DNA of 36,322 nucleotides from a virus: positions 1 through 36,322 of IMG/VR virus record IMGVR_UViG_3300006790_000052; one strand, 5' to 3'. The notes below the pieces were generated by a model. The model was given only the letters and a program-made list of their open reading frames with translations. It was not told the DNA's origin and did not search any database. Both the position numbers and the translations under genes were made by a program. Each line of letters starts with the position of its first letter. The stretch's first letter is position 1. Of the stretch, positions 1 through 36,322 are shown one piece after another.

Positions 1-277
1 TGCCTGCCTCACATGCGTTCCTGCCCTCCATATCTGCCTCTTCTGCCCTCCGTGCCTGCCTGTCTGCATCTCCTCCGCGCATCTGCTGGCCTTCCGGCGT
101 TCCAGCGTTCCGGTGTGCGATGATCGGCATCGGTAGGCGAGTTGTTTCGGTCTGCTAATTTTCTGCAATGGTACAGGTTGGGCTTCGTATTACTTGATAC
201 CAAGTCCTGGTGTACAAGGCTGGTTTTTCCAAGGGGCTGGTATTGGGCTATGTGCGGGTGTTGTACTCAGGCTGGTG

Positions 278-293
278 TTGTACGGTCGTACAA
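278..293. promoter_or_regulatory. Inverted repeat TTGTACG-GT-CGTACAA, possible operator
   Basis: Two perfect 7-bp arms are separated by 2 nt, the size of a small dimeric operator. GTAC words recur nearby (213-216, 264-267 and 298-301). No promoter core was recognised beside it. The protein bound, if any, is unknown. Confidence 0.35.
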
Positions 294-352
294 GCTAGTA
301 CGTCTGTTTGGCTATGTTGCTATAAACCGATGTGGAAGATTCTGAAGCGGTG

Positions 353-421
353 TGGCAAAGACGCCGTTGAAGCCTACGGCAGGAGCAGAAGCGTAAGGCT
401 ATCGCTACGGCGTCTTTGCCA
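353..421. repeat. Long hairpin with perfect 15-bp arms
   Basis: TGGCAAAGACGCCGT at 353-367 is the exact reverse complement of 407-421. The 39-nt interior can extend the stem: AGCC/GGCT and TACG/CGTA pair around one bulged A. There is no T-tract on either side, so it is not a standard intrinsic terminator. It may be a structured RNA, a replication or packaging signal, or a processing site. Confidence 0.6.
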
Positions 422-732
422 AGTCGCGCTTTTTCCCTGACCGCTACAAACCGACGCGGTGAGTTCCTCGCTAGTGGCACGGCAAACACGCATCGTCTGC
501 CGATCTGAGAGCTACTATGCAACGCTGATGCGGCGCTGGAGGCCGACGCTTCTCTCTTTAAGCTACGTCGTGTCCTGTTGGCCTCGCCCAAGTTAGACCC
601 TATCACGACCAGAGGGGCGCTTCGGCTTACCCGACACCCCAAGACCGATACTTCCAACGCCAAATATACGAAGCCAACCGCCTGTCCGTCAAGCACTTTA
701 ACGCCTTGTAGCCCCCATTTTATAAACTTTTT

Positions 733-760
733 TTGCAGTGTATGCTATTTAGGGTATTAG
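733..760 (+). promoter_or_regulatory. Weak candidate late promoter
   Basis: TTGCAG (733-738), a 16-nt spacer and TATTAG (755-760) give a loose sigma-70 match about 32 nt ahead of the first late gene, just after an AT-rich stretch. Several other -10-like words overlap it, so the assignment is tentative. Confidence 0.28.
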
Positions 761-792
761 TGGTGCTACGTAGTATCAAGTATCTTTGCACC

Positions 793-1218
793 ATGGCAGA
801 AGAATTTACTCAAGAGACTTGGCCCAAGGACCGCTACCCGAATTTCGGTTTTAGCGAATTTTGCTGCACCCATACGGGCAAATGCGTAATGGACGAAGGG
901 CTGCTTGAGAAATTACAGCAAATACGATGGGCGCTGGGGTCGCCGCTTACGGTTACGAGTGGCTACCGCGACCCTAGCCACCCGATTGAAGCGGCTAAGA
1001 TTGCGGCTGGTGGACCGGGTGGAGCGCATACGACGGGCAAGGCGGTAGATATTGCCTGTGACCGCGAGTTTGCCTTCCAGGTGCTGTCTGCTGCTATCAA
1101 GGCGGGCTTTACCGGCATTGGCATCAAGCAGTCGGGGTCGGGCCGCTTTCTGCATCTGGATACGATTGGCCCGGAAGACAACTTCCATGTGCCGCGTCCG
1201 ACGATCTGGAGCTATTAA
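793..1218 (+). CDS. M15-family zinc D,D-peptidase, likely endolysin
   Basis: Predicted zinc peptidase that would cut the peptide stems of peptidoglycan. The 141-residue protein shows the M15 layout: an N-terminal substrate-binding segment with FSEF and a Cys-Cys pair (residues 20-25), the SGYRDP turn (56-61), the zinc-ligand block GAHTTGKAVDIA (H79, D86) and the final zinc ligand in RFLHLD (H121). There is no signal peptide, so release would need a holin; candidate small membrane proteins lie at 23.2-24.8 kb. The ATG at 793 is preferred over an upstream in-frame ATG at 733 because family similarity begins here, although no clear ribosome site precedes it. It is the first gene of the late run. 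A virion-associated role is possible. Confidence 0.88.
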   Translation: MAEEFTQETWPKDRYPNFGFSEFCCTHTGKCVMDEGLLEKLQQIRWALGSPLTVTSGYRDPSHPIEAAKIAAGGPGGAHTTGKAVDIACDREFAFQVLSAAIKAGFTGIGIKQSGSGRFLHLDTIGPEDNFHVPRPTIWSY

Positions 1219-1383
1219 GTGGCGAAGAAAGCCTTTTGGGACAAGGAAAACCCCAAGCGCAAGAGCAAGGGGCTGACAACCAAGCAGAAGGCTGCTGCCA
1301 AGGCACGGGCTAAACGAGCCGGGCGTCCATATCCGAATTTGGTGGACAACGCCGCCGTAGCCCGCAAGCGCAAAAAGCGGTAA
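1219..1383 (+). CDS. Small basic protein of 54 residues
   Basis: Begins at a GTG immediately after the peptidase stop and ends in TAATG, so its stop overlaps the start of the small terminase gene. The product is very Lys/Arg/Ala-rich (KQKAAAKARAKRAGRPYPN, ending RKRKKR). Short basic proteins with a GRPYPNLVDN-type segment occur next to terminase genes in other phages, and that is the only resemblance I recognise. It could bind nucleic acid. The flush junctions on both sides support translation. No function is assigned. Confidence 0.72.
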   Translation: MAKKAFWDKENPKRKSKGLTTKQKAAAKARAKRAGRPYPNLVDNAAVARKRKKR

Positions 1384-1844
1384 TGGCGCTATCTGAGTTA
1401 CAGCAGCAAGCCGTGCAGTTGGTCGTGTTGGACCGATGGAACCCCAACAAGGCCAACGACAAGATCGCCCGTACGCTGGACGTTGATAAGTCCACGGTCT
1501 TCCGCTGGCGGCAAAACGAGGAGTTCCAGCAAGCGCTTCAAGCGGAACTGGAGCGCGACAGGGCTGACTTTGACGAGGTGCCGTTGGCCTGGCGCAAGAA
1601 CCGGGTGCTGGCCCTCGAAGAGATCTACAACAAGATCGACGATGCCCGCGTGGCGTTGAAGCTGAAGGTGTTGAAAGAGATCCGCGAAGAGGTGGGCGAT
1701 CACCGCATCCAAGTCTCGCATACCGTAGAGGTCAAGGGGGCCGACTTACCCCCCAGAGCCAATAGTTACGAAGAATGGCTGAAACAAAACGAGCAAATGG
1801 TCGAGGCGCAATACAGCGCTATAACGGAGTCCGCATCCGAGTGA
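1383..1844 (+). CDS. terS: Terminase small subunit
   Basis: DNA-recognition subunit of the packaging motor. The 153-residue protein has an N-terminal helix-turn-helix at about residues 22-46 (NKANDKIARTLDVDKSTVFRW), then a charged helical region (DEVPLAWRKNRVLALEEIYNKI) expected to oligomerise, then an acidic C-terminal tail. Size, order and position just ahead of the large subunit fit a phage TerS. Its ATG overlaps the previous stop (TAATG), and its stop overlaps the next start (GTGA), implying coupled translation. The HTH is of the type also seen in transposase-like proteins, but the context decides. Confidence 0.83.
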   Translation: MALSELQQQAVQLVVLDRWNPNKANDKIARTLDVDKSTVFRWRQNEEFQQALQAELERDRADFDEVPLAWRKNRVLALEEIYNKIDDARVALKLKVLKEIREEVGDHRIQVSHTVEVKGADLPPRANSYEEWLKQNEQMVEAQYSAITESASE

Positions 1845-1975
1845 TTGAGCCGGGTGGACCGCGCCATGCCCGCCAGTATGTCCGGTCAAGCGATTACGGC
1901 GTCAACCGGATCTGGCCAACCGACTCGCGCAAGCCCGCCATATACCATGGCTGGCGCTCTGGACGGCGTAAATGA
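1841..1975 (+). CDS. Overlapping 44-residue gene between terS and terL
   Basis: Starts at GTG 1841 inside the terS stop (GTGA) and ends with a TGA overlapping the terL ATG (ATGA). It therefore exactly bridges the 127 nt between the two terminase genes. The product begins MIEPGGPRHARQYV and ends WRSGRRK, and is basic with several aromatic residues. I do not recognise the family. The double overlap is strong evidence that ribosomes pass through it to reach terL, so it may matter as a coupling gene, a small terminase accessory protein, or both. Confidence 0.65.
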   Translation: MIEPGGPRHARQYVRSSDYGVNRIWPTDSRKPAIYHGWRSGRRK

Positions 1976-3351
1976 CGTGGCGTCCACAGCCTGGCCCGCA
2001 GGAAAAGGCTATCCGCGCCTCGTTTGTCAACGAGCTATTCTTCGGCGGGGCACGCGGTGGCGGGAAAAGCGAGTTTTTGCTGGGCGACTTCTTAGCGGAT
2101 GTGGACACCTACGGTGAGCATTGGAAGGGGGTGCTGATTCGCCGCACCTACCCGGAGTTGGACGAGATCGTAGACCGCTCTCGCGTGATCTTCCGCGATG
2201 CGTACCCCGACGCTGAATACAAGGTCGGCACGCACCAATGGATTTTTAAAAACGGCGCTACGCTCAAGCTCCGGCACTTAGAAAACGAAGCGGACGCCGA
2301 CCATTTCCAGGGGCAGCAGTATACCTGGATCGGCTGGGACGAGTTGACCTCTTGGACGGACATGCGGGCCTATCACAAGCTGAAAGCCTGTTTGCGAACG
2401 GGCGCAGCCGAAGTGCCGACCAAGCGGATACGGGCCTCCGGCAACCCCGGTGGTCCGAACCATAACAACGTCAAGAGCTACTTCATTGATTCCGGCGACG
2501 AATCGTCTGTGATCGAGGGCGACGACGGCATGAGTCGGATGTATATCCGCAGCCTCGTTACCGACAACAAGATTTTGCTCCAACGCGACCCCGGCTACAT
2601 CAAGCGGTTGGAGGGCGTGGGTGACGAACAGTTGGTCAAGGCGTGGTTGGAAGGCGATTGGGACTCCTTCGTCGGCCAGTATTTCACCAACTGGAACGAG
2701 CAGCGCATTCTCGTATCTAGTTTTGAGATACCCTCGCATTGGCCGCTGTTCGGAGCAATGGACTACGGCGAAGCCAGTCCTACCAGTTTTGGGTTGTACA
2801 CGGTGGATTACGACGGCAACGTGTATCGCATTTGCGAATACTACCGCGCCAATGCTACCGCATCGCAGCACGCAGCCAACATTGTGGAGATGATCGAAAG
2901 CTGTCCGTTTACCGGAGGCCGCTATCCACAGGCTACCTACTGCGACCCATCCATGTTTGTGCGGCGAAGGCTGTCAGAGGTCATCAACCACTCTCCAGCA
3001 GACGTGTTTGCTGACCATGGCCTGTGGCTTACCAGAGCCAATAATGACCGGATCACCGGTTGGCGCGTGGTAAATGATGCTCTGATAAAGGAGCGCATCT
3101 ACGTGTTCAACGGGTGGAACGATGCCCTTTGCCGCACAATGCCTTCGCTGCCACGCAGCAACAAGAATCCAGAGGATCTGGATACAACGGCTGAAGACCA
3201 TGCAGCAGACGAGCTCCGCTACGCCATGATGCACGTCTACAAGCCGCACAAGCCCGAAGTAGAGGTGCCTTACGAAGGCACAGGGCAAGAGGCACTGGAT
3301 ATGTTGGAAACAGGCTACAGTATGCGCCATGGGCGCTATGCAGCGGCCTAA
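1972..3351 (+). CDS. terL: Terminase large subunit
   Basis: ATPase/nuclease motor that cuts and packages phage DNA. The 459-residue protein has a Walker A motif GGARGGGKS at residues 25-33, a Walker B-type YTWIGWDE at 117-124, an SGNPGG coupling segment near 156-161, and a C-terminal RNase H-like nuclease with acidic D264 (GAMDYG) and the DHAADELRY signature at 409-417. Length is normal for the family. The ATG at 1972 overlaps the preceding stop (ATGA). Neither a split nor an intein is visible. The terminase type cannot be fixed by eye, so the packaging mode (cos, pac or terminal repeats) remains open. Confidence 0.95.
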   Translation: MTWRPQPGPQEKAIRASFVNELFFGGARGGGKSEFLLGDFLADVDTYGEHWKGVLIRRTYPELDEIVDRSRVIFRDAYPDAEYKVGTHQWIFKNGATLKLRHLENEADADHFQGQQYTWIGWDELTSWTDMRAYHKLKACLRTGAAEVPTKRIRASGNPGGPNHNNVKSYFIDSGDESSVIEGDDGMSRMYIRSLVTDNKILLQRDPGYIKRLEGVGDEQLVKAWLEGDWDSFVGQYFTNWNEQRILVSSFEIPSHWPLFGAMDYGEASPTSFGLYTVDYDGNVYRICEYYRANATASQHAANIVEMIESCPFTGGRYPQATYCDPSMFVRRRLSEVINHSPADVFADHGLWLTRANNDRITGWRVVNDALIKERIYVFNGWNDALCRTMPSLPRSNKNPEDLDTTAEDHAADELRYAMMHVYKPHKPEVEVPYEGTGQEALDMLETGYSMRHGRYAAA

Positions 3352-3403
3352 CACTGCGGTCGGAGCGCTCATGCGTACCGGACCCAACTTAGGAGTAGTA
3401 ACG

Positions 3404-3523
3404 ATGCACGGATTCAACGGCACGCCGTCTACGACCAAGCCGAACAAGTCTGTCAAGGGCAGCGTGGTTAAGCAGAAGCCCGCCGGGTCGGACAACCTGA
3501 AGAAGGGCGGCAAGGGCAAGTAG
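3404..3523 (+). CDS. Small Lys/Gly-rich protein of 39 residues
   Basis: Starts at ATG 3404, 8 nt after an AGGAG ribosome site, and ends one base before the portal start. An in-frame ATG at 3329 would overlap terL and lacks such a site. The product begins MHGFNGTPSTTKPN and ends KKGGKGK; it looks disordered and basic. No family was recognised. It sits in the packaging/portal junction and could be a small DNA-binding or virion accessory protein. Confidence 0.6.
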   Translation: MHGFNGTPSTTKPNKSVKGSVVKQKPAGSDNLKKGGKGK

Positions 3524-3524
3524 G

Positions 3525-5561
3525 TTGAAGCAACGCGAGATCGAATACTGGCAGGGCGCGATTGAAAATAGCCGCAAGTACATGCGGACGCGCCACAAGA
3601 CGTGGAGAAGGCTGCTCAAGACGTACGAGCTAGACTTTGACGTGCCGGGTCTGGACGATGATAAGATCGTCAAGATCAGCCGCATGTATCCACTGGCCCG
3701 CCAGATCATCGCCAGCGTTTCGTTTAACTACCCCCACGTCTTCTTCAAGGTCGAAGAACCTGGCCGCGACTTTGCGGCTGAGATACTGGAGCGGGTAGCC
3801 AACGCCGCACTGGAGCAAATGGATGCCAAGCGCGAAGTGCAGCAAGCTATCTTTGACGCGCTCTTCTGCTCTGTGGGCTGGCTCAAGTTTGGCTACAACC
3901 CGCCCGGTGACAGCGACATCGTTGCGCCGTATACGATCAACGACGAGGCCGAAAACGACTTTCCGTATGTCCATCGGGTGTCGCCGTTCAACATCTTCGT
4001 TGATCCGCTGACCCCGCCGCACAAGCTATCGTCGGCCCGCTACGTCATTGAGAAGATGGTCGTGCCGCTGGAGTTTGTGCGCGAAGATACGCGCTTTGTC
4101 AACCGTCGTCAGATCCAACCGATGACCGATGAAGAGCGCAACGACACGTTCATCCAAGATTTCCAAGACGCTGAGTATTCGGATGAGCATGATGCGGTTC
4201 AGCACGCCAAGGTGCGCGGTCAGATGGTCTGTCTGTACGAGGTCCATGACCGACTCCACAAAAAGCGCATCACGTTTGCTGATGGGGTGACCGAGCCGAT
4301 TGAAGAGGTAGACCACCCGATGCTGGCTATGGAGCCTATCACGGCCCCTGACCCGTTTACGGGTGAGCCGATGATGACGGGTGAGTTTCAGCCCGCCGGT
4401 GGCTACTTGGTAGACGGCGGCTTTCCGTACTACGCGCTCAAGTTCGACCAGACCGAGCGGTCTTTCTACGGCGAACCGCCTATGGCCTACGTCGAGGACA
4501 CGCAGTCGCTCATCGTAGAGTCGGTGTCGCGTCGGGCTGACCTGCTCAAGCGCTTTCAGCGCATTGTGCTAGCCTCACGCAGAGAGCGCGAAGCCAACCA
4601 AGACATTGGCGACACGCTGGAGTCGGGCCGCGACGGCGAGATCATCTGGGTGGAAGACCCCAACTCGTCGATGCGCGAGATGAACTTCGGCAACCCGCCG
4701 CCCGACCAGTTGGGCATAGAGGCCGATGCGCGGTCTTACGAGGAACAGAGCCTCAACGTCAGCCAGTTGGCGATGGGGGGCGGTCCGAAGGTTACCGCTA
4801 CACAGGCCAGCCTACAGGCATCGTTCTCGCAGATCAACCGCGAGTGGATGCAACTGCGCGTAGCCGACTGCTACCGCACGATTGTCCGCAATACGCTGCG
4901 GATGATGGCCGATGCCCGCTACACGCCGGAAAGTTTCCTCATCAACGTGGCCCGCGACACCGAAGATCCGGTGTATGAGGCCGTGTCGGCAGACCTGTTG
5001 CGTATACGCTACAAGATCGACATCGAAGCCGGGTCAATGCAGCCGTTGACCGAGCAGTTAGAGCGCCAAGATGCGCTGCAACTGTTCAACATGACGATCA
5101 ACCTGCCCGAAATAAACCGCTTGGAAGCGATCAAGGGCTTGCTGGCTGCATTCCGGGTGCAAGACCCCGACAAATACCTGGGCAACCGCGAGGACGCCGA
5201 CACGATCAAAGCGGCCAACTTGGAAAATGTGGCGTATCTGGTCAACGGGGGCGATCCGGGCGTTACGCCCAACGAAAACCACCAACTCCATATCCAACTC
5301 CACAGCCAGATCACGCAGTTGCCGCAGTTCCAGCAGCTACTACCGGCCCAGCAGCAGCAGGTGCTACAGGTGGTGCAAGGCCACGTTGGTCAGCACCAGC
5401 AATTTTTGCAACAGATGGCCCAAGGGGTCGCCCCGGCGCAAGGAGGGGGCGCTGGTGGCGGCTCAGACCGCACTATGAGCGAGGGCAACATCATCTCACT
5501 GGTGAGAAGCCAAGCGCAAGAGGTCAGCCAAGAGTTGCAGCGTGCGCCAGGGCAAGGATAA
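3525..5561 (+). CDS. Portal protein
   Basis: Dodecameric head vertex through which DNA enters and leaves. The 678-residue protein directly follows terL and precedes scaffold and capsid. Its N-terminal half has portal-type features (RQIIASVSFNYPHVFFKVE; VNRRQIQP; a mixed wing/stem region), and the C-terminal 80 residues are Gln/Gly-rich (residues about 595-660), as expected for a barrel or tail extension. Translation starts at TTG 3525; no ATG lies in the first dozen codons, and the gene begins 1 nt after the preceding stop. The assignment rests on length, order and overall pattern, not on a single catalytic motif. Confidence 0.88.
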   Translation: MKQREIEYWQGAIENSRKYMRTRHKTWRRLLKTYELDFDVPGLDDDKIVKISRMYPLARQIIASVSFNYPHVFFKVEEPGRDFAAEILERVANAALEQMDAKREVQQAIFDALFCSVGWLKFGYNPPGDSDIVAPYTINDEAENDFPYVHRVSPFNIFVDPLTPPHKLSSARYVIEKMVVPLEFVREDTRFVNRRQIQPMTDEERNDTFIQDFQDAEYSDEHDAVQHAKVRGQMVCLYEVHDRLHKKRITFADGVTEPIEEVDHPMLAMEPITAPDPFTGEPMMTGEFQPAGGYLVDGGFPYYALKFDQTERSFYGEPPMAYVEDTQSLIVESVSRRADLLKRFQRIVLASRREREANQDIGDTLESGRDGEIIWVEDPNSSMREMNFGNPPPDQLGIEADARSYEEQSLNVSQLAMGGGPKVTATQASLQASFSQINREWMQLRVADCYRTIVRNTLRMMADARYTPESFLINVARDTEDPVYEAVSADLLRIRYKIDIEAGSMQPLTEQLERQDALQLFNMTINLPEINRLEAIKGLLAAFRVQDPDKYLGNREDADTIKAANLENVAYLVNGGDPGVTPNENHQLHIQLHSQITQLPQFQQLLPAQQQQVLQVVQGHVGQHQQFLQQMAQGVAPAQGGGAGGGSDRTMSEGNIISLVRSQAQEVSQELQRAPGQG

Positions 5562-5564
5562 GCG

Positions 5565-5969
5565 ATGGTACTCCACGACTACGAATGCAAAGAGTGCGGC
5601 CATCGGCAAATAGACGTGCCATCGGCCACTCATGCCCAGATACAGCGCATCATACCCTGCACGGAATGCAATGGCACAGCCCGGATGATCTTTGTCACCA
5701 GCAATTTCATCCACAACTCGCATTCGGGCATGTATGGCAAGTTCCACGCTGGATTTGGCGAGGTGGTTGAGTCCTACAGCCACAAGCAAGAATTGCTGAA
5801 GAAGTACAACGTAAGCGAAAGCGCCGATAGGGTTGGCGGCTCTCGCTCACACATTAGCTCTGAAGTCACTAACCCGGCTCCGCGCAATACCGACCCTGCC
5901 TTTTTTGGGAACACGCCCGAAGAGGCTGTCGCTGCTGCGGAGAAGGCGTATAACGAGGAGAACTCATAA
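5565..5969 (+). CDS. FmdB-type zinc-ribbon protein
   Basis: The 134-residue product opens with a zinc ribbon of the FmdB kind: CxxC at C8/C11 (YECKECGHRQ) and CxxC at C32/C35 (CTECNGTA), followed by a short strand. The remainder is polar and ends in an Ala/Glu-rich helix (EEAVAAAEKAYNEEN). An AGGA site precedes the ATG. Such ribbons bind zinc and often contact nucleic acid or protein. Here it sits between portal and scaffold, so a head-assembly or early regulatory role is possible, but nothing in the sequence fixes it. Confidence 0.72.
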   Translation: MVLHDYECKECGHRQIDVPSATHAQIQRIIPCTECNGTARMIFVTSNFIHNSHSGMYGKFHAGFGEVVESYSHKQELLKKYNVSESADRVGGSRSHISSEVTNPAPRNTDPAFFGNTPEEAVAAAEKAYNEENS

Positions 5970-5971
5970 GT

Positions 5972-6844
5972 ATGTCCGAAGCGGTCCTGGATCTGGACTC
6001 CGGCGCAGACGACTTGTCACCCGATGTGGGTTCATCAGAAGATCGGTCACCGAGCAATTCGGTTGAACTGTTTGGAGATGACACGCCCGCACCGGCACAG
6101 TCAGATAGCACTGGACACTCCGACAGCGAAACGTCGGATTTTGACCCGGAACGGCACGACTGGCTGAGAGGCGATGTCGGCGCAGTTCCAGATCAGTACA
6201 AGGGCTTGGTGCCGTTAGCCAAGAACCTACAAGCGCAGTTCACACGCACGCAGCAAGACTTGGCCGAGCAACGCCGTGAGCTACAAGCCCAGCAGAATGA
6301 ATGGGCCAACCGCTTGCAGCAAATGGCCGTGCCGCAACAGCCGGTAGTAGATCCGGTGCAGCAGATGCGGCAGAACCTGTCGGAAGAGGATGCGCGAGGC
6401 ATTGATGCCGTCGAGCAGATCATTCAGCACAGGGTCGGTGAGCGGATGCAAACGCTCCAAAGCCAGGTTGAGCAGTTGCAGCAACAGTTGTCGCACGCAA
6501 ACCAGTACGTCCAAAACCAGCAGACGGCCTACATCGGTCAGCAGGTGCAGGAAGCACGGGCGCAGTATGGCGACGACTTGGATCGCTACACCGATCAGAT
6601 TGTTGCGACGACCCGTATTAATAACCCCAATACGGGCCAGCCGTATACAGTCAGAGAGGCGTACGAGCTACACGCCGGTATCACCGCTCAAAGGGCTGCA
6701 CAGCTTAGAGAGAACGATACCCAAGCGCGTAGGACCAGCAAGCGTGCAGTGCGATCTACGCCAGAGGTTGACGCTAGCGAATCCGGTGGCCCTATGTCCG
6801 ACAACGAGGTGTTGTCGGGTCTAGCCAATCTAGGATTTGAATAG
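5972..6844 (+). CDS. Probable scaffolding protein
   Basis: Likely assembly scaffold for the procapsid. The 290-residue protein lies just upstream of the major capsid gene and has the usual make-up: an acidic, Ser/Asp-rich disordered N-terminus (residues 1-55), then a Gln/Glu-rich coiled-coil region (about 85-190, including LQSQVEQLQQQL), and a basic patch near the C-terminus (RRTSKRAVRS). It ends in a short hydrophobic GLANLGFE tail that could bind the capsid protein. A GAGGAGA ribosome site precedes the start. Identification is by position and composition. Confidence 0.78.
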   Translation: MSEAVLDLDSGADDLSPDVGSSEDRSPSNSVELFGDDTPAPAQSDSTGHSDSETSDFDPERHDWLRGDVGAVPDQYKGLVPLAKNLQAQFTRTQQDLAEQRRELQAQQNEWANRLQQMAVPQQPVVDPVQQMRQNLSEEDARGIDAVEQIIQHRVGERMQTLQSQVEQLQQQLSHANQYVQNQQTAYIGQQVQEARAQYGDDLDRYTDQIVATTRINNPNTGQPYTVREAYELHAGITAQRAAQLRENDTQARRTSKRAVRSTPEVDASESGGPMSDNEVLSGLANLGFE

Positions 6845-6857
6845 AGGATAATAAACC

Positions 6858-7847
6858 ATGGCAGCGACCAGCACGACCGAAACCTGGGACGCCGCTTGGA
6901 CATTGACCATGCGTGCCAAGCGCAAGGAGTTGACCGACAACTTCTTCGACGCTTACCCCACGCTTGACATGTTCCGCAGTGGCGGCGCCCTGGTCACCGA
7001 AAACGGTGGCAAAGAGATCCAGGTTGATTTGATGTATGCGGGCAATAGCGCCCAGTACTTCAGTGGCTACGATGTCCTTAATACGGACGCCGTAGATGGC
7101 ATCACGGCAGCTTTCTATCCGTTCCGCTACGCCGCTGTGCCTATCACGATCAACTACACCGAAGAGATGGAGAATCGCAAGAGCGATTCGGCCATGAAGC
7201 TCTTGGAAGCGAAGACCCGTCAGTCCATGCTGACCCTGCGCGACCAGATCAACTCTTCGATCTACAGCGCCCAGACCGGCAAAGCGCCGCTGGGTTTCCA
7301 GGACATCATTGCTGACGATCCGAGTTCGACGCCGACCACGCTGGGCGGCATCACGGTCAGCGGCAATAGCTGGTGGCAGAACAAGTCCAACAATGCCACC
7401 GCCGACACGTCGTTCAAAACCATTAGCGGCACGAACTTCTATGAAGGTATGCTGCGGATGGCAACGACCTGGAACGATGTCTCCGAAGGAAATGAGCAGC
7501 CTACCAATATCTTCACGACGAACGATATTTACGCTTCGTTTGAAGAGATCTTTGAAGGCACCGGCTACCAGCGCTTGAGCGCCAACGACGCTCCAGGTGT
7601 TGATGGTCGCTTGCCTTCGTTCCGTGGTATTCCGGTGCAGTATGACCGTGACTGCGGATCGGGCCGCATCTATTTCTTGAACACGGACTATCTGAAGCTC
7701 CACATTCAGTCCGGCATGAACTTCGCCAAGACGCCTTTCAAAGAGCCGTCGAATCAGATGGCGAAGGTTGCCTTTGTGGTTGTGGGTCTTCAGGTCACCA
7801 CCAACAATCGTCGCCGTCAAGGCGTCATTTACAACGTCACCGCCTAA
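6858..7847 (+). CDS. Major capsid protein
   Basis: Main shell subunit. The 329-residue protein follows the scaffold and shows an HK97-fold-like distribution: an N-terminal helical arm, a long spine-helix candidate (MENRKSDSAMKLLEAKTRQSMLTLRDQINSSIY), a central domain with Gly/Asn-rich loops, and a strand-rich C-terminus (VAFVVVGLQVTTNNRRRQGVIYNV). Codon use is very regular and rich in preferred codons, as expected for a highly expressed gene, and a purine-rich ribosome site (AGAGGA) precedes it. A decoration-like gene follows. There is no N-terminal protease-type propeptide and no separate head protease gene. Confidence 0.87.
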   Translation: MAATSTTETWDAAWTLTMRAKRKELTDNFFDAYPTLDMFRSGGALVTENGGKEIQVDLMYAGNSAQYFSGYDVLNTDAVDGITAAFYPFRYAAVPITINYTEEMENRKSDSAMKLLEAKTRQSMLTLRDQINSSIYSAQTGKAPLGFQDIIADDPSSTPTTLGGITVSGNSWWQNKSNNATADTSFKTISGTNFYEGMLRMATTWNDVSEGNEQPTNIFTTNDIYASFEEIFEGTGYQRLSANDAPGVDGRLPSFRGIPVQYDRDCGSGRIYFLNTDYLKLHIQSGMNFAKTPFKEPSNQMAKVAFVVVGLQVTTNNRRRQGVIYNVTA

Positions 7848-7862
7848 GAGGAGGGTTGAATA

Positions 7863-8366
7863 ATGTCTGATTTCAAGAAGACTCAGCCTGGCCTTATTGG
7901 TGGACAGGCGATTGATGAAACCAGTGCCACGCAGGAGCACCCGTTGGGTTCGATTGTTACTGCCGAGGACGTAGCCAGCACGGCGTACGGCGTCGGTGAG
8001 TTCATCTACCTCAAGGGTGTTGCCTCTACGGTGGTTGGTTCGGTTGTAACCTACGATGCCGGTGGATTTACCACCGCATTGGCTTCGGCTAACGCTGTTG
8101 GTCCGATTGCTGTCGCTATGAGCGCCAATGTTGCCGACCAGTATGGTTGGTATCAGATCGGTGGTCGTGGCGTAGTGAAGGGGCTGGCTAGCCTAGCCGC
8201 AGACGCGCTGTGTTACTTGACGGCCACGGCTGGCAGCGTTGATGACGCTGTTGTGGCTGGCGATGCCATTCACTTCATGGAAACCACGTCGGCACTTGAT
8301 ACGCCGTCATCCGGGTTGGCTGAAGTGACGATGACTCGCCCGTTTGTGACCAACGAGTCTAACTAA
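7863..8366 (+). CDS. Probable capsid decoration protein
   Basis: The 167-residue protein directly follows the major capsid gene behind a strong GAGGAGG site. It is rich in Gly, Ala, Val and Thr, with alternating strand-like segments (GEFIYLKGVASTVVGSVVTYDAGGFT; GWYQIGGRGVVKGLASL), a typical all-beta decoration or head-stabilising profile. Codon use resembles the capsid gene, so abundant synthesis is likely. The gene order scaffold-capsid-decoration is standard for tailed phages. A head-fibre role is possible. No family was named with certainty. Confidence 0.65.
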   Translation: MSDFKKTQPGLIGGQAIDETSATQEHPLGSIVTAEDVASTAYGVGEFIYLKGVASTVVGSVVTYDAGGFTTALASANAVGPIAVAMSANVADQYGWYQIGGRGVVKGLASLAADALCYLTATAGSVDDAVVAGDAIHFMETTSALDTPSSGLAEVTMTRPFVTNESN

Positions 8367-8377
8367 TAGCCCATGAT

Positions 8378-8436
8378 GGCAGTGGAGTCTACGGAGGGGT
8401 GCAGATGCCTCCTCAACCCTTTGTAGCTCCACTGCC
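8378..8436 (+). terminator. Hairpin after the capsid/decoration genes
   Basis: GGCAGTGGAG (8378-8387) pairs with CTCCACTGCC (8427-8436), and TAC/GTA can extend it past two unpaired bases; inside, GGAGG (8393-8397) pairs with CCTCC (8408-8412). There is no T-tract, so it may weaken transcription or protect the capsid mRNA 3' end rather than terminate fully. Confidence 0.45.
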
Positions 8437-8463
8437 GTCACTAATACAACAAGAGAGAATACA

Positions 8464-8871
8464 ATGGCAAAACGTATGCAAGAGCATACCCTGTCAGACG
8501 AGATAGCAGAAGCGGCCACATCGTCTACACCCGCTCCGTCCGAGTCGGCTAGCGTGACGCCCGATATGATTGCCCAGCTAATACTGAAGGGCAGTGACGA
8601 AACGAAAGATGCGATTCGCAAGGCGCTTGATCTGGACAAAACGCACACCCGTCAGCGCCGCTCAAAAACGACCAACAGCCAAGTGCGGAATCATGTTCGC
8701 GCTGTTGGCGAGGTAACTCATGTGCCGGGTTTTGTACCCGACCCACCTTCGCGCATTAAGGATCGAGGGCCGGAAGCGGTGCGTATTTGGACAGATCGCT
8801 GGTTGGACAACAACGGCGACAACCTGTCTGAATACGATCTCGACCAGATTGCAGAAGGGGCCGCATTGTAG
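8464..8871 (+). CDS. Uncharacterised late protein (135 residues)
   Basis: No family was recognised. The N-terminal 45 residues are Ser/Ala/Glu-rich and probably disordered; residues 47-65 form a charged helix (IAQLILKGSDETKDAIRKAL); residues 65-80 are basic (TRQRRSKTTNSQVRNHVR); the C-terminal part is Pro- and Trp-containing (HVPGFVPDPPSR, WTDRWLDNNGDNLSEYD). It lies between the decoration gene and the head-tail connector genes, after a hairpin. Its stop overlaps the next start as TAGTG. A head-completion or minor structural role is a guess from position only. Confidence 0.6.
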   Translation: MAKRMQEHTLSDEIAEAATSSTPAPSESASVTPDMIAQLILKGSDETKDAIRKALDLDKTHTRQRRSKTTNSQVRNHVRAVGEVTHVPGFVPDPPSRIKDRGPEAVRIWTDRWLDNNGDNLSEYDLDQIAEGAAL

Positions 8872-9098
8872 TGTCAGAGTCTGTAGGCCAGATCCATGCC
8901 GCCACGTTCTTTGGCGAGAGTGCGCTGATTAGCGCATTGGAAGCGGAGACAACGACCATCACGTCGTCGTTTACTCTGCCCTCGCTAACGACAGCAGAGC
9001 GCGATGCGCTCACGGCGGTTAATGGTATGCTGATCTACAACACCTCTCTCAGCAAATTGCAGGGGTATGAAGGTGGCGCATGGGCAAACTTGATATAA
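8871..9098 (+). CDS. Short fibre-type protein (75 residues)
   Basis: Starts at GTG 8871 inside the previous stop (TAGTG). The second half, LTTAERDALTAVNGMLIYNT followed by LQGYEGGAWANL, matches a segment often found inside phage tail-fibre or appendage proteins, where it forms a short globular beta unit. Here it stands alone behind a 28-residue N-terminal part, in the connector region and not with the fibres at 19-23 kb. It may be a minor virion protein, a head fibre, or a remnant. Length and composition look intact. Confidence 0.6.
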   Translation: MSESVGQIHAATFFGESALISALEAETTTITSSFTLPSLTTAERDALTAVNGMLIYNTSLSKLQGYEGGAWANLI

Positions 9099-9107
9099 GC
9101 CCAGCCA

Positions 9108-9806
9108 ATGACAAACCTTGAAGTCCTCCAGGTCGCGCTCCGGCGCGTTGGACTAAACACAGGCAGCACGACATTCAAGGATGGGGCGCGAGACTACCTC
9201 AACTTGATTGGCAAGGACATCCAGAGCCGAGAACAATGGAACTGGCTGTTCACGTCGTCTACGTTTGCCACAGTAGCCAGCACCCAGACCTATTCGCTGG
9301 CGTCTGATGTGCTGACCCCGCTCTCGTTTCGCAACGAAACCGAGAACCATGTCATCATCATCAAGTCCACTCAGGACGTTGATGCTGCTGACCCCGATGC
9401 GTCTATCACAGGCGATCCGCGCTGGGCGGCGATCAACGGCATTGATAGTAACGGCGCTATCCAAGTGTCGCTCTATCCGATACCGGACGGCGTAGACACG
9501 ATTGCCTACCGCTACTACCGCCAGATACCCGAATTTACCGAGGCGAACGATGCAGACAGCCTCGATCAGTACTACCCGCTCGTCATCCAGCCCGCGCTGA
9601 TTTACGGCATCTCGTCGCTGTATCGTCAAGAGAAGGGCGACGATCAAGGGGCCATGATTGACCGCAACGAGATGGAGCGCATCATCTCCATTGCCTCGCG
9701 CCAGAATGCCTCTGTGCAGGGTAATCGCACATATCGCATGAAGCGCAGCGACGATAATTTTGCCCGTCAGTTCTCCTACTATCCGACAGAAGGATCGTTG
9801 AGCTAA
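9108..9806 (+). CDS. Head-to-tail adaptor (tail tubular A-like)
   Basis: Predicted ring protein linking portal to tail in podovirus-type virions. The 232-residue protein begins with a helical segment (NLEVLQVALRRVGLN, DGARDYLNLIGKDIQSREQWNWLF), continues with strands typical of this adaptor group (YSLASDVLTPLSFR; IQVSLYPIPDGVDTIAYRYYR) and ends with a helical part (YPLVIQPALIYGISSLYRQEKGD). The W-NWLF-then-strands pattern and the position directly before a large beta-rich nozzle candidate support the call. Its stop overlaps the next ATG (TAATG). Family naming is by pattern only. Confidence 0.7.
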   Translation: MTNLEVLQVALRRVGLNTGSTTFKDGARDYLNLIGKDIQSREQWNWLFTSSTFATVASTQTYSLASDVLTPLSFRNETENHVIIIKSTQDVDAADPDASITGDPRWAAINGIDSNGAIQVSLYPIPDGVDTIAYRYYRQIPEFTEANDADSLDQYYPLVIQPALIYGISSLYRQEKGDDQGAMIDRNEMERIISIASRQNASVQGNRTYRMKRSDDNFARQFSYYPTEGSLS

Positions 9807-11305
9807 TGCCGATTGCCGCTCAGTCCATGCGCTACGGTCCTTGGCGCGATGGGGTCAACTACAGCCTACCAGCCGAAGACATCGGACCGGCAGGGCTGTA
9901 TGACATGGCGAACTGCACGATTGGCTTGGCTGGCGAGGTATCCAAGCGCAAGGGCTACGTCAAGTTCAACAGCACGGCACTGAACACCGGGGCCGTTGTT
10001 ACGGGCTTGGGACAGGTCACGCTAGCTGGCACAGACAAGACGTTTGCGTTTGCGGGTGACAAGTTCTACGACGTGACCGGCGGCACAGGCACAGACCGCA
10101 CAGGCTCTACAACGATCACGGCGGGCAACGACTACACTTGGCAATGGGTCTTAGCCGGTGACACGCTGGTAGCCGTCAACGGCCAAGATACGGACGGCAT
10201 CAAATGGGCTGGCGGCGTTGCCAATGCGACTACACTGGATGACGATTCGCGTTTTAGTCAGCCCAAATATGTGGCGTTCTGGGAAAACCGCTTGTGGGTA
10301 GGCAACGTCAACGGTGCAGCAGACCAAGTATGGCGCTCTGATCCGGGTGACATAGAAACGTGGGACGCGCTAGCCTACTACAACCTGGGCTACGATGTGA
10401 CGGGCCTCGCTCCGTTCCAAAACACCCTCGCCATACATACCGAATATGGTATACACACGCTGACGGCCACGGGCAATGCAACGGTGCCGTTTCAGCAGCA
10501 ACAGCGCACCCAGCGTGGCACGATTGCTGGACGCACAGTAATTACAATACCGGGTGAGCGCCAGATATTCTTGCGGGCTGACGGCATCTATCAATGGACC
10601 GGCGGTCCGGCGGTAGAGAAAATTTCGTTTGCGCTGGATGACCGCTACTGGTCTAACCTCAACACGGCCCGTCTGCCGTATGCGTTTGCGCTGTATTACC
10701 CCGCTGAAGAGCAGGTCTGGTTTTTTCTGCCGTATGGTGATGCCCAGACCAATATGAACAGTGTGGTGATCTACTCTAACCGCCTCAACTGCTGGTTCGG
10801 CCCCTACAACAACTTTGAGCGCAACGCTGCTGCTATGGTCGATGAGTTGCCGCACGCAGGTGATTTCAGCGGCTTTCTGATGAAGCATGAGTCGGGCAAC
10901 TCAGACAACGGCACGGCTATTCGCGGATTTTTTGAAACGGCCAACATTGCCCCGATGGGTGACAGCGTGCAGTGCCGCTGGCTCTACAACCGCGTGCTGT
11001 TTGACAACATTGGCGATTTTGAGATGTCGATTCAGCAGACCGCTGCGTCCATCGTTGCCAACATTGAAACGGTGGCAATGGGGTCGTTGGGGTCAACGCT
11101 CGACATCAACTTCACGTTGGATACGTCTGTTCTCCAGAGCGATGTCAGCGCACTCACGTCCGATACGGACCTGTTTGGCTACGATCCGCGCACGATGCTG
11201 CGCTTTAGCAATTTCAACGACAACGAGACATTCCGCATTCGACGCACCACTCTGCAATACAAGCCGCTGGGTCTGAAGCGTAAGCGTTCAACAGGAATCG
11301 AATAA
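9806..11305 (+). CDS. Tail nozzle / hub-like protein (tail tubular B-like)
   Basis: The 499-residue, strand-rich protein follows the adaptor with an overlapping start and has the pattern of podovirus nozzle or stabilisation proteins. The N-terminus WRDGVNYSLPAEDIGPAGLY is followed by a metal-independent beta-propeller-like series (FAFAGDKFYDVTGG; WENRLWVGNVN; LAIHTEYGIHTLTA; IFLRADGIYQWTGGPAVEKIS). The C-terminal 120 residues are a separate beta domain (RFSNFNDNETFRIRR). It would form the distal channel of the short tail. The propeller interpretation is inferred from repeated strand-Gly-Trp patterns. Confidence 0.7.
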   Translation: MPIAAQSMRYGPWRDGVNYSLPAEDIGPAGLYDMANCTIGLAGEVSKRKGYVKFNSTALNTGAVVTGLGQVTLAGTDKTFAFAGDKFYDVTGGTGTDRTGSTTITAGNDYTWQWVLAGDTLVAVNGQDTDGIKWAGGVANATTLDDDSRFSQPKYVAFWENRLWVGNVNGAADQVWRSDPGDIETWDALAYYNLGYDVTGLAPFQNTLAIHTEYGIHTLTATGNATVPFQQQQRTQRGTIAGRTVITIPGERQIFLRADGIYQWTGGPAVEKISFALDDRYWSNLNTARLPYAFALYYPAEEQVWFFLPYGDAQTNMNSVVIYSNRLNCWFGPYNNFERNAAAMVDELPHAGDFSGFLMKHESGNSDNGTAIRGFFETANIAPMGDSVQCRWLYNRVLFDNIGDFEMSIQQTAASIVANIETVAMGSLGSTLDINFTLDTSVLQSDVSALTSDTDLFGYDPRTMLRFSNFNDNETFRIRRTTLQYKPLGLKRKRSTGIE

Positions 11306-14300
11306 ATGGCTACTGGTTCATTCAATCCATATATGATGCAGCAATATCGGAATCCGTATGCACAGGCTGCACAGCAGCAAAATCAGCAGCAGTATCGCAA
11401 TCCGTACGCTCAAGCCCCGCAGCAGCAATATCAGAATCCGTATGCACAGGCCGCGCAGCAGCAAGATCCGCTGATGCAGCAGATGATGAGCAGTTTCAGA
11501 CAAGCCCCTATGGCAGGGCCAATGCAGATGCCCCCAAACGGTGCAAATCAGCAGCCGTCTATGCAACAGGCTCAAGGCTCAGTGCCGAATCCAATAGGCG
11601 GTCAGCAGCCTCCACCGCCGCCGCCGCCCCCGATGCAAGCAGGTTTAGGTGCAGCGCCAACCCCTTCGCCCTATATGAACTCATACGGCAGAGCGGCTAT
11701 TCAGCAGTCGGGCCGAGAGGCATACAATGCGATCTACGGCGGGGGGCGAGGTTCAACGGGGCCGGTTCGCAGAAGGACTGTCGCGTCAAGGTTTGGCGAA
11801 GGCGATGTGGCAACACGGTCTGTTACACAGCGAAACGCAGCAGCCGGTGGCGATTTAGGTTTGGACGCTGGTGGATCTGTGGGCGATGTGGCATCGTCAG
11901 CAGCGTTTGAAGGTGGCGCAGGTGGTACAAGTGGTGGCGGTTCAGTAAGGCTTGAAGATGATTTGATTCGCGATGTGCAAGCAGTTAATAGGCCAAGCGT
12001 GGGCGCACAAGCTAGTGCGGCTCAGTCGTATTCGGATATGATTGCTAACTTAAACGCACAACGCGCAGCGAGTCTACTTAGCCAACCAGAAATCGCCTAC
12101 GACAGCTTAGGAGAAGAAACCCGCGCACAGTACGATGCGGCTGCTCGCTTAGCGGATATGGGGTATCAGCCAGGTGAATTGCGTGGTGCAGTAAGGCTGC
12201 AAGACATGCCGAGCGCATTAGAGGCCCAAAGAGATGCAGCGGCATACAGAGATTCTGGGTTTGCGATGCAGCAAGCACAAGGCACAGGCGTTAGGCCGGA
12301 TATGGCTGCGTTTAACGATACGATGACGCCAACGGGCCGCTCAACGGAAACGCCGACATACGGGCCGCGTGACATGACCAACGCCGTTGCACCCATGAGG
12401 ACGCCCTATACAGACCCAGGGGCAGGTATGGCTGAAGCGCAGAATCCTTCGGTCACCCGACAGTTGCCGCAGGGCGGGCTGACGCCAGAGCAGTATATGG
12501 ACATTCTGCGGATGAACAACCGCCCCACAGGCAATGCCAACGACGTGCAGCCAGCACCAGTGCCGTCCGGTCCTGCTATGGCTCAAGGTCAGCAACAGTC
12601 ACCGGTGCAAAGTGGGGCAGCTATGGCGGCAGGGCAGCAGCAGTCACCTGACCAGGTGCAAGCAGCCATGGAGGCCGCACAGGCACCCGCCGTTGATCCA
12701 TTGGCCCAGCAGATGGCTATGGCGGCAGGTCAGACGCAGACTACCGATCAGATAGGGGCTGCGATGGCAGCGGCGCAGGGGGCAGGTGGCGGCGGTTTCG
12801 TTGATCCGTATGCAGACGCAGCAGCAGCCCAACAGGCTCGTCAGCGCGAACTTCTCAGCGGCCTTCAAGGCGGCACGCCAGCACAGGTAGACATGATGTA
12901 TAACCAAGCACCGGCTTACCAGCAGCAGCAGTTGCTCAACATGGGCTATGAGAGCCAGTTGCCCACCAATACGGGCCTCCAGTTTGGCTCCAGCCAGTTA
13001 GGCGCAAGTGGCGCTACCGTAGCCCAGGAGGCGATGCGCGAAGCCCAGCGGGCTGCATTGTCAGGCGTAGGCGGTTATCGCAACCCCTATGCAGATGCCG
13101 CTGCCGCACAGCAGCCCAGAACGCCCTTCCAGCCTTCGTATGCCGATGCGGCGGCTCAACAGCCCGACGCTGGTCTGCGGACGTTTACAGGGCGCGGAGA
13201 GCGCATTGCAGGGCCGGTAGGCGGTCAAGGTGGCTCGGACGCGCTCCAGCAGCGCTTAGAGCAAGCCTACTTGGAGCGCATAGGTGCAGACGATCCGATC
13301 CTCGCTTCGCAGTTGGCTGACCAGCAGTTGCGCCAGCAAGAGCAAGAGCGCGGACTCATCGAACAGTTGTCGCGCTACGGTGTGCTGCGCGGTGGGGGTG
13401 ATACAGCAGCGGTGCTGTCGCGCCTGGCCGAGGGCAATGAGCGCAACCGCTTGGCACTGGAGGCATCCGCAGCCGGGCGTAGACAGCAAGACCTGCGCGA
13501 TGCGTTGGCCTTTGACCAGACGCGCTCACAGATGGGCTTGGCCGAACGCGGTCAGACGCTCCAGGAATCGCTTGGTCAGCAGAGCGTGTTGAACCAAGAG
13601 TTGAGCCGTGCGGCGCAGCGTGCGGGCCTTACAGGTCAGTTTGAGGGCCAGGACACGCTATCAGCCCAGCTACAGCGCCAGCAGATGGGTTTGGCATCGG
13701 ACGCCAACCAGCGGGCAGAGCGGGCGCAACAGGCCGAGTTGCTGGGTCGCGTGGCGTTTGATCCACAGACGCAGATGGCGCTGGCCCAAGCGGGTCAAGA
13801 TACGCTGGCAGGGCGCGAACTGGCCCTGCGAGAGCAGTTGGCGCAGTCGGGTGACCTACGCGCACAACAGGCCGCTGAGTCGGCTCTCTTTGGCCGCGTA
13901 ATAACCGGCACAGATGCGCCTATAACGACGCTGGAGGGCCAGCGGACGCTCTCTGATCTGGACGCGGCTGAGTTGGCGCGTGAGGCGACTGAGGCTGGGC
14001 TAACGGGTCGGTTCCGAGGCATTGACACGGCAGCAGAACGCGCACTCCAGAGCCAGTTAAGCAGCGCTAATTTGGCGCGTCAGTTGAATGAAGCCGCCGT
14101 GACGGGTCAGTATGGTGGAAAAGCCACGCTGCAAGCACAGGAACTGCAAAGCGCTCTGGAAAGCCAAGACTTGGCACGCCGCCTACAGGAAGCGGGCGTC
14201 ACCGGCTTGTATAACAACCAGAAGACGCTACAGGCTCAGGCGCTGGAACAAGAGATGCAGAACCAGGCGCTCAACCGCGCACTCAGCAGAGCGGGTGCTA

Positions 14301-14755
14301 CGGGTATGTTCCGCGAGGAGGGTGACACTGGACCGGGCGTCCAGACGCTGGAGAATCAGCTACGCACAGCGGCTCTGACGGGTCAGTTGGGTGGTCAAAA
14401 CACGTTGGCCGGTAGCCAAGCGGATATGGATCGCATTGCAGCAGCTATTGCAGCTTCTGATTCTGATTTGAAGGCTGGCCCGCTGAATAACTTAGCCGAA
14501 TACTTGCTCAATAATATAACGGACCCAATGTTGGCGAGAAATGCCTCCATTGATCTTAGAAATTTAGATACAAATCTGCGGGGTCGGATTGAAGAGGATT
14601 TTGGTTCGCCGGTAGCCAGGTTTGAAAAGGATGGAGACACGGACATCCTAACGCTGGAAGATGGAACAGTTATTGAAATTCTATCTAACGGCACGCAAAC
14701 AGCAACAAAGCCAGATGGAACAAGAACTGTTCGTCCAGGATCTACAAGGAGATAA
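11306..14755 (+). CDS. Giant Gln/Ala-rich internal virion-type protein
   Basis: The 1149-residue protein follows the nozzle gene, where podoviruses place ejection proteins. Residues 1-55 contain repeats of a YRNPYAQAAQQQ-type unit, which recurs near residues 590-620 as YRNPYADAAAAQQ. Residues 85-480 are low-complexity (Pro, Gly, Gln, Ala). From about 630 to 1060 it is long-helical, with 33-residue repeats carrying TG-x-x-x-G-x-x-TL. The end is a charged beta tail (DTDILTLEDGTVIEILSNG). No lytic-enzyme motif was seen. It may be packaged and injected, or serve as a long structural filament. No membrane span is obvious. Confidence 0.7.
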   Translation: MATGSFNPYMMQQYRNPYAQAAQQQNQQQYRNPYAQAPQQQYQNPYAQAAQQQDPLMQQMMSSFRQAPMAGPMQMPPNGANQQPSMQQAQGSVPNPIGGQQPPPPPPPPMQAGLGAAPTPSPYMNSYGRAAIQQSGREAYNAIYGGGRGSTGPVRRRTVASRFGEGDVATRSVTQRNAAAGGDLGLDAGGSVGDVASSAAFEGGAGGTSGGGSVRLEDDLIRDVQAVNRPSVGAQASAAQSYSDMIANLNAQRAASLLSQPEIAYDSLGEETRAQYDAAARLADMGYQPGELRGAVRLQDMPSALEAQRDAAAYRDSGFAMQQAQGTGVRPDMAAFNDTMTPTGRSTETPTYGPRDMTNAVAPMRTPYTDPGAGMAEAQNPSVTRQLPQGGLTPEQYMDILRMNNRPTGNANDVQPAPVPSGPAMAQGQQQSPVQSGAAMAAGQQQSPDQVQAAMEAAQAPAVDPLAQQMAMAAGQTQTTDQIGAAMAAAQGAGGGGFVDPYADAAAAQQARQRELLSGLQGGTPAQVDMMYNQAPAYQQQQLLNMGYESQLPTNTGLQFGSSQLGASGATVAQEAMREAQRAALSGVGGYRNPYADAAAAQQPRTPFQPSYADAAAQQPDAGLRTFTGRGERIAGPVGGQGGSDALQQRLEQAYLERIGADDPILASQLADQQLRQQEQERGLIEQLSRYGVLRGGGDTAAVLSRLAEGNERNRLALEASAAGRRQQDLRDALAFDQTRSQMGLAERGQTLQESLGQQSVLNQELSRAAQRAGLTGQFEGQDTLSAQLQRQQMGLASDANQRAERAQQAELLGRVAFDPQTQMALAQAGQDTLAGRELALREQLAQSGDLRAQQAAESALFGRVITGTDAPITTLEGQRTLSDLDAAELAREATEAGLTGRFRGIDTAAERALQSQLSSANLARQLNEAAVTGQYGGKATLQAQELQSALESQDLARRLQEAGVTGLYNNQKTLQAQALEQEMQNQALNRALSRAGATGMFREEGDTGPGVQTLENQLRTAALTGQLGGQNTLAGSQADMDRIAAAIAASDSDLKAGPLNNLAEYLLNNITDPMLARNASIDLRNLDTNLRGRIEEDFGSPVARFEKDGDTDILTLEDGTVIEILSNGTQTATKPDGTRTVRPGSTRR
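13997..14407 (+). repeat. Tandem 99-nt (33-residue) coding repeats
   Basis: The conserved TG dipeptide is preceded by hydrophobic residues at 14000, 14099, 14198 and 14297 (exact 99-nt steps) and again at 14375 (78-nt step). Each unit reads roughly AG(L/V)TG-x(5)-TL-x-AQ-x-L-x(9)-LAR-x-L. A related copy lies near 13628 and degenerate ones lie between. Confidence 0.8.
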
Positions 14756-14758
14756 ACA

Positions 14759-15127
14759 ATGCCAGGTTTTGCACTCGCGCCGTTTTTGGCGCAAGCGGGC
14801 CTTAGTGTAGGCCAATCCATCATGGCTAGCCGTGCCGCTGATCGCCAGCAGCAGCGCATGGAAGAAGAGGCGGCACAAGCCAAGCTCATCAACAGTTTCG
14901 GCGGCAATGCCCAGCCTACGCCTGTGGCCCCACAGCAGCCGAGTATGGCGCAGCAGCTACTGGCCGACCCACTGACCAAGCAGTTGGTGGCCGGGCTGAT
15001 TGGTGGCATCGGACAGCCCCAGAGCGGTGGCGTAAGTGGCTTACAGAATCCGGCACTACTGAGCCAACCTACTGCTCCTACATACAGCACTCAAATAGGT
15101 CAGTTTAGGCCACAGTTTGGCGGGTGA
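14759..15127 (+). CDS. Small internal virion-like protein (122 residues)
   Basis: Begins 8 nt after an AAGGAG site. The N-terminus is mildly hydrophobic (GFALAPFLAQAGLSVGQSIM), then charged helical (RAADRQQQRMEEEAAQAKLI), and the rest is Pro/Gln/Gly-rich and ends GGV-type low complexity (QFRPQFGG). The order of a hydrophobic helix then a basic-acidic helix ending in LI..GG resembles residues about 195-240 of the next gene product, suggesting a shared element. Position among large virion proteins points to an internal or ejection protein. No enzyme motif is present. Its stop overlaps a GTG of the next gene (GTGA). Confidence 0.6.
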   Translation: MPGFALAPFLAQAGLSVGQSIMASRAADRQQQRMEEEAAQAKLINSFGGNAQPTPVAPQQPSMAQQLLADPLTKQLVAGLIGGIGQPQSGGVSGLQNPALLSQPTAPTYSTQIGQFRPQFGG

Positions 15128-16683
15128 TAACCATGAATATGTTTAGCACTGGCAATCCAGAAGAAGACGAACTGTTAAGGCTGTTGTTGCAGCCAAGAAG
15201 TGTCCGCGCAAGGGTGCGTGAGCGCGAGATGCAAGAACGGCAAGACGCTGCGCCCTTAATGGAAGATCCTATAGTGCGAGGCACTAACAGGGCCGGTCGC
15301 ACCATTGGCTCAAAGCCAAGCCTGTTTGACGTTGGGTATACAGTCAAGCAGGGCCGCAGACGGGGCGGGCGCGATGAAGGTCAAGGTCAAATTCAACCCG
15401 ATAGCTATCTTGAAGGTCCATTTCCAGGCGAAAAGGATGAGCAAGAATATAGAGAGCGGCTAATTAAGGCAGGGGCCAGTGATCCAATAGCCGAAGCGCT
15501 TTTCGCAAAGCAAGACTTCCGCGATTTGGCTAGTGGCATGGATGCTACACAGCGGCGATCTCGCAACAGGCAGTCACCAGAGCTACAGCAGCCAGCGCGT
15601 CCAGCAATGCAGCCAGTAGAAGGTGGAGAGATCGCACCGGTTGGCGAAGGGGTCGAGGTCAGCCTATTAGAGCGGCTGGGCCTTGCCATACGAAACAACC
15701 CAGAACTCGCTGCAATGGGCGCACAGTTGGCGGGCGGGCTGATTTCCAATGCCGCCCAGAATCGCGCCCAGCGTCAAGCAGATCGCACCAACCAGCAGCG
15801 CACAGCCCGTAGCAACCTCATCTCCGCACTGACCGGCGGCAGGGTGCGACCGGACGTAGAACGCGCCCAAGCCGATACAGGTGGCTTCTTGTCGCTCAAT
15901 ACGCTGGGCCAGGCGCTTCGCGGTGGAGGGGCCATGGTGCAGGGCGAGTTGGCACGGCGGGTTGAAGAAGCTGAACGTGAGCGTCGGGCTGGTTTGGAAG
16001 AGCGGGCGGCAAGGCTATCTGAAAGGCAAGCAGAATCCTTAGACAATTATCGACAGGCTACACTGAAGGCGAGGGCCGAAGAGTTTGAGGCTCAACAGCA
16101 GTCGATTGAGCAAGCTGCCCAGCGTGAAATCAAAAAACAAGGCGAAGAGCAGTTACGGCAACTCCGTGCCAACGTAAAAGAGATTGATGATGCGATTGGC
16201 CTACGCAAGACGGGCGGCTATTTGGATTCTGCTCAAGGCTCTAAGAAGCTATATGGCGATATGCGGGTGCTGTTCCAGCAGTTTGAAGAAGACCCGAATC
16301 CGGCCAACATAAACGGCATCATACAGGTCTATCAGCGAATGTTTGACCCAGCAACAGTGCGCGAGGGTGATGTCGCATTGCTGCGAGAAGCAGAAGGCAG
16401 CATAAAGCAAGCTGTAGCAGTCGCTGAAAGAATCCTTGGAGAGGGCGGTACAATATCAAGTTATACAATAGAGCAAATGAAGAAGGCCGCAGATGACGTT
16501 CATGCCCTTCAGCAGAAGAAAGCACAAGAGGATGTTCGCGCTTATGTAGGCCGTCTATTCAACTCGTCCGAGCAAGCGGTGCTGCTTGACTATTACGATG
16601 ACATACTGTCCTTGCAAGAATTGCCTGGTTCAAACTTAGATGACCTAAGAGCAAACATCGCTGAAGATTTAGACAACCTGTGA
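15124..16683 (+). CDS. Coiled-coil internal virion-like protein (519 residues)
   Basis: Translation may start at GTG 15124, overlapping the previous stop (GTGA), or at ATG 15133; neither has a strong ribosome site. Residues about 180-250 contain an amphipathic hydrophobic region (LLERLGLAIRNNPELAAMGA) followed by an Ala/Arg/Gln-rich helix, and about 270-360 form a long charged coiled coil (ARRVEEAERERRAGLEERAA). The C-terminal 170 residues are helical and acidic. The protein lies between two other putative internal virion proteins, so a DNA-ejection complex role is likely but inferred from order and composition. Confidence 0.65.
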   Translation: MITMNMFSTGNPEEDELLRLLLQPRSVRARVREREMQERQDAAPLMEDPIVRGTNRAGRTIGSKPSLFDVGYTVKQGRRRGGRDEGQGQIQPDSYLEGPFPGEKDEQEYRERLIKAGASDPIAEALFAKQDFRDLASGMDATQRRSRNRQSPELQQPARPAMQPVEGGEIAPVGEGVEVSLLERLGLAIRNNPELAAMGAQLAGGLISNAAQNRAQRQADRTNQQRTARSNLISALTGGRVRPDVERAQADTGGFLSLNTLGQALRGGGAMVQGELARRVEEAERERRAGLEERAARLSERQAESLDNYRQATLKARAEEFEAQQQSIEQAAQREIKKQGEEQLRQLRANVKEIDDAIGLRKTGGYLDSAQGSKKLYGDMRVLFQQFEEDPNPANINGIIQVYQRMFDPATVREGDVALLREAEGSIKQAVAVAERILGEGGTISSYTIEQMKKAADDVHALQQKKAQEDVRAYVGRLFNSSEQAVLLDYYDDILSLQELPGSNLDDLRANIAEDLDNL

Positions 16684-16693
16684 GCGGCAAATA

Positions 16694-19327
16694 ATGGCCT
16701 ACAGATTCCAAACATACACAGAGTTAGGTGACTTCCTAAAAGAGGTCAAGCCTTCCTTGGCAGATCGCAGCAGCGAATCGCTGGGTTTGCGGTTTGCCGA
16801 GCGGTATGGCGACAAATACAAGGTGCGTGTGGCCGAAGAGTCGGATCGCGCTACGTTCGCCTACGACCCGGAAGAGGGGTTCAACCTGCTGAAGACGCTG
16901 GGCAACCTGCCATCCAGCGCAGGGGCTATGGCAGAGGATGTAGCTACTGCGGTGATGAACCCAATAGACACCGCAGAGGCGCTTGGACGAGGCGTAGCAG
17001 GGGCTGCGGAGATGGCCCTTGGCACGGATTACAGCCCAGAGAACAAGCGCGTAGCGGAGCAGTTAGGCCAAGGGCTGGCTGCTTCGGCTGGCTTCGATAA
17101 GGTTGGCGATGAATACCAGTTTACCGGACGCGGCATACAAGAGCGGCCATTGGACATCTTGGGTATGCTGGCCGGTGGCACATCCGTTGGCGCGAAAGGC
17201 GCTGCGTTGGGCGCTAGGGCCGTCGGACGCGCCGCTACAGCAGCAGGGGCTGCGGACGCTACAAGCCGCGCAGGGCGCATTGCAGGGGCCGCAGAGCGCA
17301 TTGGTGCAGCGGCTCAAGCGGCAGATCCAGCCATCGCCATTCCACGGGCTGCTTATGGCGCTACGAAGGGGGCTGTAAAAGGCACGGTAAAGAGTATTGG
17401 CAAAGGCACGCGCTACATTGGCAACCGCTTCATCGCAGAGCCAATACGCGCTCGTTACGAAGGCAGTAAGGCACAAGCAGCCATTGATGACATCGCAGGG
17501 GCGATAGATGGCGCAGAGGAGTTTTCGCCGGGCTTGATGGGTCGCATACAAGGCGCTGTGCGATCCGTAGGCGAAACATTAGGTGCTGGCAAGCAGTCAG
17601 CCCTTGAATTGTTAGAGCGGGCAGAAGATGCCGCTACCAGAAGGCTGGATAAAGCCAGCATGGGTACGTCTGGTCCAGTGAAGGCAGGGGGCGTGTTTGA
17701 GTCGCTGCTGACCGCTTGGATGGGGTTCACAACGGGCTTGGGTCATCAGATCATACGGAACATTATCGACTACAGCCGCATGGACGATCAGTCGTTTCGC
17801 AAGGCCATGCTGGAAGCGGCAAGCGGCAAGTTCGGCGAAGGACAGAAGTATGGATCGGTAGGCCAGGCGATAGTGGATGAACTGGCTAACGACTTGGAGA
17901 AGTGGAGCCAGTCTGAAAGAAAAGCGTCCAGAAAGACGCGCAACGCGCTCAAGATGGACGAGGTGCGAGTCAACACGGACGAGTTGAAGCGGTCCATAAT
18001 TAACGATACAGACTTAGTAAACAATTACGGTATACGAAATGCGGTGAAGCGCACCCGCGTAGAAACGGAAGTGCAACCGGGTTTTGCCATTGGTGAAAGC
18101 GCTCCACTGAGCAGCCGCACTGATATTGGGCGTGAGGGGCGTGGACCAGCCGATCAGATGCCGTTTGTAGATCGTCAGACGCTTGATTTCCAAGGTCGGC
18201 CAGCCGGACAAGTGCCGTCGTTTACTGTTGAAGATTTGCGGAATGTGGAGATTGATTTAAAAGGTTCACCCATTCTGGACTTGGGCGAGAATGTCAGCGC
18301 GGTCAACCAAGCGTTCAATAAAGTTTTTAAGCTGCCCCAAAACGCCACTGTAGCGCAGCTTGATATAGCTAAGAGGGCTATTGATGATGCCATCGACGCT
18401 ACGCCTGGAACGGCCAATGCGGCACTGACGCGGTTGCGCGGCATTGTCTACGAGCAAATTACCAAGCGATACGAAGACCCAGAGGTGTTGCGTGCGCTGG
18501 GCATCCGCGAGGGGCAGGCCAACCCCTATGTGCAAGCCATGGCAGAGTATGAGCGATATGATAACGCCATGCGAAACATCGCTTCTACGCTCAAGCTGAA
18601 AGATCCGCAGCGCAAGTTTGCTGGCACGGAGTTGGAGGTAGTCCGGCAGTCGGGCAATCCACAGGAGGTGCTGCGGGCGGTACTAAATACGTTTGGCGAC
18701 AATGAGAAAGAGTTGGGCTTACAAAACTTAGTGCGATTGGCCGAAGAGACAGGCGACAATTATTTGATACCGCGCATCATAGGCTACGCGATGAGTCCAA
18801 TCTTCGGCGAAGGTCTTGTTGTGCGGTCGGAGATCAGCCAATTAGGTCGCGCTGCGCTGGGCTTCAACCTCATCGGTGGCCTATTGACTCCAGTAGCATT
18901 GGCACAGTTCAGCCCGAAGTTTGGCGGCATGGCATTGAGCTATCTGTATTCGCCAGAAGGGCAGCAGTTGATAAGGTCTGTGCCAGACCGAGCGGGGCAA
19001 GCGCTAAGTCGAGCAGGGCAAATGGTGGGCGTTCAGACGGGCCAGCTTGGAGAGCGGATTAGTGCGCGATTTAGGGGTTTCCGTAAGGTGGTTAGCGAGT
19101 ATACAGGCAAGCCGGAGGGCAAGATCACGCCCGCCGACGAGCAGCGGACACTGACGGCCCTTCAGCGCTTACAGCAGTCGGTGCAGCAGACACTAAGTCG
19201 AGAGCAGCAGTCCACCTTACAAACGCTGCTACAAGGCGGCACAATGACGCAACGCGCACAAGAGCAGGGCGAACAAGCGCAGCAACGCAACAACATACTG
19301 TCCGCGTTAGGACGCACACAGAGGTAA
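16694..19327 (+). CDS. Large putative DNA-ejection / internal virion protein
   Basis: The 877-residue protein is the largest helical product after 11306-14755. The N-terminal 75 residues are globular; about 75-260 are Ala/Gly-rich with many small residues (VGAKGAALGARAVGRAATAAGAA), suited to membrane association; the middle is charged and helical. A hydrophobic stretch near 715-750 (AALGFNLIGGLLTPVALAQF) could insert in a membrane, followed by a Gln/Arg-rich tail. There is no transglycosylase signature that I can point to. Together with the three preceding products it would form a trans-envelope channel as in other short-tailed phages; this is inference from position and composition. Confidence 0.66.
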   Translation: MAYRFQTYTELGDFLKEVKPSLADRSSESLGLRFAERYGDKYKVRVAEESDRATFAYDPEEGFNLLKTLGNLPSSAGAMAEDVATAVMNPIDTAEALGRGVAGAAEMALGTDYSPENKRVAEQLGQGLAASAGFDKVGDEYQFTGRGIQERPLDILGMLAGGTSVGAKGAALGARAVGRAATAAGAADATSRAGRIAGAAERIGAAAQAADPAIAIPRAAYGATKGAVKGTVKSIGKGTRYIGNRFIAEPIRARYEGSKAQAAIDDIAGAIDGAEEFSPGLMGRIQGAVRSVGETLGAGKQSALELLERAEDAATRRLDKASMGTSGPVKAGGVFESLLTAWMGFTTGLGHQIIRNIIDYSRMDDQSFRKAMLEAASGKFGEGQKYGSVGQAIVDELANDLEKWSQSERKASRKTRNALKMDEVRVNTDELKRSIINDTDLVNNYGIRNAVKRTRVETEVQPGFAIGESAPLSSRTDIGREGRGPADQMPFVDRQTLDFQGRPAGQVPSFTVEDLRNVEIDLKGSPILDLGENVSAVNQAFNKVFKLPQNATVAQLDIAKRAIDDAIDATPGTANAALTRLRGIVYEQITKRYEDPEVLRALGIREGQANPYVQAMAEYERYDNAMRNIASTLKLKDPQRKFAGTELEVVRQSGNPQEVLRAVLNTFGDNEKELGLQNLVRLAEETGDNYLIPRIIGYAMSPIFGEGLVVRSEISQLGRAALGFNLIGGLLTPVALAQFSPKFGGMALSYLYSPEGQQLIRSVPDRAGQALSRAGQMVGVQTGQLGERISARFRGFRKVVSEYTGKPEGKITPADEQRTLTALQRLQQSVQQTLSREQQSTLQTLLQGGTMTQRAQEQGEQAQQRNNILSALGRTQR

Positions 19328-19330
19328 TCA

Positions 19331-20701
19331 ATGGGTACAGTATCAAGGGTCCATACATTTGCTGCGGGTGACATCCTCACAGCAGCCGAACTTAACGCAG
19401 AGTACGACAACCTACTGACCAGCAGCGCCATCAACGGCGGGTTGGATGCAACGAACTTGGGCGTGACGGCAGGGCAGGTCACGGCATCCAAGGCGCTGGT
19501 CGTAGACGCCTCGCGCAACCTAGCCCATGCCACGGGTGCAAACCGCATCAACAACTTGGCGCTATCCGGCACGTTTGAGTCTACGGGTCTGGTGACGGCT
19601 ACGGCGGGCATCACGTCGGGCGCGAACATCGTATCGGATACAGACTCTACGGACAACCTAGGCACAACCAGTGTCCGCTGGGCGAACCTGTATGTCGATT
19701 CGATTGGCGATACCGGCCAAGCGTTGGCTATTACCGCCGGTGCGAACAACGTCAACGTAACGGCTGGCACAGTGGCTGTGACGGGCGCACAGACGGTTTC
19801 CTCTACATTGGGCGTCACTGGACTGCTAACGGCCACAGCGGGCGTTACAAGCGGCTCTACGATCAAGTCCGACACCGATTCCACCGATGACCTTGGCACG
19901 ACGAGCGTGCGATGGGCTAACCTGTATGTGGACTCCATTGGTGATACGGGCCAGGCGTTGGCTGTTACGGCAGGGGCCAATAACGTCAACGTCACCGCCG
20001 GAACCGTTGCCATCACCGGCGCACAGACCATCTCCTCTACGCTGGGCATCACGGGCCTAACGACGGCTACCGGCGGCATAACGAGCGGCGGCAACATCAT
20101 CTCCGACACCGACAGCACGGACGATCTGGGTACGACCTCTGTGCGGTGGGCTAACGTCTACGCTGACAGTTTGGGCGATACGGGGCAGGACTTAGGCATA
20201 GCGGCTACGACGGTGAATCTGCCGAGCGGGTTCATCTTCGACTACGACGCCGCTGATGTGACGATCACCCATAGCGCCAATACGCTGACGATTGCCGGTG
20301 GCACGCTCGTAGGCACGATCAACCCAGACGCCTCTTCTGTGCTGGCAAACGGCGTTACCGCGACCACGCAGTCGGCCAGCGACAACTCGACCAAAGTCGC
20401 TACCACAGCCTACGCCGATGCAGCCGCAGCCGCCAGTGCTGGCACGCCGGGCGGCTCCAACACACACGTCCAGTTTAACAATAGCGGCGCGTTCGGTGGT
20501 TCGGCTAACCTCACGTTCGATGGCACGAATCTAACGGCTACGCTCTCAGCAACCAGCGTGCTGGCAAGCGGCGTGACGGCTACTACGCAGTCGGCATCGG
20601 ACAACTCGACCAAGGTGGCTACTACGGCATACGTCGAAACGGCTGTAGCATCGGGTGGTGCTGGCGCAGCATTTAATGAATTTCTTTTGATAGGAGCCTA
20701 A
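19331..20701 (+). CDS. Repeat-containing tail fibre protein (456 residues)
   Basis: The N-terminal 60 residues (VHTFAAGDILTAAELNAEYDNLL) match a common fibre-attachment type. Residues 102-290 contain three copies of a 78-residue unit beginning SDTDSTD(D/N)LGTTSVRWAN. Residues about 334-440 hold two copies of a VLA(N/S)GVTATTQSASDNSTKV block, with an FNNSGAFGGSANLTFDGTNL block between them that also opens the next two fibre genes. The composition (Gly, Thr, Ser, Asn, Ala) fits a beta-rich trimeric shaft. There is no C-terminal chaperone domain, so it may pair with a later fibre protein. It probably mediates host contact. Confidence 0.8.
   Translation: MGTVSRVHTFAAGDILTAAELNAEYDNLLTSSAINGGLDATNLGVTAGQVTASKALVVDASRNLAHATGANRINNLALSGTFESTGLVTATAGITSGANIVSDTDSTDNLGTTSVRWANLYVDSIGDTGQALAITAGANNVNVTAGTVAVTGAQTVSSTLGVTGLLTATAGVTSGSTIKSDTDSTDDLGTTSVRWANLYVDSIGDTGQALAVTAGANNVNVTAGTVAITGAQTISSTLGITGLTTATGGITSGGNIISDTDSTDDLGTTSVRWANVYADSLGDTGQDLGIAATTVNLPSGFIFDYDAADVTITHSANTLTIAGGTLVGTINPDASSVLANGVTATTQSASDNSTKVATTAYADAAAAASAGTPGGSNTHVQFNNSGAFGGSANLTFDGTNLTATLSATSVLASGVTATTQSASDNSTKVATTAYVETAVASGGAGAAFNEFLLIGA
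19634..20190 (+). repeat. Three 234-nt in-frame repeats in the fibre gene
   Basis: Unit starts are at 19634, 19868 and 20102, exactly 234 nt apart. Copies 1 and 2 are nearly identical as protein for most of their length but differ at many third codon positions; copy 3 matches for about 30 residues and then diverges. Confidence 0.88.
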
Positions 20702-20702
20702 G

Positions 20703-21041
20703 ATGGCAAACGCATATAAATACTCAGCAATACAGGGCACGGCCAGCACAGGCACCTATGCCACGCTGTATACGACGCCAGCGTCTACAGAGGCCGTGAT
20801 CTCCACGATCCTCGTGTGTAACACGGCTGGCACTTCGGCAACGATCCGAATCGGTCTGGACGCCACCGCTGGCACGCCCGATGCGGCCAATGGCGAGTTC
20901 CTTGTCTACGACGCTACGGTAGCCGCTAACGACACACTGACGCTGACGTTGGGCGTAGTGTTAGACGCACAGAAATATATTCGCGTGTCGAGTTCGGCTA
21001 CTACCGTGCAGTTTAGCGCGTTCCTGACGGAGATTACCTAA
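20703..21041 (+). CDS. Small beta-rich virion/fibre accessory protein
   Basis: The 112-residue product belongs by eye to a group of short phage structural proteins with the pattern TLYTTPASTEAVISTILVCNTA, then I-R-I-G, then ANDTLTLTLGVVLDAQKYIRV; it is an all-beta, jelly-roll-like sequence. An AGGAG site precedes the ATG, and the stop overlaps the next start (TAATG). It lies inside the fibre cluster, so it is probably a capping, adaptor or minor appendage protein. No enzyme motif is present. Confidence 0.65.
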   Translation: MANAYKYSAIQGTASTGTYATLYTTPASTEAVISTILVCNTAGTSATIRIGLDATAGTPDAANGEFLVYDATVAANDTLTLTLGVVLDAQKYIRVSSSATTVQFSAFLTEIT

Positions 21042-22015
21042 TGGGTGTTAATACGATTTCTAAAGTCGCTGGCGTCACACTCAGCGGCTCTACGAACAAC
21101 GAAGTCGTCACGGTCACAGGTGGCAACTCGCTGACAGGCGAGAGCAATCTGACGTTTGATGGCACAGACCTCGCAGTGGGCAATGCTGCACCGTCCAGTT
21201 ACATCGACAGCGTGCACGGAGTCATTGTGGGCGATACAGGCGATGCTACGTCTGAGATTGTGCTTGCCAGCAGCACTACAGGTGTAAGTGAGCTAAACTT
21301 CACCGATACGGCTGACACAACCAATCAAGGCCAAATACTCTACGACCACACCAGCAATTTTATGTCGTTTGATACAGCAGCGGCAGAGGCCATGCGTATT
21401 ACTAGCGATGGCGATTTAACGATTGGTACTACTAGTTCAAATGGCTCGACATTTTATGTAACAGGCGACAAGGCAGGTTTTGTATCGCAAATTCACAACA
21501 CAAACAGTAGCACGCCGCAGGGCTTGTATATGAATTTTAGCGCCGCTTCGCCCGACAACAACACACAACAGTTTTTGCAATGCGTAGATTCCACTACTAC
21601 TCGTTGCAGAATATACAGCGATGGCGATCTGCAAAATCATGACAACAGTTACGGTGCAATCTCAGACGAGCGGCTCAAACAGGACATTGTAGACGCCAGT
21701 TCGCAGTGGGATGACATCAAAAACCTGCGCGTTCGTAAATACAAATTTATATCAGACGTTGAAGCGCACGGCGCTGATGCCGTAGCGCAGATCGGCGTGA
21801 TAGCACAGGAGGCCGAACTGGTCAGTCCGGGCCTTGTGCAGCATCGTGTGTCTGATGCTGTGCTGGATGATGATGGCAACGAGGTTCAGCCAGCGGTAGA
21901 CCAGTATAGCGTGCAGTATAGCGTGCTATACATGAAGTGCGTTAAGGCACTGCAAGAAGCGATGGCACGCATCGAAACATTAGAGGCGCAGGTAGCTGCA
22001 CTACAGGGCGCATAG
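21041..22015 (+). CDS. Tail fibre/spike with S74 self-cleaving chaperone
   Basis: The 324-residue appendage protein has an N-terminal beta stem (residues 35-124, SNLTFDGTDLAVGNAAPSS onward) shared almost word for word with the next gene. Its C-terminal domain, residues about 205-324, is a peptidase S74 intramolecular chaperone: SDERLKQDI (S208 is the likely nucleophile and K213 its partner), then VRKYKFISD, IGVIAQE and a C-terminal coiled coil (MKCVKALQEAMARIETLEAQV). Such domains trimerise the fibre and then cut themselves off. The ATG overlaps the preceding stop (TAATG). Confidence 0.9.
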   Translation: MGVNTISKVAGVTLSGSTNNEVVTVTGGNSLTGESNLTFDGTDLAVGNAAPSSYIDSVHGVIVGDTGDATSEIVLASSTTGVSELNFTDTADTTNQGQILYDHTSNFMSFDTAAAEAMRITSDGDLTIGTTSSNGSTFYVTGDKAGFVSQIHNTNSSTPQGLYMNFSAASPDNNTQQFLQCVDSTTTRCRIYSDGDLQNHDNSYGAISDERLKQDIVDASSQWDDIKNLRVRKYKFISDVEAHGADAVAQIGVIAQEAELVSPGLVQHRVSDAVLDDDGNEVQPAVDQYSVQYSVLYMKCVKALQEAMARIETLEAQVAALQGA

Positions 22016-22024
22016 GAGACAACA

Positions 22025-23221
22025 ATGGCGATCAGTTCAATCAGCGAACTCAACAACGTAGCTGGCAGCAATACGGAGATCCAGTACAACAACAGCGGCG
22101 TGTTCGGAGCCAGCAGCAATCTGACGTTTGACGGCACAGACCTTGCCGTAGGTAACGCCGCGCCGAGCAGCTACATTGATAGCGTACACGGCGTGATTGT
22201 GGGCGATACAGGCGATGCTACGTCCGAGATTGTTCTTGCTGCGTCTACTACTGGCGTGGCTGAGATCAATTTTACGGATACCGCTGACACGACAAATCAA
22301 GGGCAAATACTCTACGACCACACCAACAACCTAATGACGTTCTCTACTGCTGCGACAGAGGCCATGCGATTTGACTCCGACGGCAATGCGGGCATCAATA
22401 CTACCATAACGAACTCCTCAAAACTGAGAATCGATCAAGACTTGAGCGGCACCGATGCTTTCCGCGTTTTGGCTACAAATGCATCGTACGCATCCATTAA
22501 TCTTGCAACATTTACAACTCGCACTGCGAATTCAGCATTCAATTTTGCGCTCTGGTACGCAAATGGTGGTAGTGACCCAGTGTTTAAATGCACAGGCGTA
22601 GGCAATGTTACCGCAGACGGCTCGTTTACAGGGTCGGGTGCTGACTACCAAGAGTACTTTGAGTCGCAATCTGGTGTAGCGGCAGAAGTAGGTCGTGCGG
22701 TGGTGCTGGACGGTGATAAGATTCGCTACTACAACGCTGCAACGGACAGTGTGGACGATATTATGGGCGTGACGCGACCAGAGGCTGACAACAAAAACAG
22801 TGCCGTTGTGGGTAACATTGCGTGGAACTACTGGACCGATAAGTATTTGACCGATGATTATGGCGTCTACGAACGCGAGGATATTACGGTCTACCAGTGG
22901 ACAGTGGGAGGCGTAACGCACACCGTCCAGCAATACAGCAGCCTATGGCACTACAGCCACGGTGATGTCGCAGAATACGTGCCTGTCGGCTCTGTGACGA
23001 TACCAGCCGATGCGGTGCAGACCACAGATAACGTCCGTAAACTCAATCCAGCGTATGACCCTGCACAAGAAGAGAATTACCAGAGCCGCGAAGATCGTGA
23101 CGAGTGGTGGCTGATCGGCTTGCTCGGACAGATACAAATCAAAGCAGGCGAACCAACAAATCCGCGCTGGATCAAGATGAAGGACATCAGCGCAGATGTT
23201 CAACTTTGGTATGTGCGTTGA
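22025..23221 (+). CDS. Tail fibre/spike with G2-type self-cleaving chaperone
   Basis: The 398-residue protein shares the stem block (from residue 31, SNLTFDGTDLAVGNAAPSS) with the preceding gene but ends in a different domain. From about residue 203, GADYQEYFES is followed by VGRAVVLDGDKI, IMGVTRP, VVGN, the W-x(3)-KYLTDDYG block, NPAYDP and WWLIGLLGQIQIKAG. This is the order I know for the peptidase G2 (IMC) autoprocessing domain of phage appendages, which splits near the ADY segment. An AGGAGA ribosome site precedes the ATG. It probably forms a second, alternative or co-mounted receptor-binding appendage. Confidence 0.85.
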   Translation: MAISSISELNNVAGSNTEIQYNNSGVFGASSNLTFDGTDLAVGNAAPSSYIDSVHGVIVGDTGDATSEIVLAASTTGVAEINFTDTADTTNQGQILYDHTNNLMTFSTAATEAMRFDSDGNAGINTTITNSSKLRIDQDLSGTDAFRVLATNASYASINLATFTTRTANSAFNFALWYANGGSDPVFKCTGVGNVTADGSFTGSGADYQEYFESQSGVAAEVGRAVVLDGDKIRYYNAATDSVDDIMGVTRPEADNKNSAVVGNIAWNYWTDKYLTDDYGVYEREDITVYQWTVGGVTHTVQQYSSLWHYSHGDVAEYVPVGSVTIPADAVQTTDNVRKLNPAYDPAQEENYQSREDRDEWWLIGLLGQIQIKAGEPTNPRWIKMKDISADVQLWYVR

Positions 23222-23229
23222 CCGAGGTA

Positions 23230-23436
23230 ATGCCGCAGGGCAGCGCACCAACGCACTCTGCTGGCCGTAACGGACGCAGCAGTTGGGTGAGCAAACAGGC
23301 GATACGGCAACTGATCGGCGTATCGTTAACAGGGCTGGTCGTGTGGGAAACGGTGGTGACGAATCAGATTGACGCAACTGTATTGATTGGAATATACGGC
23401 ACGGTATTAGGATTTTATTTTGGCGAGGGTGACTAA
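23230..23436 (+). CDS. Small membrane protein, candidate holin
   Basis: From ATG 23230 the product has 68 residues; a TTG at 23218 overlapping the previous stop (TTGA) is an equally possible start. After a Ser/Gly-rich N-terminus come two hydrophobic segments, about IRQLIGVSLTGLVVWETVV and ATVLIGIYGTVLGFYFG, with a very short loop between, and a GEGD tail. Two close spans, small size and a place right after the fibres and beside other membrane proteins suggest a holin or spanin-like role for releasing the M15 enzyme. No family was confirmed. Confidence 0.58.
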   Translation: MPQGSAPTHSAGRNGRSSWVSKQAIRQLIGVSLTGLVVWETVVTNQIDATVLIGIYGTVLGFYFGEGD

Positions 23437-23442
23437 CGCAGA

Positions 23443-23886
23443 ATGACCGACGAAGAACGCAAATCGCTGGCCTACTACAAAGCCGAGATCCGCGCCGAGC
23501 TACAGCGGTTGGAAGCGCAGTCTACGGCCAAGGACGTGGCTGGCAAGAGCATTGGCAAAAATGGGCTGGCCTACATCACGGCTATCGTGGTGATCGGCGT
23601 AGCAGCCAGCCTGTATCTGGAGCAGGAGAAGATCGCGGCGGTGATGGGTCTGCTTGGCTCGTCGTTGACGGCGCTGATCTCAATGCTATCGAACATCTCT
23701 GGGGCTGTAGAGAAGCAAGAAAAACCGGAGTTTGCTGTGATTAACAAGCTGATCGAAAAGTTGGATCGACTGGATAGAGCCGAGCCGCCAATGCAGGTGG
23801 ACGTTGAGGGCGGTAACGTGACGGTAAAGCGCGGTGACGATGTGATACGTAGCAGCAGCGACAACCAGCAGAAAGGTGGCAAATGA
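23443..23886 (+). CDS. Membrane protein with two hydrophobic segments, candidate holin/anchor
   Basis: The 147-residue protein has a charged helical N-terminus (MTDEERKSLAYYKAEIRAEL), hydrophobic segments at about residues 42-60 (AYITAIVVIGVAASLYL) and 66-86 (AVMGLLGSSLTALISML), and a long polar C-terminal part with a strand-like VDVEGGNVTVKRGDDV. It lies 6 nt after the previous gene and overlaps the next by ATGA. This topology resembles some phage holins or lysis regulators, but an envelope-remodelling or superinfection role is equally possible. Confidence 0.6.
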   Translation: MTDEERKSLAYYKAEIRAELQRLEAQSTAKDVAGKSIGKNGLAYITAIVVIGVAASLYLEQEKIAAVMGLLGSSLTALISMLSNISGAVEKQEKPEFAVINKLIEKLDRLDRAEPPMQVDVEGGNVTVKRGDDVIRSSSDNQQKGGK

Positions 23887-24122
23887 TCGGCGCATTGGCA
23901 GTAGGGGTATCGGTAGCGCGTAAGGCCCGCCAGGTCAAACAGGCCGTTGGCGAAGTCAAAGATGTGCTGGACGCACTGGACAATCTGACGCGCACGTACG
24001 AGAAGGTGATGGCCGACGGCAAGGTCACGCCGGACGAGGCAGAGGAGTTGGTTCGCAAGGTAGGGCAGATTGTCAACGAGAGCCTGGAAGCACGGGCCAT
24101 ATTAGCTAAGACGTTTAGATAG
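23883..24122 (+). CDS. Helical 79-residue protein
   Basis: The ATG overlaps the previous stop (ATGA). The product is almost fully alpha-helical: a short hydrophobic start (MIGALAVGVSVARKARQ), a charged helix (VKDVLDALDNLTRTYEKVM), then ADGKVTPDEAEELVRKVGQIV, which looks like a calcium-loop or TerB-like helix-loop-helix by spacing but lacks the full set of EF-hand ligands. It is probably soluble or membrane-associated and may work with the neighbouring membrane proteins. No confident family. Confidence 0.58.
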   Translation: MIGALAVGVSVARKARQVKQAVGEVKDVLDALDNLTRTYEKVMADGKVTPDEAEELVRKVGQIVNESLEARAILAKTFR

Positions 24123-24132
24123 GAGAAATGCG

Positions 24133-24252
24133 ATGCCCAAGGTCGGTGGAAAGAAATACCCGTATACCGCAGCCGGATATAAAGCAGCCGCAAAAGCCAA
24201 GGCCAAGCAGAAGGCCAAGCCCAAGAGCCGCTCTACCCGGCGAGGTAAATAA
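24133..24252 (+). CDS. Small Lys/Ala-rich protein (39 residues)
   Basis: ATG 24133 follows an AGGAGA site by 6 nt and is preferred to an out-of-frame ATG at 24128. The product begins MPKVGGKKYPYTAAGYKAAA and is basic to the end (KSRSTRRGK). Short proteins with an MPKVG..(F/Y)PYT opening are frequent in phage genomes, but their role is not known to me. The stop overlaps the next ATG (TAATG), which supports real translation. Confidence 0.68.
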   Translation: MPKVGGKKYPYTAAGYKAAAKAKAKQKAKPKSRSTRRGK

Positions 24253-24539
24253 TGGCCGCTAAGAAAGACCCCCGGCTGGCCCGTGCGGGTGTCAGCGGCT
24301 ACAACAAGCCCAAGCGCACGCCCAGCCATCCGACCAAATCGCACGTCGTGGTGGCAAAGAGCGGAGGCCAAGTCAAGACGATCCGGTTCGGTCAGCAGGG
24401 CGTTACAGGGGCGGGCAAAAACCCTAAGACGGCCCGTCAGAAGGCCCGTCGTAAGAGCTACTACGCCCGCCACAACGCACAAGACGCCAAGCCGTCCAAG
24501 CTGTCGGCCCGCTATTGGTCACACAAGGTCAAATGGTAG
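24252..24539 (+). CDS. Conserved small basic phage protein (95 residues)
   Basis: Starts inside the previous stop (TAATG). The sequence contains the blocks GYNKPKRTPSHPTKSHVVVA, IRFGQQGV and GAGKNPKTARQKARRKSYYA, then ARYWSHKVKW at the end. These recur together in a widespread family of small basic phage proteins, often encoded near packaging or capsid genes. High Lys/Arg content and a Trp-containing C-terminus suggest nucleic-acid or virion binding. The function has not been established as far as I know, so it is left as uncharacterised. Confidence 0.75.
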   Translation: MAAKKDPRLARAGVSGYNKPKRTPSHPTKSHVVVAKSGGQVKTIRFGQQGVTGAGKNPKTARQKARRKSYYARHNAQDAKPSKLSARYWSHKVKW

Positions 24540-24809
24540 ATGGAAGGCGATCCGATCATGAGTCTGTTGACCACCGGGGGTACGGGCCTGTCCGGGGGTG
24601 CGCTGACGTACTATCTGTTGACCAAGTTGAACGGCAAAAACGGCAACGGCGATGCGGCTGCGGAAATGAAAACAGTTGCCGCAAAACTCGACCATACAAA
24701 CGAACTATTGATTGAGATGTCGCGGTCACAGAGCGAACTGCTCAACGACCTGTCGCGCTCGTTGGCGCGGTTAGAGGGCATCTTGTCAAACCAGGCGCAT
24801 AGAGGATAG
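24540..24809 (+). CDS. Small membrane-anchored coiled-coil protein
   Basis: The ATG at 24540 abuts the previous stop (TAGATG); an internal ATG at 24558 with a GGAAGG-like site about 9 nt upstream is an alternative. The 89-residue product has a Gly/Thr-rich, mildly hydrophobic N-terminus (LLTTGGTGLSGGALTYYLLTKL), then an amphipathic coiled coil (MKTVAAKLDHTNELLIEMSRSQ; LLNDLSRSLARLEGIL). One weak membrane segment plus a long coil is compatible with a holin, an inner-membrane spanin or a lysis timer. No lipobox is present. Confidence 0.58.
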   Translation: MEGDPIMSLLTTGGTGLSGGALTYYLLTKLNGKNGNGDAAAEMKTVAAKLDHTNELLIEMSRSQSELLNDLSRSLARLEGILSNQAHRG

Positions 24810-24811
24810 AA

Positions 24812-25021
24812 ATGACTGTTGAAGAGCGGCTACAGCGCATTGAAGAGAACCGCAAGCAAACCATCCTTCAGCTACAGGAGGCCCAGGGCCGGGTGTCCGA
24901 CCTGTCGCAGTTGATCCAGCAGCAGGGCGGCGCTATAGCGGCCCTACAGGCCGTCTTAGCCGATACGAGGGCTGAGAGTAACGGTCATGTAGAGATGGCT
25001 TTAGAAGAGCAGGCAGCGTGA
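24812..25021 (+). CDS. Soluble coiled-coil protein (69 residues)
   Basis: Begins 2 nt after the previous stop with a GGATAGA purine run in front. The whole product is one long amphipathic helix with heptad spacing (VEERLQRIEENRKQTILQLQEA; LSQLIQQQGGAIAALQAVLAD) and an acidic end. There is no signal peptide or membrane segment. It may pair with the previous coiled-coil protein. Its stop overlaps a GTG (25018) that opens an 11-codon reading frame leading into the phosphoesterase start. Confidence 0.58.
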   Translation: MTVEERLQRIEENRKQTILQLQEAQGRVSDLSQLIQQQGGAIAALQAVLADTRAESNGHVEMALEEQAA

Positions 25022-25049
25022 TCTGGGGGCATTGTAGCGGACACAGCCG

Positions 25050-25922
25050 TTGAAGCCCTTTACAGAGCGCCTGTCGGACAAATGCGTGGCGCTAGCACTG
25101 CGTCCATCGGGGCCGGATTGGACGCTGCCGATTCTGCTGGCTTCCGACATCCACTTCGACAGCGCTCACTGCGATAGAGCGCTTTTCCAGCGGCATTTGG
25201 AGTATGTGGCCGAGCGCGATGGGCGGGTGTTCCTATTGGGCGACTTTTGGGACGCCATGCAGGGGCGCTCAGATCGCCGTGGATCGAAGAGCGCCGTGCT
25301 GCCGCAGTATGTGCGGTCAGACTACCTGAACGCCCTTGTAGAGGACGCTGTAGGCTTTCTGGAGCCATTCGCACCCTACATCGCGGGCTGGGCGAGAGGC
25401 AACCATGAAACGTCTATCCTGAAGTATGCCGAATTTGACCTGCTGACCGCCACCGTCACCGAACTCAACCTCCGCACCGGCTCACAGATATTACCCATGG
25501 GCTATACGGGCTGGATATTTCTGCGCTACCAGGACAATCGCGGCCAAACCCAATCTACCCGCAAAATCTACTACAGCCATGGGTCGGGCGGTTCAGCGCC
25601 TGTAACCAAGGGCATCATACAGGCCAACCGCCGGGCTGTCTTTCTGCCCGATGCCGATTTCGTTGTCAGCGGCCATATCCACCAGAGCTACATGGCCGAG
25701 CAGCGCAGAGAGCGGATAAACCAGATCGGCCACATCCACTACGACACGCAATACTATCTACAGCTACCGACCTACAAGGACGAGTTCGGCGGTGATGGCG
25801 ATGGCTGGTGGCATGAAAAAGGGCAAGATCCGCGTCCAATGGGCGGCTGGGTGCTGGACCTGTCGCGGACTAAAGTGAATCGGGCGTGGAACTACATGGC
25901 GACGCCGCGCCGAATTGAGTGA
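25050..25922 (+). CDS. Metallophosphoesterase (calcineurin-like)
   Basis: Predicted two-metal phosphoesterase. In order it has the DxH motif in LASDIHFDS (D33, H35), LLGDFWD (D65), GNHE (N118, H119), a YSHG histidine (H177) and SGHIH (H209, H211): all metal ligands of the family are present. The 290-residue length is normal. The start is TTG 25050 (a GTG at 25086 is possible); no in-frame ATG lies near. A tiny frame, GTG 25018 to TGA 25053, overlaps both neighbours and may couple translation. The substrate is unknown: nucleic acid, nucleotide or lipid phosphates are all possible. It is the last gene of the late run and the only enzyme near the small membrane proteins. Confidence 0.85.
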   Translation: MKPFTERLSDKCVALALRPSGPDWTLPILLASDIHFDSAHCDRALFQRHLEYVAERDGRVFLLGDFWDAMQGRSDRRGSKSAVLPQYVRSDYLNALVEDAVGFLEPFAPYIAGWARGNHETSILKYAEFDLLTATVTELNLRTGSQILPMGYTGWIFLRYQDNRGQTQSTRKIYYSHGSGGSAPVTKGIIQANRRAVFLPDADFVVSGHIHQSYMAEQRRERINQIGHIHYDTQYYLQLPTYKDEFGGDGDGWWHEKGQDPRPMGGWVLDLSRTKVNRAWNYMATPRRIE

Positions 25923-25959
25923 GGCTAACTAACGATAATCTGGGTTCTAGTTAAACAGG

Positions 25960-25988
25960 TTGACAGCGGCCAAAATTAGTGCTAGAAT
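25960..25988 (+). promoter_or_regulatory. Near-consensus sigma-70 promoter
   Basis: TTGACA (25960-25965), a 17-nt spacer and TAGAAT (25983-25988) match the consensus at 11 of 12 positions. It faces right, into the 3' ends of the minus-strand operon, where no + gene follows. The start point would fall near 25995, inside GTTATCGA, whose inverted partner is at 26058-26065, an arrangement that suits an operator. Confidence 0.68.
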
Positions 25989-26111
25989 GTCGTTATCGAC
26001 ACGGCCACAATAGGCTAAGTCAGATTAACTAGCTTAAATGAAACTGAAATCTTACTATCGATAACAGGTAGTATAGATGTAAAGTTTTGTCGGTATTTAT
26101 AGGCTCAAACG

Positions 26112-26183
26112 GCAGTGGGGCAGCACACGCTGATACCATGCCGGTATCGCTCCGGGCGCTCTCTCTGCGTGCCACCCCACTGC
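26112..26183 (+). ncRNA. Candidate structured RNA / closed multi-stem element
   Basis: GCAGTGGGG (26112-26120) pairs perfectly with CCCCACTGC (26175-26183). Inside it CACGC (26126-26130) pairs with GCGTG (26167-26171), and GATACC (26132-26137) with GGTATC (26143-26148). The 72-nt element thus folds into a closed, at least two-tier structure, and lies about 120 nt after the + promoter. It lacks a tRNA T-loop and a T-tract. It could be an RNA domain or an unusual bidirectional terminator. Confidence 0.42.
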
Positions 26184-26229
26184 GTAATCACGACCTATTC
26201 GGCCCTTGCTGCCCGCAGGTCATGCTCTA

Positions 26230-26291
26230 CCGCTGGGCGCATCGTGGCCCCCTTATCTGAGTATCCTTTCTCAAGTTTGTGCGCCCAGCGG
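26230..26291 (-). terminator. Perfect 12-bp inverted repeat abutting the last minus-strand stop
   Basis: CCGCTGGGCGCA (26230-26241) is the reverse complement of 26280-26291, directly after the TAG at 26292-26294. The 38-nt loop can itself form TGAG/CTCA. No T-run follows on either strand, so it is more likely an mRNA 3' stabiliser or a Rho-linked end than a simple intrinsic terminator. Confidence 0.42.
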
Positions 26292-26630
26292 CTATTCCGT
26301 CGCTCTCCTCTGCCAGTAATCGCGCTCCGTCTTAGCTACGCGCAGGTCGTGTTCGATCTCGCGCAGTCGGCTGGTTAGCTCACTACAGCTATCGTTCAGC
26401 AGGGTGATCGTTTTGGCTTGGCTGTTTATGTGTCGCTTCAGTGCCTCAACGACTCTTGGATCACTGCCCTCGCGGCCCGTAGCGCCCCTTGAGCGGGCTG
26501 GGGTAGCGGGGCTGGAAATTGGTGCGCGACGCGAGAAACGCATCCAGCATCGCCTTGCTGAACTGGTAGCCCTTGAGCTTCCGATATTCGATCTGATTCT
26601 GTCGGCATAGTCGTCGAACAGAATCAACAT
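26292..26630 (-). CDS. Coiled-coil C-terminal frame, possibly frameshifted part of the HTH gene
   Basis: Only the last ~57 residues, from DPRVVEALKRHINSQAKTIT through TERDYWQRRATE, look genuine: an amphipathic helical region. The first ~55 residues overlap the HTH gene at 26461-26685 in another frame and are Arg/Ser/Pro-rich like a shadow. No start codon lies near 26461 in this frame. Moving from the HTH frame into this one needs a +1 shift; at the HTH stop (CAG-TGA-T) that would give GQ followed by DPRVVEAL, one protein of about 130 residues. A sequencing error, a programmed shift, or a degraded gene are alternatives. Confidence 0.35.
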   Translation of the reverse strand: MLILFDDYADRIRSNIGSSRATSSARRCWMRFSRRAPISSPATPARSRGATGREGSDPRVVEALKRHINSQAKTITLLNDSCSELTSRLREIEHDLRVAKTERDYWQRRATE

Positions 26631-26685
26631 GAAGTCCCAGATAGTCAGCCGCCTCCGCTGCGGTATACCATTTCTCTTTTTTCAT
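26461..26685 (-). CDS. Excisionase/MerR-type helix-turn-helix protein
   Basis: The 74-residue product starts MKKEKWYTAAEAADYLGLHV and continues DSVRRLCRQNQIEYRKLKGY, then FSKAMLDAFLASR. This is the winged-helix layout of small HTH_17/excisionase-type DNA-binding proteins (residues about 6-55). The tail after residue 55 is basic and Pro/Gly-rich and ends abruptly at TGA. Such proteins bend DNA for excision or regulate promoters. It is the last intact gene of the minus operon, far from the integrase, so a regulatory role is as likely as excision. See the neighbouring frame for a possible +1-shifted extension. Confidence 0.72.
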   Translation of the reverse strand: MKKEKWYTAAEAADYLGLHVDSVRRLCRQNQIEYRKLKGYQFSKAMLDAFLASRTNFQPRYPSPLKGRYGPRGQ

Positions 26686-26691
26686 TTTGCA

Positions 26692-27126
26692 TTATTCCAA
26701 AATGAACATGGCTATATGGCGTCCTGTTCCTTTGCCCTCAGTGCCATCCTCAATGGCGTGCCAGCGCACGTCACCTAAGTTTTCTACCTTTGCGCCAGCG
26801 GCTAGCATCATCAGCACCCATTTGTCGATTGGGTAAACCATAACCACACGTTTACCCTGCTGATGTTCTTCTATCGCCTTTCGCGCCCATGCCGTTGGGC
26901 CTTTTTTGCGGCCTTCGTGCATGATGCTGCCAAATGGTGGATTGACATAGGTACTAGCACCCCATTCACAGGTAAGCCCGTCAAAGTCGTCTTGCTTTGG
27001 AAAAGGACAGGCGTCAAAATCAAAGTCAAAACGCCTCTGCAACTCTCTTAGTAGCGCGGGCGGCGTCAGCCAATAATGCTTGCCGTCAGAGGCACCTTTG
27101 TGAAACTTGTTGTCTTGCGGCTTCAA
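26692..27126 (-). CDS. dam: Phage DNA N6-adenine methyltransferase (Dam-type)
   Basis: Predicted to methylate adenines in DNA from AdoMet. The protein has the short phage-Dam pattern: YWLTPPALLRELQRRFDFDF, then DAC (about 38-40), GLTCEWG and the catalytic NPPF (62-65, STYVNPPFGS), ending with VVMVYPIDKW and a HIAMFIL strand. TTG 27126 is chosen because AGGAGG lies 4 nt upstream and it overlaps the previous stop as TTGA, giving 144 residues; ATG 27153 without a good site is the alternative. It may shield phage DNA from restriction or tune regulation. The recognition sequence cannot be read from the protein. Confidence 0.82.
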   Translation of the reverse strand: MKPQDNKFHKGASDGKHYWLTPPALLRELQRRFDFDFDACPFPKQDDFDGLTCEWGASTYVNPPFGSIMHEGRKKGPTAWARKAIEEHQQGKRVVMVYPIDKWVLMMLAAGAKVENLGDVRWHAIEDGTEGKGTGRHIAMFILE

Positions 27127-27395
27127 TCTGCCTCCTCTGTTTTCATTAGCCATTTGCTTTTCGCCCAGCAGCCATACGCTATTGCCTCCGTTTGTAGGCG
27201 GGTCAGCTTGCCCGCCAGGAAATACCGATCTGCTGTCTCTACAACGCGCTCCAGATCGTCGTAGGTCGTTGCTTCGTTGATGCGTCGGCGGGCCTGTAGC
27301 AGCCCTCTATACGCCCGCCGATGGGCCTCAGACAAGTGGATGCCAAGCCATCGACTCAGCCACCTCGTATGCGTGTTCGGACTCGTCAGCCGCAT
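27123..27395 (-). CDS. Uncharacterised helical protein (69-90 residues)
   Basis: No family was recognised. If started at ATG 27395 the product has 90 residues and overlaps the upstream gene by 68 nt. A TTG at 27335, 8 nt into the upstream end, gives 70 residues starting near SEAHRRAYRGLLQ and avoids most of the overlap; I favour the shorter form. The sequence is helical and basic-acidic (RRRINEATTYDDLERVVETA; LTRLQTEAIAYGCWAKSKWL). The end overlaps the methylase start and carries its AGGAGG site. Confidence 0.55.
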   Translation of the reverse strand: MRLTSPNTHTRWLSRWLGIHLSEAHRRAYRGLLQARRRINEATTYDDLERVVETADRYFLAGKLTRLQTEAIAYGCWAKSKWLMKTEEAD

Positions 27396-27609
27396 TGTCG
27401 AGCGCCTGTGCCTCCATGTGCTTTAGGAGGGCTGCTGGAACGTCAGCGACCTCCTCGTAGCGGCCATCGGGCAACAGGCGCTCAACACCCAGAGCGGCTA
27501 CACTGGGGCCGTATCCGTCGTCGTTCCATGTAGGCTGACAACCCGGCTCTACATTGGCGGTGACGATATACTCCTCGTCACCAACGCCCATCTCAAACAC
27601 TATCTCCAT
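27328..27609 (-). CDS. Acidic uncharacterised protein (93 residues)
   Basis: An AGGAGG site sits 6 nt before ATG 27609, making the start firm. The product is acidic: MEIVFEMGVGDEEYIVTANV looks strand-like, followed by GYGPSVAALGVERLLPDGRY and a helical acidic end (NAADESEHAYEVAESMA). The size and the initial beta region would suit a small regulatory or inhibitor protein, but I recognise no family. It overlaps the LexA-like gene upstream by 17 nt and the next gene downstream. Confidence 0.62.
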   Translation of the reverse strand: MEIVFEMGVGDEEYIVTANVEPGCQPTWNDDGYGPSVAALGVERLLPDGRYEEVADVPAALLKHMEAQALDNAADESEHAYEVAESMAWHPLV

Positions 27610-27883
27610 GAGCGTCCTCCTGGGTGTCTACTACGACTACGCGATACCGGTCCGATAGCTGCAAGCCAGCACGCCCATCGGAAAATTCCATATGGCCTTT
27701 CTGCGCCAGTGCGAACACGCATTGTTTAGACGAGTTGACTTGCTTGTAGCCCATCAGCGCAACCATATCGCGGTGCGTTGGCGAACGATTGTGTCTGGTC
27801 AAAAAGTTGATGACCTCTGTCAAGAATGCCTTTTGCCTGTCAGTTGGTTTGCTGTTTCTGATCGGGTAGTTATAGTTACGCAT
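27593..27883 (-). CDS. LexA-type winged-helix DNA-binding protein without peptidase
   Basis: The 96-residue protein aligns by eye with the LexA N-terminal domain: KPTDRQKAFLTEVINFLTRH, then SPTHRDMVALMGYKQVNSSK and a short wing (GHMEFSDGRAGLQLSDRYRV). Full-length LexA would add a Ser/Lys autopeptidase, absent here; the chain stops after an acidic tail. GAGG lies 6 nt before ATG 27883. It could act on SOS-like or phage operators without responding to RecA, or as an antagonist of host LexA. It overlaps the SWIM gene by 8 nt. Confidence 0.72.
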   Translation of the reverse strand: MRNYNYPIRNSKPTDRQKAFLTEVINFLTRHNRSPTHRDMVALMGYKQVNSSKQCVFALAQKGHMEFSDGRAGLQLSDRYRVVVVDTQEDAHGDSV

Positions 27884-28073
27884 CGAACACCTCTATCCTG
27901 CGAATGCCTCCTCGGATCGCTTCTTGTGCGCGTGCAACGTGGCGGCAGCGGTGGCGATAGGCGAATCCTATGCACTCGCACTGCCATTGGCTCTCGTCAT
28001 CTACCAGCCGCCCGTAGACGGCGTAGACGGTGTTGGGGTCGCTACTGGACGCCACATCAATTTTGAGTGTCAT
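27876..28073 (-). CDS. SWIM zinc-finger protein
   Basis: The 65-residue protein consists almost only of a SWIM zinc finger: QWQCECIGFAYRHRCRHVAR holds C32, C34, C43 and H45 in the CxC-x(n)-CxH pattern, with flanking helices. SWIM fingers bind DNA or protein and occur in recombination mediators and transposases. Its place in the DNA-metabolism operon, between a LexA-like protein and a possible nuclease, fits a recombination or repair adaptor. The start at ATG 28073 has only a weak AGGA-type site. The target is unknown. Confidence 0.74.
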   Translation of the reverse strand: MTLKIDVASSSDPNTVYAVYGRLVDDESQWQCECIGFAYRHRCRHVARAQEAIRGGIRRIEVFDA

Positions 28074-28077
28074 AGTC

Positions 28078-28512
28078 CTATGGGGTGCTCGTAGTCGCTG
28101 TCAGTGCCTCGCGGAACGAAGGCAGTGGCGATGAGGGCCGCAGCCGCGATAGCCAGTAGCGATACTGTGATCGCTCCAGCCGTACGAAGGGTGCGTCGGG
28201 CGAGTCGAGAATACATATCGAATACTCCTGTAAATCTTTGCGATAAATCACTACGATGAAGGGCACGCCCAGCGCGTGGGCTACCCGTCTGAGCCGCACA
28301 CCGGAAAACTGATTCCAGAGCCGTTGCCGGACAGAATTCTCCAGCCGATCATCAATCGCGTCGGTGGATTGGGTTAGCTCCAGCACGGCTACTGGGTCGT
28401 CGAGGAACCATTCGATCTGATCCACGTCATGCACGCCACCATGATCCCAGGTGTAGCGCCAGGCGCGATAGTCAGCCGTCTTGTCTACCCAGCCGTATTT
28501 GCGGGCTTTCAT
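28078..28512 (-). CDS. Possible PD-(D/E)xK-fold protein
   Basis: AGGAGG precedes ATG 28512 by 6 nt. The 144-residue product contains HDVDQIEWFLDDPVAVLELT, where D, E and a strand-ExT end are arranged like a PD-(D/E)xK nuclease core (Thr where Lys is usual), then a helix and VPFIVVIYRKDLQEYSICIL. This resembles a small family of proteins with the VAVLELT segment that I recall in some bacteria and phages. A nuclease, or a nuclease-derived binding protein that has lost the catalytic Lys, are the likely options. Active-site function is inferred only. Confidence 0.6.
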   Translation of the reverse strand: MKARKYGWVDKTADYRAWRYTWDHGGVHDVDQIEWFLDDPVAVLELTQSTDAIDDRLENSVRQRLWNQFSGVRLRRVAHALGVPFIVVIYRKDLQEYSICILDSPDAPFVRLERSQYRYWLSRLRPSSPLPSFREALTATTSTP

Positions 28513-29210
28513 AGCGGACCTCCTATAGCAGTCGGGTCTGTTGTGACAGAAGTTCTCTGGCGGTCTGCTCCAGTTGCGGGCTGTGCCAGCCCCACCAGCG
28601 GCTGACTTTTCGGTCGTACATCAATCCGGCTCGACCCAGCGCCTTGTAGACGGCTGGGTGCATCTGCTGCGGTTCGGGGCCGTCGATCTCGTAGCGGAAC
28701 GTCGCTGCGGCTCGGTAGCGTCGGCGGCGTTCCTTCTCGTCCAGCGCCTCTTTCAGCCACCTCGTCTCTTCTACGATCACGGCCATCAGCGCCTTCACAT
28801 CCGCGCTGTCCGAAGTCGAGCCATTCTCCAGCAAATGCTTCAGCGACTCGCACGCCCACTTCACCGTCGCATTGCTGACTGTCGGGTCCGGTGGCAAGTC
28901 GCCCGCTTGGGTCCACAGCGCAACGAATGCGTCCTCCACTGCTGAGTTCGCCTTCGCGTTGACGAGTGCGGCTAAATCGTTTTCTCGCATTAGCAATCAT
29001 TTCCTGTTGGGCCGGTCCGGTGATATGGATGCCGTCTATAGGTGTATAAAGCGGCACCTTGCGGACGCGGTTGCGTAATAGTTCGGGGTTATGGTAGGCC
29101 CAAGAGTAGCCGTAGCGCAGATCGCGCAACCAGCTACTCTTGGACCAAGAGTCCATCTCCAGCGCGTTGATCGCGGCCTCGACTTCAGCCCAAGTGCCGC
29201 AGTTAGCCAA
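28509..29210 (-). CDS. Helical N-terminal frame, likely shortened or joined by a +1 shift to the next gene
   Basis: The first ~75 residues (MANCGTWAEVEAAINALEMD to QQEMIANARKRF, 29210 to about 28986) look genuine and start at a TTG overlapping the upstream stop (TTGGCTAA). After that the frame runs on to 28509 with an Arg/Gly/Pro/Asp-rich sequence typical of an overlapping shadow, while the other frame (28523-28990) is protein-like. A single +1 shift around the AAAA run near 28986 would fuse the two into one ~230-residue protein. Alternatively two genes overlap. Only the N-terminal part is supported. Confidence 0.42.
   Translation of the reverse strand: MANCGTWAEVEAAINALEMDSWSKSSWLRDLRYGYSWAYHNPELLRNRVRKVPLYTPIDGIHITGPAQQEMIANARKRFSRTRQREGELSSGGRIRCAVDPSGRLATGPDSQQCDGEVGVRVAEAFAGEWLDFGQRGCEGADGRDRRRDEVAERGAGREGTPPTLPSRSDVPLRDRRPRTAADAPSRLQGAGSSRIDVRPKSQPLVGLAQPATGADRQRTSVTTDPTAIGGPL
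28523..28990 (-). CDS. Uncharacterised helical protein (155 residues)
   Basis: Starts at ATG 28990 with an AGGA-type site about 11 nt upstream; an in-frame TTG lies at 28996. The protein is helical and acidic-to-neutral (VEDAFVALWTQAGDLPPDPT; VKALMAVIVEETRWLKEALD), with a Trp-rich segment near the end (KVSRWWGWHSPQLEQTAREL). Composition is protein-like throughout, which makes this frame, and not the overlapping one (28509-29210), the true reading for this stretch. No family was recognised. Confidence 0.68.
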   Translation of the reverse strand: MRENDLAALVNAKANSAVEDAFVALWTQAGDLPPDPTVSNATVKWACESLKHLLENGSTSDSADVKALMAVIVEETRWLKEALDEKERRRRYRAAATFRYEIDGPEPQQMHPAVYKALGRAGLMYDRKVSRWWGWHSPQLEQTARELLSQQTRLL

Positions 29211-29961
29211 AGAGCCGCCTCCACCAAGATTTGGGTTTGGCAGGGGCAGGTGCTGGGGTAGGGGGTGGGGTAGGAGCAGGGGGTGGCGCGGGCTGCGGAA
29301 CAGGTTCGGCTTGAGCAGCGGGTTGCTGTAAAAGCGACGCCCGCTTCAAAAAGGAAACTCTGGTATCAACGCTACCTATTGTTCGGCCCAACTTTGCAGC
29401 AATCTCTTGTTTAGAGTGACCGCTATTCAGCAGGGCTTGCAATGCCAAATCATCTGTCTCGCTCCATAACCTGCATACCCACTTTGTCAGACCCAATCGA
29501 AGGCGCTGAAGCCGAATGGCCTTTATGCTGCGACCCAAACTTTTGGCGATTTCCGCATCGGCCACGCCGTCTGCATACATCCTTTTTATTGTGTTCTTTT
29601 CGGCGCTTGAATAAGGTTTATAACCCATATCAGCAGCAGCCTTTTCTTCTGCTTCCTGTGCAGCGATCTGCTCTTCGATGTCGATCTGGACCGGCTCTAC
29701 GGTGCGCTTGTATGCCTCGCTCCACAGATGCCCCAGACCGCCCCGGTTGATCTTGCCCAGATACTGGCTAGTCAGTTGGCGCTGGTAAGCAACGATCTGG
29801 CGATGGGTTTCCAGGTTGCGCGGGGGCCAGTTGGGCTGGCGTATCAGCGACTGTGCGATGCGAGTAGATACGTTGTCCTCGCCCGTTGCGGCCTTGGCCC
29901 AGATCACGTCAATAAATGCTTGCACTTCCGGTGCGTTGGTTTTGATGGTTCCGTTGCTCAT
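29203..29961 (-). CDS. DNA-binding protein with two HTH/Myb-like repeats
   Basis: ATG 29961 lies about 9 nt after GGAGGAGG and is preferred to an upstream GTG (29979). The 252-residue product has an N-terminal helical domain (about residues 5-90), an acidic linker, then two similar HTH units: SSAEKNTIKRMYADGVADAE with IAKSLGRS, and WSETDDLALQALLNSGHSKQ with IAAKLGRTIGSV. A Pro/Ala-rich tail (residues about 218-245) ends in KSWWRRLFG. Paired HTH units suit binding to repeated DNA, so it is a candidate partner of the iterons at 34.1-34.2 kb; that link is only a hypothesis. Its stop overlaps the next start. Confidence 0.7.
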   Translation of the reverse strand: MSNGTIKTNAPEVQAFIDVIWAKAATGEDNVSTRIAQSLIRQPNWPPRNLETHRQIVAYQRQLTSQYLGKINRGGLGHLWSEAYKRTVEPVQIDIEEQIAAQEAEEKAAADMGYKPYSSAEKNTIKRMYADGVADAEIAKSLGRSIKAIRLQRLRLGLTKWVCRLWSETDDLALQALLNSGHSKQEIAAKLGRTIGSVDTRVSFLKRASLLQQPAAQAEPVPQPAPPPAPTPPPTPAPAPAKPKSWWRRLFG

Positions 29962-29985
29962 GGTGGTTGCCTCCTCCACAGGGTT

Positions 29986-30360
29986 CTACAATCCTTCGGG
30001 GTCTGGTAGTAGCTGGACTACGATGCGTGGGTCATCGCGGTCCACTTCAAACTGATCTTGGAATCCGATAATCCATTTGAGGTTGTCGTTGGGCAGGATT
30101 TCGGCTTGCTGCAAACCGTCGAGGACGTACTTGACGGCTACGCGCACGTTGTCGGGGTCAGCGCGGCGCGATTTGAGGTAGTAAGTTGTCCGCACCCACA
30201 CCGGCGAGGATACCGGCTTCAACCCTTGGGCGACGGCCTCGTCTGCGGCCAGTTGGGTCCAGCGGCGCTTCTCTTTGCTGTAGTAGCTCCAATGGCGCTT
30301 GGAAGCAGCGATCACGTCGTTGAGATTGGGCATCTGGGCGCGGATAACTAGTTTTTGCAT
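29986..30360 (-). CDS. rusA: RusA-type Holliday junction resolvase
   Basis: Predicted endonuclease that cuts four-way DNA junctions during recombination or before packaging. The 124-residue length and motifs fit RusA: an N-terminal strand, the basic helix KEKRRWTQLAADEA, then the RRADPDNVRVAVKYVLDGLQ block (D68, D70, N71) and ILPNDNLKWI (D92), the acidic residues being the metal ligands. It starts 2 nt after the preceding gene, whose product ends with an SSB-like tip, so both probably act on the same DNA intermediates. Confidence 0.9.
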   Translation of the reverse strand: MQKLVIRAQMPNLNDVIAASKRHWSYYSKEKRRWTQLAADEAVAQGLKPVSSPVWVRTTYYLKSRRADPDNVRVAVKYVLDGLQQAEILPNDNLKWIIGFQDQFEVDRDDPRIVVQLLPDPEGL

Positions 30361-30362
30361 GG

Positions 30363-30827
30363 CTAAAACGGCAGGTCTTGAGGATCAGCCGACAGCAGCC
30401 GCAGGTCGATGCCATGACGCGCTCGGAATAGCTCACCGGCGATCTGTAGCACGACCTCCTGACCAGCGTCCTCACCGGCCTCGGCCAGAAACGAACGAGC
30501 CGAATAGAAGCAGCGCTTGTAATGCCGCACCGTCGCGTCAAACAGTTCATGCGCCTCTTCGGTAGAGCCAGGCTCCGGGCGATTGCGACTGACCAAGCGG
30601 GCGCGGTAGACGGGCTTTTCGTCCACCACGTTGACACCCAACTCAATCAGATCGCCTGGTTTCAGGCCATGGTGCTTTAGCTGATCTTGGAATGGGGTAT
30701 GGCGGTCTTGCATGAGGAAGACCTCCTCGCCCGCCTTGACGCGCCAGGGCCAGTTGGCCGCGCTGTCTACCAGCACTTTGACAGCGCAGCCCGGCTGCAA
30801 TCCAAACGGCTTCGGATCAGCGCTCAA
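30363..30827 (-). CDS. Putative SSB-like protein with C-terminal DLPF tip
   Basis: No standard SSB domain was recognised, yet the last residues are ADPQDLPF, very close to the acidic D-x-P-F tip used by bacterial SSBs to recruit repair proteins. The N-terminal half is strand-rich (CAVKVLVDSAANWPWRVKAG; GDLIELGVNVVDEKPVYRAR), as an OB-fold would be, and the second half is helical. Its ATG overlaps the previous stop (ATGA) and it directly precedes rusA. A divergent phage SSB or an SSB mimic is therefore plausible. The tip alone could arise by chance. Confidence 0.6.
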   Translation of the reverse strand: MSADPKPFGLQPGCAVKVLVDSAANWPWRVKAGEEVFLMQDRHTPFQDQLKHHGLKPGDLIELGVNVVDEKPVYRARLVSRNRPEPGSTEEAHELFDATVRHYKRCFYSARSFLAEAGEDAGQEVVLQIAGELFRARHGIDLRLLSADPQDLPF

Positions 30828-31252
30828 TACTGGCCTCCTACGACATCGCCGCCGACCGACTCAACGAACTGATCGGTCGTGCCACCGTCATCGTAGACCC
30901 GCTTGGCCTCAAACTCAGCCACCGTGCGATCCTGGCCGTCGCTGGTCGTGAAGGGTCTCATCGTGCGGGTGATTTCCATCGTAGTCATCGCACTGATGCC
31001 CCCAGCTTGCAGCGACTCATGCAGCCGCTGGTTAGCAAACAGGGTATGGCGCTCGCCTAAATATTGGGTCGCATACATGTAGGACGTGCCGTATGCGTTG
31101 GTGAACGCCTTATGGTCACCAAACGGAAAATAGATGCGGTGGGGTTGGCCGTCGGGCAGCAGGGTTACGGGCGCACCCTTTTTGTTTTTGCCCTTGGTCG
31201 GCTCCAGCACCTGGGCGCTGAATTGAATCGTAGGAGGAAACTCTCCGCTCAT
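30824..31252 (-). CDS. Uncharacterised beta-rich protein (142 residues)
   Basis: AGGAGG precedes ATG 31252 by 6 nt. The sequence is strand-rich (PTIQFSAQVLEPTKGKNKKG; HRIYFPFGDHKAF; AMTTMEITRTMRPF; RTVAEFEAKRVYDDGG) with a Gly-rich end (GGDVVGGQY), compatible with an OB-fold or other small beta-barrel. It overlaps the SSB-like gene by ATGA, and the two may act as a pair on single-stranded DNA. No family is assigned. Confidence 0.6.
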   Translation of the reverse strand: MSGEFPPTIQFSAQVLEPTKGKNKKGAPVTLLPDGQPHRIYFPFGDHKAFTNAYGTSYMYATQYLGERHTLFANQRLHESLQAGGISAMTTMEITRTMRPFTTSDGQDRTVAEFEAKRVYDDGGTTDQFVESVGGDVVGGQY

Positions 31253-31497
31253 CGGACACCTCCTATCAGCAGGGGCAATCCGATCTGGTAGGTCAGGTAG
31301 AGCGCGGCCAGCGCAGCGGCTCCAGCAGCAATGCGCTCAAGGGGCAGCACCGGGTCGGGGGGTAGGCCACGCTCCATGCGGGCAGCGCGGACTAGATGCT
31401 TCCTTAAATTCTGGGGGTAGGGGTTTCCGTGACGGTCGTAGCGGACCGTCCGATTTCGCTTGCCCATTGTAACTTTGGGCAGTAGATTGGACAGCAT
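31249..31497 (-). CDS. Basic protein with C-terminal membrane segment (82 residues)
   Basis: The first gene of the minus DNA-metabolism operon; AGGAGG sits 7 nt before ATG 31497, so the long form is chosen over the internal ATG at 31467. The N-terminal half is basic and soluble (GKRNRTVRYDRHGNPYPQNL; KHLVRAARMERG). Residues about 55-78 are hydrophobic (IAAGAAALAALYLTYQIGLPLLIG), a tail-anchor-type single span. It could tether a DNA-binding region to the membrane. It overlaps the next gene by ATGA. Confidence 0.62.
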   Translation of the reverse strand: MLSNLLPKVTMGKRNRTVRYDRHGNPYPQNLRKHLVRAARMERGLPPDPVLPLERIAAGAAALAALYLTYQIGLPLLIGGVR

Positions 31498-31545
31498 ACA
31501 AAAGCCTCCTCTTAGCAGGGTGGGTGATTGTTAGCCTTCGGGCGG

Positions 31546-31582
31546 GTCGGTTCGGTGTATCAGCACCGGGCCGACTTTTTTT
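31546..31582 (+). terminator. Intrinsic terminator on + strand, antisense to the minus leader
   Basis: GTCGGTTCGGTG (31546-31557), a 6-nt loop, and CACCGGGCCGAC (31564-31575) form a 12-bp stem with two internal T.G wobbles, followed by seven Ts (31576-31582). No + gene lies upstream within 5 kb, so it would stop antisense transcripts running through the minus operon. Confidence 0.7.
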
Positions 31583-31602
31583 ATGCTCGTTGGCTGTTTC
31601 TA

Positions 31603-31659
31603 GCGGCAAAAATAGTTAGGCCGTTTTGATATGGCAACTATTTTTTTCACTATTGCCGC
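31603..31659. repeat. Nested inverted repeats in the leader
   Basis: GCGGCAA (31603-31609) pairs with TTGCCGC (31653-31659); AAAAATAGTT (31608-31617) pairs perfectly with AACTATTTTT (31636-31645). The inner pair is followed by a T-run on + and preceded by A-rich sequence, so it may act as a second weak terminator or an RNA switch. Confidence 0.52.
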
Positions 31660-31735
31660 AAAATATGCGCTTCGATTTATATCATTGTTTCCTTTCTGTT
31701 AGCTTTTTTCAATTACTGCCCGTTTGGGCACTACA

Positions 31736-31765
31736 AATATAGCATAGTCGGAGTGATTCGCGCAA
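31736..31765 (-). promoter_or_regulatory. Promoter of the minus DNA-metabolism operon
   Basis: Reading leftward: TTGCGC (31765-31760), an 18-nt spacer, and TATATT (31741-31736) with TGC directly upstream, i.e. an extended -10. A CAATCAAA word like the iterons at 34 kb (31763-31770) overlaps the -35, suggesting that the same factor may control both. Transcription would start near 31730. Confidence 0.6.
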
Positions 31766-31767
31766 TC

Positions 31768-31806
31768 AAAAAAGCGGTGACCACTGGTCGATCCAGCAGC
31801 CACCGC
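31768..31806 (-). terminator. Intrinsic terminator after the XRE gene
   Basis: On the minus strand GCGGTG (31806-31801) pairs with CACCGC (31779-31774), with inner CTGG/CCAG pairs, followed by six Ts (31773-31768). It closes the lysogeny operon just before the next minus promoter; the T-run slightly precedes the CAATCAAA word. Confidence 0.82.
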
Positions 31807-31814
31807 CTAACCTT

Positions 31815-32045
31815 TCACCTACCCAAAAGGGCTGGTGCATTGAGTTTAATCCAATCGTGGGTTGGCTGCAAGGTGGCAATCAACTCGACGAACTTAATCA
31901 ACGTATCGGACGGCACGGCACGATCTTTTTCAATCCGCGCCAGCGAGGGCTGGGTGATGCCAATCGCTTTGGCAAACTCTACCTGCGTCAGCCCCAGGCT
32001 GGTCCGCACCTGTCGTATCCGCTGTCCGGGTGTCAGATCGTTCAT
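31815..32045 (-). CDS. XRE-family repressor (Cro/CI-like)
   Basis: The 76-residue protein is a single Cro/CI helix-turn-helix domain: TPGQRIRQVRTSLGLTQVEF, AKAIGITQPSLARIEKDRAV, then a helical end (TLIKFVELIATLQPTHDWIK). No peptidase or dimerisation domain follows. Its ATG overlaps the integrase stop (ATGA), so it is co-made with the integrase and ended by an intrinsic terminator. It is the best candidate for the lysogeny regulator, and could bind the shared box at the divergent promoters or the CAATCAAA words; this is not shown by the sequence. Confidence 0.87.
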   Translation of the reverse strand: MNDLTPGQRIRQVRTSLGLTQVEFAKAIGITQPSLARIEKDRAVPSDTLIKFVELIATLQPTHDWIKLNAPALLGR

Positions 32046-32962
32046 TGAGCCGCTCCTACGAGTATATAATCACTCGCGTTGTCATCTAACTGATGCCGGT
32101 CCTCGTAATATCTCATCGTTGTCTGGATGTTGCGATGGCGCAGGTGCGACTGAACCTGCTGCACACTCGCGCCGCCCTCCAATGCCAGCGTAGCGCAGGT
32201 ATGGCGTAGTGAGTGGGCGGTAATCTCGATGCCTACCTGCTGGCCGTAGCCCCGCACAATATCGCGCACGCTATCACGCCGCAATCGCTGGCGGTAGTTC
32301 TGATGGCGCGACAGGCTGACAAACACATACTCCGGCAGTTCGCCATAGGCCGTTCTAAGCGCCTGTAATGCCTCCTGAACGCGCCCTACCAACTTGACGT
32401 GCTGCTCATGGCCCGCCTTGGTGTCGCGCAATACAGCGACGGTATAGCCACTCTCTTGCACGATGTCTGCCCAGCGCAGCGCAATGGCCTCTCCACGCCT
32501 CATTCCGGTGTAGAGTAGCAACGTCAGCAGGGCGTAGTCACGGGCCGCTTGTAGGCGATTTGGGCGGCTCTGGGCCAATTCCAGCATCTGCTCCAGGTGT
32601 TCGGTGGCAATCGCTTTGCCTACGCTGGTAGGCTGTGTGCGATAGTTGCGAACAAGTGCCGGATCGGCGGGGCTGCGGTCAATGACGCCCTTGGCGACGC
32701 ACCGCCGGAAAAAGCCCCGCAACGAGGTCAGCTTACGGTTGATCGTCGTAGGCTTGGCTCCGGCATCGGCCAGGTCATTGCGCCAGCGCTCGACCTCCTC
32801 AACGGTGACCGACTGCGCTTGCTCCACCGTAATCAAATTGCTGCCGAAGAAGCTGACTAGATCGGCCCGGTAGGCAATGCGGGTGGCCGGTCGGATCTGA
32901 GCGGCCAGGAACGGCTCCAGCAGGTCTGCTGCTGGATGGGGCAGGAAGGCAATGGAGGTCAT
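32042..32962 (-). CDS. int: Tyrosine recombinase / integrase
   Basis: Site-specific recombinase for prophage insertion. The 306 residues comprise a SAM-like core-binding domain (about 12-90, SYR-type helix ATRIAYRADLVSFF) and a catalytic domain with every active residue: R155 (YTGMRRGE), K182 (DTKAG), H250 and R253 (TAHSLRHTC), H276 (LRHRNIQT) and the nucleophile Y285 (TTMRYYED). It resembles Xer-like recombinases. The ATG overlaps the upstream stop (TGATG). No attP core was identified; the upstream non-coding 33.14-33.34 kb stretch, with tandem repeats, is the nearest candidate. Confidence 0.93.
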   Translation of the reverse strand: MTSIAFLPHPAADLLEPFLAAQIRPATRIAYRADLVSFFGSNLITVEQAQSVTVEEVERWRNDLADAGAKPTTINRKLTSLRGFFRRCVAKGVIDRSPADPALVRNYRTQPTSVGKAIATEHLEQMLELAQSRPNRLQAARDYALLTLLLYTGMRRGEAIALRWADIVQESGYTVAVLRDTKAGHEQHVKLVGRVQEALQALRTAYGELPEYVFVSLSRHQNYRQRLRRDSVRDIVRGYGQQVGIEITAHSLRHTCATLALEGGASVQQVQSHLRHRNIQTTMRYYEDRHQLDDNASDYILVGAAQ

Positions 32963-33135
32963 CAGTTAGCCTCCGCTTGCAGGGCATGGCGCACCTCGTT
33001 AGTCAGTGCGTCGATGGTGGCCCAGATCTGCTCGTTGGCCGCCTCGCGTTCGCGCCAATGGATGTCCGGGTTGTGCGTCTCCTCGCGGACCTGCTGCACA
33101 TACAGCAGGGTTTCTAACACTTGGTTCAACGTCAT
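32962..33135 (-). CDS. Small helical protein before the integrase (57 residues)
   Basis: AGGAGG lies 8-10 nt before ATG 33135; a TTG at 33141 is 4 nt after the same site and is possible too. The product is helical and acidic (MTLNQVLETLLYVQQVREET; EREAANEQIWATIDALTNEV). It has no HTH. Position directly before int suggests a recombination directionality factor or small accessory, but no family was recognised. A TAATCAAATTG word (33135-33145) covers its start region. Confidence 0.6.
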   Translation of the reverse strand: MTLNQVLETLLYVQQVREETHNPDIHWREREAANEQIWATIDALTNEVRHALQAEAN

Positions 33136-33153
33136 AATCAAATTGCCTCCTTG

Positions 33154-33191
33154 AAAACGTGTCATTCCAGAAAAAACGTGTCATTCCAGAA
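33154..33191. repeat. Perfect 19-bp tandem duplication upstream of the integrase operon
   Basis: The unit AAAACGTGTCATTCCAGAA occurs at 33154-33172 and again at 33173-33191, followed by a partial AAAAG. It sits in the ~200-nt non-coding stretch 33136-33338, within 20 bp of the ribosome site of the preceding gene. It could be an operator pair or integrase arm-type sites. The rest of that stretch shows no clear promoter. Confidence 0.72.
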
Positions 33192-33338
33192 AAAAGTTTG
33201 CTGCACCCCAACTTTCTGCACTTTTGACAGTTTTAGCAGTTATTTTCGGGGGTGCCATTCATGCCTGTCAGCCAATATAATGCGCTCCAGAGCCGCTGCC
33301 TAGGTCAATCTGGCAACGGCCCTGGGGCAGGGGGGTAG

Positions 33339-33716
33339 CTATGCCTCCTCTTCGATGTAACCCCGTGTCAGCGGCGCTTCTACGGTATGATACCAAAGAT
33401 TTCCAGTAGCCTCACCTTCATCTTCTAAAGCTATCCACTTTCTGCAAGCCTCTAATATTTTCTCAGCTTCCTTTTCGTTGAGGTAGATTTCAATAAAATC
33501 AGCATAACCTTCAATATCTTTGACGTTCCATCTAAACTCTACTAGTGATTCGGGCTTGTCGCCGTGTGAATCATCTAACATTCCAGCGGCTACAGCATAC
33601 AGCCGTTGATCCGCGTTGTAACCATTTCTTCGCCAAATTGGTAACGCTTCTGTATAACGCTCATGCTTGAGTTGCTCTAAATATTCTTCATGCTCTTTAG
33701 TGTAATCTTCTGACAT
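33339..33716 (-). CDS. Acidic uncharacterised protein (125 residues)
   Basis: AGGAGG sits 6 nt before ATG 33716. The protein is acidic and helical (MSEDYTKEHEEYLEQLKHER; FIEIYLNEKEAEKILEACRK), with a short middle beta segment (ESLVEFRWNVKDIEGY) and an acidic tail (YIEEEA). Such acidic products in phage immunity regions may mimic DNA or inhibit host proteins, but nothing in the sequence proves it. Base composition is more AT-rich than the late genes. It is the second gene of the lysogeny operon. Confidence 0.65.
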   Translation of the reverse strand: MSEDYTKEHEEYLEQLKHERYTEALPIWRRNGYNADQRLYAVAAGMLDDSHGDKPESLVEFRWNVKDIEGYADFIEIYLNEKEAEKILEACRKWIALEDEGEATGNLWYHTVEAPLTRGYIEEEA

Positions 33717-33726
33717 GCTATGCCTC

Positions 33727-34056
33727 CTACAGGGTTAGGCTGAGTTGGTCGGGGTCGGCGACAACGGGCGCTGACTGGGCTGGAAAGTAATCAGCAATCG
33801 GACGATACCGATCTGCGCCCGTACGACCATCCAGCACCTGCATATGGTCCACCGTTGCCGTAGGGTCGCCCTGCACTTTGTCTGCCAGTGATACTACGGC
33901 GTTGTGGAAACAATCGCCGCAACTGACCACCCGGGGCGTATCGTCCCACTCGACCATCACGGCACGCGAAACATCCAGCACCGAACCGCACGCGCAAAAC
34001 ATCTTGCGCGATACAGCGTATCGGAGTAGCTCCGGCAAAACAACAGACTCTATCAT
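33727..34056 (-). CDS. Zinc-binding protein, first gene of the lysogeny operon
   Basis: An AGGAGG site lies 6 nt before ATG 34056, about 32 nt below the likely transcription start. The 109 residues include MFCACGSVLDVSRAVMVEWD and VVSCGDCFHNAVV: Cys pairs (CxC and CxxC, about 20 residues apart) that could form a zinc ribbon. The C-terminal half is mixed and ends DPDQLSLTL. The same CxxC...CxxC arrangement, in reverse transcription direction, appears in the first gene across the divergent region (34443-34622). No family was recognised. Confidence 0.64.
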   Translation of the reverse strand: MIESVVLPELLRYAVSRKMFCACGSVLDVSRAVMVEWDDTPRVVSCGDCFHNAVVSLADKVQGDPTATVDHMQVLDGRTGADRYRPIADYFPAQSAPVVADPDQLSLTL

Positions 34057-34093
34057 GGTATGCCTCCTGGCATGGGTGAAAGGTTATGCTGGT

Positions 34094-34122
34094 AATATAC
34101 CATGATGTGATATACTTGTCAA
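34094..34122 (-). promoter_or_regulatory. Strong leftward promoter of the lysogeny operon
   Basis: Reading leftward: TTGACA (34122-34117), a 17-nt spacer, TATATT (34099-34094). Five nt further, CATAACCTTTCAC (34088-34076) repeats the sequence found at the same offset below the rightward promoter. Iterons begin 12 bp from the -35. Confidence 0.78.
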
Positions 34123-34133
34123 GCGAAAGTTTA

Positions 34134-34239
34134 CAATCAAAACGAAATAATCAAAATGCCGCAATCAAATTGCTGCAATCAAATTGCCGAAGGGCCAGGG
34201 CAATCAAAACGGTGCAATCAAATTGACGCAATCAAAATG
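34134..34239 (+). repeat. Seven iterons, CAATCAAA-type, 14-bp periodicity
   Basis: Copies begin at 34134, 34148 (first base T), 34162, 34176, 34201, 34215 and 34229: steps of 14, 14, 14, 25, 14 and 14 bp. Ends vary between ACG, ATG and TTG; the TTG form CAATCAAATTG has inverted CAAT/ATTG arms. The array lies between two divergent promoters, so it is a likely origin or operator array. Confidence 0.9.
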
Positions 34240-34277
34240 GTGCTGGTATAGTAGCGTAGATGGCGAGCCAGGAGCTT

Positions 34278-34305
34278 GGGCGATAGGGCGGATTTGGGCG
34301 ATGGG
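34278..34305 (+). other. Potential G-quadruplex beside the iterons
   Basis: Four GGG runs (34278-34280, 34286-34288, 34296-34298, 34303-34305) are separated by loops of 5, 7 and 4 nt, satisfying the usual G3 with 1-7-nt loop rule on +. Related GGGCGAT words continue to about 34340, followed by an AT-rich stretch 34343-34374. Confidence 0.55.
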
Positions 34306-34375
34306 TTGGCAGCGTATCGGCAAGCGATGGGCGATGGGGCGCACTATATCATTATAGACTGCTGAAAATAAATGC

Positions 34376-34404
34376 TTGCATTGTGTATGTCATGGTGTTA
34401 TATT
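34376..34404 (+). promoter_or_regulatory. Rightward promoter of the accessory operon
   Basis: TTGCAT (34376-34381), a 17-nt spacer, TATATT (34399-34404). Five nt later begins CATAACCTTTCAC (34410-34422), identical to the box below the leftward promoter. The first gene starts about 32 nt downstream of the predicted start point. Confidence 0.72.
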
Positions 34405-34442
34405 GTGTTCATAACCTTTCACTAAACCCATGGGGGTCTATA

Positions 34443-34622
34443 ATGGCAAATTTATTTGTAAGCGATGTTGAGCCGAACCCGTACAGCAAAGCGCCGTGCG
34501 AACTATGTAAAAGCACGTTGGCTGGCGAGCGCCATACCGTCGTTGAAATGAACGATAATTTCGAGGGCATAGAGCTCGACGTATGCGTTGACTGCGTTTT
34601 GAAAATTGGGGGGGCTGAATAA
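34443..34622 (+). CDS. Small zinc-binding protein (59 residues)
   Basis: ATG 34443 follows a GGGGGT-type site, and an in-frame ATG at 34383 would lie upstream of the predicted transcript start, so the short form is used. The product has two CxxC pairs (CELCKSTLAGE and VCVDCVLK) and an acidic spacer (EMNDNFEGIELD), fitting a single zinc ribbon. Its stop overlaps the GP88-like start (TAATG). A role as DNA- or protein-binding partner of that neighbour is possible. Family not recognised. Confidence 0.68.
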   Translation: MANLFVSDVEPNPYSKAPCELCKSTLAGERHTVVEMNDNFEGIELDVCVDCVLKIGGAE

Positions 34623-35485
34623 TGGCAAACGTAAATAGAGCGACGGCGCTAGAGATTGCCCGCGCAGCGGGCAATGGCGATAGCGCGAAAGTAGCGCATA
34701 TGCTGCGCGCCATACCGGGCGATAGCACACAAGTGCACACTTGGGCGTATCATGCTGCGCGCTTGAGCGACTACATAGAAGGCAACTATACCGGCACAGC
34801 GCCGTTTGCGATCTGGAACATGGACGGCAATAGCAAATTGCCGTTTGCTAGTTTTAGCGCATTGCCGGTTGTAACGTGTCCCGGTGCTGCTGAGTGTATT
34901 TCGTATTGCTACTCGCTTAAGAGCTGGCGATATCCAGCTGCATTTATGCGGCAGGTGCAGAACACTTTATTGTTGCAGCACAACCAGCACGTTATTGCCG
35001 ATGCGACGTATGCGCTGCCGCAAAACACGACGTGCAGACTCTACGTCGATGGCGACTTTGATTCGCTGCGGACGTTGACTTTTTGGATGCTAGTCTTACA
35101 CGAGCGCAGCGACTTGACAGTTTACGGTTACAGTAAATCGTGGAATTTGTTTTTAATGTTCGACCGGATGTGGGCTGGTAAAATAGGCTGGCCTAAAAAC
35201 TATCTGCTGAATCTGTCAAACGGTAGCAAGTACGAACATTTACGCGCAAAAATGGAGCGCTTGCCGGTGGTGCGCGGCAATTTTATAGCGCTGCAAGTAG
35301 ATAAAAAACTTGCTGGCAAGTACACGGATCCGGAGTATAAAAAAGCGCTACGACAAAGCGCAAAAGAGCAAGGCATAGAAAAAGTGTTTGTATGTCCGGG
35401 TAAGTGCGGAGAATGCACGCGCAAAGGCCACCTATGCGGCATGGAGAGCGCAAGGGGTGTCGATGTTGTGATCGGGGTGCATTAA
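34622..35485 (+). CDS. GP88-like cysteine-rich phage protein
   Basis: The 287-residue protein matches by pattern the phage 'gene product 88' group: NSKLPFASFSALPVVTCPGA with C86, then C92 and C96 (ECISYCY), LYVDGDFDSL (about 141-149), TVYGYSKSWN, and a C-terminal cluster C258, C262, C265 and C272 (CPGKCGECTRKGHLC). Clustered Cys at both ends could bind zinc or an iron-sulphur cluster; the strand-rich centre with SGD/DGDF-like and YSKSW-like motifs recalls TIM-barrel enzymes such as radical-SAM relatives. That link is inference. The reaction is unknown. It sits in a TAATG-linked operon with a methyltransferase-like gene. Confidence 0.75.
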   Translation: MANVNRATALEIARAAGNGDSAKVAHMLRAIPGDSTQVHTWAYHAARLSDYIEGNYTGTAPFAIWNMDGNSKLPFASFSALPVVTCPGAAECISYCYSLKSWRYPAAFMRQVQNTLLLQHNQHVIADATYALPQNTTCRLYVDGDFDSLRTLTFWMLVLHERSDLTVYGYSKSWNLFLMFDRMWAGKIGWPKNYLLNLSNGSKYEHLRAKMERLPVVRGNFIALQVDKKLAGKYTDPEYKKALRQSAKEQGIEKVFVCPGKCGECTRKGHLCGMESARGVDVVIGVH

Positions 35486-35556
35486 TGGAGACGATCATTG
35501 AGATTGCGATACTTGCGTTTTTACTCATAGGAAGCTTAGGAAAGGGTAGGCGGTAA
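35485..35556 (+). CDS. 23-residue membrane peptide
   Basis: Too short for usual gene finding, but both ends overlap neighbours in TAATG: its ATG lies in the GP88-like stop, and its own stop overlaps the next ATG. The sequence METIIEIAILAFLLIGSLGK is one hydrophobic span with a basic end (GKGRR), the profile of a single-pass membrane peptide. It may be a small toxin, a membrane anchor or just a translational bridge. Confidence 0.6.
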   Translation: METIIEIAILAFLLIGSLGKGRR

Positions 35557-36155
35557 TGGCGCACATTTTAGTAGCGTGTGAACGCTCTGGAAAAGTCCGG
35601 AGCGCGTTTAGAGCGCTTGGACATAATGCTTGGTCCTGTGATGTAGAAGAGTCTGACGACGGCAGCAAGTTTCATATCGTTGGCGATGCGCTCCAGCAAA
35701 TAAATGGCTACTGTAAATACGCTGGTATTTACGGCTGGGATATGCTCATAGCTTTTCCGCCTTGCACGCATCTAGCTAGCTCAGGCGCTAGATGGTTTGC
35801 AGAAAAGGTAGCGGATGGGCGACAGCAGAGCGCCATTGATTTTTTTATGGCATTGATTAACGCGCCGATCCGGCATATTGCTGTAGAGAATCCTATCGGC
35901 ATTATGTCATCGCACTATCGACGACCGGACCAAATAATCCAACCTTGGCAATTCGGCCATGGAGAAACAAAGGCGACGTGCTTGTGGCTTAAAAATTTGC
36001 CGAAATTGCAGCCGACGGATATTGTCGATGGTAGAGAGCCCAGAGTATGGAAGATGGGGCCAAGCGCCGACAGAGCGCAAAAACGCTCAGAGACATACGA
36101 CGGCATCGCGCTTGCAATGGCGCAGCAGTGGCATAGTGTGCAGCGGAATAGGTAG
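35556..36155 (+). CDS. Cytosine methyltransferase-like protein
   Basis: The 199-residue protein resembles a common phage group annotated as DNA cytosine methyltransferase: LVACERSGKVRSAFRALGHN (AdoMet-type loop), WDMLIAFPPCTHLASSGARW with the PPC motif at 68-70, AVENPIG with ENP at 111-113, then IIQPWQFGHGETKATCLWLK and a C-terminal R-S-x-TYDGIALAMAQQW. The full target-recognition domain of C5 methylases is missing, so activity on DNA or another substrate is uncertain. It is the last gene before a strong terminator. Confidence 0.78.
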   Translation: MAHILVACERSGKVRSAFRALGHNAWSCDVEESDDGSKFHIVGDALQQINGYCKYAGIYGWDMLIAFPPCTHLASSGARWFAEKVADGRQQSAIDFFMALINAPIRHIAVENPIGIMSSHYRRPDQIIQPWQFGHGETKATCLWLKNLPKLQPTDIVDGREPRVWKMGPSADRAQKRSETYDGIALAMAQQWHSVQRNR

Positions 36156-36182
36156 AGACTAGCAGCATAGCAGCAGCAAGAG

Positions 36183-36220
36183 AGCGCCCTAGGTCGATGG
36201 ATAGCCTAGGGCGCTTTTTT
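36183..36220 (+). terminator. Strong intrinsic terminator of the right operon
   Basis: AGCGCCCTAGG (36183-36193) pairs with CCTAGGGCGCT (36205-36215) around an 11-nt loop, followed by a T-run to 36220. It ends the accessory operon before the repeat-rich right end. Confidence 0.92.
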
Positions 36221-36230
36221 GTGCGTCATT

Positions 36231-36322
36231 GGCAAGGTGGCAAGGTGGCAAGGTAGCGGAGAGCGGAGAGTAGGTAGCGGGTAGCAGGTAGCAGCAGTCA
36301 GACAGCGAGTAGTCAATGCGAA
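36231..36322. repeat. Short-repeat purine-rich right end
   Basis: GGCAAGGT repeats three times in a row (36231-36254), then AGCGGAG, GTAGCGG and GTAGCAG-type words follow to the end. No gene lies here. Purine-rich + here mirrors the pyrimidine-rich left end. Confidence 0.72.

Follow-up and report, generated by a model that had tools for sequence, protein, structure and literature searches.

As judged from sequence comparison, the array of AATCAAA words described here belongs to a multi-site element that a group of uncultured phages conserves and keeps attached to a promoter. It lies in a viral contig of 36,322 nucleotides, called the window below. We read the array in the first place, with a probability of about 0.45, as a cis-element that controls the leftward promoter of the integrase, XRE, SSB-like and RusA genes. 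Control of transcription is a little more probable than a role as origin, and the array may do both. The original prediction saw phased iterons between two divergent promoters in a genome without a recognisable initiator: the conserved iteron-like array by a strong promoter and the missing initiator are retained, while the 14-bp phasing and the rightward promoter are not.

The repeat array and its conservation

Seven AATCAAA words lie in a single orientation in the intergenic region at 34134-34236, starting at 34134 (CAATCAAA), 34148 (TAATCAAA), 34162, 34176, 34201, 34215 and 34229, i.e., at steps of 14, 14, 14, 25, 14 and 14 bp. The paired-word pattern CAATCAAA-N6-CAATCAAA with at most three mismatches has six matches, all in the array, against 0.20 expected, and none of 100 shuffled sequences reaches six. 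TRF recovers the array independently (period 14, score 63), so that the predicted seven copies with their single 25-bp break are real and far above chance. A degenerate eighth copy, CAAGCGAAA, stands 14 bp ahead of the first word. Three copies (34162, 34176 and 34215) read CAATCAAATTG and do possess the CAAT/ATTG arms of the imperfect palindromes first proposed, but the second arm is probably incidental, because relatives do not keep it. The window also shows the G-runs (34240-34345) and, leading up to and into the right promoter, the AT-rich stretch described; the TGGTATAGTAGCGT box at the start of the G-rich stretch is retained in the close relatives R2 and R4 and, with one change, in R8.

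The conserved genes left of the array all run leftward, down to about 26.3 kb, and comprise unknown proteins, a 67-aa protein, a tyrosine recombinase, XRE, SSB-like, RusA and double-HTH proteins and others. Those on the right all run rightward, with a small protein, GP88 and a methyltransferase followed by the terminase and structural genes. A DLPF tail, SSB-like by inference from its sequence, ends a 154-aa protein (30363-30827) and, in some relatives, also the early proteins f9, f17 and f66; no relatives were found for the 109-aa neighbour protein. Each of the overlapping frames 28509-29210 and 28523-28996 (minus strand) is conserved among relatives, at 34-45% identity, and the two possibly represent overlapping genes or a frameshift. 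The genome appears to be circular or circularly permuted with a length of about 36.6 kb, because the IMG/VR contig L003/R1, 100% identical to both window ends, joins the end to the start across about 295 bases. Near the contig end, non-coding DNA (36230-36294) carries the short tandem repeats TGGCAAGG, AGCGGAG and AGGTAGC. No tRNAs occur in the contigs scanned, and two terminase scans of GTDB genomes for a host gave relatives at only 40% and 51%.

Table 1. Elements of the control region and of the XRE locus in the window.
Feature	Position	Strand	Basis and remarks
Leader target TAACCUUUCACC in leftward mRNA	34075..34086	-	Complementary to RNA downstream of XRE
Leftward early promoter TTGACA-17-TATATT	34094..34122	-	Extended -10; 11 of 12; same type in most relatives
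Degenerate extra copy CAAGCGAAA, linking the array to the leftward -35 box	34120..34133	+	AATC here in relatives (TGTCAAGYGCAATC)
Seven AATCAAA words	34134..34239	+	Pattern counts, TRF; position conserved in relatives
Spacer, G-rich on the + strand, beginning with TGGTATAGTAGCGT	34240..34345	+	
Rightward promoter TTGCAT-17-TATATT	34376..34404	+	TTGACA-type at the same place in most relatives
Leader target TAACCUUUCAC in rightward mRNA	34412..34422	+	Complementarity test
Small XRE/HTH_3 protein, 76 aa	31815..32045	-	Best phage-coded candidate binder; in 19 related contigs
Seed of putative antisense RNA, overlapping the XRE stop codon	31808..31819	-	Complementarity test
Strong hairpin and U-run directly after the seed	31767..31807	-	

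Relatives were drawn from IMG/VR phage contigs by GP88 and terminase searches, and their terminases are 70-100% identical. For 21 of 23 related contigs the 200-bp stretch richest in AATC on this strand falls in the control region, with 7-20 AATC against 0-4 GATT, and for the other two (R3 and G015) the second-richest does so. Across the group each array has 6 to 20 copies of the word, almost all pointing one way. The word itself varies, from AATCAAAWTG (R2-R5, R7-R9) to AATCYAATCY (G017-G025), GTAATCGG (G015, G016) and AATCAAAGG plus AATCTAATC (G013, G014). The predicted conservation of word spacing does not hold: the AATC word, orientation and position are kept, whereas the steps measure 4-6, 10-16, 19, 21 or 33-39 bp. 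G013 and G017-G021 often have steps near 5, 10-11, 15-16 and 21 bp, and close kin of the window often have steps of 14-15 bp, which makes the 14-bp period a subgroup feature. Helical phasing at exactly 14 bp finds no support, given this variability. Word and spacing drift, but nearly all words keep one orientation, and the array stays attached to the leftward promoter.

Similar repeats occur elsewhere. Arrays of AATCAAAWNG lie inside open frames of unrelated phages (L072, L078, L118), as do, among the matches listed, many AATCY arrays of other phages; some of these frames of either kind resemble replication-protein genes. Such coding repeats may resemble the window word by chance or through a shared iteron preference, and we treat them as a separate phenomenon. 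Repeats of the AATCAAAAGG type with steps of 17-21 bp (L050, L079, L058, L100) stand just ahead of a conserved TATCAAAGAC, possibly a recombinase-gene junction.

Promoter attachment and the question of an origin

Canonical TTGACA/TATAAT-type promoters flank the control region in most relatives. Of the two strong divergent promoters proposed for the window, the leftward one stands and the rightward one was misplaced: a TTGACG-18-TATAGT match overlapping the array does exist at 34223-34252, but it is not conserved, and relatives place their rightward promoter at the equivalent of 34376-34404, which in the window serves the operon of the small protein, GP88 and the methyltransferase. In eight contigs (R2, R5, R7, R8, R9, G018, G019 and G020) the first AATC stands exactly 10 nt from the start of xGTCAA, and the junction GATT-4 nt-TTGAC (TGTCAAGYGCAATC) is found at 11 loci, namely in these eight and in R4, G021 and L265. 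The phages R6, G013 and G014 have two leftward genes to the right of the array and diverge about 3 kb further on; despite the moved divergence point the array stays beside the leftward promoter. We take this layout as the best evidence that the job of the array would be tied to that promoter.

Under transcription control a DNA-binding protein would load side by side on many short AATC sites, the first of which stands only a few bases ahead of the -35 box, and the early operon would be turned on or off according to the dose of the protein. We infer such binding, its cooperativity and its direction of effect, with XRE (or a host factor) as candidate binder. Repression may not need the array, which would argue against array control, because left and right promoters share phage-specific sequence between -35 and -10 in several phages (R3/R4/R8, G018/G021 and G019; e.g., GTATACACAGTATAC, ATACTCAGTAT). 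This shared sequence is probably a repressor site or immunity operator separate from the array. XRE as the reader of its palindrome was discarded when the helix match predicted between G019 and R3/R4 failed. Many same-direction copies are, moreover, also typical of replication origins, which counts against this reading.

Second in rank, and to be held tentatively, is the interpretation of the control region as the phage replication origin, in which the AATC array would form the iteron set and the AT-rich stretch before the right promoter the melting element. Host proteins or a promoter transcript would then start replication in place of an initiator from the phage, as is the case for the Ceduovirus (c2) phages of Lactococcus. 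No other long non-coding divergent region occurs, and AT-rich 30-bp blocks (0.6-0.9) lie ahead of the right promoter. PHROGs and Pfam scans of the early and main late genes found no initiator, helicase, primase or polymerase family, in agreement with the original prediction, although divergent or unscanned genes could hide one; several same-direction repeats are gathered at one place as in iteron origins, while the cognate initiator gene of such origins was not found in these scans. The cumulative GC skew, suggested as a check for an origin, has its minimum at or near the control region but provides no independent evidence, as it tracks the strand of the genes: the minimum shifts by 2.1 kb in G013, along with the displaced strand switch of that phage. 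DnaA boxes are absent near the arrays except in G023 and G024 and for a weak match in G015. A DnaA-driven origin was set aside for the window, which has no DnaA box at the array. A moderate AT-rich block does stand beside the right promoter of the window; G013, by contrast, has no AT-rich element after its array, where GC-rich terminator DNA follows.

In c2 phages the non-coding DNA that separates the divergent early and late genes allows a plasmid to replicate with no protein from the phage (PMC7150918), and we retain the origin as a possibility because this precedent shows that such a region can be an origin without a phage initiator. The window resembles c2 and bIL67 in its promoter-flanked non-coding region at the divergence of gene blocks, with no recognised initiator; such a region at the early/late divergence is found here, but not in R6, G013 and G014. 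It differs in the same-direction AATC array tied to one promoter, whereas the available text describes no repeat array for c2 (PMC7150918), and the origin in the phages studied here is a putative one.

Candidate binding proteins

Outside the subgroup of R6, G013 and G014, all contigs that cover the locus have the XRE gene (19/19), and no other DNA-binding gene of the left operon is so constant. These three phages lack the XRE family and possess instead a separate, rightward XRE-like gene, whose promoter region also contains AATCAAA words. The steps of about 5, 10-11, 15-16 and 21 bp seen in several phages suit a protein lattice. Against XRE, its recognition helices differ widely while AATC is constant: the window and G020 share the helix ITQPSLARIE and differ in their words, and the window and R5 share the word and differ in the helix. 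XRE is thus one candidate binder and a host factor another, because the helix changes without a matching change of the word.

Binding by a nucleoid-associated protein or regulator of the host rather than by a phage protein is nevertheless unlikely. The persistence of AATC across phages with differing early genes and XRE helices would speak for it, as would the lack of the XRE family in R6, G013 and G014, but among the matches listed the AATCY arrays of other phages lack the promoter-attached layout, and most of these phages hold the words inside open frames. The head-to-tail filaments of BldC (PMC5859096) offer a parallel in the protein of about 70 aa and the variable number of direct repeats at promoters; BldC is MerR-like, however, whereas the universal candidate here is XRE. 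BLAST finds no relative of the HTH_17 protein of the phage (26461-26685) in the related contigs.

It is very unlikely that the array serves a non-integrated prophage as a centromere-like or plasmid-stability site, where one small DNA-binding protein would occupy the array and repress the neighbouring operon as well, in the style of omega/parS of pSM19035 or StbA/stbDR of R388. Arrays of direct repeats overlapping promoters are the anatomy of pSM19035 parS, with 7-10 WATCACW heptads (PMC9499535), and both systems have 7-10 short non-palindromic repeats with an ATCA core (WATCACW against AATCAAA) that overlap promoters. The parS repeats are contiguous, however, with at least four 7-bp units in a row, whereas the words here are irregularly spaced, at steps of 14 and 25 bp in the window. 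Furthermore, an integrase is present, and PHROGs and Pfam family matches, with no dedicated search, include no ParA, ParM or TubZ NTPase and, in the early and main late genes, no RHH ParB with a ParA partner. Integrase arm sites are unlikely as well, as the integrase lies 1.1 kb away and has an Xer-like N-domain, and as G022, G023, G024 and G025 have the array and show no integrase of that family.

A putative antisense RNA downstream of the XRE gene

A strong hairpin follows the XRE gene in the relatives that have it, in most of them with a U-run directly after. The seed in the window is complementary to the leaders of both operons, TAACCTTTCACC on the left and TAACCTTTCAC on the right. Across the group cognate seed/leader pairs, which include near relatives and are therefore not all independent, average 9.75 against 5.86 for 570 non-cognate pairs (Mann-Whitney p ~8e-17; label permutation with nine group representatives, p ~5e-5; G025 was left out of the scoring). 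Two contigs outside the discovery set, L265 (close to G019) and L288 (close to G017), also fit the pairing. In R3, R4 and R8 only the right leader fits, the match in G016 is weak, and in R5, R7 and R9 the seed matches the left leader at its ribosome-binding stretch, possibly a pairing of another kind.

The seed sequence differs among phages, and because seeds and leaders co-vary between them, the pattern suggests an antisense RNA control of both divergent operons resembling that by P4 CI. An alternative is a DNA operator common to the three places, but RNA pairing is favoured by the antisense orientation and by the terminator next to the seed. The putative RNA matched no Rfam family. Its closest analogue is the CI RNA immunity of phage P4 (PMC4825925), where a short RNA of the phage is likewise complementary to leader sequences within its own early operon, as the putative RNA would be; here the seed differs in lying at the XRE stop codon before the terminator and in matching the leaders of two divergent operons. 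A circuit that would combine all these elements, i.e., a lattice of XRE or another factor on the AATC words beside the early promoter, which in some phages follow one another at about half a helical turn, a small RNA from the XRE 3' end acting on both leaders, and an origin without initiator, is rather unlikely as a whole.

The array of the window offers a testable control region, possibly also an origin, for widespread uncultured phages without known replication genes. It shows that a repeat array can change its word and spacing and yet keep its orientation and promoter attachment, and it exposes a probable antisense-RNA switch within the same circuit.
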